Origin: Hymenobacter busanensis
GTDB lineage: Bacteria; Bacteroidota; Bacteroidia; Cytophagales; Hymenobacteraceae
Direction of reading: 5' to 3'
NCBI RefSeq assembly: GCF_008727865.1
Contig: NZ_VTWU01000003.1
Coordinates: forward strand, 372,001-436,000
DNA: 64,000 bases
Position 1 is the first letter of the stretch. Each line of letters starts with the position of its first letter. The position numbers were made by a program, and so were the translations under genes. Positions 1-64,000 of this stretch are shown here, piece after piece. The notes below the pieces were generated by a model that saw only the letters and a list, made by a program, of their open reading frames with translations, was not told where the DNA came from and ran no database searches.

Positions 1-1
1 G

Positions 2-214
2 GGCTGGCTGGCGTCGCTCATGGCGGGCGCGTTTTTCATCGAGTTTATTTTCAACTGGAAAGGCTTGGGCACCGTGACGTTGCGGGCCGTCGAAAACCTC
101 GATTTTCCGGTGGTCATGGGCTCCACACTGTTCGTGGCCTTCCTGTTCGTGGTCATCAACATTGCCGTCGATGTGCTCTACGCCGTGCTCGACCCGCGCG
201 TGAAGCTGGGGTAG
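2..214 (+). CDS. ABC transporter permease, C-terminal end (DppB/OppB type)
   Basis: Only the last 70 residues are inside the window; the gene starts upstream. The visible part has the typical end of a binding-protein-dependent transport permease: a loop with FIEFIFNWKGLG, then a hydrophobic segment (VMGSTLFVAFLFVVINIAVD) and the closing YAVLDPRVKLG, which closely matches the DPRI/V-R-L/K tail of peptide or nickel permeases of the DppB/OppB family. It would form part of an inner-membrane importer for oligopeptides or a similar solute. Substrate and partner subunits cannot be judged because the rest of the locus is missing. Confidence 0.85.
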   Translation, partial: GWLASLMAGAFFIEFIFNWKGLGTVTLRAVENLDFPVVMGSTLFVAFLFVVINIAVDVLYAVLDPRVKLG

Positions 215-276
215 CGCAGCGCCCGGGCAGTTTTTCCAATTCGGTCAGCTTATTCCCCTTCAACCCATCCGCGGTC

Positions 277-798
277 ATGCGCCTTTTCCTTATCGGCATG
301 CCGGGCTCGGGCAAAACCACCCTGGGCCGCGCGCTGGCCGCGTACTACAGCCTGACCTTCGTCGATTTAGACGAGGTGATTGTGCAGCGCGAAGGCCGCA
401 GTATTGTCGACCTGTTCGCCGCGGAAGGCGAAGCGTACTTCCGCAGCGCCGAAGCCAAAGCGTTGCGCGCTGTGCTGGCCGATTACCCGGCGGTGGTGCT
501 GGCTACCGGTGGCGGCACGCCCTGTTTTCACGCCAATGCCGAGCTGCTTCGGGCCAGCGGCCTCACGCTATGGCTCGATGTACCGGTCGAAGAGCTGGTG
601 CGCCGGCTCGTGCAGCAGGCTGCGCACCGGCCGTTGCTGGCCGGTTTGCCCGACCCCGAAGCCCTAAAAAACCGCTTGGCCGAAACCCTACAGGCCCGGC
701 GGGAGTTTTATGCCACGGCCGCACTGCGCTGCCAGGCATCCGTGTGCAGCCCTGAGGCCGTTGTGCGGCTCATTGCGCAGTACACGGCCACGGCGTAG
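277..798 (+). CDS. aroK: Shikimate kinase
   Basis: Phosphorylates shikimate with ATP to 3-phosphoshikimate in the cytoplasmic shikimate pathway to chorismate and aromatic amino acids. The 173-residue protein has the usual family length. Visible motifs are the Walker A loop GMPGSGKTT (residues 7-15), the DLD motif (30-32) whose aspartates contact Mg and shikimate, FR (55-56) with the shikimate-binding arginine, GGG (78-80), and the lid arginine in RPLL (from 118). The ATG at 277 puts the P-loop at the normal distance from the N terminus. It lies 62 bases after the permease gene and is probably transcribed separately or by read-through. Confidence 0.95.
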   Translation: MRLFLIGMPGSGKTTLGRALAAYYSLTFVDLDEVIVQREGRSIVDLFAAEGEAYFRSAEAKALRAVLADYPAVVLATGGGTPCFHANAELLRASGLTLWLDVPVEELVRRLVQQAAHRPLLAGLPDPEALKNRLAETLQARREFYATAALRCQASVCSPEAVVRLIAQYTATA

Positions 799-815
799 CC
801 AAGCACTTTGGCCCG

Positions 816-842
816 TTGTTTGGGCGCTGGTGGCTATTTTTG
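816..842 (+). promoter_or_regulatory. Candidate promoter of the hydroxylase gene
   Basis: TATTTTTG at 835-842 is an exact TAnnTTTG (-7) element, with TTG at 816-818 upstream at a slightly short spacing of 16. It lies just inside the aroK downstream region. If used, it rules out the upstream in-frame start at 816 and supports the ATG at 870. Confidence 0.5.
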
Positions 843-869
843 CGCTGCAATACTCTTCAAGCCCTCGAT

Positions 870-1526
870 ATGGAACAAAAGACAGCTGCCCCTCCCGTGT
901 CGGGTCAACTCCATAAACCCAAGCACAAAGGTTCGGCTCGTTTGTTTGAGAACCCCGTGCTGGAGCGCCTCACACACACGCACATAGCCGGGCCGTTGAG
1001 CATTTTCTTCGGTGTGGCCGCGGTTAGCCTCTACTACAGCCTCAGCAAGGGCCTGCTCACCGGCCTGTCGGCTTTTGGGCTGTTTCTGGCGGGCTGGTTC
1101 GGTTTCACGCTGGTGGAGTACCTCATGCACCGCTACCTCTACCACATCAAGCCCACCACGCCAGGCCGGGCCAAGTTTCAGTACACCATGCACGGCGTGC
1201 ACCACGAATTTCCGAAGGACAAAACGCGGCTGGCCATGCCGCCCATTCTGACGGTGTTCGTGGCCTCGTTGCTGTTTTTTATCTTCCGCTTCACCTTTGG
1301 CAATGCCGGTTTCGGCATCCTGGCGGGCTTTGTGTTTGGCTACGCGCTGTACCTGTTTGTGCACTACGCCATTCACGTGTACGCCCCGCCGAAAAACTTT
1401 CTGAAAGTGTGGTGGCACCACCACGCCCAGCACCATTACCGCCAAGACGAAGTAGCCTTTGGCGTGTCGACCACCATTTGGGACCACATCATCGGCACCA
1501 TGCCCGATCGGAAACCGTCGAATTAA
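870..1526 (+). CDS. Fatty acid hydroxylase / sterol desaturase family membrane protein
   Basis: A 218-residue integral membrane non-haem di-iron oxygenase. The histidine clusters of the family are all visible: EYLMHRYLYH (83-92), HGVHHEFP (108-115), HYAIH (165-169), HHHAQHHY (183-190) and WDHIIGT near the C terminus. Hydrophobic segments around 41-58, 66-84, 124-143 and 147-168 frame these clusters, as in FA2H-type 2-hydroxylases. The probable job is hydroxylation of a fatty-acyl chain, for example in sphingolipids, which this phylum makes; the exact substrate is inference. The ATG at 870 is preferred to an in-frame alternative at 816 because a promoter element lies between them. Confidence 0.85.
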   Translation: MEQKTAAPPVSGQLHKPKHKGSARLFENPVLERLTHTHIAGPLSIFFGVAAVSLYYSLSKGLLTGLSAFGLFLAGWFGFTLVEYLMHRYLYHIKPTTPGRAKFQYTMHGVHHEFPKDKTRLAMPPILTVFVASLLFFIFRFTFGNAGFGILAGFVFGYALYLFVHYAIHVYAPPKNFLKVWWHHHAQHHYRQDEVAFGVSTTIWDHIIGTMPDRKPSN

Positions 1527-1604
1527 CTTCTCCGCAGGAGCGCACAAAAAAGGCCGGCCGTCTGAATTGACGACCGGCCTTTTTTGTGCGCTCCTGCGGA
1601 GAAG
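1527..1604. terminator. Very long near-perfect hairpin, probable bidirectional terminator
   Basis: Two 36-base arms (1527-1562 and 1569-1604) are reverse complements with a single mismatch and enclose a 6-base loop. The arms contain an A6/T6 tract and a GGCCGG core. The left arm begins on the first base after the stop codon of the hydroxylase gene. The length is far beyond what intrinsic termination needs. Confidence 0.85.
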
Positions 1605-1705
1605 GACTTTGGCTTATTAACAGACGCTGAACATAGCATTCGGGAGTTTATAACGATTCGGGCGAAAGGTTTGATTGTAGTGATACTGCTGCTGGTCAAT
1701 TTGTT

Positions 1706-1931
1706 GTGATTTATATTTCGTTACCGAATGGCTTTCTATCGGCAGCCGAGGCCCACGTGCTGCGCGGCACGGTGGTCAAAGTCGTACTGGGCGAAGTCGT
1801 GACTGGCTTTAGCGCCAGCTCTGGGTTGCGGCCGCGCATCGACCTCCGCCCGCAGCCAGTCGGTCGGGGTGTGTATCCTGCGCCTCGAAACCGCTGCCGA
1901 ACCCAGAACAGTGGGCGTGGTGAAGCAGTAA
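1706..1931 (+). pseudogene. Decayed C-terminal end of a T9SS-sorted secreted protein
   Basis: Two reading frames together spell a type IX secretion C-terminal sorting domain. The first frame gives RIDLRPQPVGRGVY (about 1835-1880), resembling the usual xIDLxxLPAGVY. After a +1 shift the third frame continues as ILRLETAAEPRTVGVVKQ and stops at 1929-1931, matching the usual LRLETAxGxxTxxVVK ending. Neither frame is plausible alone over the whole stretch. No start or upstream domain was recognised. The stretch 1605-1705 before it has no recognisable gene, only a short hydrophobic open frame without a start codon. The reading is by eye and needs a profile search. Confidence 0.5.
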
Positions 1932-1951
1932 GCACCGGAAATGTTCTTAAC

Positions 1952-1990
1952 GCAACCGGGCGGCTCCTGCTTCAGGAGCCGCCCGGTTGC
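1952..1990. terminator. Perfect 18-bp hairpin between converging units
   Basis: Arms 1952-1969 and 1973-1990 are perfectly complementary around a 3-base loop. It lies downstream of the T9SS relic (plus) and of the small lipoprotein gene (minus, ending at 2012). There is no strong T-tract on either side. Confidence 0.7.
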
Positions 1991-2011
1991 ATTGAGGGAA
2001 TAGGGCAGAAA

Positions 2012-2182
2012 CTAGCGGCGGAACCGGCTGAACAGCCACCACAACACCAGTACCAGCAGCACCACGCCAATGATACCGGTGTAGGCGCCGGCTTTGAATA
2101 TGCTGCCGATAGCATCGCAGCCCGTTAGCGGCAGCAGCAAAATGCACAGCACCAGCGGTAGCCAGGGAAGTTGACGTTTCAT
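2012..2182 (-). CDS. Small membrane lipoprotein-like protein
   Basis: A 56-residue protein. It starts MKRQLPWLPLVLC, has a lipobox-like PLTGC (Cys22), then IGSIFKAGAYTG and one long hydrophobic segment (about 33-50, IIGVVLLVLVLWWL) before a basic FSRFRR end. This layout suggests either an inner-membrane protein or a lipid-anchored peptide with a transmembrane tail. The start at 2182 is chosen because it begins the signal-like segment; an in-frame extension to 2290 would put about 36 unremarkable residues in front. Similar tiny proteins are common in Hymenobacter-like genomes (recollection, not checked). Function unknown. Confidence 0.65.
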   Translation of the reverse strand: MKRQLPWLPLVLCILLLPLTGCDAIGSIFKAGAYTGIIGVVLLVLVLWWLFSRFRR

Positions 2183-2377
2183 GTAGCAGGAGGGAAGGGG
2201 TTCAAGCCACCGGCCGCGCATCGGCCGATGATATACTGCCCATACTGCATCCTGCGGCAAAAGGTTGATAAGCTCTGAGAAGAAGAACAAGCTTCAACCT
2301 AGCCCGGTGAAAAGTGCAATATGCCCCTGCGTGGGAGTTTTTCGCAAGCAGTGCCACGTGAGTAACAGTGCCAACAA

Positions 2378-2425
2378 CGAAAAAGCCCGGTAACAGACGG
2401 TTAAGTCTAATACCGGGCTTTTTCG
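2378..2425 (-). terminator. Terminator after tRNA-Asn
   Basis: Perfect 15-base arms (2378-2392 and 2411-2425) around an 18-base loop; the stem ends in AAAAA/TTTTT, giving a T-tract on both strands. It sits 6 bases past the 3' end of the minus-strand tRNA. Confidence 0.85.
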
Positions 2426-2431
2426 GTTGTG

Positions 2432-2505
2432 CGCTCCCTCCTGGGCTCGAACCAGGGACCCTCTGATTAACAGTCAGATGCTCTAACCGGCTGAGCTAAG
2501 GAAGC
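2432..2505 (-). tRNA. tRNA-Asn (anticodon GTT)
   Basis: Reading the minus strand from 2505, the acceptor stem GCTTCCT pairs with AGGGAGC (one G-T wobble). The anticodon stem TCTGA/TCAGA encloses the loop CTGTTAA, giving anticodon GTT. The T-arm has GGTTCGAGCC. The discriminator base is G, as usual for Asn. CCA is not encoded. A promoter candidate lies upstream and a hairpin terminator follows, so it appears to be a stand-alone tRNA gene. Confidence 0.95.
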
Positions 2506-2538
2506 GGTTATGGCGGCTTTTAAGGGCCGTTGCGGGTG

Positions 2539-2569
2539 CAATATTACGGTGCGGCAGACTTTTACGCAA
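2539..2569 (-). promoter_or_regulatory. Candidate promoter of tRNA-Asn
   Basis: On the minus strand TTG (2567-2569) is followed after 20 bases by TAATATTG (2539-2546), one mismatch from TAnnTTTG. Transcription would begin roughly 25-30 bases before the mature tRNA end. Confidence 0.5.
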
Positions 2570-2601
2570 TACTTACGGGTAAAAAAGTTTTGTGTGGTCA
2601 A

Positions 2602-3060
2602 CTAGTTTGTGATGCTCAGGAAGTTACCGCTAAGGGCGGTAATGTATTGCCGAAGCTGCCGCTGGGCCGGACCAGCGGTTACCTGGCCTTCCAAATCGAA
2701 CTTGGAGCCGCAGCAGGTGTCTTCGAAATACAAGCCGGACGAGTGCACGCCGACGGTAGCGCAAGCTTCGCCGGGCAGGTACGGGCAGTTGCGCTCAAAG
2801 GCTAGGTATTGCTGGGAATTTCGCCGCAGCACAATGATTCCGCGCACCCCCGACGACAGATACACATAGCCGCCGTCGAGGCGAAGGGCACTGTACTGCT
2901 GATTGGTGAGGTTGATATTTTCGTTGACCAGTGCCGTCGGGATTTGTGGTTGCGGATTGGACGAGGACGAGCCACAGGCGGTGAGGCCGATAAGCAGAAC
3001 GCAGGCAACTAGCAACTGCCGTAGCGGGTGCAACGGCGCGTGGGAGAACATGGGCTTCAT
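2602..3060 (-). CDS. Rieske-like lipoprotein with altered iron ligands
   Basis: A 152-residue lipoprotein: a signal peptide with lipobox LTAC (Cys29), a low-complexity GSSSSN linker, then a small beta-rich domain laid out like a Rieske domain. The first ligand motif, normally CPH, reads CPY (92-94). The second, normally CPCHGSRFD, reads CCGSKFD (116-122). The usual tail of the fold, GxVxxGPAxxxLxxY, is intact (QVTAGPAQRQLRQY). Both histidine ligands appear to be missing, so a normal [2Fe-2S] Rieske cluster is unlikely. The start at 3060 gives a clean signal peptide. It follows the dehydrogenase gene by 43 bases on the same strand and may be co-transcribed with it. Confidence 0.7.
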   Translation of the reverse strand: MKPMFSHAPLHPLRQLLVACVLLIGLTACGSSSSNPQPQIPTALVNENINLTNQQYSALRLDGGYVYLSSGVRGIIVLRRNSQQYLAFERNCPYLPGEACATVGVHSSGLYFEDTCCGSKFDLEGQVTAGPAQRQLRQYITALSGNFLSITN

Positions 3061-3103
3061 AACTGGGCTAACGCCGGGGCGGGCGCTTTCCGTTCGGCAG
3101 CGG

Positions 3104-3979
3104 TTAGTATTGGTAGAAGCCGCGGCCGTTTTTGCGGCCGTGGTGGCCGGCGTCCACTTTCTGCTGCTGCACGCGGCTGGGCCGAAACTTGGCATCGTAG
3201 TGAAACGCGGCATAAAGCGAGCTGGTGACGGCAAAGTTGGTGTCGATGCCGATGAGGTCCATGAGGCGGAACGGGCCCATGCGGAAGCCGGCCGACTCCA
3301 GCAGTTCGTCCACCACTTCGAACGGCGCCACGCGCTCTTCCACGGCTTTCAGGCTCTCTACGTAGTAATGCCGGGCCACGCGGTTGACGATGAAGCCGGG
3401 CGCATCGGCGGCCAGCACGGGCGTTTTGCCGAGTTGCAGGGCCAGCTGACTCACGGTTTCGGCCACAGCCGGGCTGGTGGCCGCACCCGAAATAACCTCG
3501 ACCAGCGGCATCAGCGGGGCGGGGTTAAAGAAGTGCATGCCCACCACGCGCTCGGGGTGCGGTACCGGCGCGGCCAACTGGGTGATGGGAAAGGTGCTGG
3601 TGTTCGACGCCAGGATGGTTTGGCCATTGTTGCAGGCCGCCAAATCCAGAAACAGCTGGTGCTTCACGTCCATTTTTTCCACCACGGCCTCGATAACCAG
3701 ATCGGCGCACACCGATTCCAGCTCGTGGGTGAGGGTGAGGCGCTGGCGGGCGGCCGTGCGCGCTTCGTCCGTCAGGCGGCCCTTCTCTACCAGCTTACCC
3801 AGGCCCGCCTCAATGCTTTGCTCGGCCCGAAACAGCGTGGCCTGGTTGACGTCGAACAGGATGGTGGGGTAGCCGGCCTGCAGGCACAGCTGGGCAATGC
3901 CCGCGCCCATGGTGCCCGCGCCCACTACGGCCACGGTGCGGATGGTTTGCGGAATTGGGGAAGTGGTTTCCGAAGACAT
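3104..3979 (-). CDS. 3-hydroxybutyryl-CoA dehydrogenase (3-hydroxyacyl-CoA dehydrogenase family)
   Basis: NAD(P)-dependent oxidation of a 3-hydroxyacyl-CoA to the 3-oxoacyl-CoA, in fatty-acid or amino-acid carbon breakdown or butanoate metabolism. The 291-residue protein matches the single-domain-pair Hbd/PaaH type. Seen in the sequence: a Rossmann motif GAGTMGAGIAQ (20-30), ASNTSTFPIT (124-133), the catalytic region GMHFFNPAPLMPLVEVI with the His149/Glu161 dyad, GFIVNRV (195-201), and a C-terminal domain ending NGRGFYQY. The start at 3979 removes a basic, low-complexity extension and puts the Rossmann motif near residue 20. It lies 84 bases after pheS on the same strand. Confidence 0.9.
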   Translation of the reverse strand: MSSETTSPIPQTIRTVAVVGAGTMGAGIAQLCLQAGYPTILFDVNQATLFRAEQSIEAGLGKLVEKGRLTDEARTAARQRLTLTHELESVCADLVIEAVVEKMDVKHQLFLDLAACNNGQTILASNTSTFPITQLAAPVPHPERVVGMHFFNPAPLMPLVEVISGAATSPAVAETVSQLALQLGKTPVLAADAPGFIVNRVARHYYVESLKAVEERVAPFEVVDELLESAGFRMGPFRLMDLIGIDTNFAVTSSLYAAFHYDAKFRPSRVQQQKVDAGHHGRKNGRGFYQY

Positions 3980-4063
3980 AGGGCAGAAAAAAGAAGCGGC
4001 GGGGCGGCGTTCCTGCGAATCTGCCACTCCGCCGCGAAGCTACTGGAAACGTCGGGTCGGCTG

Positions 4064-5104
4064 CTAGTGAATGGCCTCGAACTGGCGCAGGAAACGCATG
4101 TCGTTCTGGGTGAACAAGCGCAGGTCTTTGATCTGGTACTTGAGCATGGTGGGGCGCTCCAGGCCCATGCCGAAGGCAAAGCCGGAGTACCGCTCGGGGT
4201 CGATGCCGCAGTTGCGCAGCACGTTCGGGTCGACCATGCCGCAGCCCAGGATTTCCACCCAGCCGGTGTACTTGCAGATGTTGCAGCCCGCGCCCTTGCA
4301 GATCAGGCACGAAATATCGACCTCGGCGCTGGGCTCGGTGAAGGGAAAGTAGGAGGGGCGCATCCGCATCTTCACGTCGGCGCCGTAGAACTCCTGCGCG
4401 AAGTAGTAGATGGTTTGCTTGAGGTCGGCGAAGCTCACGTTTTCGTCCACGTACAGGCCCTCAATCTGGTGGAACACCATGTGGGCGCGGGCCGAAATGG
4501 CTTCGTTGCGGTACACGCGGCCGGGCATGATGCTGCGGATGGGCGGCTTTTGGCTTTGCATCAGGCGCACCTGCACGGTGCTGGTGTGCGTGCGCAGCAG
4601 GCGGTTTTGCTCCTCCTCGCCGGCGGGCGGCAGAAAGAAGGTGTCCTGCATTTCGCGGGCCGGGTGGTTTTCGGCAAAGTTCAGGGCCGAGAAGTTGTGC
4701 CAGTCGTCCTCGATTTCCGGCCCTTCGGCCACGTTGAAGCCGATGCGGGCGAAAATGCGCACGATTTCGTCGCGGGTGAGGCTCAGCGGGTGGCGCGTGC
4801 CCAGGGCGTTGGGCACGGCGGGCAGCGTGTAGTCGTAGCCGGGGTCGGCGGGCTGGCTGCTGGCTTCGTCTTCGAGCTGCTGGCGGCGCTGGTCAAACTT
4901 GTCCTGGGCCAGCTGCTTGAGGGCGTTGAGCTGCTGGCCGACGGCCTTGCGCTGCTCGGGCGCCACGGTTTTGAGCTGGTCGAACAAGTCGGCAATACGG
5001 CCTTTGCGGCCGGTGTAGGCAATGCGAAACTGGTCGAGCTGCGGCGCCGTGGCCACGTCGAAGGCTTCAATCTCCTGCTGGAGCTGCTGAATCGTATCCT
5101 GCAT
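4064..5104 (-). CDS. pheS: Phenylalanine-tRNA ligase alpha subunit
   Basis: Catalytic subunit of the (alpha-beta)2 synthetase that charges tRNA-Phe. The 346-residue length is typical. An N-terminal coiled region (about 1-95) is followed by the class II core: HPLSLTRDEIVRIF, the motif-2 region with GRVYRNEAISARAHMVFHQ, a cysteine-containing segment (CLICKGAGCNICKYTGW) and motif 3 GFAFGMGLERPTML near the C terminus. The ATG at 5104 lies 8 bases after a perfect TACCTTTG element, so the in-frame upstream start at 5161 is unlikely. pheT is not in the window, so the two subunits are encoded apart, as is common in this phylum. Confidence 0.95.
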   Translation of the reverse strand: MQDTIQQLQQEIEAFDVATAPQLDQFRIAYTGRKGRIADLFDQLKTVAPEQRKAVGQQLNALKQLAQDKFDQRRQQLEDEASSQPADPGYDYTLPAVPNALGTRHPLSLTRDEIVRIFARIGFNVAEGPEIEDDWHNFSALNFAENHPAREMQDTFFLPPAGEEEQNRLLRTHTSTVQVRLMQSQKPPIRSIMPGRVYRNEAISARAHMVFHQIEGLYVDENVSFADLKQTIYYFAQEFYGADVKMRMRPSYFPFTEPSAEVDISCLICKGAGCNICKYTGWVEILGCGMVDPNVLRNCGIDPERYSGFAFGMGLERPTMLKYQIKDLRLFTQNDMRFLRQFEAIH

Positions 5105-5112
5105 AACGCGGG

Positions 5113-5120
5113 CAAAGGTA
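5113..5120 (-). promoter_or_regulatory. -7 promoter element of pheS
   Basis: TACCTTTG on the minus strand, with only 8 bases between it and the pheS ATG. The transcript would have almost no leader. Confidence 0.65.
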
Positions 5121-5245
5121 AGGCCGCGGGCCGGGAAATGGGCCGCGGCGGCCGACTGCAATTTACAGCCCCGAATGACCGCGCGGGCACCGTTCGCGTA
5201 TGAACCGAAGCCGCTGTTGGCAGTTCCACTTCACGCTATTGCATT

Positions 5246-5563
5246 ATGGCCCGCCTCGTACTTTCGCTCCTGCTGCTGACGGCAGCGCTGCTCACCACTT
5301 TCTCGGCCCAGGCCCAAACGCGCAAACGCCGCCCGTCGAGCCACTACGCCACCACCCGCGCCAAATACGGCCCCGACGGCGCCGGCCAGAAACTGGCCCC
5401 CGGTATGCGCCTGGGCATGCCCATGCCCCTGACCACCGACTACATGGGCCGGCCCATCAAACCCAAAAACAAACTGACCTCTACACCGGTGGCCGCCAAG
5501 CGCACCACGGCTACCTCCATGAGCGCGGGAGCCAGCAAGTCGAGCGCGCGCAAACGGCGCTGA
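5246..5563 (+). CDS. Small basic secreted protein with DYMGRPI motif
   Basis: A 105-residue protein: a signal peptide (residues 1 to about 24, ending SAQAQ) followed by a very basic, Ser/Thr/Lys/Arg-rich chain with no recognised domain. Around residues 65-75 it carries TTDYMGRPIKPK, the same core found in the next gene. It is divergent from pheS. Function unknown; the export signal and the shared motif are all that can be read. It is likely periplasmic or outer-membrane associated. Confidence 0.65.
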   Translation: MARLVLSLLLLTAALLTTFSAQAQTRKRRPSSHYATTRAKYGPDGAGQKLAPGMRLGMPMPLTTDYMGRPIKPKNKLTSTPVAAKRTTATSMSAGASKSSARKRR

Positions 5564-5692
5564 TAGGCCGTTTCGTATATAGTTGAAATTGCAGGTTAAA
5601 AGCTCTGCAATAAGAACTTATATGATCGGGTTTGTGGTTTGCACGTACACTGCTGGGTATACCAACCATCCACCTTTAGACGTTTGCTTGCC

Positions 5693-6121
5693 ATGAAACG
5701 GATGACTTTTCTTGTGCTGTTGATGACTGCGGCTTTCACGGGAGCCCACGCGCAGCAAGCCACCTCCAAAAAGGCGACTTCCGCCAAATCGGCCACCACC
5801 AAGCCGGCCGCTAAGGCCAACGACGGGTGGGGCGACGAAGCCCCGGCTGCCACCACTACCAAAGCCGCTGCTACCGATGCCACGGCCACCCCGGCCCAGT
5901 CGCAGGCTAGCGGCTTCGATGCCGGCGCCAACGGCGGCTTCGGCGGGGCCTACGGCAGCGGGGCCGACAATTCGCCCAGCCGCGTGGAAGGCATGAGCGT
6001 AGCGCCCGGCTCGCCGCTGCTGCCCTCCACCCGCAGCCGCTCCGACTACATGGGCCGCCCCATCGAGCGGAAGCCCTCCATGCGCCCCCGCAGCCAGGAT
6101 TACAGCAACCCGCGCCAGTAA
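5693..6121 (+). CDS. Small secreted protein with DYMGRPI motif, paralogue of the preceding gene
   Basis: A 142-residue protein: a signal peptide (ending GAHAQ, about residue 20), an Ala/Thr/Lys-rich low-complexity region (21-70), a Gly/Ala stretch, then SRSDYMGRPIERKPS near the C terminus. The DYMGRPI core and the flanking Lys/Arg match the gene at 5246, so the two look like relatives that kept only this motif. The start at 5693 gives a clean signal peptide. A near-perfect hairpin follows. Function unknown. Confidence 0.65.
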   Translation: MKRMTFLVLLMTAAFTGAHAQQATSKKATSAKSATTKPAAKANDGWGDEAPAATTTKAAATDATATPAQSQASGFDAGANGGFGGAYGSGADNSPSRVEGMSVAPGSPLLPSTRSRSDYMGRPIERKPSMRPRSQDYSNPRQ

Positions 6122-6150
6122 TTTCTGCTCATTCAGCGGCTGCCATAAGT

Positions 6151-6192
6151 AAAAAGCCCCGCCTGCATCGGCCGATGCAGGCGGGGCTTTTT
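6151..6192. terminator. Perfect 42-base palindrome, bidirectional terminator
   Basis: 6151-6171 is the exact reverse complement of 6172-6192 with no spacer, and it starts AAAAA and ends TTTTT(T). It sits between converging genes (plus ending 6121, minus ending 6227) and can terminate both. Confidence 0.9.
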
Positions 6193-6226
6193 TGTGGCGT
6201 GTGGTGGCGCAAAGGTTGGCTACACG

Positions 6227-7510
6227 CTACACCGCAGCTTCTTCCGTTTCGGCCGGCTCGGGCGCGGCTTGCTGGGTGCGGGCTTGGTAGTACAGCGTCG
6301 AACAATTGTCGGGGCGCAGCACTTCCCGGGCGGCCTGGCGCAGGGCAGCGGGCGTTACGGCCTGCACGCGCTGGCTTTCCTGGTTGATGAGGTTCGGGTC
6401 GCCGATGAGCTTGTAGTAGGCCAGGTTCATGGCGCGGTTCAGCAGCTCTACTTCGCTGAACACGATGCTGGCTTCGGCTTGGTTTTTCACCTTCTGCAGC
6501 TCGTCGTCGGCGACCTCCGTGGCGCTCAGCTCGGCCACAACGGCCGATACCGCGGCGTCGGCTTCTTCCAGGCTCACACCGGGGTTCAGCTTGCCGCTGA
6601 CAACGAGCAGGCCCGGCTCCAACGACCCCGACACCGAAGCCGAAATGCCGTTGAACAGCGGCCGTTCCTTCACCAGCTGCTGGTAGAGGCGCGACGACTT
6701 GCCCCGGCCCAGCACGTCGCTCAGCAAATCGGCGGCGTAGTAGGCCTCGTCGGCGCGGCCGGGCATGTGGTACACTTTGTAGAGGGCCGAAAGCGGCACG
6801 TCGGCTTCCAGTTGCAGGAAACGTGGCTCGGTTTGGCGCGGCTCGGCGGGCAACTGCCGCTCGTAGCGCGTGCCGGCCTCAATGGGCCCGAACCACTTTT
6901 CGGCCAGGCGCTGCACTTCGTCGAAAGCCACGGCGCCGGCTACTACCAAAATGGCATTCGAGGGCGAGTAGTGTTTGGCGAAAAAGTCGCGCACCTGCTG
7001 CATGGTGGCGTTTTCGATGTGGCTGATTTCCTTGCCGATGGTGGCCCAGCGGTAGGGGTGCTGCTGGTAGGCGAGGGGCCGCAGGTTCAGCCACACGTCG
7101 CCGTAGGGCTGGTTGAGGTAGGTCTGCTTGAACTCTTCGACCACCACTTTGCGCTGCACCTCCAAGCCGTTTTCGCTGAACGCCAGGCTCAGCATGCGGT
7201 CCGACTCCAGCCAGAAGCCGGTTTCGATGTTGGCGGCGGGCAGGGTGAGGTAGTAGTTGGTAATGTCGGGCGAGGTGAAGGCGTTGTTTTCGCCGCCCAC
7301 CAGCTGCAGGGGCTCGTCGTAGCTCGGGATGTTGACCGAGCCCGAGAACATCAAATGCTCAAACAGGTGCGCAAAGCCGGTGTGCTCCGGGTCCTCGTCG
7401 CGAGAGCCCACGTTGTAGAGCACGTTGAGCACGGCCATCGGCTGTGAAAAGTCTTCGTGCACGAGGCAGCGCAGGCCGTTGGCAAGGGTGAATTCCTGAA
7501 AGTGTATCAT
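6227..7510 (-). CDS. M16 family zinc peptidase
   Basis: A 427-residue insulinase-type metallopeptidase, one M16 half-unit. The inverted zinc motif HLFEH (48-52) is intact, and the third ligand lies in the VVVEEF segment (Glu125 or 126), about 77 residues later as expected. The usual GGENNAFTSPDITNYY follows the motif. The C-terminal half carries the non-catalytic M16_C domain. No signal peptide starts the chain at 7510, so it is probably cytoplasmic or periplasmic by another route. The start is chosen because FTLANGLRCLVHED is the normal family beginning; the upstream in-frame residues are unlike any M16 N terminus. It lies 76 bases downstream of the SusC-like receptor gene and may share its transcript. 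Confidence 0.9.
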   Translation of the reverse strand: MIHFQEFTLANGLRCLVHEDFSQPMAVLNVLYNVGSRDEDPEHTGFAHLFEHLMFSGSVNIPSYDEPLQLVGGENNAFTSPDITNYYLTLPAANIETGFWLESDRMLSLAFSENGLEVQRKVVVEEFKQTYLNQPYGDVWLNLRPLAYQQHPYRWATIGKEISHIENATMQQVRDFFAKHYSPSNAILVVAGAVAFDEVQRLAEKWFGPIEAGTRYERQLPAEPRQTEPRFLQLEADVPLSALYKVYHMPGRADEAYYAADLLSDVLGRGKSSRLYQQLVKERPLFNGISASVSGSLEPGLLVVSGKLNPGVSLEEADAAVSAVVAELSATEVADDELQKVKNQAEASIVFSEVELLNRAMNLAYYKLIGDPNLINQESQRVQAVTPAALRQAAREVLRPDNCSTLYYQARTQQAAPEPAETEEAAV

Positions 7511-7586
7511 GAGAAGGCAATGGAAGGCGCTAAAGTGGTACAACCTACGAAACCAACCGCAGGTTCGGCCGAGTAGCGCGTCGGCG

Positions 7587-10337
7587 CTAAAGTGTGGCCC
7601 GCACGCCCAAGGCAATGGTACGTGACGTGGGCGAACGGTTGTCGTCGAGGCCGGCGCGGCGGGCATCGGCGCCGGCGGCACTCACGTTGGGGTCGAAGCC
7701 GCGGTACTTCGTCAGCACCAGCAGGTTGTAGCCCGCCGCCCACAATTGCACGCTACGCGGTCCTTTTTCCCAGACTTTGCACGCAAGCTGTAGCGAGGTC
7801 AGCCGCGCGTGGTTGCCTGATTGCAACACGTAATCTGACATGCGTTCCACTGGTAAAAAGCTGCCGTTGGTAGAAGTGGCAGGTATATACGGCAGCCGCT
7901 CCCGCACGCGGGGCGAAACGTTCGTCGCGCCCACAAAGCTGGCGTTGGGTAACGCATCGAGGTACGGCAACGCCGTATTCATTTGGTGGTAGCCGAATAG
8001 GCCGTCTATCTGGGCTTGCAGGGCGAAGCGACCCAGGCTCAGCTGCTGGGTAAACGTGAGCGAATGGGTGGGCAAGCCGCCGCCCAGGATTTCCTGGTCG
8101 GCAGCGGTAATGCGAGCGTCGCCATTGAGGTCCTTGAAGCGGATGTCGCCGGGCCGGGTAGACGCTGCTTGGTAGAAGAGCGACGGGCCGCCTACGGCAT
8201 GTGCGGCTTGGTTGTCGGCGTCGATTTCTGCCTGACTTTGGTAGATGTGGTCGGCGCGGTAGCCGTAGAACGAAGCCAGCGGCCGCCCGTTTTGAAACAG
8301 GTAGTACGAGTCAAACAGGTAATTATCGTCGGTGCCCAGCACAACGCGGTTGCGGTTGAGGGCGGCCGCCAACCGGGAAGTGCTGTGCAGACGCCCGGCT
8401 TGCCAATCAACCCCTATCGACACCTCCACGCCGCGGTTGCGCACGGTTTGCTGCTCGGTGTTATCCACCACCGGCCTCGGCAAGCTGTAAACAAGGGTGC
8501 AGTTAGTCTGGCGTTGGTAGGCGCTGGCCGTTACGTCGAGGCGGTCTTGCCACAAGCCTATCTGTAGCCCTGCTTCCTGCTGTGTGCACACATCTAGCCT
8601 TGTGGTGGCCCCAAGCACGGCGCTTGTTTGGAGCACGGCTTGCCCGGCCAGGCCCTGGTTGCTGGAACGCCCCCAGCCAGCCCAGACATCCAGCTTGCTC
8701 AGCAGCGCATGGTCACTCAAAAAAGCTTCCTGCTCGACGTGCCAAGTGGCTTGCGCGCCGGGAAACCAGCGCTGGTGGTAGGCCACAAGCTGGGTGACGC
8801 TTTCGTGGCGGAGGCTAGCGCGTAGCTCGTACCGGCCGCGGTAGGTGTAGGCCCCCGTCAACAGCTCAAACTGCAGCATCTGGCGGTTGTCGTATTCCCG
8901 CTTGTTCGTAGCTTCCCCCGGGATGTCGATGGCAATAGCACCCTCTCGCCGGCTGCGCTGTTGATGCGCTTCCAGGGCTAGCTCCACCGCATGAACCGAG
9001 GCCAGGGTGCGGACAAAGCGCACGGCCGGGTGGATTACCCATTGGCGGTAGCCGGAACGCTGTTGCAACGTGGCGTAGGGCGGCAATACTCCTCCGTAGG
9101 GCGCGAGCCGGCGTAGCCGCAGGTGCTGTGCGTCTCGTTCGAGTGAGCCCCGCAGTTCGGCAGTGAACCCCGGCAACAGCTGGTAAAAGGCGCCCAGCCG
9201 CGCCAGCAAACGCCGTTGTTGCGGCGCTTGGTATGCTTCGTCGACGAGCTGCAACGGGTTATACGCGTAGTCGCGCTGGCTGTACTGGCCGTCGGGGCCG
9301 AGGGCAGGCTGGGTGGGCAGAGCCAGCAGGGCCTGTGTCACCACGCCCTCATCGGTGCGGTGCTCGTCGGTTTGGCTCAGGCCCAGGCCGCCTTCGAGGC
9401 GCAGCTGCTGAGCCACTTGCTGGTCAAGATTGAGGCGCAGGCCGTAGCGGTTGAGGTAGCTCGCGCGCACCACGCCGTTCTGGTGCAAGTAATCGGCCGC
9501 AACGTAGTAGCGGGTGCCGTGGGCCGTGCCACCGTCGAAGGCCACGTGGTGCTCCTGCCCGGCGGCCGCGCGGTGCAGCACCTCGGCCTGCCAGTCGGTA
9601 CCGGCCCCGAAGGCAGCTGCTTGGCTGGCCGTGTAGGGACTGGCCTGGGCCCGCGAATGCGCTACTGTGTTGACTGCCAGCGCGTATTCTTGGGCGCCGA
9701 GCAGCTCGTAGCGGCTGTGGGCTTGCTGCAAGCTGCCGTAGCCTTGGTAGTGCAGGCGCAGCGGAGCGCCGGCTGCACCGCGGCGGGTTCGAATGCGCAC
9801 CACGCCGTTTTGCCCTTGAGCCCCGTACTGGGCGGTGGCTTGTGCACCCTTCACCACTTCAATCAAATCGATGTCGGCCGTGGCCACACTCAGCAACGGG
9901 TTGTTGCCCCAGTCGCCAGGTAGGGGTGTGGGGTAGGGCGCCGCCGCATCATTGCCAGGGTCGGGAATGTAGTATTGGAATACAGGCACGTCATCGACCA
10001 CGTACAGCGGCTGGGTATTGCTACCAATCGAGCCCGCTCCGCGGATGCGCACGGCTTCAGCAGCACCCGGTGCACCGGAGTAAGGGGTTACCTGTACGCC
10101 TGCCACTTGGCGCAGCTGTTCCTGTACGGGAACAAGAGGCAGCATATTATATGCTTGTGAGATTCGAACGCCAAAAGCTGGGCAGCTAAAACTGCCTAGA
10201 AGAAATACTCTTGGTAGGCTATCGGGCTGCACAGCTACAAGCTGCGCAATGCGCGGCGCTAAGGGCTCGGGCTGTTGGGCAAAAGCCGAAGCTGCACTTG
10301 CTACTGCAAGAGTCCAAGCGGATACATGACGGATCAT
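7587..10337 (-). CDS. SusC/RagA-like TonB-dependent outer membrane receptor, no SusD partner
   Basis: A 916-residue outer-membrane beta-barrel receptor with a signal peptide (1 to about 20). The plug domain (about 65-165) contains VQEQLRQVAGV, VRIRGAGSIGSNTQPLYVVDDVPV and DIDLIEVVKGAQATAQYGAQGQNGVVRI. The barrel follows, with the calcium-like SusC motif DIRFKDLNGDARITAADQEI, and it ends GFDPNVS...PTSRTIALGVRATL, typical of SusC/RagA proteins. The usual N-terminal carboxypeptidase-like domain (about 80 residues) is not visible and the TonB box is unclear. Neighbours are a glycosyltransferase and a peptidase rather than a SusD lipoprotein, so the ligand cannot be inferred. Confidence 0.9.
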   Translation of the reverse strand: MIRHVSAWTLAVASAASAFAQQPEPLAPRIAQLVAVQPDSLPRVFLLGSFSCPAFGVRISQAYNMLPLVPVQEQLRQVAGVQVTPYSGAPGAAEAVRIRGAGSIGSNTQPLYVVDDVPVFQYYIPDPGNDAAAPYPTPLPGDWGNNPLLSVATADIDLIEVVKGAQATAQYGAQGQNGVVRIRTRRGAAGAPLRLHYQGYGSLQQAHSRYELLGAQEYALAVNTVAHSRAQASPYTASQAAAFGAGTDWQAEVLHRAAAGQEHHVAFDGGTAHGTRYYVAADYLHQNGVVRASYLNRYGLRLNLDQQVAQQLRLEGGLGLSQTDEHRTDEGVVTQALLALPTQPALGPDGQYSQRDYAYNPLQLVDEAYQAPQQRRLLARLGAFYQLLPGFTAELRGSLERDAQHLRLRRLAPYGGVLPPYATLQQRSGYRQWVIHPAVRFVRTLASVHAVELALEAHQQRSRREGAIAIDIPGEATNKREYDNRQMLQFELLTGAYTYRGRYELRASLRHESVTQLVAYHQRWFPGAQATWHVEQEAFLSDHALLSKLDVWAGWGRSSNQGLAGQAVLQTSAVLGATTRLDVCTQQEAGLQIGLWQDRLDVTASAYQRQTNCTLVYSLPRPVVDNTEQQTVRNRGVEVSIGVDWQAGRLHSTSRLAAALNRNRVVLGTDDNYLFDSYYLFQNGRPLASFYGYRADHIYQSQAEIDADNQAAHAVGGPSLFYQAASTRPGDIRFKDLNGDARITAADQEILGGGLPTHSLTFTQQLSLGRFALQAQIDGLFGYHQMNTALPYLDALPNASFVGATNVSPRVRERLPYIPATSTNGSFLPVERMSDYVLQSGNHARLTSLQLACKVWEKGPRSVQLWAAGYNLLVLTKYRGFDPNVSAAGADARRAGLDDNRSPTSRTIALGVRATL

Positions 10338-10443
10338 ATGAAAATATCAATCAGATAAAAGGACACAGATAATAGATGCCGGCCAAGCGCTTAATCCACA
10401 GGCAAGCCGCGAAACCAGCCGGTGCAACGACGTGTCACCCCCC

Positions 10444-11928
10444 TCAACGCCGCTCCACCAAGCGCAGCGTCACGCACGAATCGGTGCGGGCCAGCTCTTG
10501 CGTAACGAAACGCTTCTGCCAGGGCTTCCGGGCCTTGGCGCCGCAGGCCACGATGATTTCGCCCGGATCGGGCCAGATGCCCCACGGCGTGCGCACCCGC
10601 GACTGGTGCCCAAACTGGTGCTGGGCGGCGGCGGCGTAGAACACGGGGCTGTCGTTGAACACGCCGTCGGTCATCACCACGTATTTGTGCAGGTTGGGCA
10701 GCTGCCGCGGCAAATCGTGGATGAGGTAGCCGTAGAGCAGGTTCATGTCTTTGACGGGGCTGTTGGCCAAGCTATCAATGTAGCGCCATTGCGACAGGTA
10801 CGGAAACAGCGCCACCGCCAGCACCGCCAGCGTGCGGGTGGTGGGCGTGGTGGGGCGGTTCCAATGGGCCGCAATGGTTCGGCCTAGCCACACCAGACCG
10901 GCGGCGGCCTGAATGGCCAGCAGCGGGTACACCGGCGCATCGTACCACAGCAGGCGGGTTTGTACCAGCGAAATCAGCAGCAGAAAAGAGCCCGCAATGG
11001 CGGCCGTAGCGCGGCTCAGTACCCATTCGCGGCTACCCCGCGGCTGCCACCAGCCCAAGAGCCAGCCAGCCAGCGCTGGCAGTAGCCACACCGTAAACTT
11101 GTACTCGGTGAGGGTATTGAGGTACATAAATACCGACGTGCGGTGGCCTTCCAGTTGGGCCGTAGCGGGTCCCCCAATTTCATATTGCCACACCGCGTCG
11201 AGGTAGCCGGGTTCGGCGGCCTCGCGCACAGCGTACCACACCGCGGCGGCTACCAACGCCAGCGCGCCGGCGGCCCAGGGTTGCCAGTTGCGCAGCCGGT
11301 GCCCGTAGCCCGTCAGCACGGCGGCCAGTAGCAGGCCGGGGCCAAACACGGCGCCGGCAATGCCTTTGGTGAGTACGGCCAGCGTAAAGGCGCCGCCCGT
11401 GAGCCAGGCATAGGCAGGGCGCCCACCAATGAGGTAGCGCAGCCAGCTGAGGGCGCCCAATGTCGTCCAGAGCGTGAGTGGGGCATCGAAGTCGCCGCTT
11501 CGGGCAATGTGGGTGGTGACGTAGCCTTGGGTGGTGAGCAGCACCAGTGCCGCCAGCAGCCCGCCCCGCCACGAGCCCAGCCACCACCACGCCGCCCGAA
11601 ACACGAGCAGCACGGTAGCCAAAGCCGCCAGGGCCGACGGCAGGCGCAGGGCCCATTCGTTGGCGCCCAATAAGTAGAAGCTGGCGGCCAGCGTCCAGGC
11701 GTGCAGGGGCGGTTTGCAGTTCCAGAGGTCGGGCTCTTTCACGTGGCGCATCACCACCCAATCCTGGTGCTGCAGAATGCCTAGCCCGTTGACGCCGGTG
11801 CGGGCTTCGTCCCAGGATTGCACGGGCATGTGGCCCAGTAGCCAGAACAGGGGTAAATACGAAAGGGCCAGCACCACCAGCCAGGGAAGCACACGGTGCC
11901 AGATACGCGGGGAAGAAACAGAACTCAC
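10444..11928 (-). CDS. ArnT/PMT-like glycosyltransferase, family 39 type
   Basis: A 494-residue polytopic inner-membrane protein with about 10-12 hydrophobic segments. The first periplasmic loop carries WDEARTGVNGLGIL, which contains the conserved acidic dyad-type catalytic residues of GT39/ArnT enzymes, and WNCKPPLHAW follows (the KPPLxxW motif). Members move a sugar from a polyprenyl-phosphate carrier to lipid or protein on the periplasmic side. The start codon is a GTG at 11928, with a promoter element ending 4 bases upstream; the next ATG would delete the first membrane segment. It is divergent from the E1 gene. Confidence 0.85.
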   Translation of the reverse strand: MSSVSSPRIWHRVLPWLVVLALSYLPLFWLLGHMPVQSWDEARTGVNGLGILQHQDWVVMRHVKEPDLWNCKPPLHAWTLAASFYLLGANEWALRLPSALAALATVLLVFRAAWWWLGSWRGGLLAALVLLTTQGYVTTHIARSGDFDAPLTLWTTLGALSWLRYLIGGRPAYAWLTGGAFTLAVLTKGIAGAVFGPGLLLAAVLTGYGHRLRNWQPWAAGALALVAAAVWYAVREAAEPGYLDAVWQYEIGGPATAQLEGHRTSVFMYLNTLTEYKFTVWLLPALAGWLLGWWQPRGSREWVLSRATAAIAGSFLLLISLVQTRLLWYDAPVYPLLAIQAAAGLVWLGRTIAAHWNRPTTPTTRTLAVLAVALFPYLSQWRYIDSLANSPVKDMNLLYGYLIHDLPRQLPNLHKYVVMTDGVFNDSPVFYAAAAQHQFGHQSRVRTPWGIWPDPGEIIVACGAKARKPWQKRFVTQELARTDSCVTLRLVERR

Positions 11929-11932
11929 AGGC

Positions 11933-11963
11933 CGAATCTACTGCGCTGAATTGGGCTGTGCAA
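11933..11963 (-). promoter_or_regulatory. Candidate promoter of the glycosyltransferase gene
   Basis: Minus strand TTG (11961-11963), 20 bases, then TAGATTCG (11933-11940), one mismatch from TAnnTTTG. Only 4 bases separate it from the GTG start codon. Confidence 0.5.
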
Positions 11964-12045
11964 CCCGCCGCGTGCGCCGAAGCCGCCGCCAGCGCCCCAC
12001 GTGCACGCAATCCGGAAACGGCTCGGCTGCTTCGGCCCAACCTTC

Positions 12046-12053
12046 TACCTTTG
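12046..12053 (+). promoter_or_regulatory. -7 promoter element of the E1 fusion gene
   Basis: Exact TACCTTTG, 31 bases ahead of the ATG at 12085. No convincing -33 TTG was found. Confidence 0.55.
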
Positions 12054-12084
12054 CCGCCACCTTTCCCCGAACTTCCTCCACCCG

Positions 12085-14064
12085 ATGCAATTCGACCGCA
12101 AAGACTACTCCAACGACGACCTGCTACGCCTTTACGAAGGCCTCGTGAAGCCGCGCCTGATCGAAGAGAAAATGCTTATCCTGCTGCGCCAGGGCAAGGT
12201 AAGCAAGTGGTTTTCGGGCATCGGGCAGGAGGCTATTTCGGTGGGCTCGACCCTGGCCCTGCAGCCGGATGAGTACATTTTGCCGCTGCACCGCAACCTG
12301 GGCGTGTTTACCTGCCGCCAGCTGCCGCTTGCGCAGCTCTTCGCGCAGTGGCAGGGCAAGAAAACCGGCTTCACCAAAGGCCGCGACCGGTCGTTTCACT
12401 TCGGCACCAACGAGCACCACATCGTGGGCATGATCAGCCACCTGGGCCCGCAGCTGGCCGTGGCCGACGGCATTGCCCTGGCCAACAAGCTCGACAACGA
12501 AGGCAAAGTGACGGTGGTGTACTCCGGCGACGGCGGCGCTTCTGAGGGCGACTTTCACGAAGGCCTGAACGTGGCCGCTGTGTGGCAGCTGCCGGTCATC
12601 TTCATCGTCGAAAACAACGGCTACGGCCTGAGCACGCCCTCGAACGAGCAGTTCCGCCACGGCTACTTCATCAACAAAGGGCCGGCCTACGGCATCGAGG
12701 CGGTGCAGGTCGACGGCAATAACATTCTGGAGGTGTACGATACGGTGCGCCGTCTCGCCGAAGACCTGCGCCAGAACCCGCGCCCTGTGCTGCTGGAGGC
12801 CCTCACGTTCCGCATGCGCGGCCACGAGGAAGCTTCGGGCACCAAGTATGTGCCCCAGGAGCTGTTCGACGAATGGGCCCAGAAAGACCCGGTGGAAAAC
12901 TACGAGCGGTTCCTGATGGAACAGGGCGTGCTCGACGAGGAAGCCAAGCAGCGCTACCGCCGCACCATCAAAGACGAAATCGATGAGGCTTGGCGCGTGG
13001 TGTTCGACATGCCCGAAGTAACGGCCGACACCCAGGAAGAAGTGGCCGACATGTACCGCCCCTTCCAGGCGCACGACCAGACGCCTGCTGCGGACGCGGC
13101 CAGCACCGAGCGCCGCTACGTGGATGCCATTTCCGACGGGTTGCGGCAGAGCATGGAGCGGTTTCCAGAGCTGGTGCTCATGGGCCAAGACATTGCCGAG
13201 TACGGCGGCGTGTTCAAGATTACCGACGGCTTCGTGCAGCAGTTTGGCAAGGGCCGCGTGCGCAACACGCCCTTGTGCGAATCGGCTATTATCGGTACGG
13301 GTCTGGGCCTGAGCATCAAAGGCAAGAAGGCCATGGTGGAAATGCAGTTTGCCGACTTCGTGACCTGCGGCTTCAACCAGATTGTGAACAACCTCGCCAA
13401 AAGCCACTACCGCTGGGGCCAGAATGCCGACGTGGTGGTGCGCATGCCCACCGGCGCCGGCTCGGCCGCTGGCCCGTTCCACTCGCAGTCCAACGAAGCG
13501 TGGTTTGTGCACACGCCCGGCCTGAAAGTGGTGTACCCCGCCACGCCCTACGACGCCAAAGGGCTGCTCGCCGCCGCCATCGAAGACCCCAACCCGGTTA
13601 TCTACTTCGAGCACAAGATGCTCTACCGCAGCATCAGCGGGCCGGTGCCGAACGATTACTACACCTTGCCCATCGGGCAGGCCCGTTTGGCGCGGGAAGG
13701 CTCCGAGCTGAGCATCATCACCTACGGCATGGGCGTGCACTGGGCCGCCAAGCTGGCCGAAGAAATGCAGCTCGACTGCGACATCCTCGATCTGCGCACC
13801 CTGCTGCCTTGGGACGAAGCCGCCGTGCGCCGCACCGTGGAGAAAACCGGCCGCGTCATCATCTTACACGAAGACACCCTCACCGGCGGCATCGGCGGCG
13901 AAATCGGGGCCTGGATTGCCGAGCACTGCTTCACCTCGCTCGACGCACCCATTCAGCGCGTGGCCTCGCTCGATTCGGCCATTCCGTTTGCGCCCGCGTT
14001 GGAGAACAACTTCCTGGCCAATGCGCGCTTGCGGGAGTGCGTGGAAAAAATGCTGGCGTACTAA
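12085..14064 (+). CDS. Branched-chain 2-oxo acid dehydrogenase E1, fused alpha and beta subunits
   Basis: A 659-residue thiamine-diphosphate enzyme that decarboxylates branched-chain 2-oxo acids (from Val, Leu, Ile) and passes the acyl group to the lipoyl E2 of the complex. Residues 1 to about 320 are the alpha part, with the TDP motif starting GDGGASEGDF (148-157) and ending VENNGYG (176-182). After a linker (about 325-345) comes the beta part, with LMGQDIAEYGGVFKIT, FADF, VRMPTGAG and the C-terminal transketolase domain containing HEDTLTGGIGGE. In many bacteria the two halves are separate genes; fusions are known in Bacteroidota. The start at 12085 follows a TACCTTTG promoter element. No E2 gene is adjacent. 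Confidence 0.92.
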   Translation: MQFDRKDYSNDDLLRLYEGLVKPRLIEEKMLILLRQGKVSKWFSGIGQEAISVGSTLALQPDEYILPLHRNLGVFTCRQLPLAQLFAQWQGKKTGFTKGRDRSFHFGTNEHHIVGMISHLGPQLAVADGIALANKLDNEGKVTVVYSGDGGASEGDFHEGLNVAAVWQLPVIFIVENNGYGLSTPSNEQFRHGYFINKGPAYGIEAVQVDGNNILEVYDTVRRLAEDLRQNPRPVLLEALTFRMRGHEEASGTKYVPQELFDEWAQKDPVENYERFLMEQGVLDEEAKQRYRRTIKDEIDEAWRVVFDMPEVTADTQEEVADMYRPFQAHDQTPAADAASTERRYVDAISDGLRQSMERFPELVLMGQDIAEYGGVFKITDGFVQQFGKGRVRNTPLCESAIIGTGLGLSIKGKKAMVEMQFADFVTCGFNQIVNNLAKSHYRWGQNADVVVRMPTGAGSAAGPFHSQSNEAWFVHTPGLKVVYPATPYDAKGLLAAAIEDPNPVIYFEHKMLYRSISGPVPNDYYTLPIGQARLAREGSELSIITYGMGVHWAAKLAEEMQLDCDILDLRTLLPWDEAAVRRTVEKTGRVIILHEDTLTGGIGGEIGAWIAEHCFTSLDAPIQRVASLDSAIPFAPALENNFLANARLRECVEKMLAY

Positions 14065-14096
14065 GCGGCCCTGCGGGCTGCGTTTGCCATCTTTTC

Positions 14097-14126
14097 AAAG
14101 GCCGGGGCGCAAGTGCCCCGGCCTTT
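14097..14126 (+). terminator. Terminator after the E1 fusion gene
   Basis: Perfect 12-base arms (14097-14108, 14115-14126) with a 6-base loop, beginning AAA and ending TTT followed by GTAATTTT. Confidence 0.85.
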
Positions 14127-14145
14127 GTAATTTTCGGTCTCCATT

Positions 14146-14499
14146 GTGCTTGTCGTGGTGCCTTTCCTTGCGTTTGTTTCGTTGCGTCGGTGGCTGAGCT
14201 ACGGACTGTTGGTGCTGGTGCTTGCCGGACCGGGGCTGAGCAGCTGCCGGCTGTTTCACCCGTACCGCCTGCCCAACCCCACGGGCCCGGCCATGCCCAA
14301 GCAGAAAAAGAAGAAAGCGGCCTCGGCCGATCAGTCGGCTGCCGATGGCTCCGACATGTCGACCGCCAAGGAACCCGCCAAAGTGCAGAAGAACGGCTAC
14401 GACAAAAATGGCTTGCTCAAGAAGCCCAAATACGAGCGGCGCCGGCTGAAGAAAAAAATCGGCCAGCGGCGCTTCCTCGGCATTCCGCTGCCTTGGTAA
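14146..14499 (+). CDS. Small basic lipoprotein-like protein
   Basis: A 117-residue protein starting with GTG. A hydrophobic signal (about 19-33) leads to LSSC (Cys34), a plausible lipobox. The rest is a Lys-rich chain (KQKKKKAAS, YERRRLKKKIG) ending RRFLGIPLPW, with no recognised domain. The GTG start is uncertain, because an internal start would shorten the signal. It begins a short plus-strand group (14146, 14571, 14906) that ends at ytxJ. Function unknown. Confidence 0.55.
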   Translation: MLVVVPFLAFVSLRRWLSYGLLVLVLAGPGLSSCRLFHPYRLPNPTGPAMPKQKKKKAASADQSAADGSDMSTAKEPAKVQKNGYDKNGLLKKPKYERRRLKKKIGQRRFLGIPLPW

Positions 14500-14570
14500 G
14501 GCCGGGCCGTCCACATCTTGCGCCGTTGCGTACAATCATCTGATTTCTCCTCTATTCTACCTGCCGCTCT

Positions 14571-14906
14571 ATGTTTCCCTCCCTTCGATTGCTGCTGGCC
14601 TTTGTCCTGCTGCTGGGCCTCGGCACGGTTACGGCTTCGGCCCAAATTGACGACCGTACCTCTGCCCGCCGCGACGCCCGCAAAGCCGTGCGCGACGCCC
14701 GCAAGTACCCCGTGTCGGACGACCTGAAGCAGGCGCACCTGGCCGTGAACAAGCACGCGCTGCGCCCCGGCGAAAGCGGCGACCGGCTGCGGAACCCGAA
14801 GGACGAGCGGAGCCGTTACCGCTTCGACAACACCGGCACGGCCCGCGTCAGCGACCCGTCGTACCAAAGCGCCCGGCGCAAGAAGAAAACCCAACCGACT
14901 GAATAA
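14571..14906 (+). CDS. Small basic secreted protein
   Basis: A 111-residue protein with a signal peptide (residues 1 to about 23, ending ASAQ). The remainder is rich in Arg, Asp and Lys (SARRDARKAVRDARKYP, RRKKKTQPTE) with no recognised domain. Its stop overlaps the start of the next gene by one base (TAATG), so the two are very probably translated from one mRNA. This ties an exported basic protein to a cytoplasmic YtxJ-type protein. Function unknown. Confidence 0.65.
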   Translation: MFPSLRLLLAFVLLLGLGTVTASAQIDDRTSARRDARKAVRDARKYPVSDDLKQAHLAVNKHALRPGESGDRLRNPKDERSRYRFDNTGTARVSDPSYQSARRKKKTQPTE

Positions 14907-15244
14907 TGCAGTGGACTCCCCTAACCCAGCTTGAGCAGCTGGCCGACATCGTGCGCGAATCGGCCGAGCATCCCGTCGTGATTTTCAAGCACAGCACCTC
15001 CTGCTCCATCAGCGCCATGGCCAAAACCCGCCTGGAGCGGCAGTGGCCCGAGGCCGATCTGGGCCCGGTGAAAGCCTATTACCTCGATTTGCTCCGCTAC
15101 CGGCCCATTTCCAGCGAAATAGCCAAGCAGTTTGGCGTGCACCACGAGTCACCGCAGCTGCTGCTCATCCGCAACGGCGAATGCCACTACAACGCCTCGC
15201 ACATGAGCATTCAACTCGGCGAAGTAAAGCGGCAAGTGCTGTAG
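14906..15244 (+). CDS. ytxJ: YtxJ family bacillithiol-associated redox protein
   Basis: A 112-residue thioredoxin-like cytoplasmic protein. The active cysteine is in FKHSTSCSIS (Cys33), matching the monothiol site of YtxJ (usually HSTRCGISS). The pattern SPQLLLIRNGECHYNASHMSI follows, which corresponds to the cis-Pro and substrate-binding side of the fold. YtxJ proteins are linked with bacillithiol systems and probably remove bacillithiol from proteins (bacilliredoxin-like); that role is known only in part. Its start codon overlaps the stop of the preceding gene. Confidence 0.85.
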   Translation: MQWTPLTQLEQLADIVRESAEHPVVIFKHSTSCSISAMAKTRLERQWPEADLGPVKAYYLDLLRYRPISSEIAKQFGVHHESPQLLLIRNGECHYNASHMSIQLGEVKRQVL

Positions 15245-15254
15245 GCACAACACT

Positions 15255-15328
15255 AAACGACGTGGTGGTTACCGGGTGGCTCGTTGCGCATTTCGCGCAC
15301 GGCTGAACCGGTAACCACCACGTCGTTT
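15255..15328. terminator. Long nested hairpin between converging genes
   Basis: Perfect 21-base arms (15255-15275, 15308-15328) enclose a 32-base loop that contains its own short stem (TGCGC...GCGCA). It lies between ytxJ (ends 15244, plus) and the OsmC-type gene (ends 15336, minus). T-runs are short (TTT). Confidence 0.7.
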
Positions 15329-15335
15329 ACGCCTG

Positions 15336-15743
15336 CTAGCCCTCGTAGGAAAACTGAACCGTTTGCCGGATTTCCGGGTTCAGACTCAGAGCCACCGGGC
15401 AGGTGCGGGCGGCACGTTCGAGCAAGACGCGTTTCTCGGCCGGCAGCGCGGCGGGCATCCGGAACTGAATTTCGATTTCGGAAATGCGCCGCGGTTCGGC
15501 TGCCATGTGCTTGGTCACGTCGAACGAAGTGCCCACCAGGTCCAGCCCGTGCCGCTCGGCCACGATGCCCATGATGGTCATCATGCACGTGCCCAACGCA
15601 GTGCTAACCAAGTCCGTAGGAGAAAATGCTTCCCCCCGGCCGTGGTTGTCGACGGGTGCGTCGTTGAGAATAACGGTGCCGGAGGCTACGTGCGTAGCTT
15701 CGGTGCGCAGTTGGCCGGCGTAGCGGGCGGTGGCAGTGCTCAT
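15336..15743 (-). CDS. OsmC family peroxiredoxin-like protein
   Basis: A 135-residue cytoplasmic protein that reduces organic hydroperoxides by a two-cysteine mechanism. The two conserved cysteines are visible: Cys53 in ALGTCMMTIMG and Cys115 in ARTCPVALSLNP. The SPTDLVSTALGTC segment and the following amphipathic helix are typical of the OsmC/YhfA group. It lies next to YtxJ, another thiol-based stress protein, in convergent orientation. The substrate is not known; it resembles the YhfA-like branch more than Ohr. Confidence 0.9.
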   Translation of the reverse strand: MSTATARYAGQLRTEATHVASGTVILNDAPVDNHGRGEAFSPTDLVSTALGTCMMTIMGIVAERHGLDLVGTSFDVTKHMAAEPRRISEIEIQFRMPAALPAEKRVLLERAARTCPVALSLNPEIRQTVQFSYEG

Positions 15744-15783
15744 AATCTTTGGAAAACGTCAGACGGATGCTCACAAAATTACG

Positions 15784-15791
15784 TACTTTCG
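15784..15791 (+). promoter_or_regulatory. Weak -7 element before the outer-membrane-like gene
   Basis: TACTTTCG, one mismatch from TAnnTTTG, lies 59 bases before the preferred GTG at 15851. It would leave the in-frame ATG at 15749 untranscribed. Confidence 0.35.
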
Positions 15792-15850
15792 GAGAGGCGC
15801 GGCCGCAGAGCCGCCGGCCTCTTTCCGCCCACTTCTTGCCTGCTGCTCCC

Positions 15851-16636
15851 GTGCGTACTCGTACCCTGCTGTTGTTTGGTCTATTGCTGGGGCTGCTGCT
15901 GGGTAATGCACCCCAAGCCTTGGCGCAAGATGCCCAGGAAAGCACCGCTTACAACAAAGAGCTGACCTACGGCGTCAATTTCAACTCCAATGCCGGCCTC
16001 ATCGGCGGTGCCTCGGTGCGCTCCTTGCGGGTAATTACCGACGACTGGGCCCGTTTCTGGATGCTAGAGGGAGTGGAGGTGAAGCACCCCAAAGAGTTGC
16101 GCGTGGGCAACCCCAGTTCGGGCGGCATCTACGTGCAGGGCAAAAGCAACTACCTGTTTGTGCTGCGCCCCACGTTTGGCGTGCAGCGCATGATTTTCCG
16201 CAAAGCGCCCGAGTCGGGCGTGCAGGTAAGCGCCATTGCCGGTGCCGGCCCATCGGTGGGGCTGTTGCTGCCCTACTACATCTACTACAACTACACCGAG
16301 CCCAACGCCCGCCCCAATGCCACGCCCGACGACATTCGGGCCGAGCAGTTTGACCCGAACAAGCACTCCGACCCCATTCGCATCTACGACCGGGCACCGC
16401 TGTTTCAGGGCATCAGCGAGGTGAAACCCAACGTGGGGGCACACGTGCGCGGCGCCCTCAATTTTGAGTACGGCCGCTACCGCGACGCCGTAGCGGGCCT
16501 GGAGGCGGGCGTGCTGCTGGAAGCCTACACCAACTCGCTCACCATTTTGCGCGACCGGAGCGTGGCCGACAGCAAATTGAACAATCAGATGTTTTCGTCG
16601 GTTTACCTGACGCTGTACATCGGCCACCGCAACTAG
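15851..16636 (+). CDS. Predicted outer-membrane beta-barrel protein
   Basis: A 261-residue exported protein of unknown function. The start is taken as GTG at 15851, because [18 protein letters not shown] followed by ALAQ is a good signal peptide; an ATG at 15749 would put it 34 residues in. The mature part alternates polar and hydrophobic residues in barrel-like strands ([68 protein letters not shown]) and ends in an aromatic-rich strand. It is probably a small outer-membrane barrel. Confidence 0.6.
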
Positions 16637-16744
16637 CTTTTCTGCCCGATTTTGCCTGTGGGGTCGTGCGCCGGAAACGGTGGCGGCCCTCTTTTTTTGC
16701 GCCAGCGGCGGCGCCTCCCTTCTGAAACCCAACCCGCCAGGTAC

Positions 16745-16752
16745 TACCTTTG
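16745..16752 (+). promoter_or_regulatory. -7 promoter element of lipA
   Basis: Exact TACCTTTG with only 5 bases before the lipA ATG at 16758. Transcription would start at or beside the start codon, so a leaderless mRNA is predicted. Confidence 0.65.
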
Positions 16753-16757
16753 TAGCC

Positions 16758-17660
16758 ATGGACGAACTCCTGCTATTACCCGTTATTCAGCCCGAAGCTG
16801 CCGCGCCGGCCAAGCCGCGCAAGCCCGACTGGCTGCGCGTGAAGCTGCCCGTGGGCCCCGCCTACGCCAACGTGCGCAAGCTGGTGGACGAGCACAAACT
16901 GCACACCATCTGCGAATCGGGCAACTGCCCGAACATGGGCGAGTGTTGGGGCGCGGGTACGGCCACGTTTATGATTCTGGGCAACGTGTGCACGCGCTCC
17001 TGCTCGTTCTGCGCCGTGGCCACTGGCCGCCCCACCGAGTACGACCTCGACGAGCCGCGCCGCGTGGCCGAAGCCATCAAGCTGATGGGCGTAAAGCACG
17101 CCGTTATTACCTCCGTCAACCGCGACGAGCTGAAAGACCGCGGCGCCAGCGTGTGGTACGAAACCGTGGTGCAAACCAAGCAACTCTCGCCCGGCACCAC
17201 CATCGAAACCCTGATTCCGGACGTGAAGGCCAACTGGGCCGCGCTCGATACCATGATTGCCGGCGGCCAGGAAGTGGTGTCGCACAACATGGAAACCGTG
17301 GGTAGCCTCTACCGCCTCGTGCGGCCGCAGGCCAAGTACGACCGTAGCCTGGAGCAAATCCGGCGCACCAAAGACGCCGGCTGCCGCACCAAGTCGGGCA
17401 TTATGCTGGGCTTGGGCGAAACCAAAGACGAGATGTACAAGGCCATGGACGACCTCGTGGCAAACGGCCTCGACATTCTCACCCTCGGCCAGTACCTGCA
17501 GCCCACCAAACGCCACATCGAGGTGGCCGAATTCATTCACCCCGACCTCTTCGCCCATTACAAGGAAGAAGGTTTGGCCCGCGGCCTCAAGTACGTGGAG
17601 AGTGGCCCGCTGGTGCGCTCCAGCTACCACGCCGAGCGCCACGTGAACGTGCCAATTTAA
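16758..17660 (+). CDS. lipA: Lipoyl synthase
   Basis: A radical-SAM enzyme that inserts two sulfurs into protein-bound octanoyl groups, making the lipoyl cofactor of 2-oxo acid dehydrogenases and the glycine-cleavage H protein. The 300-residue protein has the auxiliary cluster motif [12 protein letters not shown] (Cys52, 57, 63), the radical-SAM cluster motif CTRSCSFC (Cys78, 82, 85) and the C-terminal RSSYHAE (287-293), whose serine ligates the auxiliary cluster. The start at 16758 follows a TACCTTTG element; an in-frame upstream ATG at 16680 would overlap it. Users of the cofactor encoded nearby are BCKDH, OGDH and the glycine-cleavage system. Confidence 0.96.
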
Positions 17661-17677
17661 GCACCCAACGAATACAC

Positions 17678-17711
17678 AAAAGCCCGTCGACAATTCTGCC
17701 GACGGGCTTTT
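17678..17711 (+). terminator. Terminator after lipA
   Basis: Perfect 12-base arms (17678-17689, 17700-17711), starting AAAA and ending TTTT(T). Confidence 0.88.
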
Positions 17712-17727
17712 TGCTTTAGTAGGGGCC

Positions 17728-17759
17728 AAAAAAAAGCCCCTCCGAACAGAAGGGCTTTT
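17728..17759 (-). terminator. Terminator of the DUF4136 gene
   Basis: On the minus strand AAAAGCCC...GGGGCTTTT forms a stem followed by a run of eight T, 19 bases after the stop codon. Confidence 0.8.
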
Positions 17760-17777
17760 CAAAAAAGCTAGAGCCGA

Positions 17778-18377
17778 TTAACGACGGGCCGTATTGTCGC
17801 TGGGCGGGTAGTCGCCCAGTACGCCAGCCACGATGCGGTTTACTTCGGCTTCCGAAATGTTCTGGTTGTCGACCTGGCTCTGGCCGTAACCGCGCCACAC
17901 CAACTCTTTGCGCTTGGCGTCGACAATGTCGATGATGATGTTACCGGCTTTGTAGTCAGTTACTTGGTAGGGACGGTTGAAAGCGCCGTAGCCGTACCAG
18001 AAGGGGTAACCGTAAGGGCCGTACGGAGCGGGGTTGGTTTGTTGCTTGTTTTCCACGCGGGCGCTGTAGGCCACAAATACGTCGGGGTTGCGCTCGACTT
18101 TGGTAAAGCCTTTGCGTACCATTTCGGCCTCCACAGCCACACGCATGCGCTTGTCGAAAAACGAGTTGTAGCCTTTGGCCGGACCGCCTTCGGCGTCGGT
18201 GGGTTGCTCGGGGTACCAGCTCCACGTTTTGTAGGCCCGGAAGTTGGTGGCGTGGTCAAAATCGGAGGTGACGCCCACGCGGGGCACCGAGGCACAGCCC
18301 GCTGCGCCAAGCAGCAAGCTCAGGCCGACCGCAGCCAAGGCTGCGGGACGGGCAAAAAATTGAGTGAATGCGTTCAT
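17778..18377 (-). CDS. DUF4136 lipoprotein
   Basis: A 199-residue lipoprotein with lipobox LGAAGC (Cys28). The mature part has the DUF4136 pattern: SDFDHATNFRAYKTWSWYPE, then VAVEAEMVRKGFTKVERNPDVFVAYSARVENKQ, a Tyr/Pro/Gly-rich insert, GNIIIDIVDAKRKELVWRGYGQSQVDN, and VNRIVAGVLGDYPP. Proteins of this family are outer-membrane or periplasmic lipoproteins without known function. The start at 18377 gives the signal peptide directly; the in-frame extension to 18443 adds nothing plausible. Confidence 0.85.
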   Translation of the reverse strand: MNAFTQFFARPAALAAVGLSLLLGAAGCASVPRVGVTSDFDHATNFRAYKTWSWYPEQPTDAEGGPAKGYNSFFDKRMRVAVEAEMVRKGFTKVERNPDVFVAYSARVENKQQTNPAPYGPYGYPFWYGYGAFNRPYQVTDYKAGNIIIDIVDAKRKELVWRGYGQSQVDNQNISEAEVNRIVAGVLGDYPPSDNTARR

Positions 18378-18726
18378 CGGTAAGTGCTTGTTTGGGAAGA
18401 TGGCCGGACCCGGCGCACCAAGCGCAACAGAGCTTCCGACCATGTATTTTTAAACAAGCCTATCACGGCCGACGTTCCCAAAAATTGAATTAGCGCGTGG
18501 GCCTTGAAGTATTAAAAGACAATTATGTTTAGGATTAATACAGTGCAGCTTTGAGGTGATAAGACCTGATTTTGCTCCTGGGTTCACACCACGCTGAGCC
18601 TAGTCTGGACCCGTTCCAGCCGGCTCCAAGCAATTGGCTGTAGAAGCTAAGCCGCAGAAAAAACCCGTCAGTACAGGGTGCATTCACCACGGGTTTTTTA
18701 GTACCTTTTCCGCACAAACCACATCT
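18378..18726. other. Intergenic region between divergent lipoprotein genes, with a hairpin
   Basis: No gene seen in 349 bases. A hairpin with arms 18658-18668 and 18689-18699 (AAAAAACCCGT / ACGGGTTTTTT) lies just ahead of TACCTTTT (18702-18709), a near-match to the -7 element of the plus-strand gene at 18727. The 18430-18550 part is AT-rich and probably holds the minus-strand promoter, though no clear match was found. Confidence 0.5.
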
Positions 18727-19023
18727 ATGGACAAACTTTTACTACTTCTTGCGAGTGTCTCTTTGGTTGCTTGCAGCGCCGCCAAGGAAGATACCAAATC
18801 CGGGAATCGGGCCAACCGCACCCCAGTGGCCCACAACACCGTGGTGGAATGCACGCTCTACGACGGCATGAAGAAAGAGTCGGCGCAGCTCATGAGCATT
18901 AAGTCGGGCATGGAAGTGCAGGTAATGGACACCGTGGATGCCTACTTTGTGAAGGCCCGCGTGACCGACCCGGCCGGCAAAACCCAAACTGGGTACATGT
19001 ACCGCACCTGCTTCGGGCAATAA
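18727..19023 (+). CDS. Small lipoprotein, possibly SH3-like
   Basis: A 98-residue lipoprotein: MDKLLLLLASVSLVAC gives a compact signal with Cys16 as the lipidated residue. The mature part, from VVECTLYDGMKKE through VQVMDTVDAYFVKARVTD to TGYMYRTCFGQ, is beta-rich and loosely resembles a bacterial SH3 domain, with two cysteines (near residues 44 and 95) that may pair. No function is known. A TACCTTTT element precedes it and a clear hairpin follows. Confidence 0.65.
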   Translation: MDKLLLLLASVSLVACSAAKEDTKSGNRANRTPVAHNTVVECTLYDGMKKESAQLMSIKSGMEVQVMDTVDAYFVKARVTDPAGKTQTGYMYRTCFGQ

Positions 19024-19063
19024 GCCCGCTCGTTCACCCCGCCTCTTTTCCACCCCAAAACCA

Positions 19064-19096
19064 CAACGCCCGGCACCGCAAGGATGCCGGGCGTTG
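19064..19096. terminator. Terminator between converging genes
   Basis: Perfect 12-base arms (19064-19075, 19085-19096) with a 9-base loop, between the small lipoprotein gene and gcvP. Confidence 0.8.
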
Positions 19097-19118
19097 CCGG
19101 TTCGAGCCTACAGGCTAG

Positions 19119-22046
<2,928 letters not shown>

Positions 22047-22095
22047 ACAGAAAACGAATGGGTTGGCGGGGAAATAGACCTCGGTAAGGCCCTAA

Positions 22096-22103
22096 CAAAG
22101 GTA
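22096..22103 (-). promoter_or_regulatory. -7 promoter element of gcvP
   Basis: Exact TACCTTTG on the minus strand, 49 bases from the gcvP start. No glycine-riboswitch-like fold can be placed in so short a leader. Confidence 0.6.
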
Positions 22104-22213
22104 GGCCGAAAAGGCTTTGGGAAAACCGCTTTTGCAGGCAAAAAGTGCGGCGCGAAGCAAAGCGCACCCGTGGGCCTAGCGGGCGTGCGCCGCCACCTTC
22201 CAGCCGAAAAAAG

Positions 22214-22221
22214 TAGATTTG
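22214..22221 (+). promoter_or_regulatory. -7 promoter element of the saccharopine dehydrogenase-like gene
   Basis: Exact TAGATTTG, 28 bases before the ATG at 22250. Confidence 0.55.
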
Positions 22222-22249
22222 CTGTTCCACATCTTTCCCCGTTACCGCT

Positions 22250-23485
22250 ATGTCACCCCTTAAACTCGGCTTGATTCGCGAAGGCAAAGTGCCCGTTGAC
22301 CGCCGCGTGCCGCTCACGCCCAAGAAATGCGTGGAAGTGCAGCAAACCTGGCCGCAGGTGCAGGTGGTGGCCCAAAGCAGCGACATCCGCAGCTACTCCG
22401 ACCAGGAATACCGCGACTTGGGCCTCGCCGTGCAGGCCGACGTAGCGGATTGCGACGTGCTGATGGGCGTGAAGGAGGTGCCCAAAGACCAGCTGCTGCC
22501 CAACAAAACGTACTTTTTCTTCTCGCATACGATTAAGAAACAGCCGGCCAACCGCGAGCTGCTGCGCCAGGTGCTGCAGAAAAACATTACCCTCGTCGAC
22601 TACGAAGTGCTGACCAATGCCCGCGGGGAACGGATTGTGGCGTTTGGGCGCTGGGCCGGCATCGTGGGCGCCTACAACGGCCTGCTCACCTACGGCCGCA
22701 AGCACGGCCTCTACCAGCTCAAGCCTGCCTACCTCTGCACCGACCTCGACGACATGCAGGAGGAGTACTTCAAGGTTAAGGCCCTGCCGCCCATCAAAAT
22801 GGCCGTGACGGGCTCGGGGCGCGTGGCCCAGGGTGCCCTGGAGGTGCTCCAGAAAATGGGCCTGCGCCGCGTGAGCGTGTACGACTACCTCTACCACGAT
22901 TTCGACGAGCCGGTATATACCCAGTTGGGCTCTTCCGACTACAACCAGCGCCGCGACGGCCGCGTGTGGGACACGCCCGATTTCCACCGCAGCCCCCAGG
23001 AGTACGTCTCGACGTTTGACAAGTACCTGCCCGTGACCGATCTGCTCATTGCCTGTGCCTACTGGCACCCCGAAGCGCCCAAGCTCTTCACCGAAGCCGA
23101 TACGCGCCGCCCCAACTTCCGCATCAACACCATTGCCGACGTCACTTGCGACATCGACGGCTCGGTGCCCGTAACCAAGCGCAGCACCAGCATCCCCGAC
23201 CCTGCCTTCGACTACAACCCCACCACCGGGGAACTGGCGCCGGCCTATTCGCACCCGCTCAACATCACGGTTATGGCCGTCGATAACCTGCCCTGCGAGC
23301 TGCCGCGCAATGCCTCGCGCGACTTCGGCCGCCAGCTCATCGACAACGTGCTGCCTCACCTCTTCGGCGGCGACCCGGAGGGAGTGATTGAGCGCGCCAC
23401 CATTGCCCGCGGCGGCCAGCTCATGCCTCGCTACCAGTATTTGCAGGATTACGTAGGCGAAACATTGGCCGAGGCCTCGCACTAA
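22250..23485 (+). CDS. Saccharopine dehydrogenase-like / alanine dehydrogenase superfamily enzyme
   Basis: A 411-residue cytoplasmic NAD(P)-dependent oxidoreductase. The N-terminal AlaDH/PNT domain starts LGLIREGKVPVDRRVPLTP and contains VLMGVKEVP (Lys75) and the SHT motif (His93), as in lysine-forming saccharopine dehydrogenases (LYS1 type). The dinucleotide-binding motif is VTGSGRVAQGALEVL (186-200). The C-terminal part has NTIADVTCDIDGSVPVTKRSTSIPDP and ITVMAVDNLPCELPRNAS, typical of this group. Annotators often name it saccharopine dehydrogenase or NAD(P) transhydrogenase; the true substrate in this phylum is not settled. It is divergent from gcvP. Confidence 0.8.
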   Translation: MSPLKLGLIREGKVPVDRRVPLTPKKCVEVQQTWPQVQVVAQSSDIRSYSDQEYRDLGLAVQADVADCDVLMGVKEVPKDQLLPNKTYFFFSHTIKKQPANRELLRQVLQKNITLVDYEVLTNARGERIVAFGRWAGIVGAYNGLLTYGRKHGLYQLKPAYLCTDLDDMQEEYFKVKALPPIKMAVTGSGRVAQGALEVLQKMGLRRVSVYDYLYHDFDEPVYTQLGSSDYNQRRDGRVWDTPDFHRSPQEYVSTFDKYLPVTDLLIACAYWHPEAPKLFTEADTRRPNFRINTIADVTCDIDGSVPVTKRSTSIPDPAFDYNPTTGELAPAYSHPLNITVMAVDNLPCELPRNASRDFGRQLIDNVLPHLFGGDPEGVIERATIARGGQLMPRYQYLQDYVGETLAEASH

Positions 23486-23501
23486 TTGCCTGCGCCGGGA
23501 G

Positions 23502-24317
23502 CTACGGCCGCGGCAGCAGCGGGTAGCGGGCGCGCACCAGCATGTACACCCCGTAGGCCACGAACCCGGCGGCCACGGCCAGCAGCACGCCGGGTCCCAT
23601 GGTGCCGAGCAGGTCAAAGGCGCCGTCAGTGTCGCGGGCTTCACGCGGGTTGCTGTGCCAGGCGGCCAGCAGCAGGTAGTAGCCGAGCAGGCCCCACACC
23701 ACGCCCCGGGCCACATAGCCCACCTGCCCGATGCGGTACACCAACTGCCAGGGATACTCCGCGAGGCGCCGGCCGTTTACCTCGCTGGCAATGGTGCCCG
23801 AAAAGGCCTGGTACACCTGAAACATGGCCACCCCGATAACGCCCAGCGCCACAGCGCCCAGTAGCCACGGGCCGTAGGGCTGGTGCATCAGGCGGCTGAT
23901 GAGCGAGCGTTGCGATTCGCCTTCGGGCACGTGGGCCAGCAGGGCCAGCCAGGCGGCGTAGTAGGCCAGCCAGCCATAGCCCAAGGCACTGCAGGCGAAA
24001 AACACGCGCTTGCATATGCCTACGGTGTCGTAGCTGCAGTTTTCGGTGTTGAAAGCTGCCTGCGCGAATCGCCAGAGCACGTAGCCCGCCAGGCCCACGG
24101 CCAGCAACGCCAGCAGCCAACGGCCCAAAGGCAGGCGACTGATGGTGAGCAAGGCTTGGTCGCGGTCGGCGGTGGTGCGCACGCCTTCGGCCGCCATAAT
24201 AGCTAGGATGCCCAGCAGCAGATACACCACACCCTGCGCCACCAAGCCCAGCCGGGCAATCAGCCAGAAAGCCCGTTCAGGAGCAGAAAGCGACGGAAAA
24301 GGGGCAAGGGAAGGCAT
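23502..24317 (-). CDS. DUF1206 integral membrane protein (copy 1)
   Basis: A 271-residue inner-membrane protein with six predicted membrane segments arranged as three internal repeats of two, each repeat carrying a pattern like ARLGLVAQGVVYLLLGILA / GYVARGVVWGLLGYYLLLAA. This is the DUF1206 layout. No catalytic residues are known for the family. It ends 16 bases from the converging dehydrogenase gene. A closely related gene lies upstream on the same strand, so this is a tandem pair. The two share segments such as LPLGRWLLALLAVGLAGYVLWR and the C-terminal YGVYMLVRARYP. Confidence 0.85.
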   Translation of the reverse strand: MPSLAPFPSLSAPERAFWLIARLGLVAQGVVYLLLGILAIMAAEGVRTTADRDQALLTISRLPLGRWLLALLAVGLAGYVLWRFAQAAFNTENCSYDTVGICKRVFFACSALGYGWLAYYAAWLALLAHVPEGESQRSLISRLMHQPYGPWLLGAVALGVIGVAMFQVYQAFSGTIASEVNGRRLAEYPWQLVYRIGQVGYVARGVVWGLLGYYLLLAAWHSNPREARDTDGAFDLLGTMGPGVLLAVAAGFVAYGVYMLVRARYPLLPRP

Positions 24318-24404
24318 CGGACTATGCCAGGGGAGGAGTCCTATGCATACGCAGGCCCCGAAAGATTGGGTTGTTGAACCCCGACAGCTGGCTGCGTACG
24401 TCGG

Positions 24405-25244
24405 CTATACGCCGTGCAGAATGGGGTATTTGGCGCGCACCAGCATGTAGAGGCCGTAGCACACGAAACCCAGCGCCACCACCAGCAGCACGCCGGGGCC
24501 CATAGCGCCCAGCCAGTCAAAAGCCGCTTCGGTGTCCTGCGCTTCGTTGGGGTTGGCGTGGCGGGCGGCTTGCAGCAGAAAATAGCCCAAAATGCCCCAC
24601 ACCACGCCGCGGGCCGTGTAGCCTACCTGCCCCATGCGGTGCACCAGCCGCTGCTGGCTCGCCGGCAGTTGGCTGCTGTTGACGTGCTTGGCAAACGAGC
24701 CCGAGTAGGCCCGGTATATCTGATAGAGCCCCGCGCCGATAACGCCCAGCGCCGCCGCGCCCACCAGCCACTGCCCGTAGGGCTGCTCCAGCAGCGTAGC
24801 CACCACCGATTGGCGGGTGTTGCCGCCGCTGCCTGCGCCGGCGGCCGTGTTTTCGAAAGCGGCTTTGCCAGCGTAGTAGGCCAGGCCTGCGTAAATCAAG
24901 CCGCTGAACGCGAAACTAGCTCGTTGCGCTAGTCCTTTGGCATCGTGGCCCTTGTTTTCGGTGTCGCGGAAAGCCTGCGTCAGGCGCCAGACCACGTAGC
25001 CGGCCAACCCCAGCGCCACCAAACCCAGCAGCCAGCGGCCTAGCGGCATATTCTGGATGGTTTGCAGCACCTGCTGCTTGTCGGCGGTGCGGCCGCCGCG
25101 GCTGCCGGTGGCCGCCAGCACTGCCAAGATGCCCAGCAGCAGGTACACAATGCCTTTGGCCGCGAAGCCAAAGCGGGCCAGGGTGCGCAGCCCCGACGAG
25201 GCGGACGCCTGCAGGCCGGGGGCAAATGAAGAAGACAAAGCCAT
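24405..25244 (-). CDS. DUF1206 integral membrane protein (copy 2)
   Basis: A 279-residue membrane protein with the same six-segment, three-repeat layout as the next gene downstream. It has LARFGFAAKGIVYLLLGILA, MPLGRWLLGLVALGLAGYV, and ends GLYMLVRAKYPILHGV. The start at 25244 is chosen over 25268 because it directly precedes the short polar leader; either is possible. The spacing of 87 bases between the two genes allows co-transcription. Function unknown. Confidence 0.85.
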   Translation of the reverse strand: MALSSSFAPGLQASASSGLRTLARFGFAAKGIVYLLLGILAVLAATGSRGGRTADKQQVLQTIQNMPLGRWLLGLVALGLAGYVVWRLTQAFRDTENKGHDAKGLAQRASFAFSGLIYAGLAYYAGKAAFENTAAGAGSGGNTRQSVVATLLEQPYGQWLVGAAALGVIGAGLYQIYRAYSGSFAKHVNSSQLPASQQRLVHRMGQVGYTARGVVWGILGYFLLQAARHANPNEAQDTEAAFDWLGAMGPGVLLVVALGFVCYGLYMLVRAKYPILHGV

Positions 25245-25289
25245 AAGGAAAGACGAAACAACCTGCATACGGATGAGCCGCCGAGGTGG

Positions 25290-25862
25290 CTACGTGCCGG
25301 CGCCGCGGGCATTGCCCAACACCCCCGAATGCCACACGCGGGCCCCTTGGGCCAGCAGCACCTGGTTTTCGGGCAGATCGAGCGTGAAAACGGGTTTGCC
25401 GCGCACTGCCTCGGACAGGAGAAGTTGCTCCAGGTTGCCGCCGGGGGCAGCGTAGGGCACAAAAAACGCCTCGGCCAGCTCGGCAATGAGCAGGTTGCGG
25501 ATGTCGGCGGTTTCCTGCGTAATGCTGCGCACGTCGGGCTCGAAGGGCGTGACGAACAGCAGGCGGTTGTCGGCTATTTCGGGGCCGTACTCGAGCCGGA
25601 GGTTGGGCTGAATGCCGCGCCCCAGCACGTACACAATCGGTTGCTGCTCGCCCTGCAGCAGGTAGCGGAAAACGGTTTGCTCGAGCCGGGAGTGAAACCC
25701 CGACAGCACGCAGCGGTTGCGGTAGCGCTGCTCCATAGCCCATAAAAACGTGGGCCGCTCGGCACTAAGCGGATACTCGCGCGAGCAAAAAAAGGCAGTT
25801 TTGGGCCGTTGCAACAGGGTGGGGTTGCCCAGCGTCCGGAGTTCATCCGGGGCGATGCTCAT
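25290..25862 (-). CDS. DprA/SLOG-like Rossmann protein, short form
   Basis: A 190-residue protein resembling the central nucleotide-binding Rossmann fold of DprA (DNA processing protein A). Seen motifs are LLQRPKTAFFCSREYP (the GSR region), CVLSGFHSRLEQTVFRYLLQG (equivalent to SGLAxGIDxxAH) and IVYVLGRGI. It lacks the extra domains of full DprA (usually near 300-380 residues), so natural transformation need not be its role. Members of the SLOG superfamily also act in nucleotide sensing. The start at 25862 is chosen because residues upstream are out of character. The family assignment is moderately secure; the function is inference. Confidence 0.65.
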   Translation of the reverse strand: MSIAPDELRTLGNPTLLQRPKTAFFCSREYPLSAERPTFLWAMEQRYRNRCVLSGFHSRLEQTVFRYLLQGEQQPIVYVLGRGIQPNLRLEYGPEIADNRLLFVTPFEPDVRSITQETADIRNLLIAELAEAFFVPYAAPGGNLEQLLLSEAVRGKPVFTLDLPENQVLLAQGARVWHSGVLGNARGAGT

Positions 25863-25933
25863 GACGGTGTTAGGAAACGGAGTGGAGAGGCAAACGGTGG
25901 GCTCGGAGCGCGGGTGGTCGGGAGCTAAAAAAA

Positions 25934-25961
25934 CGTCCCACACCGTTGGGGGTGTGGGACG
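25934..25961 (-). terminator. Terminator of the csbD-type gene
   Basis: Perfect 11-base arms (25934-25944, 25951-25961) followed on the minus strand by seven T; about 33 bases past the stop codon at 25994. Confidence 0.88.
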
Positions 25962-25993
25962 CGTGCTGAATGCTACATACAGGCCACCACCGG

Positions 25994-26212
25994 CTAGAAA
26001 TTGCGGCGGAACCAGTTCTTGATGTCGTCTACGGTTTCGCCGGTTTTGCGCTCCAAGCGGCCCAGCCACTCGTCCTGCTTGCCTTCGGCGTAGTCCAAGT
26101 CGTCGTCGGTGAGGTTGCCCCACTGCTGCTTGGCGCGGCCCTTGATCTGGTTCCAGTCGCCGCGGGCGCGGAACTCGGTAGCGTCGTCGAGTTTATTTCG
26201 GTTAACGTCCAT
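25994..26212 (-). CDS. CsbD family stress protein
   Basis: A 72-residue soluble protein with the CsbD pattern: RARGDWNQIKGRAKQQWGNLTDDDLDYAEGKQDEWLGRLERKTGETVDDIKNWFRRNF. This covers the WxQIKGxxKxxWGxLTDDD core and the terminal helix. CsbD proteins are induced in general stress or stationary phase in several phyla; the molecular function is unknown. The start at 26212 (MDVNRNKLD) gives a family-like N terminus. A strong terminator follows. Confidence 0.9.
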   Translation of the reverse strand: MDVNRNKLDDATEFRARGDWNQIKGRAKQQWGNLTDDDLDYAEGKQDEWLGRLERKTGETVDDIKNWFRRNF

Positions 26213-26277
26213 GACAAAAGGTGTTTGGGTGTGAAGGGAAACGTGTATCCTCTTACGCACCCCTGTTGTCGAGGTTG

Positions 26278-26943
26278 TTAATGGGTGCTGAAAAGCGCCG
26301 CCAGAATCACGATAAGCAGTACCACCTGGCTGCCCAGCGCTACCCCAAAGCCAGCCGCCGCTTTGCCCGCCTTGCGGCCCTGGGCCTGCTTGCGGTAGCC
26401 CGTGTAATAATCGGCGTCGTTAAGCAGTTCCGGCTGCGGGGCGTGCAGGTTTTCGCGCTTGGGCGGCGTTACGCCCAGGGCCACCCCCGTGCCAATACCC
26501 GCCAGCGGACCCACCACAATCAATGCGCCGGCGTAGGTAGCCCCAAACGTGCCCCAAAACACCCCTTTCGAAGGCTTGTAGTATTTGCGGGCGTCGGCTC
26601 GGCCCTTCTGTTGCCGTTGCGTGGCCGTAAGCCCCACCAGGGTGTTTTCGGGCGCGGGCGTTTCAGCAGCGGGGTTCATCAGCTCTTTGGTGCCGTTGGC
26701 GTAGCGCACCAAGAACACCTCTGGCCGCGCCATGTCCAGCGTATCGGTAGGGCGCCGAGCCGAATCGGCCAAGGCCAGGTAGCGAATTTGGGTGGGCGTA
26801 ACCACGAGCACCCGCGCCGGAATTTCCTGCCCGTCGTTGCGCAGAATCACGTCGACGGGCGAAGTGGCGGACGGGAGTTCCTGAGCCTGCCCGGTGGCGC
26901 TCAGCAAAAGCAGCAACAGGCCAAAAAAGAAGCGAAGAAGCAT
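26278..26943 (-). CDS. Exported protein with shared N-terminal domain and membrane tail
   Basis: A 221-residue protein with a signal peptide (MLLRFFFGLLLLLLSATGQAQ). A 60-residue domain follows (VDVILRNDGQEIPARVLVVTPTQIRY...EVFLVRYANGTKELMN) that also begins the next gene upstream. The second half has a Gly/Ala hydrophobic segment (FWGTFGATYAGALIVVGPLAGIG), a basic region rich in Lys and Arg, and a C-terminal hydrophobic end. It is probably anchored in a membrane on the periplasmic side. Function unknown. Confidence 0.65.
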   Translation of the reverse strand: MLLRFFFGLLLLLLSATGQAQELPSATSPVDVILRNDGQEIPARVLVVTPTQIRYLALADSARRPTDTLDMARPEVFLVRYANGTKELMNPAAETPAPENTLVGLTATQRQQKGRADARKYYKPSKGVFWGTFGATYAGALIVVGPLAGIGTGVALGVTPPKRENLHAPQPELLNDADYYTGYRKQAQGRKAGKAAAGFGVALGSQVVLLIVILAALFSTH

Positions 26944-26974
26944 GGCAAGTACCAGAAGAAAGCCACCGAAAAGG

Positions 26975-27727
26975 CTAACGGCGGCGGGTGGTGAAGCCCA
27001 ATAGCAAACTGATGCGGGCCCCACCGTTGCCGGGCACCACCGCTACGTTGACGGGAAAATTCAGCCCGCTGGGCGTGTGGATGGTGGTGCCGGCGGCCAG
27101 CGCAATGCCCACACTCACGGGCGTCAGGTTCGGGCCCAGGCCCAGCTCAAACCCCTTGGGGCCGCGCACGCCCAGCAGCGCGTTCAGGCTCGGAATGAAT
27201 TTGCCTTGCTCGAGCCCCCCAATCAAAGGCACAAACTCAAACAAGCCCGAGGTGCCGTTGGGCAGGCGAAACAGGCGGGTTTCAAACTGCCAGCCGAACT
27301 GCGTCAGAAACGGGTTGAGATTGAACTCGTCTTCGGCGTAGGTGGCGGCGCCGCCGGTGAGCACCGTGAAGCCCAGCCGTGGCCCGCTTAGCTTGATGCC
27401 GTCCCAGGCGCTGGGGTCGTCGCCGGGCACGGTAGGGCCGCTGCCAGGGGGAGTGACGGCGGCCGCCGCACCGGTAGTGGCTGGTGCGGCCGCGTTCAGC
27501 ACGTCCTTGGTACCGTTGGCGTATTTAATCATGAACACATCGGCGCGCGGCAGCACATACACCGGGCCTTCGGGGTTGTCGATGCGCTTGTAGCGCACTT
27601 CGGCCGGTGTCACCTCCAGCACCCGCACCGTTACTTCGTCGCCGTTGCGTTTGGTAAGCAGGTCCTGGGCCTGCAGGGCGGTGGTCAGCAGGCAGGCGAA
27701 AAGGAAAAACAGTAGGCGAGCTTTCAT
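26975..27727 (-). CDS. Exported protein, same N-terminal domain plus beta-barrel-like C-terminal part
   Basis: A 250-residue protein with a signal peptide (ending LQAQ). The N-terminal domain (DLLTKRNGDEVTVRVLEVTPAEVRYKRID...DVFMIKYANGTKDVLN) matches that of the downstream neighbour. A Pro/Gly/Thr linker (about 95-122) leads to a second half rich in short beta strands (LGFTVLTGG, GWQFETRLFRL, VGIALAAGTTIH, ARISLLLGFTTRR) that resembles a small outer-membrane barrel. It lies 31 bases before the gene at 26943 and is likely in one transcript with it. Confidence 0.65.
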   Translation of the reverse strand: MKARLLFFLFACLLTTALQAQDLLTKRNGDEVTVRVLEVTPAEVRYKRIDNPEGPVYVLPRADVFMIKYANGTKDVLNAAAPATTGAAAAVTPPGSGPTVPGDDPSAWDGIKLSGPRLGFTVLTGGAATYAEDEFNLNPFLTQFGWQFETRLFRLPNGTSGLFEFVPLIGGLEQGKFIPSLNALLGVRGPKGFELGLGPNLTPVSVGIALAAGTTIHTPSGLNFPVNVAVVPGNGGARISLLLGFTTRRR

Positions 27728-27938
27728 ATCCGGTTCAGTATTGTGCTGGAAAAGTACACACTCTTCCGGTACAAGTGCGCATCCAATTATTAGCATTGAC
27801 AGACTTTACAGGTAGATATACTTGTGCTTGATAATTCTGTTTATCAATTATTTACAATGATTAAAAAGGAGTTTGGATAACTTCCTGTTTTTAAGCTGAA
27901 TTGCGTAGCATTGCAGTAGCTACTTCACCCGGCTTCGC

Positions 27939-29483
27939 ATGGACGACCTTCGCACTACCCTTGGCACCTTTTCCCCCGACGACCGAAAGGAGTTCCTGCG
28001 CTTCCTGCAGCGGCAGCGCCGCAAGGAAAAGGGCCGCAAAGACGCCAATCTGTGCGAATTGCTGTGGCACAAGCGCGAACTGTCGACCGAGGCGCTGCTG
28101 GCCCGACTCTACCCCGAGGAACCCAATCCGGTAGCGTATTACGCCCTGCGCAAACGTCTGCTGCGGCAGGTTACCGACTTTTTGCTGCTCAAACAGCGCG
28201 ACCAAGACCCCACCGCGGCCTCCACCGTGCGCGGGCAGCTCAGCCTGGCCCAGCACCTGTTCGAGGCTGGCGTGCCGCGCCTGGCGTGGGCCACCCTGCG
28301 CAAAGCCGAGAAGCTGGCCGCCCAGAACGAGCAGTATGAGCTGCTGAACACTGTGTACAACCTGCAGATTGAGCACGCCCACAGCGAGCATGCCGAGCCT
28401 ATCGACGACATCATCCGGCGGCGCAACCGCAACAAGCCCGCCGCCGAGGAAGAAGAGCGCGCCGCCATTGCCTACAGCCTGATGCGCCAGCGCCTGAAGC
28501 TGGCCCGCACCCAAGGCCGCTCGGTCACTTCGTTCGATGAAATCATGCAGGACGTACTGCGCGAATACGACCTGCAGGAAGCCTTTGCGCGGCGGCCGTC
28601 GTTGCTCTACCGGCTGTTGTCCATTGCCCGCTCGGCCATGCTCGTGCGGCGAGACTTTGCCTCCTTCGAGCCCTTTGTGCGGCGCTGCTACCACCTCATG
28701 GAAAAGCGCCACGGCTTTGCGCCTGCCCAGCGCGCCTATCAGCTTGGTCTGCTCTACATGATTGCACACGCGCTCTACCGCAACCGCCGCTTCACCGAGT
28801 CGGTGGCCTACCTGGAGCAGCTGCGCGGGCTGCTGGCCAACGGCGCCCGCAGCCTGCAGGCAGAGTTTTACCCGAAATACATCTTTCTGCTGGCCGCCAA
28901 CAACGCCTTCCTGCACCGCAACGCCGAAAGTATTCAGTTGCTGGAAGAGTTGCTGCGCACCCAAACGCTGAACCCGCGCGACCAGCTCACGGCGCAGTTG
29001 GGCCTCGGCTTTCACTACTTCGCCGAGGGCAAGTACCAGCGCACCAATCACACCCTGCAAGCCATTGGCCGCACCGACCACTGGTGCGAAGAAAAAATGG
29101 GCGTCGAATGGTTGCTCAACAAAAACATGGGCGAGCTGCTCACCCAGCTCGAAATGGGCAACGCCGACGTGGCCGGTCACCGCCTGCGCGCCATCGACCG
29201 CCTCGTGCGCGACCGTTTCGGCCCCGATGGCGGCAGTTACCGCTATGTGCTCAGCTACCTGGCCCTGGTGCGCGAACTAATCGAGAATCCCGACGCTGCG
29301 GCCCGCCCGGAATTTGCGCAGAGCGTGGCCCAAATGCCGCGCTTCCTGCCCCTGGAGCGCGAAGATTTGCAGGCTCTAAGCTTCTACGCTTGGTTGAAAG
29401 CCCGCGCCGTGGGCCGGCCCTACTACCAAGTGCTGCTGGAGCTGGCCGAAACGCCGCCGGTACTGGTCAAAACGCCCGCGTAG
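27939..29483 (+). CDS. Large helical-repeat protein of unknown function
   Basis: A 514-residue cytoplasmic protein, almost entirely alpha-helical by eye and rich in Leu, Arg and Glu, with no signal or membrane segment. The N-terminal 100 residues contain MDDLRTTLGTFSPDDRKEFLRFLQRQ and AYYALRKRLLRQVTDFLLLKQ. The remainder shows TPR-like spacing (LAQHLFEAGVPRLAWATLRKAEKLAA; YRNRRFTESVAYLEQLRGLL; FAEGKYQRTNHTLQAIG). No enzymatic motif is seen. It may be a scaffold or regulator. The family appears confined to the Cytophagales as far as I recall. Confidence 0.6.
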   Translation: MDDLRTTLGTFSPDDRKEFLRFLQRQRRKEKGRKDANLCELLWHKRELSTEALLARLYPEEPNPVAYYALRKRLLRQVTDFLLLKQRDQDPTAASTVRGQLSLAQHLFEAGVPRLAWATLRKAEKLAAQNEQYELLNTVYNLQIEHAHSEHAEPIDDIIRRRNRNKPAAEEEERAAIAYSLMRQRLKLARTQGRSVTSFDEIMQDVLREYDLQEAFARRPSLLYRLLSIARSAMLVRRDFASFEPFVRRCYHLMEKRHGFAPAQRAYQLGLLYMIAHALYRNRRFTESVAYLEQLRGLLANGARSLQAEFYPKYIFLLAANNAFLHRNAESIQLLEELLRTQTLNPRDQLTAQLGLGFHYFAEGKYQRTNHTLQAIGRTDHWCEEKMGVEWLLNKNMGELLTQLEMGNADVAGHRLRAIDRLVRDRFGPDGGSYRYVLSYLALVRELIENPDAAARPEFAQSVAQMPRFLPLEREDLQALSFYAWLKARAVGRPYYQVLLELAETPPVLVKTPA

Positions 29484-29493
29484 CACACAAAAA

Positions 29494-29524
29494 ACGCCCG
29501 CTGCTCGGGTAGAACAGCGGGCGT
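29494..29524. terminator. Terminator between converging genes
   Basis: Perfect 10-base arms (29494-29503, 29515-29524); on the minus strand the stem is followed by a run of six T. Confidence 0.85.
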
Positions 29525-29547
29525 CACAGCTAAAACAAGCCGAAAGC

Positions 29548-29835
29548 TTATTTCTTGTCGGTTTCAGCGGTCTTGTCAACTACGCCGTCGGCGGGCTGGT
29601 TGCGCACTACAGCCGTGTCGCCTTTCTCGGGGGCGGTGGCAGCGTTAACGTCGGCGGCAGCGTTGTCGGTAGCGTTTTCTACGGCGTCGCCAGCAGCTTC
29701 GGTGTTGGCAGCAGCATCGTTAGCAGCGCTTTCCGTGGTGGCTTCGGCGTTTTCCTGGGTTTTCTCGCTGCACGAGGTGGTAGCGAACAGACCGAAAGCG
29801 GCCACGGCCAGCAGGGTTTTGAATGTCATTTTCAT
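29548..29835 (-). CDS. Small Ala/Glu-rich lipoprotein
   Basis: A 95-residue lipoprotein. The signal MKMTFKTLLAVAAFGLFATTSC puts the lipid anchor at Cys22. The rest is low complexity (AATTESAANDAAANTEAAGDA-type repeats), acidic and rich in Ala, Asn and Glu, which suggests an extended or helical stalk rather than a folded domain. A terminator follows. Function unknown; it could be an envelope spacer protein. Confidence 0.7.
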   Translation of the reverse strand: MKMTFKTLLAVAAFGLFATTSCSEKTQENAEATTESAANDAAANTEAAGDAVENATDNAAADVNAATAPEKGDTAVVRNQPADGVVDKTAETDKK

Positions 29836-29974
29836 GGCGAATGATGGAAAGGTTGTGAGCACTTTGATACACCGCGGCGGGCAAGGTAACCCAGGTACCT
29901 GGGTTTTTTACTGCAAAACTGCCTGCCGCCGCGCCGCGTAGGGGCACTGGGTAGCCGTCAGCTTCCATTTTCTC

Positions 29975-30397
29975 ATGGCTTTTCTCTTTCGAGTGCTTTG
30001 TTGCTTGCTGCTGCCCATTCTGGCCCAGGGGCAGGCAGGCGCTTCTTCCGACGACGGGTTTGTGCGCCGTAACGGTACCATGCACGTGCTGCGCCACGGT
30101 CAGCTGCGGCCACTCACGCGTGAGATTCACCTCCCCAACGGCCGCACCGTCACACCCGACGGCTTTGTGCTCGACCCTGCCGGTGGCCGCACCGAGCTGG
30201 CCGAAGGACAAGGCTGCACGTTGCTGGGGCAGCCCACCGCTGTTCAGCCCCAACCCAACGGCCAGTGGGCACTGCGGCCGGCCATGCCGGCACCTGCGCC
30301 GGCAACGGCGGTAGGCGCCACACCAGCGCGGATAAGCTGGTTGCCGCCCGGCTGGCGCAAAAAATGGCACGGCAAGAAAAAAGGCCGCAAGCATTAA
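29975..30397 (+). CDS. DUF6799-like exported protein
   Basis: A 140-residue protein with a signal peptide (MAFLFRVLCCLLLPILAQGQA). It has the repeated short pattern DGFVRRNGTMHVLRHGQLRPLTREIHLPNGRTVTPDGFVLDPAGGRTELAEGQ, which looks like DUF6799 (two to three short strands of the xxDGxVxxNGxM/L type). The C terminus is basic (WRKKWHGKKKGRKH). Function unknown. The start codon at 29975 gives a good signal peptide. Confidence 0.6.
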   Translation: MAFLFRVLCCLLLPILAQGQAGASSDDGFVRRNGTMHVLRHGQLRPLTREIHLPNGRTVTPDGFVLDPAGGRTELAEGQGCTLLGQPTAVQPQPNGQWALRPAMPAPAPATAVGATPARISWLPPGWRKKWHGKKKGRKH

Positions 30398-30419
30398 GAC
30401 CGACCGTTGGGGCTTGTTC

Positions 30420-32378
30420 TTAATCCTGCACCGGGCGGGCGCGGCGGTCGATGGTGAACGTACGGCCGTTTTGGCGCACGGTGGCGCGTCCATCGGCAAA
30501 ATCAGTGGCCGATTCGTAGCGGCCAAATGGCTCGGTGGTGGCGGTGGAGTCGCTTAAGTATTCGGGGTCGATGAACGTGTAGCTCCCCTGCACGCGCACC
30601 CGGGCCAGGCCATTGTGAAACGGGTAGGCTTCTTGAAAAATGCGGGGCCGTTTGGGCAGCGGGCCGGCCCCGCTCAGGTAAAACCAGCCCCGGCGGTCCA
30701 GCACCGGCGCAAAGCCCTCGGCAAAATCGTAGGCGTTGTAGAAATAGGCGTCGAATTCGGTTCCGTCTTCGTCAATGAACGTGTACACGTCGCCGATGCG
30801 GACCCGCGCGAAGCCTTCGTGATAGGGGTTTAGGGCGTCGTAGGCGGGCGCTACTACTTCCTGGCCTTGCTCGTCGATCAAGCCAAAAGCGCCGTCGCGC
30901 TCCACTACCGCCCTGCCTTGCTCAAATGGCTGCACCGAGGCGTACCGGGCCTCGATGATGGGCTTGCCGTCCTCGGCAAATCCCCACCGGCCATTTTCCT
31001 GGTAGGGGGTGGGCACTGAGGTCAAAAACCGGCTCAGTACCCACAGCAGCAAGAGCAGCCCGATGCCGCTGGCCAGCCACAGCCCGCGCGTTTGAGCCGA
31101 CTGACCCAGCGTCAACTGCCGGGCGAAGTGCGTTACGCGGCTGGTGGCCTTCTTTGATATAGTCCCCAAAGTCGCTGCCAGCCCAGGTGCAGAAGCAGCC
31201 GCTGGGGCGGCTGAGGCGCCGGACGGCGCAGGGCGGGGTGGCGTGGGGGCGGCAACAGACGGTGCCGCCGCGGCCGGCGGAGCAACGGACTCCGCAGCCG
31301 CAGGGGCACCAGCTACCGGCTGCAACTGTTGAATCAGCCGCTCCAGGGCCTGGATCTTGCCGTCCAGCTCTTGGTTGCGCTGCTGCCAGTCGTGCTGCGA
31401 CTGCCGAATATTCTGCTCGACCTGTTCTTTGGCCTGGGTTTCGGCCCGGAGGCGCACCTGCAGCTCGGCCACCTGCGGAGCTGCGGCCGATTGGGCCTGA
31501 GCCAGTTCGGTGCGCAGCTGCGCAATGCTTCGTTCGCGTTCGGCTTCGCGGGCTTCCAAGGCCCGTAGCTGGGCATCCACTTGGTGTTGAAGGTTGGCTT
31601 GCAGCTCCTCCAGCTCGTGTTTGCGGTCTTCGCCCCGGGAGGCCAGCTCGTAGGTGTCGGCCGGCAGGTCGTCCACGTCTTCGGCGCCCAACCAGCGCCA
31701 CAGCTGCCGCGCTGCCAGCTGCACCGACCCGCCCAGGGTGCCCGCGCCAACTTCCGGAGCTGCGGCCGGCACCGCAGCTACATCGGGCGCCGCTGGCCAC
31801 CGGGCCGCCAACTGGTTGGCCAGCTCCAGGATATCGGCGGCGGTGAGGTCGATGGCGGGCGTGGCCAGCTGGGCCAGGCGGCGGGGCAAACGGCCTAGCT
31901 GCGGCAGCAGCTGGAACTGGGCCGAGCCGGGTTCGGCAGCCATGCTGGCTTCCACATCGGGCCCAAACGTGAGCGGCGCCATTGGTACCAGCAGCCCCGT
32001 TACAAACTGCGCATTCACAGACTCGGCGGGCAACAACGGCTCCAGCAAACGCAAAAAAGTGTCGCGCTGCTGCCGGAAGGCTATAAACGGGTTGTCGGCA
32101 CCCGCGGCTGACAACGGGAGGCCTTCGAGCAGCCACGCGCCGTGGCCGAACGCGGGAATGCGCAACTGCCCGCCCTGGGGTTGGAGCGTGAGCAGGGTGA
32201 TGCTATGCGGGCGTATCACGGCCGCGTCGAGTGCGGTGTCTGCGGTCAGCGGAATTCGGCCCAGCAGCAGAGTAGGCGTGTCGTCGGGCGGCAGGCCGGC
32301 CAGGGTCGCACGCATCGCATCAAAAGCCGCTTGGCGAGCTGCGTCGGGGAAGGGAGAAGCGAGGAGAACGTGCAGCAT
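30420..32378 (-). CDS. NERD-like domain / coiled coil / transmembrane / WG-repeat fusion protein
   Basis: A 652-residue protein with a rare layout. Residues about 30-135 resemble a nuclease-related (NERD-like) domain (LLGRIPLTADTALDAAVIRPHSITLLTLQP, then FGHGAWLLEG), though catalytic residues are not clear. Residues about 250-355 form a coiled coil rich in Gln and Glu. A Pro/Ala linker (355-400) leads to one membrane segment (433-453, LWLASGIGLLLLLWVLSR). After it, residues 459-640 hold about four WG-type repeats (NGRWGFAEDGKPI, DGAFGLIDEQGQEV, DVYTFIDEDG, RGWFYLS), which form a beta structure. The start at 32378 gives the domain its natural N terminus. It would put the repeats on one side of a membrane and the coiled coil on the other. 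Function unknown. Confidence 0.65.
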   Translation of the reverse strand: MLHVLLASPFPDAARQAAFDAMRATLAGLPPDDTPTLLLGRIPLTADTALDAAVIRPHSITLLTLQPQGGQLRIPAFGHGAWLLEGLPLSAAGADNPFIAFRQQRDTFLRLLEPLLPAESVNAQFVTGLLVPMAPLTFGPDVEASMAAEPGSAQFQLLPQLGRLPRRLAQLATPAIDLTAADILELANQLAARWPAAPDVAAVPAAAPEVGAGTLGGSVQLAARQLWRWLGAEDVDDLPADTYELASRGEDRKHELEELQANLQHQVDAQLRALEAREAERERSIAQLRTELAQAQSAAAPQVAELQVRLRAETQAKEQVEQNIRQSQHDWQQRNQELDGKIQALERLIQQLQPVAGAPAAAESVAPPAAAAPSVAAPTPPRPAPSGASAAPAAASAPGLAATLGTISKKATSRVTHFARQLTLGQSAQTRGLWLASGIGLLLLLWVLSRFLTSVPTPYQENGRWGFAEDGKPIIEARYASVQPFEQGRAVVERDGAFGLIDEQGQEVVAPAYDALNPYHEGFARVRIGDVYTFIDEDGTEFDAYFYNAYDFAEGFAPVLDRRGWFYLSGAGPLPKRPRIFQEAYPFHNGLARVRVQGSYTFIDPEYLSDSTATTEPFGRYESATDFADGRATVRQNGRTFTIDRRARPVQD

Positions 32379-32502
32379 GGAAGGGGCCCGGCAGCGAAAA
32401 AAGGGCCTGTTGGCGGCAATAGCGGAGCCAACTTTTTCCGGGTGGGCTGAGTATACGCAACCAGCCCCCGCGCTTGTTTGCTGATTTCTTTTTCTGGCCT
32501 GT

Positions 32503-32907
32503 ATGGACTCGCTCAACCCCACTCCCGCACACCAACCCGAATTTCACGCGCCGCTCGAAGTAACCGACGGGCAGCATTCGGCTTTGATAGACGACACCCT
32601 GGCGCTGCTCAACGACGGCGTGCCGAGCAAGGAAAATGAGTACGGAATGCGCGAAATTGAGCGGTGGGCCGAGGTGCTGCGCGCCACCGAAAAGCCCGGC
32701 CTTGCCAAAATCATTCAGGCCCTCGACAACCTGCGCGAGCAACTCACCGGCGACGGTGCAACCGAAGCCCACGACCTGGCCGAAACCCTGGCCACGCTGG
32801 GGGCCGAAACCAGCAAAGTGGCCGACGAAGCTGCGGGCGGCTACGGCCCGCCCCTGGCGCAGCTAGGCAAGTTGCTGATCAAGATGGGCTCCACGCTCTC
32901 GCGCTAG
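32503..32907 (+). CDS. Uncharacterised acidic helical protein
   Basis: A 134-residue soluble protein of unknown function. It is divergent from the WG-repeat gene, with 124 bases between the two starts. Visible features are an acidic composition, helical stretches (ERWAEVLRATEKPGLAKIIQALDNLREQL and AHDLAETLATLGAETSKVADEAA) and a Gly-rich turn (GGYGPPLAQLG). No catalytic motif or signal peptide is visible. It may be a small regulatory or stress protein; nothing further can be supported. Confidence 0.6.
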   Translation: MDSLNPTPAHQPEFHAPLEVTDGQHSALIDDTLALLNDGVPSKENEYGMREIERWAEVLRATEKPGLAKIIQALDNLREQLTGDGATEAHDLAETLATLGAETSKVADEAAGGYGPPLAQLGKLLIKMGSTLSR

Positions 32908-32969
32908 CTGCGGCTACCGCTTGACGCCGCCGGCCGCGTTTGGTTTCGTACCGAGCGCGGCCGGCGGCG

Positions 32970-32977
32970 TACTTTTG
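32970..32977 (+). promoter_or_regulatory. -7 promoter element of the CxxC protein gene
   Basis: Exact TACTTTTG, 6 bases ahead of the ATG at 32984; a further predicted leaderless start. Confidence 0.6.
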
Positions 32978-32983
32978 CGGCCT

Positions 32984-33994
32984 ATGTCCGCTTCCGCCTC
33001 CCACTTCGCCCTCTACGACCCCTTCGCCCGCATGCAATTCGGCTTGCCGAACTGCTTCCTTTGCGGTGCGCCGCTCGATCCGGCCGTCGATACCATCCCG
33101 GTTTTTGCCGATTGGCTGCTTGAGCGCTACCAGCTGGCCGAGCGCCCCATTCAGATGCTCGACCAAAGCACGAGCACCTTCGCCGAAACGCGCATTCCGT
33201 GCTGCCCCACTTGCCGCACCCAGCACGTAGAGCCGCTCGAAGCGCAGGTAGCCGCCCACACCGCCGCCAGCCCCGAAGGCCTGCGTGAGCTGGACAGCCA
33301 GACGCTGTTTCTGTGGTTGGGCAAAATGTTCTACGGCATCTTCGTCAACGAGCTGGAACGCGAAAAAGCGCCGCTGATTAAGCCGCGCTATCCGTTGTCC
33401 GAAAACCGGGCGCTGTTCACGCGCTTCCGCAGCTTTTTCCAGGTGCTACAGGCTCTGCGCGTGCCCATGCGCTACGACGATTTCACGCCGGGCTCCATGT
33501 TCTTGCTGAACGTGGCCACCGGCCCCGACGACCCCGCCTTCGCTTACGACGACGACTTGGCCACGATGGTCTTCAGCATCCGCTTGGGCAACGTGGCCGT
33601 CGTCAGCTGCCTGCTCGACAACGCCATTCTGCTCGACGTGATGCGGCGCGTATACGACGACGCGCGCCCCCGGCCGCTGCACCCGGTGCAGCTGGCCGAA
33701 TTCAAGGCGCGCGTCTATTACGGAGCGTATCTGCTGAATGCGGTGCCGGAATACTTTCCCCGGCCCGTGCAACCGGGCGACGAGGAACTGGTGATGGATA
33801 CGTTCCTCGACGATATTACCGGCGTGGTGTTCAATCCGTGGCAGAACTCGGGCTACGTGCAGGCCTTGGAAGACCTCTGGCGCCCGTGGAATATTGGTAT
33901 AGCCGATATTTTACGAAATCCGGCGGAGCCGCTCAGCTATTTATACGATGCCGAGGGGCAGCCGCGGACGCTAACGCAATTCCCAGAGGCCTAA
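32984..33994 (+). CDS. Uncharacterised protein with two CxxC motifs
   Basis: A 336-residue cytoplasmic protein. The N-terminal part has CFLC (Cys24, Cys27) and CCPTC (Cys73-77), together a plausible zinc site. These frame the segment VDTIPVFADWLLERYQL, which resembles an HNH-like zinc-ribbon arrangement, but the histidine and asparagine of an HNH nuclease are not evident. Residues 90-336 are mixed helix and strand with no recognised motif. The start at 32984 follows the TACTTTTG element. The stop codon overlaps that of the converging 3D-domain gene (CTAA). Confidence 0.55.
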   Translation: MSASASHFALYDPFARMQFGLPNCFLCGAPLDPAVDTIPVFADWLLERYQLAERPIQMLDQSTSTFAETRIPCCPTCRTQHVEPLEAQVAAHTAASPEGLRELDSQTLFLWLGKMFYGIFVNELEREKAPLIKPRYPLSENRALFTRFRSFFQVLQALRVPMRYDDFTPGSMFLLNVATGPDDPAFAYDDDLATMVFSIRLGNVAVVSCLLDNAILLDVMRRVYDDARPRPLHPVQLAEFKARVYYGAYLLNAVPEYFPRPVQPGDEELVMDTFLDDITGVVFNPWQNSGYVQALEDLWRPWNIGIADILRNPAEPLSYLYDAEGQPRTLTQFPEA

Positions 33995-34524
33995 CCGGCC
34001 GTCCAGGCAAGTTCGGGGGCCGGCGTGGCCGGGCGTTCGGGCACGGGCGTCACGCGCACGTTGTGCCACATGTCCGACAAATGGGCTTCGGAAGGGTGCA
34101 CCAGCACATCGAAGCAGTGTTTGTGGCGACGGTTCATCGTGTCGTGAATGACGTACACACCGTCTAACTTGGGCGAAATGCCCGTTACCCGCACCGAGTC
34201 GCCGAATTTGAAGGGTCCGCCCCAGCGTTGGAGCAAGTCGCGCGAAATGGCGGCCCAGCGGCTCTTGCTGGTTTGGTGCGGGGAGATGCGCGAATTGTCG
34301 GCGGTTACGAAGGGCTCGGCATCGGTTTGCCCGGGTTCGGCCATATACACCGTGGCCGTTACGCGGTAAGTAGGCAGCTTGCGCGGGGGGCGCTGGTAGG
34401 CTACCGTGGTTGGGGTGGGCTTCACTTGCACCACGCGCGGCGTCAGCGGCGCGGTCGGAAGTGGTTGGGGAGCGGGGGAGTAGGAAGGAAGAAAAAGGTA
34501 CAGAAGAAACAGCGCAATAGACAT
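33991..34524 (-). CDS. 3D-domain (RlpA/MltA-like double-psi barrel) exported protein
   Basis: A 177-residue protein with an N-terminal hydrophobic anchor or signal (MSIALFLLYLFLPS) and a Pro/Thr-rich linker. Residues about 50-150 carry the 3D domain: YRVTATVYMAEPGQTD, FGDSVRVTG, DGVYVIHDTMNRRHKHCFDVLVHP, with the conserved aspartates in place. 3D domains form double-psi beta barrels related to MltA/RlpA and usually act on peptidoglycan or bind it. It overlaps the stop codon of the converging gene by 4 bases. Confidence 0.8.
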   Translation of the reverse strand: MSIALFLLYLFLPSYSPAPQPLPTAPLTPRVVQVKPTPTTVAYQRPPRKLPTYRVTATVYMAEPGQTDAEPFVTADNSRISPHQTSKSRWAAISRDLLQRWGGPFKFGDSVRVTGISPKLDGVYVIHDTMNRRHKHCFDVLVHPSEAHLSDMWHNVRVTPVPERPATPAPELAWTAG

Positions 34525-34941
34525 GTCCGTTGGGTTCGTGGCTCCCGCTTACGCCTGAGGAGAATGAGGCCCCACCGTCGCGCGGTGGGCAGAAGGGCTT
34601 CAACTTGATTTCGGCCCATAAGGTTCCCGTTGAGCTTGATCAAGAAAGGCTAAGTTATTCTTTTGAATTAATTAAGCAATATTAATTATTGTAAAAGTTT
34701 TAAAAAAGGGCTTAAAATGGCCATAAAAGCTGCTTTTGTCATAATCGTCGGCGTCGGGCAATTAGCGGTTCAGTTGGCCGAAAGCCGACCGAGTTTGAGC
34801 GCGCCGGAAGGAAACGAGCCTCGGTTCGGCCGCATTTCAATGGCTAACCAAAGGAACTTGGCCGGCAGCAAGACGTACAGCCTACACCCACGTGTTTCTG
34901 TTGCCGCTACGGCCCCAATTCATTCCACAACCCGTCGACTC
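34525..34941. other. Intergenic region with an AT-rich block
   Basis: No gene is supported in these 417 bases. The stretch 34650-34730 is conspicuously AT-rich against the GC-rich background and includes runs such as TTAATTATTG and AAAAAAGGG. It probably holds the regulatory region of the minus-strand 3D gene, the plus-strand lipoprotein gene at 34942, or both. No exact -7 element was found. An in-frame ATG at 34717 exists but the lipobox argues for the start at 34942. Confidence 0.5.
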
Positions 34942-36138
34942 ATGCACATTTTACCTTCTTTGCCGGCGCTGCCCATCGCCCGGGCAAGCCTCGTTCTCGG
35001 AGTTGCTCTGCTGACTCTGGGATGCTCCAACAACAACGCCCCCGATTCGGCGGCTGGCACCACGCCGGCCGACAGCACTGCCGTAGCCGGAGCTGCTCCG
35101 GTTGCGCCCGCCAACTCGCCCTTGCAGGTAGTAGCTGAATTGCGCGAGCCGCAGTTTGTGGGCGTTGCCGTCACCCCCGACAGCCGCATCTTCCTCGTGT
35201 CGCCGCGCTGGGACTACAACCCCGTGAATCCCATTGCCGAAGTAGGGCCCAACAACACCTTGAAGCCCTACCCCGATGCCAGCTGGTGCACTTGGAACGA
35301 CTCGGTGCGCAACGAGCCCGAGAAGCACTGGATCTGCCCCCAGGCGGCTTACGTCGACCGCAGCGGCATGCTGTGGGTCCTCGACCCCGCCGCGCCCGGC
35401 CTCAAATACACAGTGCCCGGCGGCCCCAAGCTGGTCAAAATCGACCCAAAGATCAATCAGGTGGTGCAAACCATCCGCTTCGACCAAACCGTGGCCCCGC
35501 GCAAATCATACCTCAACGACGTGCGCATCGACCTCGACAATAACTACGCCTACATCACCGAATCGAGCCAGGGCGGCATTGTGGTCGTCGATCTGAAAAC
35601 CCAGAAGGCCCGGCGGGTGCTCACCACGCACCCCTCGGTGAAAGCCGAACCCATTCGGCTGAACGTGGAAGGCAACCCCATGCTCGACCCGATGGGCAAG
35701 CCCGCCAAGCTGCATTCCGACGGCATTGCCCTGAGTGTCGACAACAAGCATCTTTACTACCACGCCGTGACGGGCTACACGCTTTACCGCATTCCTACCG
35801 CCGCGCTGCGCAATGCCGCGCTCAGCGAAGAGCAGCTGGGGCAGCAAGTTGAAAACCTGGGCAAAACGCCGGCCTGCGACGGGCTGGAAATCGATAAGGC
35901 TGGTAACGTTTACCTTACCGCCATCGAGCAGAACGCGGTAGTGCGCCGCACGCCCGACGGCAAACTCGAAGAGTTGGCCAAAGACCCGCGCCTGCAGTGG
36001 CCCGATACTTACGCCCTCACAGCAGATGGCACCTTATACGTCACGGCATCGGCCATCCACAAAACCCCAACGTGGAACAAGGGCGTCGGCAAGCAAAACC
36101 AGCCGTATCGACTGTTTAAAATGAAGCTACCGCAGTAG
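34942..36138 (+). CDS. Major royal jelly / Yellow-type beta-propeller lipoprotein
   Basis: A 398-residue lipoprotein with lipobox LTLGC (Cys28) and a Ser/Ala/Thr linker (to about 60). The rest is a beta-propeller of the Yellow/major royal jelly type: FVGVAVTPDSRIFLVSPRW, QAAYVDRSGMLWVLDPAAPG, LNDVRIDLDNNYAYITESSQGGIVVVDL, LHSDGIALSVDNKHLYYHAVTGYTLYRI, DGLEIDKAGNVYLTAIEQNAVVRR. In bacteria such proteins may bind or lactonise small molecules (SMP-30-like), but no member has a fixed substrate. A perfect hairpin follows. The ATG at 34942 is chosen for the lipobox. Confidence 0.85.
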   Translation: MHILPSLPALPIARASLVLGVALLTLGCSNNNAPDSAAGTTPADSTAVAGAAPVAPANSPLQVVAELREPQFVGVAVTPDSRIFLVSPRWDYNPVNPIAEVGPNNTLKPYPDASWCTWNDSVRNEPEKHWICPQAAYVDRSGMLWVLDPAAPGLKYTVPGGPKLVKIDPKINQVVQTIRFDQTVAPRKSYLNDVRIDLDNNYAYITESSQGGIVVVDLKTQKARRVLTTHPSVKAEPIRLNVEGNPMLDPMGKPAKLHSDGIALSVDNKHLYYHAVTGYTLYRIPTAALRNAALSEEQLGQQVENLGKTPACDGLEIDKAGNVYLTAIEQNAVVRRTPDGKLEELAKDPRLQWPDTYALTADGTLYVTASAIHKTPTWNKGVGKQNQPYRLFKMKLPQ

Positions 36139-36166
36139 GCATTATGTCCTGACCTGCCGGAATTTC

Positions 36167-36198
36167 AAAAGCCTCGCTCAACCTTGGGCGAGGCTTTT
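36167..36198 (+). terminator. Terminator after the Yellow-type gene
   Basis: Perfect 11-base arms (36167-36177, 36188-36198), AAAA at the left and TTTT at the right. Confidence 0.88.
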
Positions 36199-36343
36199 CG
36201 GTATGTTAACATTCTGGTTACCGATATAGGGCCTGTTTGGCTTTGAGGCTGTGGCTTCTTAAACCAGTACAATGGTTAGATAAAGTACAAGTGCGTAGTT
36301 TATGTATTTGCTGATTAATTGTATTCGTGTATGCGAATACATA

Positions 36344-36374
36344 TTTGTGCATGCATAAGTAGCCACTACTTTTG
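36344..36374 (+). promoter_or_regulatory. Full Bacteroidota-type promoter of sucA
   Basis: TTTG (36344-36347), 19 bases, then TACTTTTG (36367-36374). Both elements and the spacing match the -33/-7 consensus. It lies in an AT-rich stretch (36210-36370) and leaves a leader of about 20 bases before the ATG at 36399. Confidence 0.75.
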
Positions 36375-36398
36375 TCTCTTCCAACATAGCCGTTCTCC

Positions 36399-39251
36399 AT
36401 GGACGCATACTCTTATATCGCCAACGCCCACGGCGACTACATCGACCAGCTGTACCAAGCCTACAAAAACGACCCCGAGTCTGTAGACTTTGGCTGGCGC
36501 AAGTTTTTCGAAGGTTTCGACTTCTCGCAGACCTACCCCGAAGACGGCAGTGCCGAACAACAAGCCGGCACCGGCGTGCTCACCACGGCCGCTTCCACGC
36601 TGGGCACCACCGCCATCCGGCCCGCCGATTCGGTGGCAGCCGACAAGGAAACGGCGGTGCGCAACCTCATTCATGCCTACCGCAGCCGCGGCCACTTGCG
36701 CGCCCGGACCAACCCGGTGCGCGAGCGGAAAGACCGCCACGCCCGGCTCGACTTGGCCGATTTTGGCTTGAGCGAAGCCGATCTGGACACTTCGTTCCGC
36801 AACGGCGAGCTGATGGGCCTAGGTGCCGATGCCAAGCTGCGCGACATTGTGGCGGCGCTGGAGAAGATTTACACCCGCACCATCGGCTTCGAGTACATGT
36901 ACATCCGCGACCCGCGGGTGCTCGACTGGTTCCGCGAAAAAGTGGAGCGCGACTCGCTGAGCTTCAACCCCGGTGTGGAGTACAAAAAACGCATTCTGAG
37001 CAAGCTGAACGAGGCGGTGGTGTTTGAGAACTTCCTGCACACGAAGTTCCTCGGCCAGAAACGCTTCTCGCTGGAAGGCGGCGAAACCACCATTCCGGCG
37101 CTGGATGCCATCATTCAGAAAGGTGCCGAGCTGGGCGTGGAGGAAGTCGTGATTGGCATGGCGCACCGCGGCCGCCTGAACGTGCTGGCCAACATCATGG
37201 GCAAAACCTACGAGCAGATCTTCTCGGAATTTGAGGGAACGGCCGTGCCGGATTTGACCATGGGCGACGGCGACGTGAAGTACCACATGGGATACTCGTC
37301 GGAAGTAGATGCGGCCGGCGGCAAGAAAGTGAACCTGAAGCTGGCCCCGAACCCCTCGCACCTGGAGGCGGTGAACCCCGTGGTGGAAGGCTTCGTGCGC
37401 GCCAAGCTCGACCACCAGTACGGCGGCGACTACAAGCGCAGCATGCCCATCCTGATTCACGGCGACGCGGCCGTGGCGGGCCAGGGCATTGGCTACGAAG
37501 TGACGCAGATGTCGCAGCTGGAAGGCTACAAAACCGGCGGCACGGTGCACTTCGTCATCAACAACCAGGTAGGTTTCACCACCGATTTTGAGGATGCCCG
37601 CTCGTCGATTTACTCGACGGATTTGGCCAAAATCATCGACGCGCCGGTGCTGCACGTGAACGGCGACGACCCCGAAGCCGTGGTGTTTGCCGTGCAGCTG
37701 GCCACCGAGTACCGGCAGCAGTTTCAGGCCGATGTGTTTGTGGACATGGTGTGCTACCGCCGCCACGGCCACAACGAGTCGGACGAGCCGAAATTCACGC
37801 AGCCGGCCCTCTACAACCTCATCAGCAAGCACCAGAACCCGCGCGAGGTATACAACGCGGTGCTGGTGCAGCGCGGCGACGTAGATAAGGAACTGGCCAA
37901 CCAGATGGACCGCGAATTCCGTGACCTGTTGCAGGCCCGCCTGGACATGGTGAAGCAGAAGCCGCTGCCCTACAACTACCAGGCCCTCGAAAACGAGTGG
38001 CGCAGCCTGCGCCGCGCCAAGCCCGAGGACTTCGACCAGTCGCCGGCTACCGGCATTGGGCAGGACGTGGTGGAGCGCGTGGCCAAAGCGCTGACCACCA
38101 TTCCGGAAGGCTTCAAGCCCATCAAGCAGATTGAGAACCTGCTGAAGGAGCGCAACAAGATGTTTTACGAAACCAAGGTGCTGAACTGGGCAGCGGGCGA
38201 GCTGCTGGCCTACGGCTCCTTGCTGACGGAAAACCACATTGTGCGCGTGAGCGGCCAAGACGTGCAGCGCGGCACGTTCTCGCACCGCCACGCCGTGCTG
38301 CACGACGCCGTTACTTCGGCGCCGTACAGCTCGCTCGACCACATCGAAGGCCCGCACGAGAAGCTGCACATCTACAACTCGCTCTTGAGCGAGTACGCGG
38401 TGCTGGGCTTTGAATTCGGCTATGCCATGGCCAACCCCACCGCCTTGGTGGTGTGGGAAGCGCAGTTCGGCGACTTCGCCAACGGCGCCCAGACGATGAT
38501 TGACCAGTTCGTGGTGTCGTCGGAAAGCAAGTGGCAGCGCATGAACGGGCTGGTGATGCTGCTGCCCCACGGCTACGAAGGCCAGGGCCCGGAGCACTCC
38601 AACGCCCGCCCCGAGCGGTTCCTGCAGCTGGCGGCCGAAAACAACATCGTGGTGAGCAACATTACCACGCCGGCCAACTTCTTCCACCTGCTGCGCCGCC
38701 AGCTCACGTGGTCGTTCCGCAAGCCCTGCGTGGTGATGTCGCCGAAGTCCTTGCTGCGTCATCCGCTGTGCGCCTCGCCGCTGGAGGAATTTACCTCCGG
38801 TTCGTTCCGCGAAGTGCTGGGCGACACCTACGCCGAGGCCAAGAAAGTGAAGCGCGTGCTGCTGTGCTCGGGCAAGGTGTACTACGACTTGCTGGAAGAG
38901 CAAACCAAGAGCGAGCGGAAAGATGTGGCCATCGTGCGCCTCGAACAGCTGCACCCGTTCCCAAAAAAGCAACTCGACGCCGAGCTGAAAAAGTACCCGA
39001 AAGCCGAGCTGATTTGGGTGCAGGAAGAGCCGGAAAACATGGGTTACTGGAACTACATGCTCCGCTTCATGCGCCGCGAGCTGGCCGACGTGGTGGCCCG
39101 CAAGCCCTCGGCTTCGCCCGCTACCGGCTACAACAAGGTGCACGTGCAGGAGCAAAAGCAGATTGTGGCCCGCGCCTTCGGTATTTCAACCCCGGAAGTC
39201 GACGCCGGCAACATCAAAGCCACCGTAGAAGTCGCCAAGAAGCAGGACTAG
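36399..39251 (+). CDS. sucA: 2-oxoglutarate dehydrogenase E1 component
   Basis: Thiamine-diphosphate decarboxylase of the OGDH complex in the TCA cycle; transfers succinyl to the lipoyl arm of SucB. The 950-residue chain is the typical length. It starts with the E2-binding segment YIDQLYQAYKNDPESVDFGWRKFFEGF. TDP-site residues include IGMAHRGRLNVL, GDAAVAGQG (from 355) and VINNQVGFTT. The C-terminal transketolase part has RGTFSHRHAVLHD, FGDFANGAQTMIDQF and QEEPENMGYWNYM. The gene has its own promoter and is followed 92 bases later by sucB. Confidence 0.97.
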   Translation: MDAYSYIANAHGDYIDQLYQAYKNDPESVDFGWRKFFEGFDFSQTYPEDGSAEQQAGTGVLTTAASTLGTTAIRPADSVAADKETAVRNLIHAYRSRGHLRARTNPVRERKDRHARLDLADFGLSEADLDTSFRNGELMGLGADAKLRDIVAALEKIYTRTIGFEYMYIRDPRVLDWFREKVERDSLSFNPGVEYKKRILSKLNEAVVFENFLHTKFLGQKRFSLEGGETTIPALDAIIQKGAELGVEEVVIGMAHRGRLNVLANIMGKTYEQIFSEFEGTAVPDLTMGDGDVKYHMGYSSEVDAAGGKKVNLKLAPNPSHLEAVNPVVEGFVRAKLDHQYGGDYKRSMPILIHGDAAVAGQGIGYEVTQMSQLEGYKTGGTVHFVINNQVGFTTDFEDARSSIYSTDLAKIIDAPVLHVNGDDPEAVVFAVQLATEYRQQFQADVFVDMVCYRRHGHNESDEPKFTQPALYNLISKHQNPREVYNAVLVQRGDVDKELANQMDREFRDLLQARLDMVKQKPLPYNYQALENEWRSLRRAKPEDFDQSPATGIGQDVVERVAKALTTIPEGFKPIKQIENLLKERNKMFYETKVLNWAAGELLAYGSLLTENHIVRVSGQDVQRGTFSHRHAVLHDAVTSAPYSSLDHIEGPHEKLHIYNSLLSEYAVLGFEFGYAMANPTALVVWEAQFGDFANGAQTMIDQFVVSSESKWQRMNGLVMLLPHGYEGQGPEHSNARPERFLQLAAENNIVVSNITTPANFFHLLRRQLTWSFRKPCVVMSPKSLLRHPLCASPLEEFTSGSFREVLGDTYAEAKKVKRVLLCSGKVYYDLLEEQTKSERKDVAIVRLEQLHPFPKKQLDAELKKYPKAELIWVQEEPENMGYWNYMLRFMRRELADVVARKPSASPATGYNKVHVQEQKQIVARAFGISTPEVDAGNIKATVEVAKKQD

Positions 39252-39343
39252 CGCCGAGGCGGCCGCCCCATTGGTCGGCAGTATCTGCTTTTTGCTTCGC
39301 ATCTTTCCCCTCCAACTAGAACTCTTCTCCAATCACCTGCTCC

Positions 39344-41029
39344 ATGGGTCTGGAAATCAAAATACCCGCCGTTGGCGAATCCATCACCGAAGTCACCATT
39401 GCCAAGTGGCTCAAGAAAGACGGCGAAGCCGTGAAGCGCGACGAGGTCATTGCCGAGCTGGAATCGGACAAGGCCACGTTTGAGCTGCCCGCCGAAGCCG
39501 ACGGCATCCTGAAAATCCGCGTGGCTGAGGGCGAAACCATTGGCATCGGCACCGCCATTGCCGAAATCAGTGGCGACGGTGCTGCTCCGGCGGCTTCGGC
39601 CCAGCCGGCCGCTACGGCCGCACCCGCCGCGCCGGCTGCCGACCCGGTGAAGCAAGGCGAGCAAAACCCGCAGGCCAGCAACCAGTCGGGCTACGGCGGG
39701 TCGCAGGCCGGCTCGGCCAACACGCCCACGCCGGCCGCCGCACCCGCAGCGCCGGCCGCTGGCGGTGGCAGCGGTGCCACGGTGGAAATGAAGATTCCGC
39801 CCGTGGGCGAGTCCATCACGGAAGTAACCGTGGCCAAGTGGCTGAAACCCGACGGCGCCTCGGTGCAACGCGACGAAGTTATTGCCGAGCTGGAATCGGA
39901 CAAGGCCACGTTTGAGCTGCCCGCCGAAGGCAGCGGCACGCTGCGCCATGCTGTGAAGGAAGGCGAAACCATCGGCATCGGTACCGTTATTGCCCGCATC
40001 GAAGGCGGTGCCGGTAGCGGTGCTCCGGCGGCTTCAGCCGCCGCGGTGGCTCCTCAGGCAGCTACTGCTACCGCCCCAGCTGCGGCTCCGACCGGTGGCA
40101 GCTCAGCCTACGCCGCAGGCGTGCCCTCACCGGCTGCCGGCAAAATTCTCGACGAGAAAGGCATCAGCGCCGCCGGTGTGCAGGGCTCGGGCCGCGACGG
40201 CCGCATCACGAAAGAAGACGCGCTGAAAGCTCAGCCGCAGGCCGCTGCTCCGGCCCCGGTGGCCGCTCCGGCGTCTTCGGTTCCCGCTGCTCAGCCGCAA
40301 ACCGACAACGCGCAACCGGCAGCGGGCAACCGCAACCAGCGCCGGGAGCGGATGTCGAATCTGCGCAAGACGGTGTCGCGCCGCTTGGTGGCGGTGAAGA
40401 ACGAAACGGCCATGCTCACCACCTTCAACGAGGTGAACATGCAGCCCATCATGGACCTGCGCGCCAAGTTCAAGGATAAGTTCAAGGAGAAAAACGGCGT
40501 GAACCTGGGCTTTATGTCTTTCTTCACCAAGGCCGTGTGCGTGGCCCTGAAGGAGTGGCCCTCGGTAAATGCCCAAATCGACGGCACCGATATCGTATTC
40601 AACGACTTCTGCGACATCAGCATTGCCGTGTCGGCCCCGAAAGGCTTGGTGGTGCCGGTGATTCGCAACGCCGAACTGCTCTCGTTCGACGGCATTGAGA
40701 AGGAAGTGGTGCGCCTCGCCACGCTGGCCCGCGACAATAAGCTCACCATCGAGCAGATGACCGGCGGCACGTTCACCATCACCAACGGCGGCATTTTCGG
40801 CTCGATGATGAGCACGCCCATCATCAACGCGCCGCAATCGGCCATTCTGGGCATGCACAACATCGTGCAGCGTCCCATCGCCGAAAACGGCCAGGTGGTG
40901 ATTCGCCCGATGATGTACTTGGCTTTGAGCTACGACCACCGCATCATTGACGGCCGCGAGTCGGTGTCGTTCCTGGTGCGCGTGAAGGAACTGCTCGAAG
41001 ACCCGACCCGCTTGCTGCTGGGCGTGTAA
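39344..41029 (+). CDS. sucB: Dihydrolipoyl succinyltransferase (E2) with two lipoyl domains
   Basis: Transfers succinyl from the lipoyl arm to CoA in the OGDH complex. The 561-residue chain is longer than the usual single-lipoyl SucB (about 400). Two lipoyl domains are visible: residues 1-77 with Lys43 in ESDKAT, and about 145-222 with Lys187 in the identical motif. Ala/Pro-rich linkers separate them. The E3/E1-binding domain follows ([19 protein letters not shown]), then the catalytic domain ending [13 protein letters not shown] with His532 and Asp536. The two lipoyl regions share a 49-base exact repeat. It belongs with sucA. Confidence 0.93.
39449..39929 (+). repeat. Direct repeat between the two lipoyl domains of sucB
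   Basis: 39449-39497 and 39881-39929 are identical over 49 bases, 432 bases apart. They cover the lipoyl-lysine hairpin ([16 protein letters not shown]). Flanking codons differ, so the identity is confined to the modified loop. Confidence 0.9.
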
Positions 41030-41050
41030 GCGTAGTCGCGCAACAAACGC

Positions 41051-41086
41051 AAAAGCCGCGTTCCTGCTTGCAGGAACGCGGCTTTT
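41051..41086 (+). terminator. Terminator after sucB
   Basis: Perfect 17-base arms (41051-41067, 41070-41086) around a 2-base loop, AAAA on the left and T6 on the right. Confidence 0.9.
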
Positions 41087-41173
41087 TTCATTCAGCAAGA
41101 GGTGACAATGCGCCCGTCGTATTCCTGCCTGTTGGCTTTAGGGGCAGCTATTTGCTTAGTGCTGCAAGCGCGC

Positions 41174-41503
41174 TTAGCGGCGGGTTTTGTCGGCTTCGGT
41201 TCTGGAAAAATCCGCGCACACAGTATCGAAAAACAGCTGCAGCCACTGCTTGAAGTGCGCGCCTTCGACGGGTAGGCCAACATACCGAGAGAACCGGCGC
41301 CCTTTTTTATGCGGATGCCCGAACAGGACCGCGCTCCAGAAATCGGACATCGTGCGCAGGTGCTGTGGCCAGAATAAGTGCGCCACGGCATTGGCAACGG
41401 GGCCCAGCAGAGTTTCCTGGGGTGCTGCGTCGTAGAACGAATGCGGCAAAATCTGGATGTCGGTTTCGTTGGCCGTGGCGGAGAGTGGGGCAGCGTTGGG
41501 CAT
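41174..41503 (-). CDS. Group III truncated hemoglobin, slightly short
   Basis: A 109-residue haem protein of the 2-on-2 truncated hemoglobin class. Group III features are visible: ILPHSFYDAAPQETLLGPV (B helix with Tyr24), WPQHLRTMSDFWSAVLFG and the proximal histidine in GAHFKQWLQLFFDTV (His83). The end, DFSRTEADKTRR, stops about 15 residues earlier than most members (near 125-135). The start at 41503 fits the family; the upstream in-frame extension reads as low-complexity. Likely roles are oxygen, NO or peroxide chemistry, unproved for this group. It converges on sucB across a strong terminator. Confidence 0.8.
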   Translation of the reverse strand: MPNAAPLSATANETDIQILPHSFYDAAPQETLLGPVANAVAHLFWPQHLRTMSDFWSAVLFGHPHKKGRRFSRYVGLPVEGAHFKQWLQLFFDTVCADFSRTEADKTRR

Positions 41504-41743
41504 GGCGAAGAAAGAAATAGGCAGCGGACAAGACTCGGAATTCACACGTAAACTGGGCAAGCACGCCGCCTGCACAGCTTGCCTAATTGCAAGCCAATGT
41601 AAAACACATACAATATAGTTGTTGCATAAACGCGCAGCGTTGTTCAAAAAAGCAATCAGTCGGCAAAACGGAGTTCTGCGAAACCAGCCATCGGTGCCGC
41701 CAGCCCGTTTAAGCTCATCGTACCCCACTTAGGCTTCTGAACT

Positions 41744-42238
41744 ATGGCATCTGCATCCTCGGCTTTCTGGAAATCATTCGGGCTCGGCGTGGTAGCGGGC
41801 ATGCGCAGCATGTCGGCGCCGGCGCTGCTCAGCAGCGCGTTGCGGCGGCGCCCTTCGGGCCGCTTGGCGCATTCGTCGCTCGGCTGGTTTCAGTCGAAGT
41901 GGGCGGCGCGGGGACTGAAGCTATTGGCCGGGTCGGAAATGCTGGCCGACAAGTTGCCCCAGATGCCCGACCGCACCGCCCCGCCGGTGCTGGCGGGCCG
42001 CGTGGTGTCGGGGGCGTTGGTGGGCGCCATCGTCCACAAGCTCAACCGCGGTAGCTTGCTCAGCGGGGCGGTGGTGGGCGGCGTGGGCGCGGTGGCCGGC
42101 TCCTACGCCGCCATGAGCCTGCGCAAGCTGGCCGACCAGCGCACCGACTTGAAAGAGCCCTGGACCGGCGTGGTGGAAGACGTGCTGACCATTGTCAGCG
42201 GCAAAGCCCTGCTCAGCGGCCGTAAACCGGGACGATAA
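41744..42238 (+). CDS. DUF4126 family membrane protein
   Basis: A 164-residue small integral membrane protein. It has the DUF4126 pattern: GVVAGMRSMSAPALLSSAL, LLAGSEMLADKLPQMPDRTAPPVLAGRVVSGALVGAIV, and a Gly/Ala-rich helical segment (SGAVVGGVGAVAGSYAAMSLRKL). It lacks a signal peptide. It is convergent with the EamA gene (29 bases apart). Function unknown. Confidence 0.8.
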   Translation: MASASSAFWKSFGLGVVAGMRSMSAPALLSSALRRRPSGRLAHSSLGWFQSKWAARGLKLLAGSEMLADKLPQMPDRTAPPVLAGRVVSGALVGAIVHKLNRGSLLSGAVVGGVGAVAGSYAAMSLRKLADQRTDLKEPWTGVVEDVLTIVSGKALLSGRKPGR

Positions 42239-42266
42239 GCCGAACGGCGTGCGGCCGAAACGCCGG

Positions 42267-43241
42267 CTACTTTTTCACGGCCAGGTGTGGTTCGGGAGTT
42301 GCTTCGGCGGCCGGCTGTGGCCGGGAGCGGCGGCCGCCCAGCACCACCAGCATCACGGCCAGCACAATGAGGGTAGCGCCGCTGGCCATTTGCGGGTTCA
42401 ACTCTTCGCCCGCAAAAGCCCAGCCCAGCAGCACCGCCACCACGGGATTCACAAACGCGTAGGTACCGGCCAGGGCCGGCTCCACCATGCGCAGCAGCCA
42501 GATGTAGGCCGAAAAGGCAATCCACGACCCAAACACAATCAGGTAGCCAAATGCCAGCCCGGCCTTGAGCGTCACGTTGGCCAGCTGAAACGAGGCGGCT
42601 TCGCCGCGCACCAATGCGCCCAGGAGCAGGAAGGCGCCGCCGCACAGCATTTGCATGCCCACGCCCAGAAAAGGCGAGCCGCCCACCGGTTTCTGCTTCG
42701 ACAGCAACGAACCAATCGACCACATAAACGAGGCAATGAGCACGGCCGCAATGCCCAGCGGAACGTGACCGGGTATGAGTACGTCGCCGCTAATGCGGGT
42801 GCTGGCCAGCAAATACATGCCCACGGCGCCCAGCAGCAACCCCACCGTTACGGGCACGGTAGGGCGGGGCGTCAGGCCACTCACCCAACTCAGCAAGGCC
42901 AGAAACATGGGTACCGACGCCACCAGCAGGGCCGCCAGCCCCGAGGGAATGTATTGCTGCGAAAACGTGGTGCCCCCGTTGCCGCACAACAACAGGCAGA
43001 ACCCCGCCAGCGCGGCCCGTTGCCAGTCTTGCCGGCTGGGCGCGGCGGCCCCGCTCAGGCGCACCACGCCGTATTGCACCGCCCCGGCAAGCAGAAAACG
43101 CATGCCCGAGAGCAGCATGGGCGGGCACGCGGTAAGTGCCGTTTTGGAAGCCAGGTAGGTGGAGCCCCAAATCAGGTAGATGGACAGCAGCGCCCCGCCC
43201 ACGAGCAGCGCCGGCGGACGCGGTACAGAAACAGAAGTCAT
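42267..43241 (-). CDS. EamA family (DMT superfamily) transporter
   Basis: A 324-residue inner-membrane protein with ten hydrophobic segments in two EamA repeats. The first has IYLIWGSTYLASKTAL and GMRFLLAGAVQYGVV; the second has LIASFMWSIGSLLSKQ and AFVNPVVAVLLGWAFAGEELNP. Such proteins usually export amino acids or metabolites; the substrate is not shown. The start at 43241 follows from the membrane layout and from the TAGTTTTG element upstream. Confidence 0.9.
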   Translation of the reverse strand: MTSVSVPRPPALLVGGALLSIYLIWGSTYLASKTALTACPPMLLSGMRFLLAGAVQYGVVRLSGAAAPSRQDWQRAALAGFCLLLCGNGGTTFSQQYIPSGLAALLVASVPMFLALLSWVSGLTPRPTVPVTVGLLLGAVGMYLLASTRISGDVLIPGHVPLGIAAVLIASFMWSIGSLLSKQKPVGGSPFLGVGMQMLCGGAFLLLGALVRGEAASFQLANVTLKAGLAFGYLIVFGSWIAFSAYIWLLRMVEPALAGTYAFVNPVVAVLLGWAFAGEELNPQMASGATLIVLAVMLVVLGGRRSRPQPAAEATPEPHLAVKK

Positions 43242-43259
43242 ACGAGGTGGAATAGCCCG

Positions 43260-43267
43260 CAAAACTA
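43260..43267 (-). promoter_or_regulatory. -7 promoter element of the EamA gene
   Basis: Exact TAGTTTTG on the minus strand, 18 bases before the start at 43241. Confidence 0.5.
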
Positions 43268-43402
43268 CGGCAAACCGCGCGGGGCTGCGGGGTGAACTGG
43301 GTGCCGGGCTCTTTACGCACAACCCCGGATGCCGTTCTTTGCGCAACCGCGGCGGCGTTGCCGGGTCAGTAGCCGCATTGCAAAACCCAGTTCCCTGTTC
43401 CC

Positions 43403-45055
43403 ATGCTTCACCGCCTCCTCACTGTCCTTTGCGCGTTGCTGCTGCCGCTGCTGGCGTCGGGCCAGCTGCTGCAGCCCAAGGAAGCCTTCACCCGTGCCGA
43501 TTCGCTGCGCGGCACGCTCACCCCACTGCGCACCTGCTACGACGTGGGCTACTACCACCTCGATGTGAAGCTCGACGTGGCGCAGCGGGCCATCAGCGGC
43601 TCCAACCTCTTCCGCTTCACCGCTACGCAGGATTTCACCCGGCTGCAGTTTGATCTGTTTGCCAACCTGAAAGTCGAGCGGGTGCTGTACCGCGGCCGGG
43701 AACTGCCCTTCGCCCGCGAAGCCAACGCCGTGTTCGTCACGTTTCCGGCGCCGATAAAACAAGGTGCCCGCGACGAGTTTACCGTGTACTACAGCGGCCA
43801 GCCCACCGTGGCCGAGCGCGCCCCCTGGGACGGCGGCTTTGTGTTCACGCAGGATGCGCAGGGCAAGCCCTGGGTGGCTACCGCCTGCCAGGGCGTGGGC
43901 GCCAGCATCTGGTGGCCCACCAAAGACCACCAGTCCGACGAGCCCGACTCCATGCTCATCAGCATCAGCGCGCCCAAGGGCCTCAAGGACGTATCGAACG
44001 GCCGGCTGCGCGGCACCACCAAACTCAAGGGCGGCTCTACGCGCTACGATTGGTTTGTTTCCAGCCCGATCAACAACTACGACGTGGCCCTGAACGTGGG
44101 CGACTTCCAGCACTTCGCCGATACCTACGAGGGCGAAAAGGGCCGGCTGACGCTCGACTACTGGGTGCTGCCCGAAAATCTGGCCAAGGCCAGGGCGCAG
44201 TTCGGGGCCAACGTGAAGCCCATGCTCAAGGCGTTCGAGCATTGGTTTGGGCCCTATCCGTTCTACCAAGACGGCTACAAGCTCGTGGACGCGCCGCACC
44301 TGGGCATGGAGCACCAGAGCGCCGTGGCCTACGGCAACAAGTACCAAAACGGCTACCTCGGCAAAGACCGCTCGGCCACCGGCTGGGGCGACAAGTGGGA
44401 CTTCATCATCATCCACGAAAGCGGCCACGAGTGGTTCGGCAACAACATCACCAGCCAGGACATTGCCGACATGTGGATTCACGAGTCGTTTACCACCTAC
44501 TCCGAGTCGCTGTTTGTGGAAAGCCTCTTTGGCAAGCAGGCCGGTCAGGAATACCTGCACGGGCAGCGCCGCAACATCCAAAACGACAAGCCCATCATCG
44601 GGCCCTACGGCGTGAACCGCGAAGGCTCGGGCGACATGTACGACAAGGGCGCGGTGCTGCTGAACATGCTGCGCGTGGGCCTCAACAACGACGAGAAGTG
44701 GCGCGAACTGCTGCGCAACCTCAACCAGCTCTACTACCACAAAACCGTTACCACGGAGCAGGTGCTGAAGCACTTCAAAGGCCTCGGGCGTGAGCTGACG
44801 CCGGTGTTCCACCAATACCTGCGCCACGCTGCGCTGCCCACGCTGGAGATTCGCTTCGAGAACAACCAGACGCTGGCCCGCTGGGTTGCCGACGAGCCCG
44901 ACTTCAACCTGCCCGTGCGGGTGCGCACCCGCGGCGGCGAGTACCGGACCGTTTTCCCAATCAATAAATTCGCTCCCATCGACCTGCCCGGCGCCACCAA
45001 AGACAACCTTGAAATCGATACCTTCAACTACTACATTGGCGTGTTGGTGGAGTAA
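43403..45055 (+). CDS. M1 family aminopeptidase, exported
   Basis: A 550-residue zinc aminopeptidase with a signal peptide (1 to about 20, ending ASGQ). The catalytic motif HESGH (338-342) and the third zinc ligand Glu361 (19 residues after His342, in MWIHESF) are intact. The exopeptidase motif is visible as the GMEHQSAVAYGN segment (the M1 GxMEN equivalent), shortly before the zinc site. The C-terminal helical domain of larger M1 enzymes is absent, so it is a short form. Export suggests a role in peptide scavenging in the periplasm or outside. Confidence 0.93.
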   Translation: MLHRLLTVLCALLLPLLASGQLLQPKEAFTRADSLRGTLTPLRTCYDVGYYHLDVKLDVAQRAISGSNLFRFTATQDFTRLQFDLFANLKVERVLYRGRELPFAREANAVFVTFPAPIKQGARDEFTVYYSGQPTVAERAPWDGGFVFTQDAQGKPWVATACQGVGASIWWPTKDHQSDEPDSMLISISAPKGLKDVSNGRLRGTTKLKGGSTRYDWFVSSPINNYDVALNVGDFQHFADTYEGEKGRLTLDYWVLPENLAKARAQFGANVKPMLKAFEHWFGPYPFYQDGYKLVDAPHLGMEHQSAVAYGNKYQNGYLGKDRSATGWGDKWDFIIIHESGHEWFGNNITSQDIADMWIHESFTTYSESLFVESLFGKQAGQEYLHGQRRNIQNDKPIIGPYGVNREGSGDMYDKGAVLLNMLRVGLNNDEKWRELLRNLNQLYYHKTVTTEQVLKHFKGLGRELTPVFHQYLRHAALPTLEIRFENNQTLARWVADEPDFNLPVRVRTRGGEYRTVFPINKFAPIDLPGATKDNLEIDTFNYYIGVLVE

Positions 45056-45427
45056 ACCGGGCAGCCTGTCACTAGCCGACGTTGGTGTGGGTGGCACCAG
45101 AAACGCCCTGCCCTTATATCTTCGCCAGCGTGACGGAGGGCAAAACACAGTAAGGGCTTATGTAACCTTGTTTACTACCTTGTTGGTAACTATAGTTACT
45201 ACACTCTCAAACGCCTAAATAAGCTCGCTCGTGTCTTTTTGTGCAGTGAGAATAAGTACTTGCGCGGGCTGCTGCTCGTGCCGTTGAATTGCGCGTCGGA
45301 CTACTCTTGGTGGGTTTTCGGAAGCCGGGGCCAACCGGCAGCGCCCTCCGTCGGTTTCTCCTTCGGCGCTACGCATTCTGCCTTACCTTTGCCCGTAAGC
45401 GCTTTTCCAACCCGACGACCCTTCCGC
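45056..45427. other. Intergenic region with palindrome and repeats upstream of lpdA
   Basis: No gene seen in these 372 bases. A perfect 14-base palindrome (GTAACTATAGTTAC, 45186-45199) overlaps the second of two TTACTAC direct repeats (45172-45178, 45196-45202). This arrangement, in an AT-richer block, looks like an operator. The TACCTTTG promoter element of lpdA lies about 190 bases further on. Confidence 0.5.
45384..45391 (+). promoter_or_regulatory. -7 promoter element of lpdA
   Basis: Exact TACCTTTG, 36 bases before the ATG at 45428. Confidence 0.6.
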
Positions 45428-46834
45428 ATGAACCAATACGACGTTACCGTCATCGGCTCCGGCCCCGGCGGCTACGTGGCGGCCATCCGCTGCGCCCAGC
45501 TCGGCTTCAAAACGGCCATCATCGAGAAATACGACACGCTCGGCGGCACCTGCCTGAACGTGGGCTGCATTCCCTCGAAGGCCCTGCTCGACAGCACCGA
45601 GCACTTCCACAACGCCGGCCACACCTTCAAGGAGCACGGCATCGAGCTGAGCGACCTGCAGATCAACATGAACCAGCTCATCGACCGCAAAAACGGGGTG
45701 GTGAAGGCCAATGTCGACGGCATCCAGTTCCTGATGAAGAAAAACAAAATCGACGTCATCAAGGGCGTCGGTTCGTTTGTCGACAAAAACCACATCAGCA
45801 TCGTGCCCCGCGAAGGCGGCGAGGCCCAGCAGATCGAAACCAAGAACGTCATCATCGCCACCGGCTCCAAGCCCACGGTGCTGCCGTTCATCGCCCAGGA
45901 CAAGGAGCGCATCATCACCAGCACCGAGGCCCTGAACATCCGCGAGGTGCCCAAGCACATGATTGTCATCGGCGGCGGCGTGATTGGCCTGGAAATGGCC
46001 TCCGTGTACGCCCGCCTCGGCGCCAAGGTATCGGTGGTGGAGTTTATGGACTCGCTCATCCCGACCATGGACCGCGGCCTGGGCAAGGAGCTCAAGCGCA
46101 TCCTGGGCAAAATCGGCATCGAGTTCTTCCTCTCGCACAAAGTCACCGGCGCCACCCGCAACGGGGACACCGTGACCGTGACGGCCACCAACCCCAAGGG
46201 CGAGGAAGTGAAGTTTGAGGGCGACTACTGCCTGGTGGCCGTGGGCCGCGTGCCCTACACCGCCGGCCTGAACCTGGAAGCCGCCGGCGTGCAGATGGAA
46301 GAGCGCGGCCGCATCAAGGTCGATGAGCACCTGCAAACCAACGTGCCCGGCATCTACGCCATCGGCGACGTGATTCGCGGCGCCATGCTGGCCCACAAAG
46401 CCGAGGAAGAAGGCGTGTTCGTGGCCGAGCGCATTGCCGGCCAGAAGCCCCACGTGAACTACCTGCTCATCCCCGGCGTGGTATACACCTGGCCGGAAGT
46501 GGCCGGCGTGGGCTACACCGAAGAGCAGCTGAAAGAGCAGGGCCGCGCCTACAAAACCGGCTCCTTCCCCTTCCGCGCCTCGGGCCGCGCCCGCGCCTCC
46601 ATGGACCTCGATGGCTTCGTGAAGGTGCTGGCCGACAAGGAAACCGACGAAATCCTGGGCGTCCACATGATCGGCCCGCGCATCGCCGACCTCATTGCCG
46701 AAGCCGTAACGGCCATGGAGTTCCGCGCCTCCGCCGAGGACGTGGCCCGCATGAGCCACGCCCACCCCACCTACGCCGAAGCCATGAAGGAAGCCTGCCT
46801 CGCCGCGACGGAGAACCGGGCTATTCATATGTAA
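45428..46834 (+). CDS. lpdA: Dihydrolipoyl dehydrogenase (E3)
   Basis: FAD enzyme that reoxidises the dihydrolipoyl groups of OGDH, BCKDH, pyruvate dehydrogenase and glycine cleavage, passing electrons to NAD. The 468-residue chain has the FAD motif GSGPGGYVAA (10-19), the redox disulfide GGTCLNVGCIPSK (Cys42, Cys47), the NAD motif GGGVIGLEMASV (about 182-193), and the C-terminal interface with HAHPTYAE (His446, Glu451). The start at 45428 is chosen for the promoter and for the flavin motif at residue 10; in-frame upstream codons have no family similarity. It is not linked to sucAB in an operon. Confidence 0.96.
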   Translation: MNQYDVTVIGSGPGGYVAAIRCAQLGFKTAIIEKYDTLGGTCLNVGCIPSKALLDSTEHFHNAGHTFKEHGIELSDLQINMNQLIDRKNGVVKANVDGIQFLMKKNKIDVIKGVGSFVDKNHISIVPREGGEAQQIETKNVIIATGSKPTVLPFIAQDKERIITSTEALNIREVPKHMIVIGGGVIGLEMASVYARLGAKVSVVEFMDSLIPTMDRGLGKELKRILGKIGIEFFLSHKVTGATRNGDTVTVTATNPKGEEVKFEGDYCLVAVGRVPYTAGLNLEAAGVQMEERGRIKVDEHLQTNVPGIYAIGDVIRGAMLAHKAEEEGVFVAERIAGQKPHVNYLLIPGVVYTWPEVAGVGYTEEQLKEQGRAYKTGSFPFRASGRARASMDLDGFVKVLADKETDEILGVHMIGPRIADLIAEAVTAMEFRASAEDVARMSHAHPTYAEAMKEACLAATENRAIHM

Positions 46835-46857
46835 TACTGGGTCGGAAATACCAAAAG

Positions 46858-46891
46858 ACGGCCAGCACTGCTTCATTGCGGTGCTGGCCGT
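46858..46891 (+). terminator. Terminator after lpdA
   Basis: Perfect 11-base arms (46858-46868, 46881-46891) with a 12-base loop, ending TTT. Confidence 0.8.
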
Positions 46892-46935
46892 TTACTTTGG
46901 ATACATTGGAATCCTAACCAACCCGCAATGCCGCT

Positions 46936-47304
46936 ATGATGGGCTTTGACGAAGTGCATTTCGCAGGCTCACCGCCATCGATATACTTCTTGCATCGAGA
47001 GATTTCCAAGCTTACGGGCTTGCAAATCGAGTGCATCGACCTCGGCAAAGAAAGCTGGCTGCTGAAGTGCGTGGCGGAGGCTGGTGTTGCTATGCAGGTG
47101 GTGGTTGCCCAAATCGACAAGACTTGGGGCATTACACACGAAGCGTTGCATAAGTACAATGCCTACCTGCTCAATTCGCTGCTTCACGTCTTGATAGAGT
47201 CCGGTGGGCACTTCGAGGAAGAGCCGTTCCCGTGGCAAGGCAAGTCTTGGGCGGAATTCCGACGAAGTTGGAACGGTATCTACGTCATTTCATCAACGAT
47301 GTAG
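46936..47304 (+). CDS. Uncharacterised small protein, atypical composition
   Basis: A 122-residue protein without signal peptide or recognised domain. It is less GC-rich than its neighbours (more A/T in third positions). Visible segments are IYFLHREISKLTGLQIECIDLGKESWLLKC, VVAQIDKTWGITHEALHKYNAYLLNSLLHVLI and WAEFRRSWNGIYVISSTM. Base composition suggests transfer from elsewhere or relaxed constraint, but this is an impression. The start could equally be 46939. Confidence 0.5.
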   Translation: MMGFDEVHFAGSPPSIYFLHREISKLTGLQIECIDLGKESWLLKCVAEAGVAMQVVVAQIDKTWGITHEALHKYNAYLLNSLLHVLIESGGHFEEEPFPWQGKSWAEFRRSWNGIYVISSTM

Positions 47305-47380
47305 CTGCTACAAGACTACCAAGTCACTTTTGGCAGCCTGGCACGTCGCTACCAACCTGCCGAGGCATCCCAGCGCCCCA

Positions 47381-48235
47381 CTACTTCACCACGTCCTTCA
47401 GCTCCTTAAGCCGGAAGCGGGAATCGTACTGGGCAAACTCGCGCATCATGGCCGTGTGGCCGGCGCCCGCCAGCACCAGCACGCGCTGGTCGGCGGGCTC
47501 CACGGTTTTTTGCACCACCGAGTACATGTAGAGGTTGCGCCGGTACCACTCCGACACCAGCCAGGGCCCGGCGAAGCTCCCGACGCTGCCGGCCCGGTTG
47601 AGCAGGTCGAGGTAGGCGCCCTTGTTTTCGCGGTTGCTCTGGGGCGTGTTGAAGTCGAGCAGGAGCTGGGTGAGGGTGAGGGTGCTGAGCTTCTGGTTCT
47701 GGTCGGCTTCGACTTTCTTAAACGTCGCCCCGATTTGCTGCATCAGGGCGTCCTGGTGCGCCTGCTGCATGGCCTTTTGCACGCTGTCGAAGGGGAACGT
47801 GGTTTTGGTGTAGTCGAAGGCGTACACGCGCTTCAGGCCGGCCTTTTTGGCGGTGCGGAAAGCCAGCTGGATAATCTCATTTTTCAGGAAGAAGTCGCGC
47901 TGCCCGGGCTTGGGGTACTTGGCCAGGATGGCCTGCTCGTACTGGCTTTGCCCGCCTAGGTACAGCTGGTAAAGCGCGTCGAGTTCGGCCTGGCTGTTCC
48001 AGTCCCACTCCACAAATACCTTGTCGGGGTGCCACTGGCTGAGGCGGTTGGTCATCGTCTCCAACTCGGCCTGGGCCTTGGGCGCCAGCACGTCGAACGA
48101 TTTCGTCTTGACGATGTCGGCACCGGGGTTGTGAAAGTGGAACGTACCGAGCAGCAGCAGCTCGGCGGGCTTGGTTTGGGCAGCGGCCCCAAGGGTTAGG
48201 AATAGGCTGGCAAGCAGCAACAGGAAATGTTTCAT
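47381..48235 (-). CDS. DUF5694 / TraB-ChaN-like exported protein
   Basis: A 284-residue protein with a signal peptide (MKHFLLLLASLFLTLGAAAQ). The mature part matches the DUF5694 group: ELLLLGTFHFHNPGADIVKTKSFDVLAP, LSQWHPDKVFVEWD (conserved VExD-type acidic pair), EIIQLAFRTAKKAG, and VLVLAGAGHTAMMREFAQYD near the end, where the GxGH motif resembles TraB/TIKI. These folds occur in haem-binding (ChaN) and protease-like proteins; the activity of this group is not known. The start at 48235 gives a clean signal peptide. Confidence 0.75.
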   Translation of the reverse strand: MKHFLLLLASLFLTLGAAAQTKPAELLLLGTFHFHNPGADIVKTKSFDVLAPKAQAELETMTNRLSQWHPDKVFVEWDWNSQAELDALYQLYLGGQSQYEQAILAKYPKPGQRDFFLKNEIIQLAFRTAKKAGLKRVYAFDYTKTTFPFDSVQKAMQQAHQDALMQQIGATFKKVEADQNQKLSTLTLTQLLLDFNTPQSNRENKGAYLDLLNRAGSVGSFAGPWLVSEWYRRNLYMYSVVQKTVEPADQRVLVLAGAGHTAMMREFAQYDSRFRLKELKDVVK

Positions 48236-48414
48236 GGCGTTGGGCAAAAGCAGGCCGCAAGGTAGAGCCGCTTCGGCAGGTAGTTGGCTTTCAGCAGGTC
48301 GCATAATGATGTGGTGTAGGGCTTGTTACGGCCGAAGCACTTGGCGCCGCTGTTCTTAGACTTCACCACCTGGTAATCAGATTTGCCGCGGCTAAGCTGA
48401 GTCTGCGGCCTACC

Positions 48415-48552
48415 ATGAGCCTGCTTGGCTTCGTGAAAATGCTGGCCGACAAAGAAACCGACGAACTCCTGAGCGTGCACATAATCGGCCCGCGCATCGC
48501 CGAAGCCGTGACGGTCATGGGGTATCAAGCCTTGACCGCCAGGCGGGCAGCG
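48415..48552 (+). pseudogene. Decayed fragment of dihydrolipoyl dehydrogenase
   Basis: The segment encodes LLGFVKMLADKETDELLSVHIIGPRIA-EAVTVMGYQ, which matches LpdA LDGFVKVLADKETDEILGVHMIGPRIADLIAEAVTAMEF from the C-terminal interface domain, 1.8 kb upstream. Over 76 aligned bases I count 7 mismatches. A 12-base deletion removes DLIA, between ATCGCC and ATTGCC. Nothing recognisable of the rest of lpd is present, and the frame runs on into unrelated sequence. It is a relic of a second copy. Confidence 0.8.
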
Positions 48553-48644
48553 GGCGAACATGATAGTTACCTGCTGCCTGCCCCTGAAGCGGCTACTTTC
48601 ACGCCGCTGGGCACCTCTGGCCTGCCTATTCGCGTACCAATGCC

Positions 48645-49073
48645 ATGCCTATCCCGCCGCTCCGCTTCGCCAACGCCGCGGCCCACGTGCTGGCCGACCC
48701 CGAAGGCTTCGCCCTGATGCGCTGGCAGCCCGGCCCCCGCACCCTCGCCGACTACCAGGCCGCTCAAAACGCGCTGCTGCGCATCATCCGGGCCCTGGGT
48801 ACCGGCAAGGCCCTGGTCGACCTGCGCCGTATGGACCCCCTGAGCCCCGACGAGCGGGCGTGGGTGGTAGCGCACTGGCTGCCCCGCGCCGTGGTGCAGG
48901 GCAACTACCGCTACGGCGCCGTGCTCAGCACTCCCACCACCGCCCCCTGGCTGCGCCCCGAAGACAAGCCCCTGCTCGACTGGCCCCGCGCCCCCACCTA
49001 CCACAGCTTCGCCGATGAAGCCGAAGCCCGCGCCTGGCTCCGCGAGCAGGTCGTCGTGCAGTCGAAGCTGTAG
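48645..49073 (+). CDS. STAS/SpoIIAA-like uncharacterised protein
   Basis: A 142-residue soluble protein. The layout of alternating strands and helices (FALMRWQPGPRTLADYQAAQNALLRIIRALGTGKALVDLRRMDPLSPDERAWVVAHWLPRAV) resembles the STAS/SpoIIAA-like group often annotated in Bacteroidota. There is no phosphorylatable serine at a clear site. It follows the lpd fragment by about 90 bases. Function unknown; the fold is inferred from pattern alone. Confidence 0.55.
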   Translation: MPIPPLRFANAAAHVLADPEGFALMRWQPGPRTLADYQAAQNALLRIIRALGTGKALVDLRRMDPLSPDERAWVVAHWLPRAVVQGNYRYGAVLSTPTTAPWLRPEDKPLLDWPRAPTYHSFADEAEARAWLREQVVVQSKL

Positions 49074-49209
49074 TGGCAGCCGGTCAAGCTTAATCAACTA
49101 CTACGCCGCCAATACCCCCGTAAAACCTTCGGCCGCGCCACTGCGAATACACTAGCCAACGGCGCCGCAAGCCGGCCGCCACCGCTTGGGTCCTTTACGC
49201 TGCACGCTC

Positions 49210-49620
49210 ATGGGCAAGAAGAACAAAAAGCACTCGAAGAAGCACGATACCCTGTCGGGCGACCTGTTCGACGCCACCGCCCTGTCGATAAAGAAGTACC
49301 GCAAGGTGACCGATGAAATAGCCAAGCTCAGCCCCCTGCAGAAGCTGGCAGGCGGCGCCGCTCTACTGACCGTCGGCTATTTCTACCTCAAAAACCTCCG
49401 TGACGACGACTGGCAGCACTCGCCCTTGGCCGGGCTGCTACCCCTGCCTGCCTGGTTGCCCCCGCGGCCCCGTCGGCCGCGCGCACAGCCGGCGCCCGAT
49501 GCCGAGGAACCGGCCGAGGCAACAGCGCCAGTACGCATCCCGCACAAACGCGCCAAGCCCCACAAGAATGCCGGTTCCTTCGGCAAAAAGCCCGCCGCCA
49601 GCCCAGACGACGACCAGTAG
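49210..49620 (+). CDS. Lys-rich single-TM protein (first of a related pair)
   Basis: A 136-residue protein starting MGKKNKKHSKKHDTLSG, with a membrane segment at about 50-67 (LQKLAGGAALLTVGYFYLKNL) and a long Pro/Arg/Lys-rich C-terminal tail. The N-terminal layout (KK-rich start, KKxRKVT, LQKLAGGAALL) is shared with the gene at 49754. The ATG at 49210 is preferred to an upstream in-frame TTG at 49186, because it starts the KK motif. Function unknown. Confidence 0.6.
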   Translation: MGKKNKKHSKKHDTLSGDLFDATALSIKKYRKVTDEIAKLSPLQKLAGGAALLTVGYFYLKNLRDDDWQHSPLAGLLPLPAWLPPRPRRPRAQPAPDAEEPAEATAPVRIPHKRAKPHKNAGSFGKKPAASPDDDQ

Positions 49621-49753
49621 CCGCTTGCTCTTTGCACGCGCAGCGCCAGTATTAAGAATGGCTCCGGCGGCAACCTTGCGCCGGCAACTTGCGCATACCA
49701 TAGCTACCACCTCGATGCCGAGTTTACTACTTCTCACCTACCACGCACCCGCC

Positions 49754-49984
49754 ATGAGCAAGAAGAAAAACAAAGCCGGAAAAAAGAAAAGCTCCCTGTT
49801 GAGCGGCGCTGCCAAGTCCATCAGGAAGCTCACCACCACGCAGAAGGTAGTGGGCGGCTCCGCCCTGCTGGCCCTGGGCCTGGGCTACCTGGCGCAGCGC
49901 CAGGGCCTGTTTGCCTCCGCCTCTGCCGACACCGACCCGGACACCGGTGCCAGTCTGACCTCGTCGCAGGGCGCCAGCCTGTAG
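49754..49984 (+). CDS. Lys-rich single-TM protein (second of a related pair)
   Basis: A 76-residue protein with MSKKKNKAGKKKSSLLSGAAKSIRKLTTTQKVVGGSALLALGLGYLAQRQ. It repeats the organisation of the preceding gene (KK-rich start, short amphipathic region, TTTQKVVGGSALLALG in place of LSPLQKLAGGAALLTVG) but lacks the long tail. This supports a tandem duplication. A perfect hairpin follows. Function unknown. Confidence 0.6.
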   Translation: MSKKKNKAGKKKSSLLSGAAKSIRKLTTTQKVVGGSALLALGLGYLAQRQGLFASASADTDPDTGASLTSSQGASL

Positions 49985-50015
49985 TGCCCCAGCCGAAAAG
50001 CTAAAACCTTGTGGC

Positions 50016-50058
50016 AACCGGAAGCAGCTGGCGCGCATAGCGCCAGCTGCTTCCGGTT
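50016..50058. terminator. Perfect 19-bp hairpin
   Basis: Arms 50016-50034 and 50040-50058 are perfectly complementary around a 5-base loop. It ends the Lys-rich pair and faces the converging DUF4386 gene. Confidence 0.8.
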
Positions 50059-50209
50059 TCTAGTAGGATGCCGGACAGCAACCAACAGGGCCTAAAAAAC
50101 AATCAGGCTATCAGCGCGAGTACAGCCGAAGTCTCTCTGCCACTTTATGCGGCTCACCTTCTCCTTTTTATTTCGTGCGTCAAGCGGGGTAGGAGATGTG
50201 GCGCAGGTG

Positions 50210-50920
50210 CTAAAGCAGCACTTTGGGTTGGGGTGACTCCGCAATGCGGTGGCCGCGCACCAGCAGCCAGCCCATAAACAGCAGCTCACCAAAAAACGTG
50301 AACATGGCAAAATCGACGTTCAGGTTGGGGGCCACGTAGGGGCGCAGACTCGTGAGCAGGTAGCCCAGCCCGGTTATGGCCAACGCCACCCCCAGCACCC
50401 GCGGTATGTAGCCCGACCGGAATACCAGATACCCCAGCATCAGCAGGTGCGTGCCAAACACCAACAGGCCAAAATACCAGTGGTTTTTGAACGCCCGCAA
50501 GTACACCATAGCCAGCGCCTGCGCCTGCTCGGGAGAGCCCAGCAGCGTGCCGTACTCAGGCGTGGTGTCCAGCCGCAAGGCCGTCACCAAATTGTTGAGG
50601 GCAACCAGCGCAATGAGCGTATACACCAGCCGAAAGCCGGCCGTGAGCTGCGCCAGCGGCTTGTTGACGGGTTTCAGTAAGTGGTACAGCGACCAGGTAA
50701 GCACCAAGTCGAGTATAAACGTGACGAAATACGCGAAGATGCCCGCCGTGAACAGCCCTTCGTGGGCCGCAATGTTACGGGCCGTTTCGGCGGCTTGGTA
50801 GGGCACTACCAGCTTGGGCAGCACGTACATTTCGGCAAAAGGAGCCGCAATGACCGAGCCCAGCAGGGCTAGCCACGTGACGAGGGCGGCGGTACGGAGG
50901 GGAAGGGAACCGTTCGACAT
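50210..50920 (-). CDS. DUF4386 integral membrane protein
   Basis: A 236-residue protein with six to seven hydrophobic segments. The DUF4386 pattern is clear: ALVTWLALLGSVIAAPFAEMYVLPKL, LYHLLKPVNKPLAQLTAGFRLVYTLIALVALNNLV, LRAFKNHWYFGLLVFGTHLLMLGYLVFRSGYIPRVLGVALAITGLGYL. No function is known. The start at 50920 excludes an unlikely basic extension. Confidence 0.85.
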   Translation of the reverse strand: MSNGSLPLRTAALVTWLALLGSVIAAPFAEMYVLPKLVVPYQAAETARNIAAHEGLFTAGIFAYFVTFILDLVLTWSLYHLLKPVNKPLAQLTAGFRLVYTLIALVALNNLVTALRLDTTPEYGTLLGSPEQAQALAMVYLRAFKNHWYFGLLVFGTHLLMLGYLVFRSGYIPRVLGVALAITGLGYLLTSLRPYVAPNLNVDFAMFTFFGELLFMGWLLVRGHRIAESPQPKVLL

Positions 50921-51139
50921 GGGGCAGTTGAGTTGAAGTGAGGGTACCCATGCAGATGCGAATTGCACCGCACCCATTGGCCTGCGCTGCACCAAATAAC
51001 AGGATATTTATATGTTCTTCGGCGTGACAAAGGCATCGGCGCCAAAGCTGTTTCGTGTCGCCGCTGTGCAGCTGGTGGCGCCGGCGTTAGCAGACGGTGT
51101 ATTCGGCGGCTGCAACGGCCCGGAGGCCCAAATGACAAA

Positions 51140-51168
51140 ACGGCTGCCGCTACGAGAGCGGCAGCCGT
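51140..51168 (-). terminator. Terminator of the VOC gene
   Basis: Perfect 12-base arms (51140-51151, 51157-51168) followed on the minus strand by TTTT; 25 bases past the stop codon. Confidence 0.85.
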
Positions 51169-51193
51169 CTGAAAAAGTCTATGCGAGCTACTA

Positions 51194-51628
51194 CTAAGCC
51201 CCCACGGCTGCGGCGGGCTGGTCCTGCGGAATGGCGGCGGGGTCCATGTACATCACCTCCCAGAGGTGGCCATCGAGGTCCTGGAAGTTGCGGCCGTACA
51301 TGAATTCCGGGTCCGGCTGCAGCACTTCGGGCTGTTGGCCGCCAGCGGCCAGTGCCTTGTCAACCATTGCATCGACGGCTTCGCGGCTCTCGGCCGAGAG
51401 GCACAGGATGACTTCGGCGCTGCTACGCGCGTCCACAATCTTCTTGCTGGTGAACGACTGGAAAAAGGGCTCCGCCAGCAGCATCACGTAAATCGTGTCG
51501 CTCACCACCATGCAGGCGCCCTGCTCGTTGGTAAAGTGCGGGTTGAAGCGGAAACCGACCTGGGTGAAAAACGCCATGGAAGCGTTCAGGTCGCGGACGG
51601 GCAGGTTGACAAAAACGGAAGTTGCCAT
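51194..51628 (-). CDS. VOC (glyoxalase/dioxygenase-fold) family protein
   Basis: A 144-residue protein with two beta-alpha-beta-beta-beta modules. It begins FVNLPVRDLNASMAFFTQVGFRFNPHFTNEQGACMVVSD and ends MYGRNFQDLDGHLWEVMYMDP, typical of the glyoxalase/bleomycin-resistance superfamily. A His/Glu metal set is only partly recognisable (the DGHLWEV segment has His and Glu). The substrate is unknown. An exact TATATTTG promoter element lies 28 bases upstream of the start. Confidence 0.85.
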   Translation of the reverse strand: MATSVFVNLPVRDLNASMAFFTQVGFRFNPHFTNEQGACMVVSDTIYVMLLAEPFFQSFTSKKIVDARSSAEVILCLSAESREAVDAMVDKALAAGGQQPEVLQPDPEFMYGRNFQDLDGHLWEVMYMDPAAIPQDQPAAAVGA

Positions 51629-51655
51629 GAGCTAGTGTGGTTAGAAAGTGTATGC

Positions 51656-51663
51656 CAAATATA
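51656..51663 (-). promoter_or_regulatory. -7 promoter element of the VOC gene
   Basis: Exact TATATTTG on the minus strand, in an AT-rich patch between divergent genes. Confidence 0.5.
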
Positions 51664-51776
51664 TTAGCATTTTTGGTCGGGTATATAGGGCAAATGCGAC
51701 AACCTGCGGGCCAATTGCGACAAGGTTTCTGCCGCGCCTGCAGAAGCAGGGTGCAGCCTTTTCCGTAGTTTGCCCC

Positions 51777-52319
51777 ATGACTTACATCGCCCTGCTGCGC
51801 GGCATCAACGTCGGCGGCCACCGCGTGACCATGGACGAGCTGCGCCGCCATTTTGCCGACCTCGGGCTGGCCCGCGTGCGCACCTACATCCAGAGCGGCA
51901 ACGTGTTCTTCGACGCCCCCGCCGACACCGACCGCGCCCAGCTTCAGGCCCGCATCGAAGCGCACCTGCACCAGGCCCTGGGCTACGCCGTACCCGTGTT
52001 TTTGCGCACCCCCGACGAGCTGGCGCACCTGCTGGCGCTCGACCCCTTCCGGCACCTAACCGTAACCGACGACATGCGCCTGTGTCTGGTGCTGCTGGCC
52101 GAGCCCGCCCCGGCCGGGCTGGCCCTGCCGCTCCGTTCGCCCAAAGGCGACTACGAAATCCTGCACCTCACCGAGCGCGAAGCCTTTGTGGTGTGGCACC
52201 TGCTCGACGGCCGGCCCCCGTCGTCCACCGCTTTCCTCGACAAAACCCTCGGGCGCCACACCACCACCCGCTTTTTCCACACGGCGGCCAAAATCCTGGC
52301 CGCTGCCCGGCACGAGTAA
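51777..52319 (+). CDS. DUF1697 family protein
   Basis: A 180-residue cytoplasmic protein with the DUF1697 signature: YIALLRGINVGGHRVTMDELRRHFADLGLARVRTYIQSGNVFFD at the start and TTTRFFHTAAKILAAA at the end. The family is widespread and has no known function. The ATG at 51777 is the natural family start. TAGTTTG, one base short of the -7 consensus, lies 4 bases upstream of it. Confidence 0.9.
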   Translation: MTYIALLRGINVGGHRVTMDELRRHFADLGLARVRTYIQSGNVFFDAPADTDRAQLQARIEAHLHQALGYAVPVFLRTPDELAHLLALDPFRHLTVTDDMRLCLVLLAEPAPAGLALPLRSPKGDYEILHLTEREAFVVWHLLDGRPPSSTAFLDKTLGRHTTTRFFHTAAKILAAARHE

Positions 52320-52426
52320 CCTTAGCGGTGAGTGGCGGTTGGCAAGCTGCCGCACTAGTGGCCGCGCCCACCGGCTGACTCGTTGGCCGCGCCGCCGGCT
52401 CTTTGCAATGCTCCGTATCTGCGTCT

Positions 52427-53557
52427 ATGCTGTCTGAACCCACCTACCTGGCGGCCCGTGTAGTGGCCCCCATGATTGAAACGCACTTCGCGCGGCACCG
52501 CGCCGCGGCCAATGCTACCGACGTGGACCGGCTGGCCCCGCCGCCTGCCGCCAGCGTGGTGGAGGTAATGATTGATGCCGCGTTTTGGGCCAGCCTGCGC
52601 CGGGAAGAAGGCCACCCGCCCAAGATTTCCCTGGCCCTGCTCCAGCCCGGGCAGGCCGCCCAGCCGGTGGTGTTCGGCAAGCGGCGGCTGATTCCCTACA
52701 ACCTGCTCAAGCTGGCGCCCGCCGTCGAGCAACCCGGCATTCACCTAGGCGTGTGGCACGACGAAGAAGGGCTGTACGTGTGGGGCACCGCCACCGGCAT
52801 TCCGCCGCTGTGCCTGGTGCTGGAAGTGGTGGAGCCCGGCCTGCTTGTGGTCAAGCACCGCCGCGCCGACGGGTTTGGCAAGTTCGTGAACGTGGCCATC
52901 CTGCGCGGCGACCAGCTCCAGCTCGTGGACGCCGAAAACGCGGCCGTTGACGACTGCCCCGCGCTGCAGCGGTTTCTGCCCGGGCGCGAGCTACCCTCGG
53001 CCACCGGCGAAACCGACAACGTGCTGGTGGAACTGGCCGCCGTGATGCGCGCCCACGGCCGCGGCGGCCTCGTGCTGGTGGTGCCGCCCGACTCGGTGCA
53101 GTGGCAGGCCTCTATCGTGCAGCCCATGACCTACCCCGTGGCGCCGGCCTACACCGGCATTGCCGAGGGCCGCCAGTTGGCCCAGGCCCGCTGGCAGTGG
53201 CAGGAAGAAATTCAGCGGGCCATCGGCATTGTGGGCGGCTTTACCGCCGTCGACGGGGCCACCATCATCACCCGCGACTACCACCTGCTGGCCTTCGGGG
53301 CCAAAGTATCCCGCGCCGAATCGAGCGTGCCCGTCGACCAGATGGTGCTGACCGAGCCCGTGGTCGACAGCGAGGCCCGCTACCTGCACCCCGCCCAAAA
53401 CGGCGGTACCCGCCACCTGGCCGCCGCCCAGTTCGTGCACGACCAGCGCGACTCGCTGGCCCTGGTGGCTTCGCAGGACGGCTACTTTACCGTCTTCGCC
53501 TGGTCGGCCAAGCTGCACATGGTGCACGCTCACCGCATCGACGTGCTGCTGCTGTAG
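52427..53557 (+). CDS. Putative sensor domain protein (DACNV-like)
   Basis: A 376-residue soluble protein. The C-terminal 170 residues (VLVELAAVMRAHGRGGLVLVVPPDSVQWQ...GIVGGFTAVDGATIITRDYHLLAFGAKV) resemble the DACNV group, predicted sensor domains built on the diadenylate-cyclase (DisA) fold but lacking the cyclase catalytic motifs. I do not see the DGA...RHR signature needed for c-di-AMP synthesis; TAVDGATI has the DGA but no RHR follows. Residues 1-180 have no recognised motif. Such domains are proposed to bind nucleotide second messengers. Family assignment is by pattern recall. Confidence 0.6.
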   Translation: MLSEPTYLAARVVAPMIETHFARHRAAANATDVDRLAPPPAASVVEVMIDAAFWASLRREEGHPPKISLALLQPGQAAQPVVFGKRRLIPYNLLKLAPAVEQPGIHLGVWHDEEGLYVWGTATGIPPLCLVLEVVEPGLLVVKHRRADGFGKFVNVAILRGDQLQLVDAENAAVDDCPALQRFLPGRELPSATGETDNVLVELAAVMRAHGRGGLVLVVPPDSVQWQASIVQPMTYPVAPAYTGIAEGRQLAQARWQWQEEIQRAIGIVGGFTAVDGATIITRDYHLLAFGAKVSRAESSVPVDQMVLTEPVVDSEARYLHPAQNGGTRHLAAAQFVHDQRDSLALVASQDGYFTVFAWSAKLHMVHAHRIDVLLL

Positions 53558-53602
53558 TCGCTAAATGGGTAGCCTAGCCGGGGCGGTAAACTCGTGGTTT
53601 CG

Positions 53603-54610
53603 TTAGGCCGGGCGCTCGGCGCCGCTCCACCGCTTGGCGCGCCACGCTTGTTGCGCCGCTTCGTCGAGAAACGTCCAGGCCACGAGGCGGCTCACTTTGT
53701 GGCCCTGGGCCATCGAAATGGTGCGCACGTCGGTAGCCTGCAGCTTTTTGAGCGACTTGTAGAGACCCGGCAGGGTTTCCTTTTTCGACACCAGGGTGGT
53801 AAACCAGTAGCAGTTGTGGCGAATGATGGCGCTTTCCTCGGCCATGCGCCAGAGGAACGTAGCCTCGCCGCCGGGCGTCCACAGCTCGTGGGGCTGGCCG
53901 CCGAAATTGAGGGCCGGTTTGGCGCCGGGCGCTCCGGCGGGGCCGTGGCCCAGGTTTTGGTTTTTGCGGCGGTTGCCCGCTTCGGCTTCGGCGGCCGAGG
54001 CGTGGAAAGGCGGGTTGCACAGCGTCAGGTCAAACACCTCGGCGGGCTTCACCACGCCGCTGAAAATGTCGGCCGCCACGGGCTGCAGGCGCACATCCAC
54101 AGCGCCGGTGAGGGCACGGTTGCTGGCTACAATCTGCTTGGCCATGCGCACGGCCACCGGGTCGGTGTCGGTGCCCACAAAGCGCCAGCCGTACTCGCGG
54201 TGCCCCACGATGGGAAAAATAGTGTTGGCGCCCACGCCCACGTCGAGCACCCGAATGCCGCGGCCCCGCGGAATGACGCCGCCGTTGCTTTCGGCCAGCA
54301 AATCGGCCAGGTAGTGGATATAGTCGGCGCGGCCGGGAATGGGCGGGGTGAGGTAGCCGGCGGGCACATCCCAGTTGTCGATGCCGTAGAACTGCTTCAG
54401 CAACGCCCGGTTGAGCGTTTTCACGGCGGCCGGGTCGGCAAAGTCGATGCTTTCGTCGCCGTGGGCAGTGGGAGCCACAAACGCGGCCAACTCCGGCACA
54501 CTGGCCACCAACTGCGTGAAATCGTAGCGGCCGCGGTGGCGGTTGCGCGGGTGCAGGCCCTCTTTGTCGGCGGCAGAAGAGGAGGCAGGGGAGGCGGGCG
54601 CAGGAGTCAT
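53603..54610 (-). CDS. rlmF: 23S rRNA (adenine-1618-N6)-methyltransferase
   Basis: Methylates A1618 (E. coli numbering) of 23S rRNA with S-adenosylmethionine. The 335-residue protein has the RlmF opening GLHPRNRHRGRYDFTQL (18-34), the SAM motif VLDVGVGANTIFPIV (121-135), and the catalytic NPPF motif (199-202) typical of N6-adenine enzymes; the segment from FHASAAEAEAGNRRKNQNLG is also family-specific. The start at 54610 avoids a Pro/Ala-rich upstream extension. An exact TAGCTTTG lies about 40 bases upstream. Confidence 0.93.
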   Translation of the reverse strand: MTPAPASPASSSAADKEGLHPRNRHRGRYDFTQLVASVPELAAFVAPTAHGDESIDFADPAAVKTLNRALLKQFYGIDNWDVPAGYLTPPIPGRADYIHYLADLLAESNGGVIPRGRGIRVLDVGVGANTIFPIVGHREYGWRFVGTDTDPVAVRMAKQIVASNRALTGAVDVRLQPVAADIFSGVVKPAEVFDLTLCNPPFHASAAEAEAGNRRKNQNLGHGPAGAPGAKPALNFGGQPHELWTPGGEATFLWRMAEESAIIRHNCYWFTTLVSKKETLPGLYKSLKKLQATDVRTISMAQGHKVSRLVAWTFLDEAAQQAWRAKRWSGAERPA

Positions 54611-54649
54611 GGGCAAGAAGCTGGGTGAGGCGGCCGGAAGCCGGCGCCC

Positions 54650-54657
54650 CAAAGCTA
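54650..54657 (-). promoter_or_regulatory. -7 promoter element of rlmF
   Basis: Exact TAGCTTTG on the minus strand in the divergent region 54611-54936. No gene is seen in that region. Confidence 0.55.
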
Positions 54658-54922
54658 ACGAGAGTTGCCGCAGCGGCCCCGGTGCGGGGTCACGTGCAGC
54701 AGCAGGAAAATGCTGCCCTCTAACTATAATCAACGGTGCCGCTGATGGCGCGTGCCCGCTGGGGGCCGACCAGCCGGTGGAGGGCACGCAGGCCGGGGCT
54801 GGGTTGCGGCTGCGCGTCGGGCATGGCAAGGGAGCAGTCGGGCTGCCCACAGGTGCAACCAGCGGCCGGCCAATGCGAGAGGCACGCGCGTCGTCTTCGG
54901 GAGCAATTCCGACGGCGGCATC

Positions 54923-54930
54923 TATTTTAG
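54923..54930 (+). promoter_or_regulatory. Candidate -7 element of the membrane protein gene
   Basis: TATTTTAG, one mismatch from TAnnTTTG, 6 bases before the ATG at 54937. Confidence 0.4.
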
Positions 54931-54936
54931 CCGGCT

Positions 54937-56133
54937 ATGCAGGACTCTACCACGCCCAAGTGGCTGCGGAATTTACAGGAAAGCTCCTGGGAGCTGGAAT
55001 TTCTGTTGTCCGGCGGCGCCATATTCACCCTCATTCAGGCCTCGGGGTTCTTCACCGATCTGGTACAGTCGCTCCAGATTACGGCCTGGCTTACCGGCAC
55101 GCACATCTACCTGCTGCTCGGGGTGCTCGGCATTCAGGTGCTCACCATGGGCTTCGGCCTGCACCTGTTGCTGCGGGCGTTGTGGGTGGCGCTGGTGTGC
55201 GTCACGTACCTCTACCCCGACGGCGCGCGGCCCGAGGGCGTGCGGTGGCGGCGCCCTTTTCGCGCCCAGGCGCCCGACAGCACCTACTTCCACGACCTGC
55301 TCATTCGCCTCAACCGGGTGTGCGCCACGGTCATGTTTCTGGCCATTACCAGCACCCTGCTGCTGGGCGGCATCATCATTATTCTGGTGGTGCTGGCTAC
55401 GCTGCCCAGCATTCTGCTCAACATCGTCTGGAGTCCGTGGTACGATTGGTACACCGTTACGCTCCTGCTGTTTGTGCTGCTCTACATCGTCGATATCGTG
55501 CTGTTCGGGGCCCTGCGGCGCACGCCGGGGCTGGTGTGGCTGGTGTTTCCGGCGTTCTGGCTCTTCGACCGCCTAAGCCTGCGCGTGGTGCTGCAGCCCG
55601 GTCTGTGGCTGTTTTCCTCGCACGTGCCGCGGCTGCGGCTGGCGGGCCTGCTGGCCGCTTTCCTGAGCGTAGCGCTGGCGTACAGCTACGCCCTTATCTA
55701 CCAGGACCTGCACCTGCCCAACCTTTTCGACCGGCGCATCTACCGCAACCAACTGGCGCCCGGCCCCGCCCTCAACTACCGCTTCTACCTCGACGAGCTG
55801 AACGGCCAGCGTGTGTACAGTGCCGCGTTGCCCTCGCGCTACATCGACAAGCCGTTTCTGGAAGTGTTTATGATTTACCGCAAGCAGTACGAGCTGGACA
55901 TCAAATCGACGGACTCCGTCAACTACATTTCCGACCTGCTACTGCTGCGCATCGACGACAGCCTGTACCGCCGCGTGCAGTGGTATCCCACCTACAAGCA
56001 AGCCAACGACCAAATGGGCATGACCGCCGTGCTGCCCATCGGCCAGCTGAAAGTAGGCCCGCACCGGCTGCTCATCGGTTCCCGCGCCGACACGTCGCGC
56101 CACCTGCTCATTCCGTTCTGGAAGACGGAGTAG
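54937..56133 (+). CDS. Uncharacterised polytopic membrane protein
   Basis: A 398-residue protein. The first two thirds have about six hydrophobic segments (for example THIYLLLGVLGIQVLTMGF, ITSTLLLGGIIIILVVLATL, LLLFVLLYIVDIVLFGA). The final third, after about residue 265, is soluble (YALIYQDLHLPNLFDRRIYRNQL...ELDIKSTDSVNYISDLLLLRIDD...GPHRLLIGSRAD) and would sit outside the membrane. No signal, catalytic motif or transporter signature was recognised. It is divergent from rlmF. Confidence 0.7.
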   Translation: MQDSTTPKWLRNLQESSWELEFLLSGGAIFTLIQASGFFTDLVQSLQITAWLTGTHIYLLLGVLGIQVLTMGFGLHLLLRALWVALVCVTYLYPDGARPEGVRWRRPFRAQAPDSTYFHDLLIRLNRVCATVMFLAITSTLLLGGIIIILVVLATLPSILLNIVWSPWYDWYTVTLLLFVLLYIVDIVLFGALRRTPGLVWLVFPAFWLFDRLSLRVVLQPGLWLFSSHVPRLRLAGLLAAFLSVALAYSYALIYQDLHLPNLFDRRIYRNQLAPGPALNYRFYLDELNGQRVYSAALPSRYIDKPFLEVFMIYRKQYELDIKSTDSVNYISDLLLLRIDDSLYRRVQWYPTYKQANDQMGMTAVLPIGQLKVGPHRLLIGSRADTSRHLLIPFWKTE

Positions 56134-56175
56134 CTAGTGCCATTTTGGGGTAGAGCAGGTATCAGCTCCGGGAAA

Positions 56176-56286
56176 ATGGATACACCCAAAACGGCGCATC
56201 ACCAGCTGTGGCAGCATTTGGCGCAGCACTCCGGCTGTTTAGAGCCGAGAAAATACCAACGCGCCCAGCGTCGGACCAAAGGCTGA
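56176..56286 (+). CDS. Possible 36-residue ORF
   Basis: ATG at 56176 opens MDTPKTAHHQLWQHLAQHSG and continues CLEPRKYQRAQRRTKG to a TGA at 56284-56286. It is basic and amphipathic, and it lies in a short intergenic gap after the membrane protein gene. It could be a small real protein or a chance frame; no family was recognised. Confidence 0.2.
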   Translation: MDTPKTAHHQLWQHLAQHSGCLEPRKYQRAQRRTKG

Positions 56287-56311
56287 CTATTTTGTGGATT
56301 CATGGCCCCTG

Positions 56312-56355
56312 CCGCCACCAGAAAGACCCAGCATACCCGGGCTTACTGGTGGCGG
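56312..56355 (-). terminator. Possible terminator of the beta-propeller gene
   Basis: Perfect 10-base arms (56312-56321, 56346-56355) with a 24-base loop and no T-tract. Confidence 0.4.
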
Positions 56356-56377
56356 GCAAGCTTGGTGGATTTCGGGG

Positions 56378-58114
56378 TCATTCAATTGCTAAAGACCGGG
56401 TGAGGCGTTGGTTGCCGGCCCGTACCTGCAATCGGTAGATGCCTGGGGCCAACCCCAGAAGCGGCACGTCGGCTGCGGCCCCGCCGGCTGACAAGCGCAC
56501 AAGCTGGGTAAGTACCGTTCGTCCAAGGGCATCGAAAAGTAGAAGGGTGGCTTGCCCGGCGCCGGGCACGGGCGGTATTTGCACCGTGGTGCGCGCATGC
56601 GCCGGGTTTGGATACAGCCCTAAGCCTGCCAGCGCAGCCGAGGGTTCAGTAGCCAGGGGAACAAGGTCGCTGAGTTGGGCTACATAGCCGATAATGGGGG
56701 CGCCCGTGCCCGAAACGGTGAAATTGCCGAAACGCGCGGGCAGGCCTACCGAGCCGCTTACGTATACGTCTGTTCCGTTTACAGCCAAGCCATGGGCAAA
56801 GTCGAAGGTGGTACCGCCGGCGCGCACGGCCCAGCCGAAGCTACCGGTGCTGCCGGCATCCGTTAGCCGCGCCACAAACAAATCAGTGGCCCCGGTATTG
56901 CTCAGGTTTGTGGTGCCAAAGCGGGCCGCGCCCTGAAAGGAGCCTGCCACGTATACTGCTGACCCATTGACGGCTACCGCATCAACGGCGTCGCTGCTGA
57001 CACCACCGGCCCGCTCGGCCCAGGTAAAAGTGCTGGTGCTGCCCGCGTCGGTTAGCTTGGCCACAAATACATCGGAACTGCCATCGGTGTTGGCATTGAG
57101 GAGGGTGGTGTTGCCGAAGTCGGCGGAAGCACTCGAAAAATAGCCCGCAACGTACACATTGGTGCCATCTACAGCCACGGCTGTTCCGGTGGCGTCGGCG
57201 GTGCCGCCACGCTGCGCCCAGCGGAAAACAGCGGAAGTGCCGCCGTCCGTCAGCTTGGTCACAAAGGCATTGGTGCTACCTGCGTTGCTGAGCGTAGTAC
57301 CGCCAAAACCAGCCGTGGGGCTGGAGAAGCTGCCGGCCACGTACAAGTCGCTTCCTTGCAATGCTAGGCCGGCCGCTTGGTCGATGCCGGTTCCGCCCGC
57401 CCGCCCGGCCCAAACGAATCGGCCCGAATTGCCCGTGCTGCCGCCATCTTCGAGCTTGACCACGAACACGTCGTACGACCCCGAACCAGCGTTGGTAAGG
57501 GAAAGGCTACCGAATGCGGCGGCGCTACTTGCGAAGCTGCCGGCTAGGTACACGTTGCTCCCGCTGGCGGCTATTCCCGCCGCGTAGTCGTCGTCGGTAC
57601 CCCCCGCGCGCTGAGTCCAAATAAAGCGGCCTGTGCTGCCGGTGTCGCCTATTTTCGCCACGAACACGTCGGTGCCGCCGGCTGAAGACAAGTTGGGGCC
57701 GCCAAACTGAGCCGAGTTGCTAAAACTGCCGGCCACGTACACATCGGAGCCGGTAATGGCCACCGCTAGGGCTTGGTCGAAGCCGGCGCCACCGCCTTTG
57801 AGGGCCCACACAAAGCGCCCGGCAGTAGCACTCCATTTGGCTACGAAGGCATCTTTCGTACCGCTGCTTATCAGGGTTGTGGTACCAAAAGCAGCAGTGC
57901 CATTAAAGTCGCCGACCAAGTAAACGTTACCAAACGCATCGGCCGCCGAAGCCCGCACAATAGAGTTGCCACCTGTGTGGTCAATGGCTGTTGCTGTCTG
58001 CCAAACCGGAGCCTGGGCCCAGGCGCTGCCATTGCCGCCAACCAGCAGAACCAGAATGCAGAGGAAGCCCCGCACGTTGGCGGGAGATAAGCGGAAAATG
58101 TTGCCTATAAACAT
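56378..58114 (-). CDS. T9SS-exported beta-propeller repeat protein
   Basis: A 578-residue secreted protein. After a signal peptide (ending SAWAQ, about residue 34) it has about seven repeats of 65-70 residues of the pattern DVYVAGSFSxxAxFGxxxLxxxGxxDxFVAKLxDxG...FxWAxRAGG, the SBBP/beta-propeller type. The last 80 residues are a T9SS C-terminal sorting domain (LYPNPAHARTTVQIP, LFDALGRTVLTQ, LAPGIYRLQVRAGNQRLTRSLAIE), so the type IX system would deliver it to the surface or medium. The start at 58114 gives the signal peptide; an in-frame upstream ATG at 58306 does not. Confidence 0.88.
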   Translation of the reverse strand: MFIGNIFRLSPANVRGFLCILVLLVGGNGSAWAQAPVWQTATAIDHTGGNSIVRASAADAFGNVYLVGDFNGTAAFGTTTLISSGTKDAFVAKWSATAGRFVWALKGGGAGFDQALAVAITGSDVYVAGSFSNSAQFGGPNLSSAGGTDVFVAKIGDTGSTGRFIWTQRAGGTDDDYAAGIAASGSNVYLAGSFASSAAAFGSLSLTNAGSGSYDVFVVKLEDGGSTGNSGRFVWAGRAGGTGIDQAAGLALQGSDLYVAGSFSSPTAGFGGTTLSNAGSTNAFVTKLTDGGTSAVFRWAQRGGTADATGTAVAVDGTNVYVAGYFSSASADFGNTTLLNANTDGSSDVFVAKLTDAGSTSTFTWAERAGGVSSDAVDAVAVNGSAVYVAGSFQGAARFGTTNLSNTGATDLFVARLTDAGSTGSFGWAVRAGGTTFDFAHGLAVNGTDVYVSGSVGLPARFGNFTVSGTGAPIIGYVAQLSDLVPLATEPSAALAGLGLYPNPAHARTTVQIPPVPGAGQATLLLFDALGRTVLTQLVRLSAGGAAADVPLLGLAPGIYRLQVRAGNQRLTRSLAIE

Positions 58115-58374
58115 GAAGTAGAAAAGAGAACAGTCGCCGTACAGACGCACTCCGCCCGGGCTGTCGAATGGCACTATGGTAGCCGCAAAGGCATGACGCG
58201 CAGAATAAAGAACGGCGGTTCCTATGCTGTAGCGGGCCATAAAACGCACCCGATTCGTCAAAATTGTTTTTCCCAGCCGCCAGATGGGTCTATGCTCACT
58301 ATGCAATGCCGCCCACAGCGTGGCCTCATTCCTTTTCGATCTTCGGGTCTGGGCTTCCGGCTACCAAGCCACAC

Positions 58375-58405
58375 AAAAAAGCCTCTTTGCAGCTACGCCA
58401 AGAGG
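58375..58405 (-). terminator. Terminator of the PhnA-type gene
   Basis: Short stem (58382-58387 with 58400-58405) followed on the minus strand by a run of six T; 27 bases past the stop codon. The rest of the 317-base gap 58115-58431 holds no visible gene. Confidence 0.65.
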
Positions 58406-58431
58406 GTACGCAAAACAAGGTGACCGGTAGG

Positions 58432-58641
58432 CTACGCTTTCTTCAGAAACTCGGCCTTGAGCACCATCACCGAGCCGCCGGCGCGGCCTTCCACCTCGGC
58501 GGGGTTGTTGGTGAGGCGAATGTTTTTCACCAGCGTGCCGCGCTTGAGCGTAGTCGAGGAGCCCTTCACCTTCAAATCCTTGATCAGCGTCACCGAGTCG
58601 CCCTCGTTGAGCAGCGTGCCGTTGCTATCCTTTACGTCCAT
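58432..58641 (-). CDS. PhnA-type (YjdN C-terminal) domain protein
   Basis: A 69-residue protein matching the C-terminal domain of PhnA/Yjd[68 protein letters not shown]. The N-terminal zinc ribbon of full-length PhnA is absent. The family was named from phosphonate operons but has no proven role in phosphonate use. The start at 58641 fits the domain edge. Confidence 0.9.
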
Positions 58642-58717
58642 GTGCGTGCGGTATCCGAGCCCACTCGGCTCCTGTGTAATTGACGCGCCAATATCGGAAA
58701 ACCCCGCGCAGGCACGA

Positions 58718-58752
58718 AAAAGGCCGCTGCCCACGCGGGGCAGCGGCCTTTT
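58718..58752 (-). terminator. Terminator of the cold-shock-domain gene
   Basis: Perfect 15-base arms (58718-58732, 58738-58752) with a 5-base loop and a run of five T on the minus strand. Confidence 0.9.
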
Positions 58753-58774
58753 GCCGTCGGCAAAGCCCCGCGGA

Positions 58775-59233
58775 TTAGACCGCGGCCAGCTTCACGCGCA
58801 CTGCGCTCGGCCCCTTGTGGCCCATCTCTACCTCAAAGGTCACCTTGTCGTTTTCCTTGATGCGGTCTACCAGGCCGTTCACGTGCACAAACACGCTTTC
58901 CTGGCTCACGGCATCCTTGATGAAGCCGTAGCCCTTCGATTCGTTGAAGAACGTAACCGAACCCGTGCGTACCGGATCCTCGTCCTCCATGTCCTCGCGG
59001 CGGGTGATGCCAATCTGGATGTCCTCGGTCTTGATTTCTTTTTTCTTGGTCGGGTCCGGCGGCGTCGAAGAAATGTTGCCGTTTTCGTCCACGTAAGCCA
59101 GCATATCGTCGAGGCTCTGGCCTTTTTTGGCGTTGGCCTGCCGCTCCTCGCGCTTCTCCAGCTTGTCTTTTTGCTTCTTCAGCCGCTTTTTCTCGTTTTC
59201 CTTTTTACCAAAGCTTTCCTGCGCTCTGCCCAT
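58775..59233 (-). CDS. Cold shock domain protein with basic coiled N-terminal extension
   Basis: A 152-residue RNA/DNA-binding protein. Residues 1-40 are a Lys/Glu-rich helix ([20 protein letters not shown]), residues 41-88 an acidic linker, and 89-152 a cold shock domain with RNP1 KGYGFI (100-105) and RNP2 VFVHV (114-118). It is about twice the length of CspA. A TATCTTCG (59309-59316, minus strand) may be its -7 element and would give a leader near 70 bases. Likely an RNA chaperone. Confidence 0.9.
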
Positions 59234-59428
59234 AGTATTCAGTTGCTTGTTGATGATATCTGCTTCGGCAAATGAAAAGGGAGCTGAAAACAGACGACTG
59301 CACTGCGACGAAGATACGAAACCGAAAGGCCGGATTGGTATTCCGGGCGGCGGTTATTGCACGCAAAGGTCGCATCGGGTAGAACGATGCCCGCAGCGCC
59401 ATTGGTTCCAGCGGTGAGCCGGCCGGGG

Positions 59429-60016
59429 CTAGCCCGGCAGCAGCGCCGCATCCAGCTCGCGCACGGTGCCCGCGGGCAGGTCGCCGAGCCACACCTGGCC
59501 CACGCGCACGCGCACCAGCCGCAGGGTGGGGAAGCCCACGGCCGCCGTCATTTTGCGCACCTGCCGAAACTTGCCCTCCGTGAGCGTGATGGACACCCAG
59601 GAAGTAGGGCCGTGCCGTTCGTGGCGGATGGGGCGGCTGCGCGGGCCCAGCGCCGGAGCCTCGGTTAGCTGCCGGGCCGTGCACGGGGCCGTCTGGTATT
59701 TCACGTCGCGCAGGCCGATTTCGACGCCGGCTTGCAGCTGGGCCACGGCCGCGTCGGTTATCAGCCCGTCTACCTGCGCGTAGTATTCCTTCTCGATGTG
59801 CTTGCTGCGCACCCGCTCGCTCACGCCGCCGTCGGTGGTGAGCAGCAGCAGCCCTTCGCTTTCCTCATCGAGCCGCCCGATGGCCATGGTGCCGGCCGGA
59901 AACGCGTACAGCTCACCCAAAAACCGCTTTTTGCGGGCTTCGCGCGGGTCTTCGCTCACAAATTGGCACAGGTAGCCGTAGGGCTTGTGCAAGAGAAAAT
60001 GACGGTGCGTGGACAT
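59429..60016 (-). CDS. RsuA/RluE-type pseudouridine synthase
   Basis: A 195-residue enzyme that isomerises uridine in rRNA. The catalytic motif is GRLDEESEGLLLLTTDG (47-63) with the nucleophile Asp50; KTFLLHKPYGYL-type opening (HFLLHKPYGYLCQF) and EGKFRQVRKM (the RxxRxM-like motif III) are also present. It lacks the N-terminal S4 domain, as RluE does. RluE modifies U2457 of 23S rRNA in E. coli; whether this is the true orthologue cannot be told from sequence alone. An exact TACCTTTG lies about 55 bases upstream. Confidence 0.88.
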   Translation of the reverse strand: MSTHRHFLLHKPYGYLCQFVSEDPREARKKRFLGELYAFPAGTMAIGRLDEESEGLLLLTTDGGVSERVRSKHIEKEYYAQVDGLITDAAVAQLQAGVEIGLRDVKYQTAPCTARQLTEAPALGPRSRPIRHERHGPTSWVSITLTEGKFRQVRKMTAAVGFPTLRLVRVRVGQVWLGDLPAGTVRELDAALLPG

Positions 60017-60071
60017 GGCAAAAACCGGTGCTGGGCGGCCACGGCGCCGGTAGCAGCGGCCTGGGCAACCG

Positions 60072-60079
60072 CAAAGGTA
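60072..60079 (-). promoter_or_regulatory. -7 promoter element of the pseudouridine synthase gene
   Basis: Exact TACCTTTG on the minus strand, 55 bases from the start at 60016 and just past the stop of the GNAT gene. Confidence 0.55.
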
Positions 60080-60094
60080 CGCGGCCCCGGCGGC

Positions 60095-60601
60095 TCAGCA
60101 CGGCGCGGGCGGCAGCAGCCGAAACGCCAGCAAGCCGTCGTCGGTGGTGCCGAAGGGCGCGAAATGCAGCTTGCGCAGCAGGGCCTGCGAGGCGTGGTTG
60201 TCGGGCTCGCAGTAGGCCGTAATCTGGCGCAGGTGCAGCTCGTGCCAGCCAAACGTGATGATGGCCTGCACGGCCTGCGCCATAATGCCCCGGCCGCGGT
60301 AGGCGTCGCGCAGCACGTAGCCGATTTCGCCGCCGCCGTGGGCAAAGCCCCGGTAGAAGCCGCAAGTGCCCACAATGGTGTTGGTGGCCTTGAGCACCAC
60401 GCCCCAATGGATGCCGTTGCCGAGGCGGTAGTCGCGGGCCATGACCTCGAGCATGCGCTGGGCCATGGGCAGCGAGGTGGCGGGCTGCCCGTCGTAAAAC
60501 GTAAGGTCGAGCGTGCCCTCGAGGTCGTCGGCCGACAGCTCACGCAACAGCAAGTCGGGCGTGTGCAGCTCGGGGAAAACGGGGTAGGCTCGGTGACGCA
60601 T
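60095..60601 (-). CDS. GNAT family N-acetyltransferase (RimJ/RimL type)
   Basis: A 168-residue acyl-CoA-dependent acetyltransferase. The RimJ/RimL-like opening LHTPDLLLRELSADDLEGTLDLT, the acetyl-CoA motif EIGYVLRDAYRGRGIMAQAVQAII with the YRGRG pyrophosphate-binding loop, and ITAYCEPDNHASQALLRKLHF are all present. Substrate unknown; such enzymes acetylate ribosomal protein N termini, antibiotics or small amines. The start at 60601 gives the usual N terminus. Confidence 0.88.
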   Translation of the reverse strand: MRHRAYPVFPELHTPDLLLRELSADDLEGTLDLTFYDGQPATSLPMAQRMLEVMARDYRLGNGIHWGVVLKATNTIVGTCGFYRGFAHGGGEIGYVLRDAYRGRGIMAQAVQAIITFGWHELHLRQITAYCEPDNHASQALLRKLHFAPFGTTDDGLLAFRLLPPAPC

Positions 60602-60786
60602 GGGGAAACGTGGGAATACTGCGGTCGGCGTGTTGAATATCGGCAACGTTGCCGACATCGTTTGCACAAATAAAGACGAGGCCGCACTGCCGGCGGCCGC
60701 GGTAGGGGCTGTAATATCAGGTTGCGGGCGGCTGCCCAGGGGCCACGGTCGTGGCCAAGTGCAGCCGCCGTTGGTAGTTGTTTGTC

Positions 60787-62289
60787 ATGGGTCGTACTGA
60801 CTTGGTTGTAACGGAGTTTATTCGGGTAATGGTGTTGGGAGTCGGCAGCGTGCTTGGGGCAGCGGTTGGCCCCGCTGGGGCCCAGCAGCTGGCTTTTCCG
60901 GGCGCCGAGGGCGCGGGCCGCTTTACCTCGGGCGGCCGGGGCACAGTAGCCGCGCCCACCACGGTATTTGAAGTCACCAACCTGCTCGACGACGGCCGGC
61001 CCGGTTGCCTGCGCCACGCGCTGTCGGCACCGGCGGCGGCGCGCACGGTGGTGTTTCGGGTATCGGGCACCATTCATCTGAGCAAGCCCCTCACCATCGG
61101 CAAGCCCAACACCACCATAGCCGGCCAAACCGCGCCCGGCGACGGAATTTGCCTGGCCGATTTTCCGGTAGGGGTGAAGGCCAACAACGTGATTGTACGG
61201 TTTCTGCGCTTCCGCATGGGCGACAAAAACCAGAACACCGGCATGGTGGACGGGGCTGGGGGCGACGACGCGTTCGGCGGCACGCGCAACAACCACCTCG
61301 TCGTCGACCACTGCACCATGAGCTGGAGCACCGACGAGGCTTTTTCGGTGTACGAGGGCGACAGCACCACCCTGCAGTGGAACCTCATCAGCGAGCCGCT
61401 GAACTACTCCTACCACTTCGAGACCGGCGACAAAGACTTTGAGCGACACGGTTTCGGCGGCATCTGGGGCGGGCAGCATGCCACCATGCACCACAATCTG
61501 TTTGCGAGCTGCAACAACCGCATGCCGCGCTTCAACGGCAGCCGCTACACCCACCCGGCCGGCTACGAAAACGTGGATTTCCGCAACAACGTGCTCTACA
61601 ACTGGGGCGAAAACAACGCCTACGCGGGCGAAGGCGGCAACTACAACATTGTGGGCAACTACTACAAATACGGCCCCAGCACCAAGGAATCGGTGCGGGC
61701 GCGGGTGCTGAACCCGTACCGCATACCGGCGGGCAAAAATCCGCTGCCCTACGGCAAATTCTACCTCGCCGGCAACTACGTAGACGCCAGCGCCGAGGTG
61801 ACCCGCCACAACTGGCGCGGCGTGACCATGAACGGCGGCACCGCCGCCGACACCGTGCTGGCCCAGGCTGCCGCGCCCTTCGACCTCGGCCCCGTCACCA
61901 CGCACCCGGCTGCCCAGGCCTACGAAGCCGTGCTGGCCGATGCCGGCGCCACCCGCCCGCGCCGCGACACCCTCGATGAGCGCATTGTGCGCAACGTGCG
62001 CACCCGCACCGGCCGGCTGATTGACGTGCAGGGCGGCTACCCGCACGGCACGCCCTACGAGGTGTCGCAGAAAGCCTGGCCGGTGCTGAAATCGGCCCCG
62101 GCGCCGGCCGATGCAGACCACGACGGCATGCCCGACGCCTGGGAAAAGAAGCACGGCCTGAACCCGCAAGACGCCGCCGACCGCCAGAAAACCGGCGCCA
62201 ACGGCTACACCATGCTCGAAACCTACCTCAACAGCTTGGCTGGTCCGGCGCCCGCCCCGGGCGCGGACAAAGCTGCCGGTCGGCAATAG
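60787..62289 (+). CDS. Pectate lyase-like right-handed beta-helix protein
   Basis: A 500-residue exported protein, with a signal sequence ending near GPAGAQQ (about residue 33). The PL1-like pattern is FPGAEGAGRFTSGGRGT, VFRVSGTIHLSKPLTIGKPNTTIAGQTAPGDGICLADF, LVVDHCTMSWSTDEAFSVY, with repeated Asn/Asp-rich coils of a parallel beta-helix. A calcium-type DADHDGMPDAWEKKHGLNP (about 441-459, thrombospondin/dockerin-like) and a short tail close the chain. No T9SS domain was recognised. It would cut pectin or a similar polyuronide; the substrate is inferred. Confidence 0.85.
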   Translation: MGRTDLVVTEFIRVMVLGVGSVLGAAVGPAGAQQLAFPGAEGAGRFTSGGRGTVAAPTTVFEVTNLLDDGRPGCLRHALSAPAAARTVVFRVSGTIHLSKPLTIGKPNTTIAGQTAPGDGICLADFPVGVKANNVIVRFLRFRMGDKNQNTGMVDGAGGDDAFGGTRNNHLVVDHCTMSWSTDEAFSVYEGDSTTLQWNLISEPLNYSYHFETGDKDFERHGFGGIWGGQHATMHHNLFASCNNRMPRFNGSRYTHPAGYENVDFRNNVLYNWGENNAYAGEGGNYNIVGNYYKYGPSTKESVRARVLNPYRIPAGKNPLPYGKFYLAGNYVDASAEVTRHNWRGVTMNGGTAADTVLAQAAAPFDLGPVTTHPAAQAYEAVLADAGATRPRRDTLDERIVRNVRTRTGRLIDVQGGYPHGTPYEVSQKAWPVLKSAPAPADADHDGMPDAWEKKHGLNPQDAADRQKTGANGYTMLETYLNSLAGPAPAPGADKAAGRQ

Positions 62290-62304
62290 GCCGCAAGCTC
62301 CTCG

Positions 62305-63966
62305 CTACCAGGCGCCCACGCGCTTGAAACCGTGCTTGGTCACGAGGTATTTCTCGCCTTCCAGCTCGATGGTTTCGCCTTCGTGCAGCGCCTGCAGGTC
62401 CAGAATATCGGACTCCATGGTGTGCAGCGAGAAGCCGTATTCGCGGGCCAGGGCGAGGTATTTGGGGTTGATGCCGCCGGTGGTGCCGCACAAAATCAGC
62501 TTGAGGTTCACTGGCAGGCCGTGCAGCAGGCGCGCGTCGCGCGGAAAGGCGTAGTTGTCGGCCACCATAATGGCTTCGCTGCCGGGCGGCACCTCGCGCA
62601 AGCCGGCCCGCAGCGCCTCGAAGTTGTTTTCGGGCTGGTCGCCGCCCCCGCCGCCGCGCATCGCCTGGTACATGCGCTTCTTCACGGGCTCGAAGCTGCT
62701 GGCGGCCACGCTGTAGATGCCGCCGGTATGGCCGATGGGTTTGTCGCGGTCGGCTTTGTCGTTGCCGTCGTTGAAGAACACGAAGGTGCGGGGTGTGCGC
62801 AGCGAGGCCAGCTTGAGCCACACCAGCAAGTCGGTGAGGTAGGGGCTCATGCTGCCCGTCACGTCGACCACCACCAGGCTTTTCGTCCAGCTGGGGTTGC
62901 GGTCGAGCACCGCCGACACGGCTCCTTCGTCGCGCACGCCAACGCCGGCCACCGTGCGCACGGTGTCGGTGCGGGTGGTGTAGCAGCCGTTTTCGTCCAG
63001 CTCCAGGGCGTAGCGTTGCAGCAGCGAATCGGGCAACACGTAGCGCTTTATCACTAGGCTGCGGGCCCGCAACGGCAGGCGCACCGTGCCCACGGCCTGC
63101 CCAGGGTACCACTTGCGGGCCACCACAAACCCGCGCTGCCAGCGCAAGGTGCGCAGCAGCGCCCGGTGCAGTTGCTTGTTGCACGCCAAGTCGGGGTTGT
63201 CGAGCACCAGCTGGGTCACGCGGCCTTTGGCGTCGATGTCGGCCCGGAAGCCTACCGTTTGGCGGCGCTTGTCGGGGCAGCGGTAGCTGCGCCGGAGCCG
63301 CTGGTTCATTTCGCGCGCGGGCCAGCGCAGCGCGGGCACGTAGCACAGGTTGTGCTCGAACCGCTCTACCGTGTACATGCCTGCCGAGGCCGTGCGGGGC
63401 GCATCGTCCAGCTCGGCCGAATCGGTGGGGGCCGTGTTGCGCCGAACGCGCTGCGCCAGGCGCCGGCGCAGCGCGTCTTCCATGTGCTTGATTTCAACTT
63501 CGGAGTCGGCTTTGGTGAAGCGCTTCTCGGTGTAAATCACGAAGCCGTGGAAGTAGCCCTGGCATTCTTGCGGACTGTCGCAGCCGGTTTGCTCCACCAG
63601 GTTCCACTCCACGGCGGCGCGGGTGCGCAACGACGGGTTGAGCTGCAGCAGCCCGGCCAGCCGCTCTAGGTTGAGCTGGCGTTGGTCGAAGGCGCTGCTT
63701 TGGCGGAACGCGGTGTACACCAGATCCACCCGCACCACCTGTACGGCATTGCTGTCGATGGCCAGCACCGCGCCCATGGAAAAGCCGGAAGGCAGGGCTA
63801 CGTAGTGCTCGTAGTGGGCGTCGTAGCGGTATTGGGCGGTGCGCACGGCGTTGAAGCCGTCGTAGAAGGCGTTCAAGTAGGGCTGCTGGGCGCGGCAGGG
63901 GTAGCCGACATGCAGCAAAAGCAGCCACAGGAGCACCAGCAGGTGAAAAGCGTAACGGGCAGGCAT
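62305..63966 (-). CDS. Exported VWA-like protein
   Basis: A 553-residue protein with a signal peptide (MPARYAFHLLVLLWLLLLHVG). The N-terminal 330 residues have no recognised motif. A von Willebrand A-like segment follows with VVDVTGSMSPYLTDLLVWLKLAS (MIDAS-like DxTxS, around residue 365), then FVFFNDGNDKADRDKPIG and EAIMVADNYAFPRDARLL. This suggests a metal-dependent adhesion fold on an envelope protein. The next 27 bases upstream contain an alternative in-frame ATG at 63993. It converges closely with the pectate lyase-like gene (15 bases apart). Confidence 0.65.
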   Translation of the reverse strand: MPARYAFHLLVLLWLLLLHVGYPCRAQQPYLNAFYDGFNAVRTAQYRYDAHYEHYVALPSGFSMGAVLAIDSNAVQVVRVDLVYTAFRQSSAFDQRQLNLERLAGLLQLNPSLRTRAAVEWNLVEQTGCDSPQECQGYFHGFVIYTEKRFTKADSEVEIKHMEDALRRRLAQRVRRNTAPTDSAELDDAPRTASAGMYTVERFEHNLCYVPALRWPAREMNQRLRRSYRCPDKRRQTVGFRADIDAKGRVTQLVLDNPDLACNKQLHRALLRTLRWQRGFVVARKWYPGQAVGTVRLPLRARSLVIKRYVLPDSLLQRYALELDENGCYTTRTDTVRTVAGVGVRDEGAVSAVLDRNPSWTKSLVVVDVTGSMSPYLTDLLVWLKLASLRTPRTFVFFNDGNDKADRDKPIGHTGGIYSVAASSFEPVKKRMYQAMRGGGGGDQPENNFEALRAGLREVPPGSEAIMVADNYAFPRDARLLHGLPVNLKLILCGTTGGINPKYLALAREYGFSLHTMESDILDLQALHEGETIELEGEKYLVTKHGFKRVGAW

Positions 63967-64000
63967 CGGCACGGCAAATAAGCGGGGCAACATCGGGGCA

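Follow-up and report, generated by a model that had tools for sequence, protein, structure and literature searches.

An ExK-less NERD-like domain joined to WG repeats in a membrane protein family of the Hymenobacter group

A lineage-specific architecture with two sister types

A single gene in the window, the whole 64,000-nucleotide stretch of DNA analysed here, encodes a NERD-like domain, a long helix of apparent coiled-coil type, a Pro/Ala-rich linker, one membrane segment and WG repeats in one chain (Table 1), and this architecture is real, conserved and lineage-specific. The order of the parts had been proposed in an original prediction made from the letters of the window, and it was borne out by orthologues with the same layout: comparison with related genomes found the same reading frame and the same order of parts at syntenic loci. 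Because frame and order are conserved in orthologues of the same gene neighbourhood, the architecture is not a product of chance. Close relatives of the source genome include Hymenobacter and Solirubrum. The reading favoured here, with a probability of about 0.5, is that the protein serves as an envelope-spanning, single-pass scaffold that works in the manner of SmdA.

Table 1. Features of the gene and its product, with positions in the window and the basis for each assignment
Feature	Residues	Position in window	Strand	Basis
Whole gene	652 aa	30420..32378	(-)	ATG at 32378, stop codon 30420-30422
NERD-type (PD-(D/E)xK) domain without ExK, Asp51 kept	1-195	31794..32378	(-)	Pfam, profile, PADLOC, AlphaFold, BFVD, motif count
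Trp-rich helix QLWRWLGAED	about 216-240	31659..31733	(-)	Invariant residues in family alignment
Long helix, tentatively coiled-coil-type	247-353	31320..31640	(-)	Composition and periodicity
Pro/Ala-rich linker, poorly conserved, basic at its end	354-432	31083..31319	(-)	Composition, conservation, charge
Single predicted membrane segment	433-455	31014..31082	(-)	Hydropathy and positive-inside count
WG-repeat domain, predicted periplasmic, propeller-like	459-652	30423..31004	(-)	PF14903, AlphaFold, Foldseek

Family members were matched in 103 of 200 genomes of the bacterial family, in two of its six genera. A scan with the signature motif, which could find this protein family only, covered 84,980 species with one genome each and returned 55 loci, all of them in Hymenobacter-group bacteria. 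Each part of the protein is known in its own right; in the searches made, the order of the parts, and the combination of an apparently inactivated membrane NERD domain with WG repeats predicted to be periplasmic, were not found outside the Hymenobacter group, a statement that extends to those searches and is not a claim of wider absence.

Sorting by length gave 30 loci of type A, which carries WG repeats, and 25 of type B, with products of about 500 residues. The type B sisters (all Hymenobacter loci, for example L119 and L123) share everything from the NERD-like domain and Trp-rich helix through the coil and linker to the membrane segment, with a short, mostly acidic and probably disordered tail in place of the WG repeats. 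A maximum-likelihood tree was built from the front that both types share; its root is not fixed, and types A and B lie on opposite sides of one branch (support 99/93). This single branch implies that the WG domain was gained or lost once. The two types form a built-in natural comparison, in which a shared front is joined to different periplasmic ends.

Type A genes occupy one conserved neighbourhood, the main neighbours of which are common to 26-28 of the 29 other loci, and type B genes are found in other chromosomal places, with catalase or rsgA among their neighbours. In both types the gene order looks inherited and does not look like a functional operon; the conserved neighbours are housekeeping genes and offered no functional lead.

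The NERD-like domain has lost its ExK motif

Direct scans of the window protein itself gave no Pfam or NCBIfam match to NERD, and the relationship was recovered through its relatives. The Pfam NERD model (PF08378) was matched by 7 of 19 family members (best E=9.5e-5), and the G011 orthologue exceeded the curated cut-off, with 22.9 as against 22.1 bits (G011:C22:233729-234016). When a family profile was searched against 395 genomes of the phylum, it recovered the members of the family together with two other proteins (E=1.3e-21 and 2.7e-10), both of which are NERD-helicase fusions by Pfam. The window protein also matched the NERD part of the PADLOC model PDC-M16A (E=1.4e-5, model positions about 10-190). 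Most NERD matches of an order-wide search were short proteins of about 115-150 residues, probably of the UPF0102/YraN type, and these were set aside.

An AlphaFold model computed on 56 aligned sequences had a mean pLDDT of 89.6, rising to about 96 for residues 1-190. The sole significant match of the NERD-like model in BFVD was a Nuclease-related domain protein (E=9.8e-5, probability 1.00, TM 0.47/0.44), and a fold search of the PDB gave no significant match; its better-probability, non-significant rows 1y88, 1xmx and Can2, which we take to be PD-(D/E)xK proteins, are not leaned on here. Sequence searches of the PDB with the NERD-like profile and with the WG domain returned nothing usable, and one canonical NERD domain that was tried found no sequence relative there either. 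By profile similarity and by its predicted alpha/beta fold, the domain is a member of the NERD superfamily. The NERD-like N-terminus of the original prediction is thereby upheld, with profile similarity coming from relatives, the family profile and PADLOC and with the structure model in agreement.

A match to a PADLOC model raises the question of whether the protein descends from NERD-helicase systems and serves in anti-phage defence. The model has 892-917 positions, and no full-length match was obtained; the NERD part of the protein alone aligns, covering positions 10-190 of 892, and the N-terminal part of the same model matches the NERD domains of both ordinary NERD-helicases with E=1e-40 or better. 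The gene also keeps its chromosomal place in related genomes, surrounded by housekeeping genes, which is not the setting of a mobile defence island. Membership of a defence system was rejected on these two grounds, and a defence origin of this kind is considered extremely improbable.

The family was aligned with the two NERD-helicases (G211 and G276; L138 and L139), and the motif residues were counted in 56 sequences, with L049 and L075 left out of both the motif and the charge counts. The NERD-helicases have the same fold along about 200 residues and share with the window family the motif Asp, Trp82, the NP motif (positions 96-97) and the core glycines. They differ in that they keep the D...(E/D)xK motif and are fused to helicases, whereas the window family has neither ExK nor helicase and adds the Trp-rich helix, the coil and the membrane segment. 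Asp51 was kept in 56/56 sequences and (E/D)xK in 0/56; at the former Glu position L, Q or V predominates, and at the former Lys position V, L, T, I or H. The domain contains no other invariant Lys, and its only near-invariant basic residues in the 56 sequences are R56 and R167. Because the ExK half is lost throughout and the Asp is kept throughout, the domain would, judged by sequence, be a pseudo-nuclease.

The original prediction had named a nuclease-like or scaffold part. The nuclease-like fold stands, and since the catalytic ExK is missing from every sequence counted, a scaffold is the likelier role of the two. Active residues can migrate in the PD-(D/E)xK superfamily, and together with the retained fold, Asp51 and NP motif this would favour an active membrane-anchored nuclease whose catalytic Lys or Glu has moved elsewhere in the protein. 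The complete loss of the ExK Lys, with no other invariant Lys in the domain to replace it, and a neighbourhood that is neither toxin-like nor defence-related speak against such an enzyme, which is judged very improbable. A further comparison is a 356-residue protein of G053, from the same taxonomic order (L049:1345-2415, (-)), which also combines a NERD domain with coil-like stretches and a hydrophobic segment; it differs from the window protein in that its NERD domain lies at the C-terminus, reversing the order of parts, retains an intact ExK (IDHLLISPSGIFLIETKN) and is not accompanied by WG repeats.

The NERD-like domain is acidic, with a median net charge of -10 and a pI of about 4.8, as compared to -4 for the two helicase NERD domains, and this acidity suits protein binding better than DNA binding. 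It bears on a reading in which the protein ties the nucleoid, or some other nucleic acid, to the membrane, the inactive fold still binding DNA or RNA and the WG domain controlling the anchor. Proteins with the PD-(D/E)xK fold often act on nucleic acid, all 56 sequences keep the Asp, and the best-probability PDB matches, none of them significant, include PD-(D/E)xK nucleases. A link to DNA has also been floated, as speculation, for SmdA (PMC9040797). The charge of the domain, more acidic than that of the NERD-helicases compared, argues against a tether, and the basic stretch of the protein adjoins the membrane, where the positive-inside rule explains it better; a nucleic-acid tether is on balance unlikely.

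Membrane topology and the WG domain

Between the NERD-like domain and the coil lies a helix, QLWRWLGAED, that is nearly invariant in both types and constitutes a signature of the family; W227, W229, G231, A232 and D234 are invariant in the family alignment, and the helix was not seen in the NERD-helicases of the mixed alignment. The region that follows is charged and of helix type, with 3 Pro/Gly per 106 residues and a weak 3.5-residue periodicity (p about 0.01), and on composition and periodicity it is tentatively assigned as coiled-coil-type. Its resemblance to SMC, Rad50, JetC and DndD was rejected as weak, low-complexity similarity. Pro and Ala make up 64% of residues 353-405, and the linker has a column conservation of 0.33 and a net charge of +5 over residues 353-432.

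Topology was judged by eye, hydropathy and charge count. The Kyte-Doolittle maximum of 1.85 falls on 19 residues from position 435, and hydropathy gives one hydrophobic segment, as the original prediction had it. In 49/56 sequences Lys and Arg are commoner before this segment than after it, an excess that places the N-terminus inside and agrees with the in/out arrangement first proposed. Many other WG proteins in the source and related genomes start with a signal-peptide-like stretch, and a WG protein of Pseudomonas has been described with a lipoprotein signal peptide (PMC8855297). The charge bias, these N-terminal stretches and the Pseudomonas case agree in pointing to a WG domain on the outside, and the protein is most probably a single-pass inner-membrane protein with a cytoplasmic N-terminus and periplasmic WG repeats. 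The original prediction had staked its architecture on NERD similarity in profile searches and on a predicted membrane segment, and both were found.

The last 194 residues clearly belong to the WG_beta_rep family (PF14903), which matched the window protein in four stretches with E=2.5e-27 and 95 bits against a cut-off of 25.6. The usual WG proteins of these genomes stand alone, whereas here the WG domain hangs on a membrane-bound candidate scaffold. The window family offers a setting for testing the role of WG repeats. The Argonaute GW/WG repeats also described in the literature are unrelated.

The AlphaFold model of the WG part (mean pLDDT 95.2) is all-beta, with hairpins in succession, and its Foldseek matches are beta-propellers: BamB, Hsv2, BLIP-II, PorZ and sensor ectodomains, including those of Bacteroides. 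These matches had E-values of about 1e-4 to 1e-3 with TM-scores of about 0.4-0.5 and rmsd values of 6-12, and given such modest TM-scores and such rmsd values, the WG part is called a predicted propeller-like beta domain and no further. Within type A, conservation was 0.73 for the WG domain, 0.68 for the coil and 0.68 for the NERD-like part; with the WG domain and coil thus roughly level with the NERD-like part, each of the three appears to be important.

The original prediction had also spoken of a membrane-side sensor. An ectodomain, one membrane segment and a coiled coil are what would be expected of a transmembrane sensor, in which WG binds an outside ligand and the coil relays a change to a NERD-like head controlling a cytoplasmic enzyme, and the Bacteroides sensor ectodomains among the structural matches of the WG model fit such a role. 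The protein has no output domain of known activity, however, and no conserved signalling neighbour, and the long, poorly conserved Pro/Ala linker between coil and membrane would be a poor mechanical relay. A sensor of this type is regarded as quite unlikely.

A possible scaffold across the envelope

The closest functional parallel to the scaffold reading is SmdA of Staphylococcus aureus, a single-helix membrane protein whose cytoplasmic NERD-like domain is short of several conserved NERD residues, which binds PBPs and EzrA as interaction partners and without which division fails; according to its authors, the role of NERD domains in bacteria had not been studied before that work (PMC9040797). 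SmdA differs from the window protein in its size (302 residues), in its N-terminal membrane helix and in having neither WG repeats nor a Pro/Ala linker. The likeness, judged by published layout, is one of kind and not of descent.

In an SmdA-like scaffold, the cytoplasmic NERD domain, its catalytic ExK lost, would act as a docking module whose partner is most likely a protein. The Trp-rich helix and coiled coil may oligomerise the protein and keep the head off the membrane, and one membrane helix would take the chain across, allowing the periplasmic ring of WG hairpins to bind a partner in the envelope; several of the propellers that the WG model resembles (BamB, BLIP-II, PorZ and sensor ectodomains) bind proteins. 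The protein would in this way link a component of the periplasm or wall with one in the cytoplasm, as SmdA does for proteins of the septum. Several points weigh against the scaffold: a domain that is acidic overall can still hold a local basic patch, the order of parts in SmdA is reversed and lacks WG, and the housekeeping neighbourhood gives no functional link. Since type B has no WG domain, the members of the family cannot all have one and the same periplasmic function.

NERD domains are widespread, and the window family appears, from its sequences, to be a second case of a membrane NERD protein unable to work as a standard nuclease. It is possible, though doubtful, that this Hymenobacter-specific family of inactivated membrane NERD proteins is a trans-envelope coupler with exchangeable periplasmic ends (the WG propeller in type A and the acidic tail in type B), and that NERD turned from nuclease to envelope scaffold independently in Bacteroidota and staphylococci.

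The divergent neighbour at 32503-32907 (+), whose kind could not be named in the original prediction, indeed had no match above cut-off in Pfam, NCBIfam or PADLOC. It encodes 134 residues, mostly charged and helix-like, and is 62-77% identical in relatives. At two type A loci, in G011 and G024, the stretches examined contained no copy; it is therefore no obligate partner of the gene. Beyond it, at 32984-33994 (+), lies a gene for a 336-residue protein with the Cys pattern CFLCG ... CCPTC, which looks zinc-binding or HNH-type at its start; it had no Pfam, NCBIfam or PADLOC match and is 57-75% identical in relatives, where it occupies the same place. On the other side, the gene at 29975-30397 (+) encodes a DUF6799 domain (E=3.8e-10) and stands beside type A genes, including those of G011 and G024. 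The conserved neighbourhood also contains, at 34717-36138 (+), a gene for a putative exported protein resembling Major royal jelly protein (PF03022, E=2e-27).
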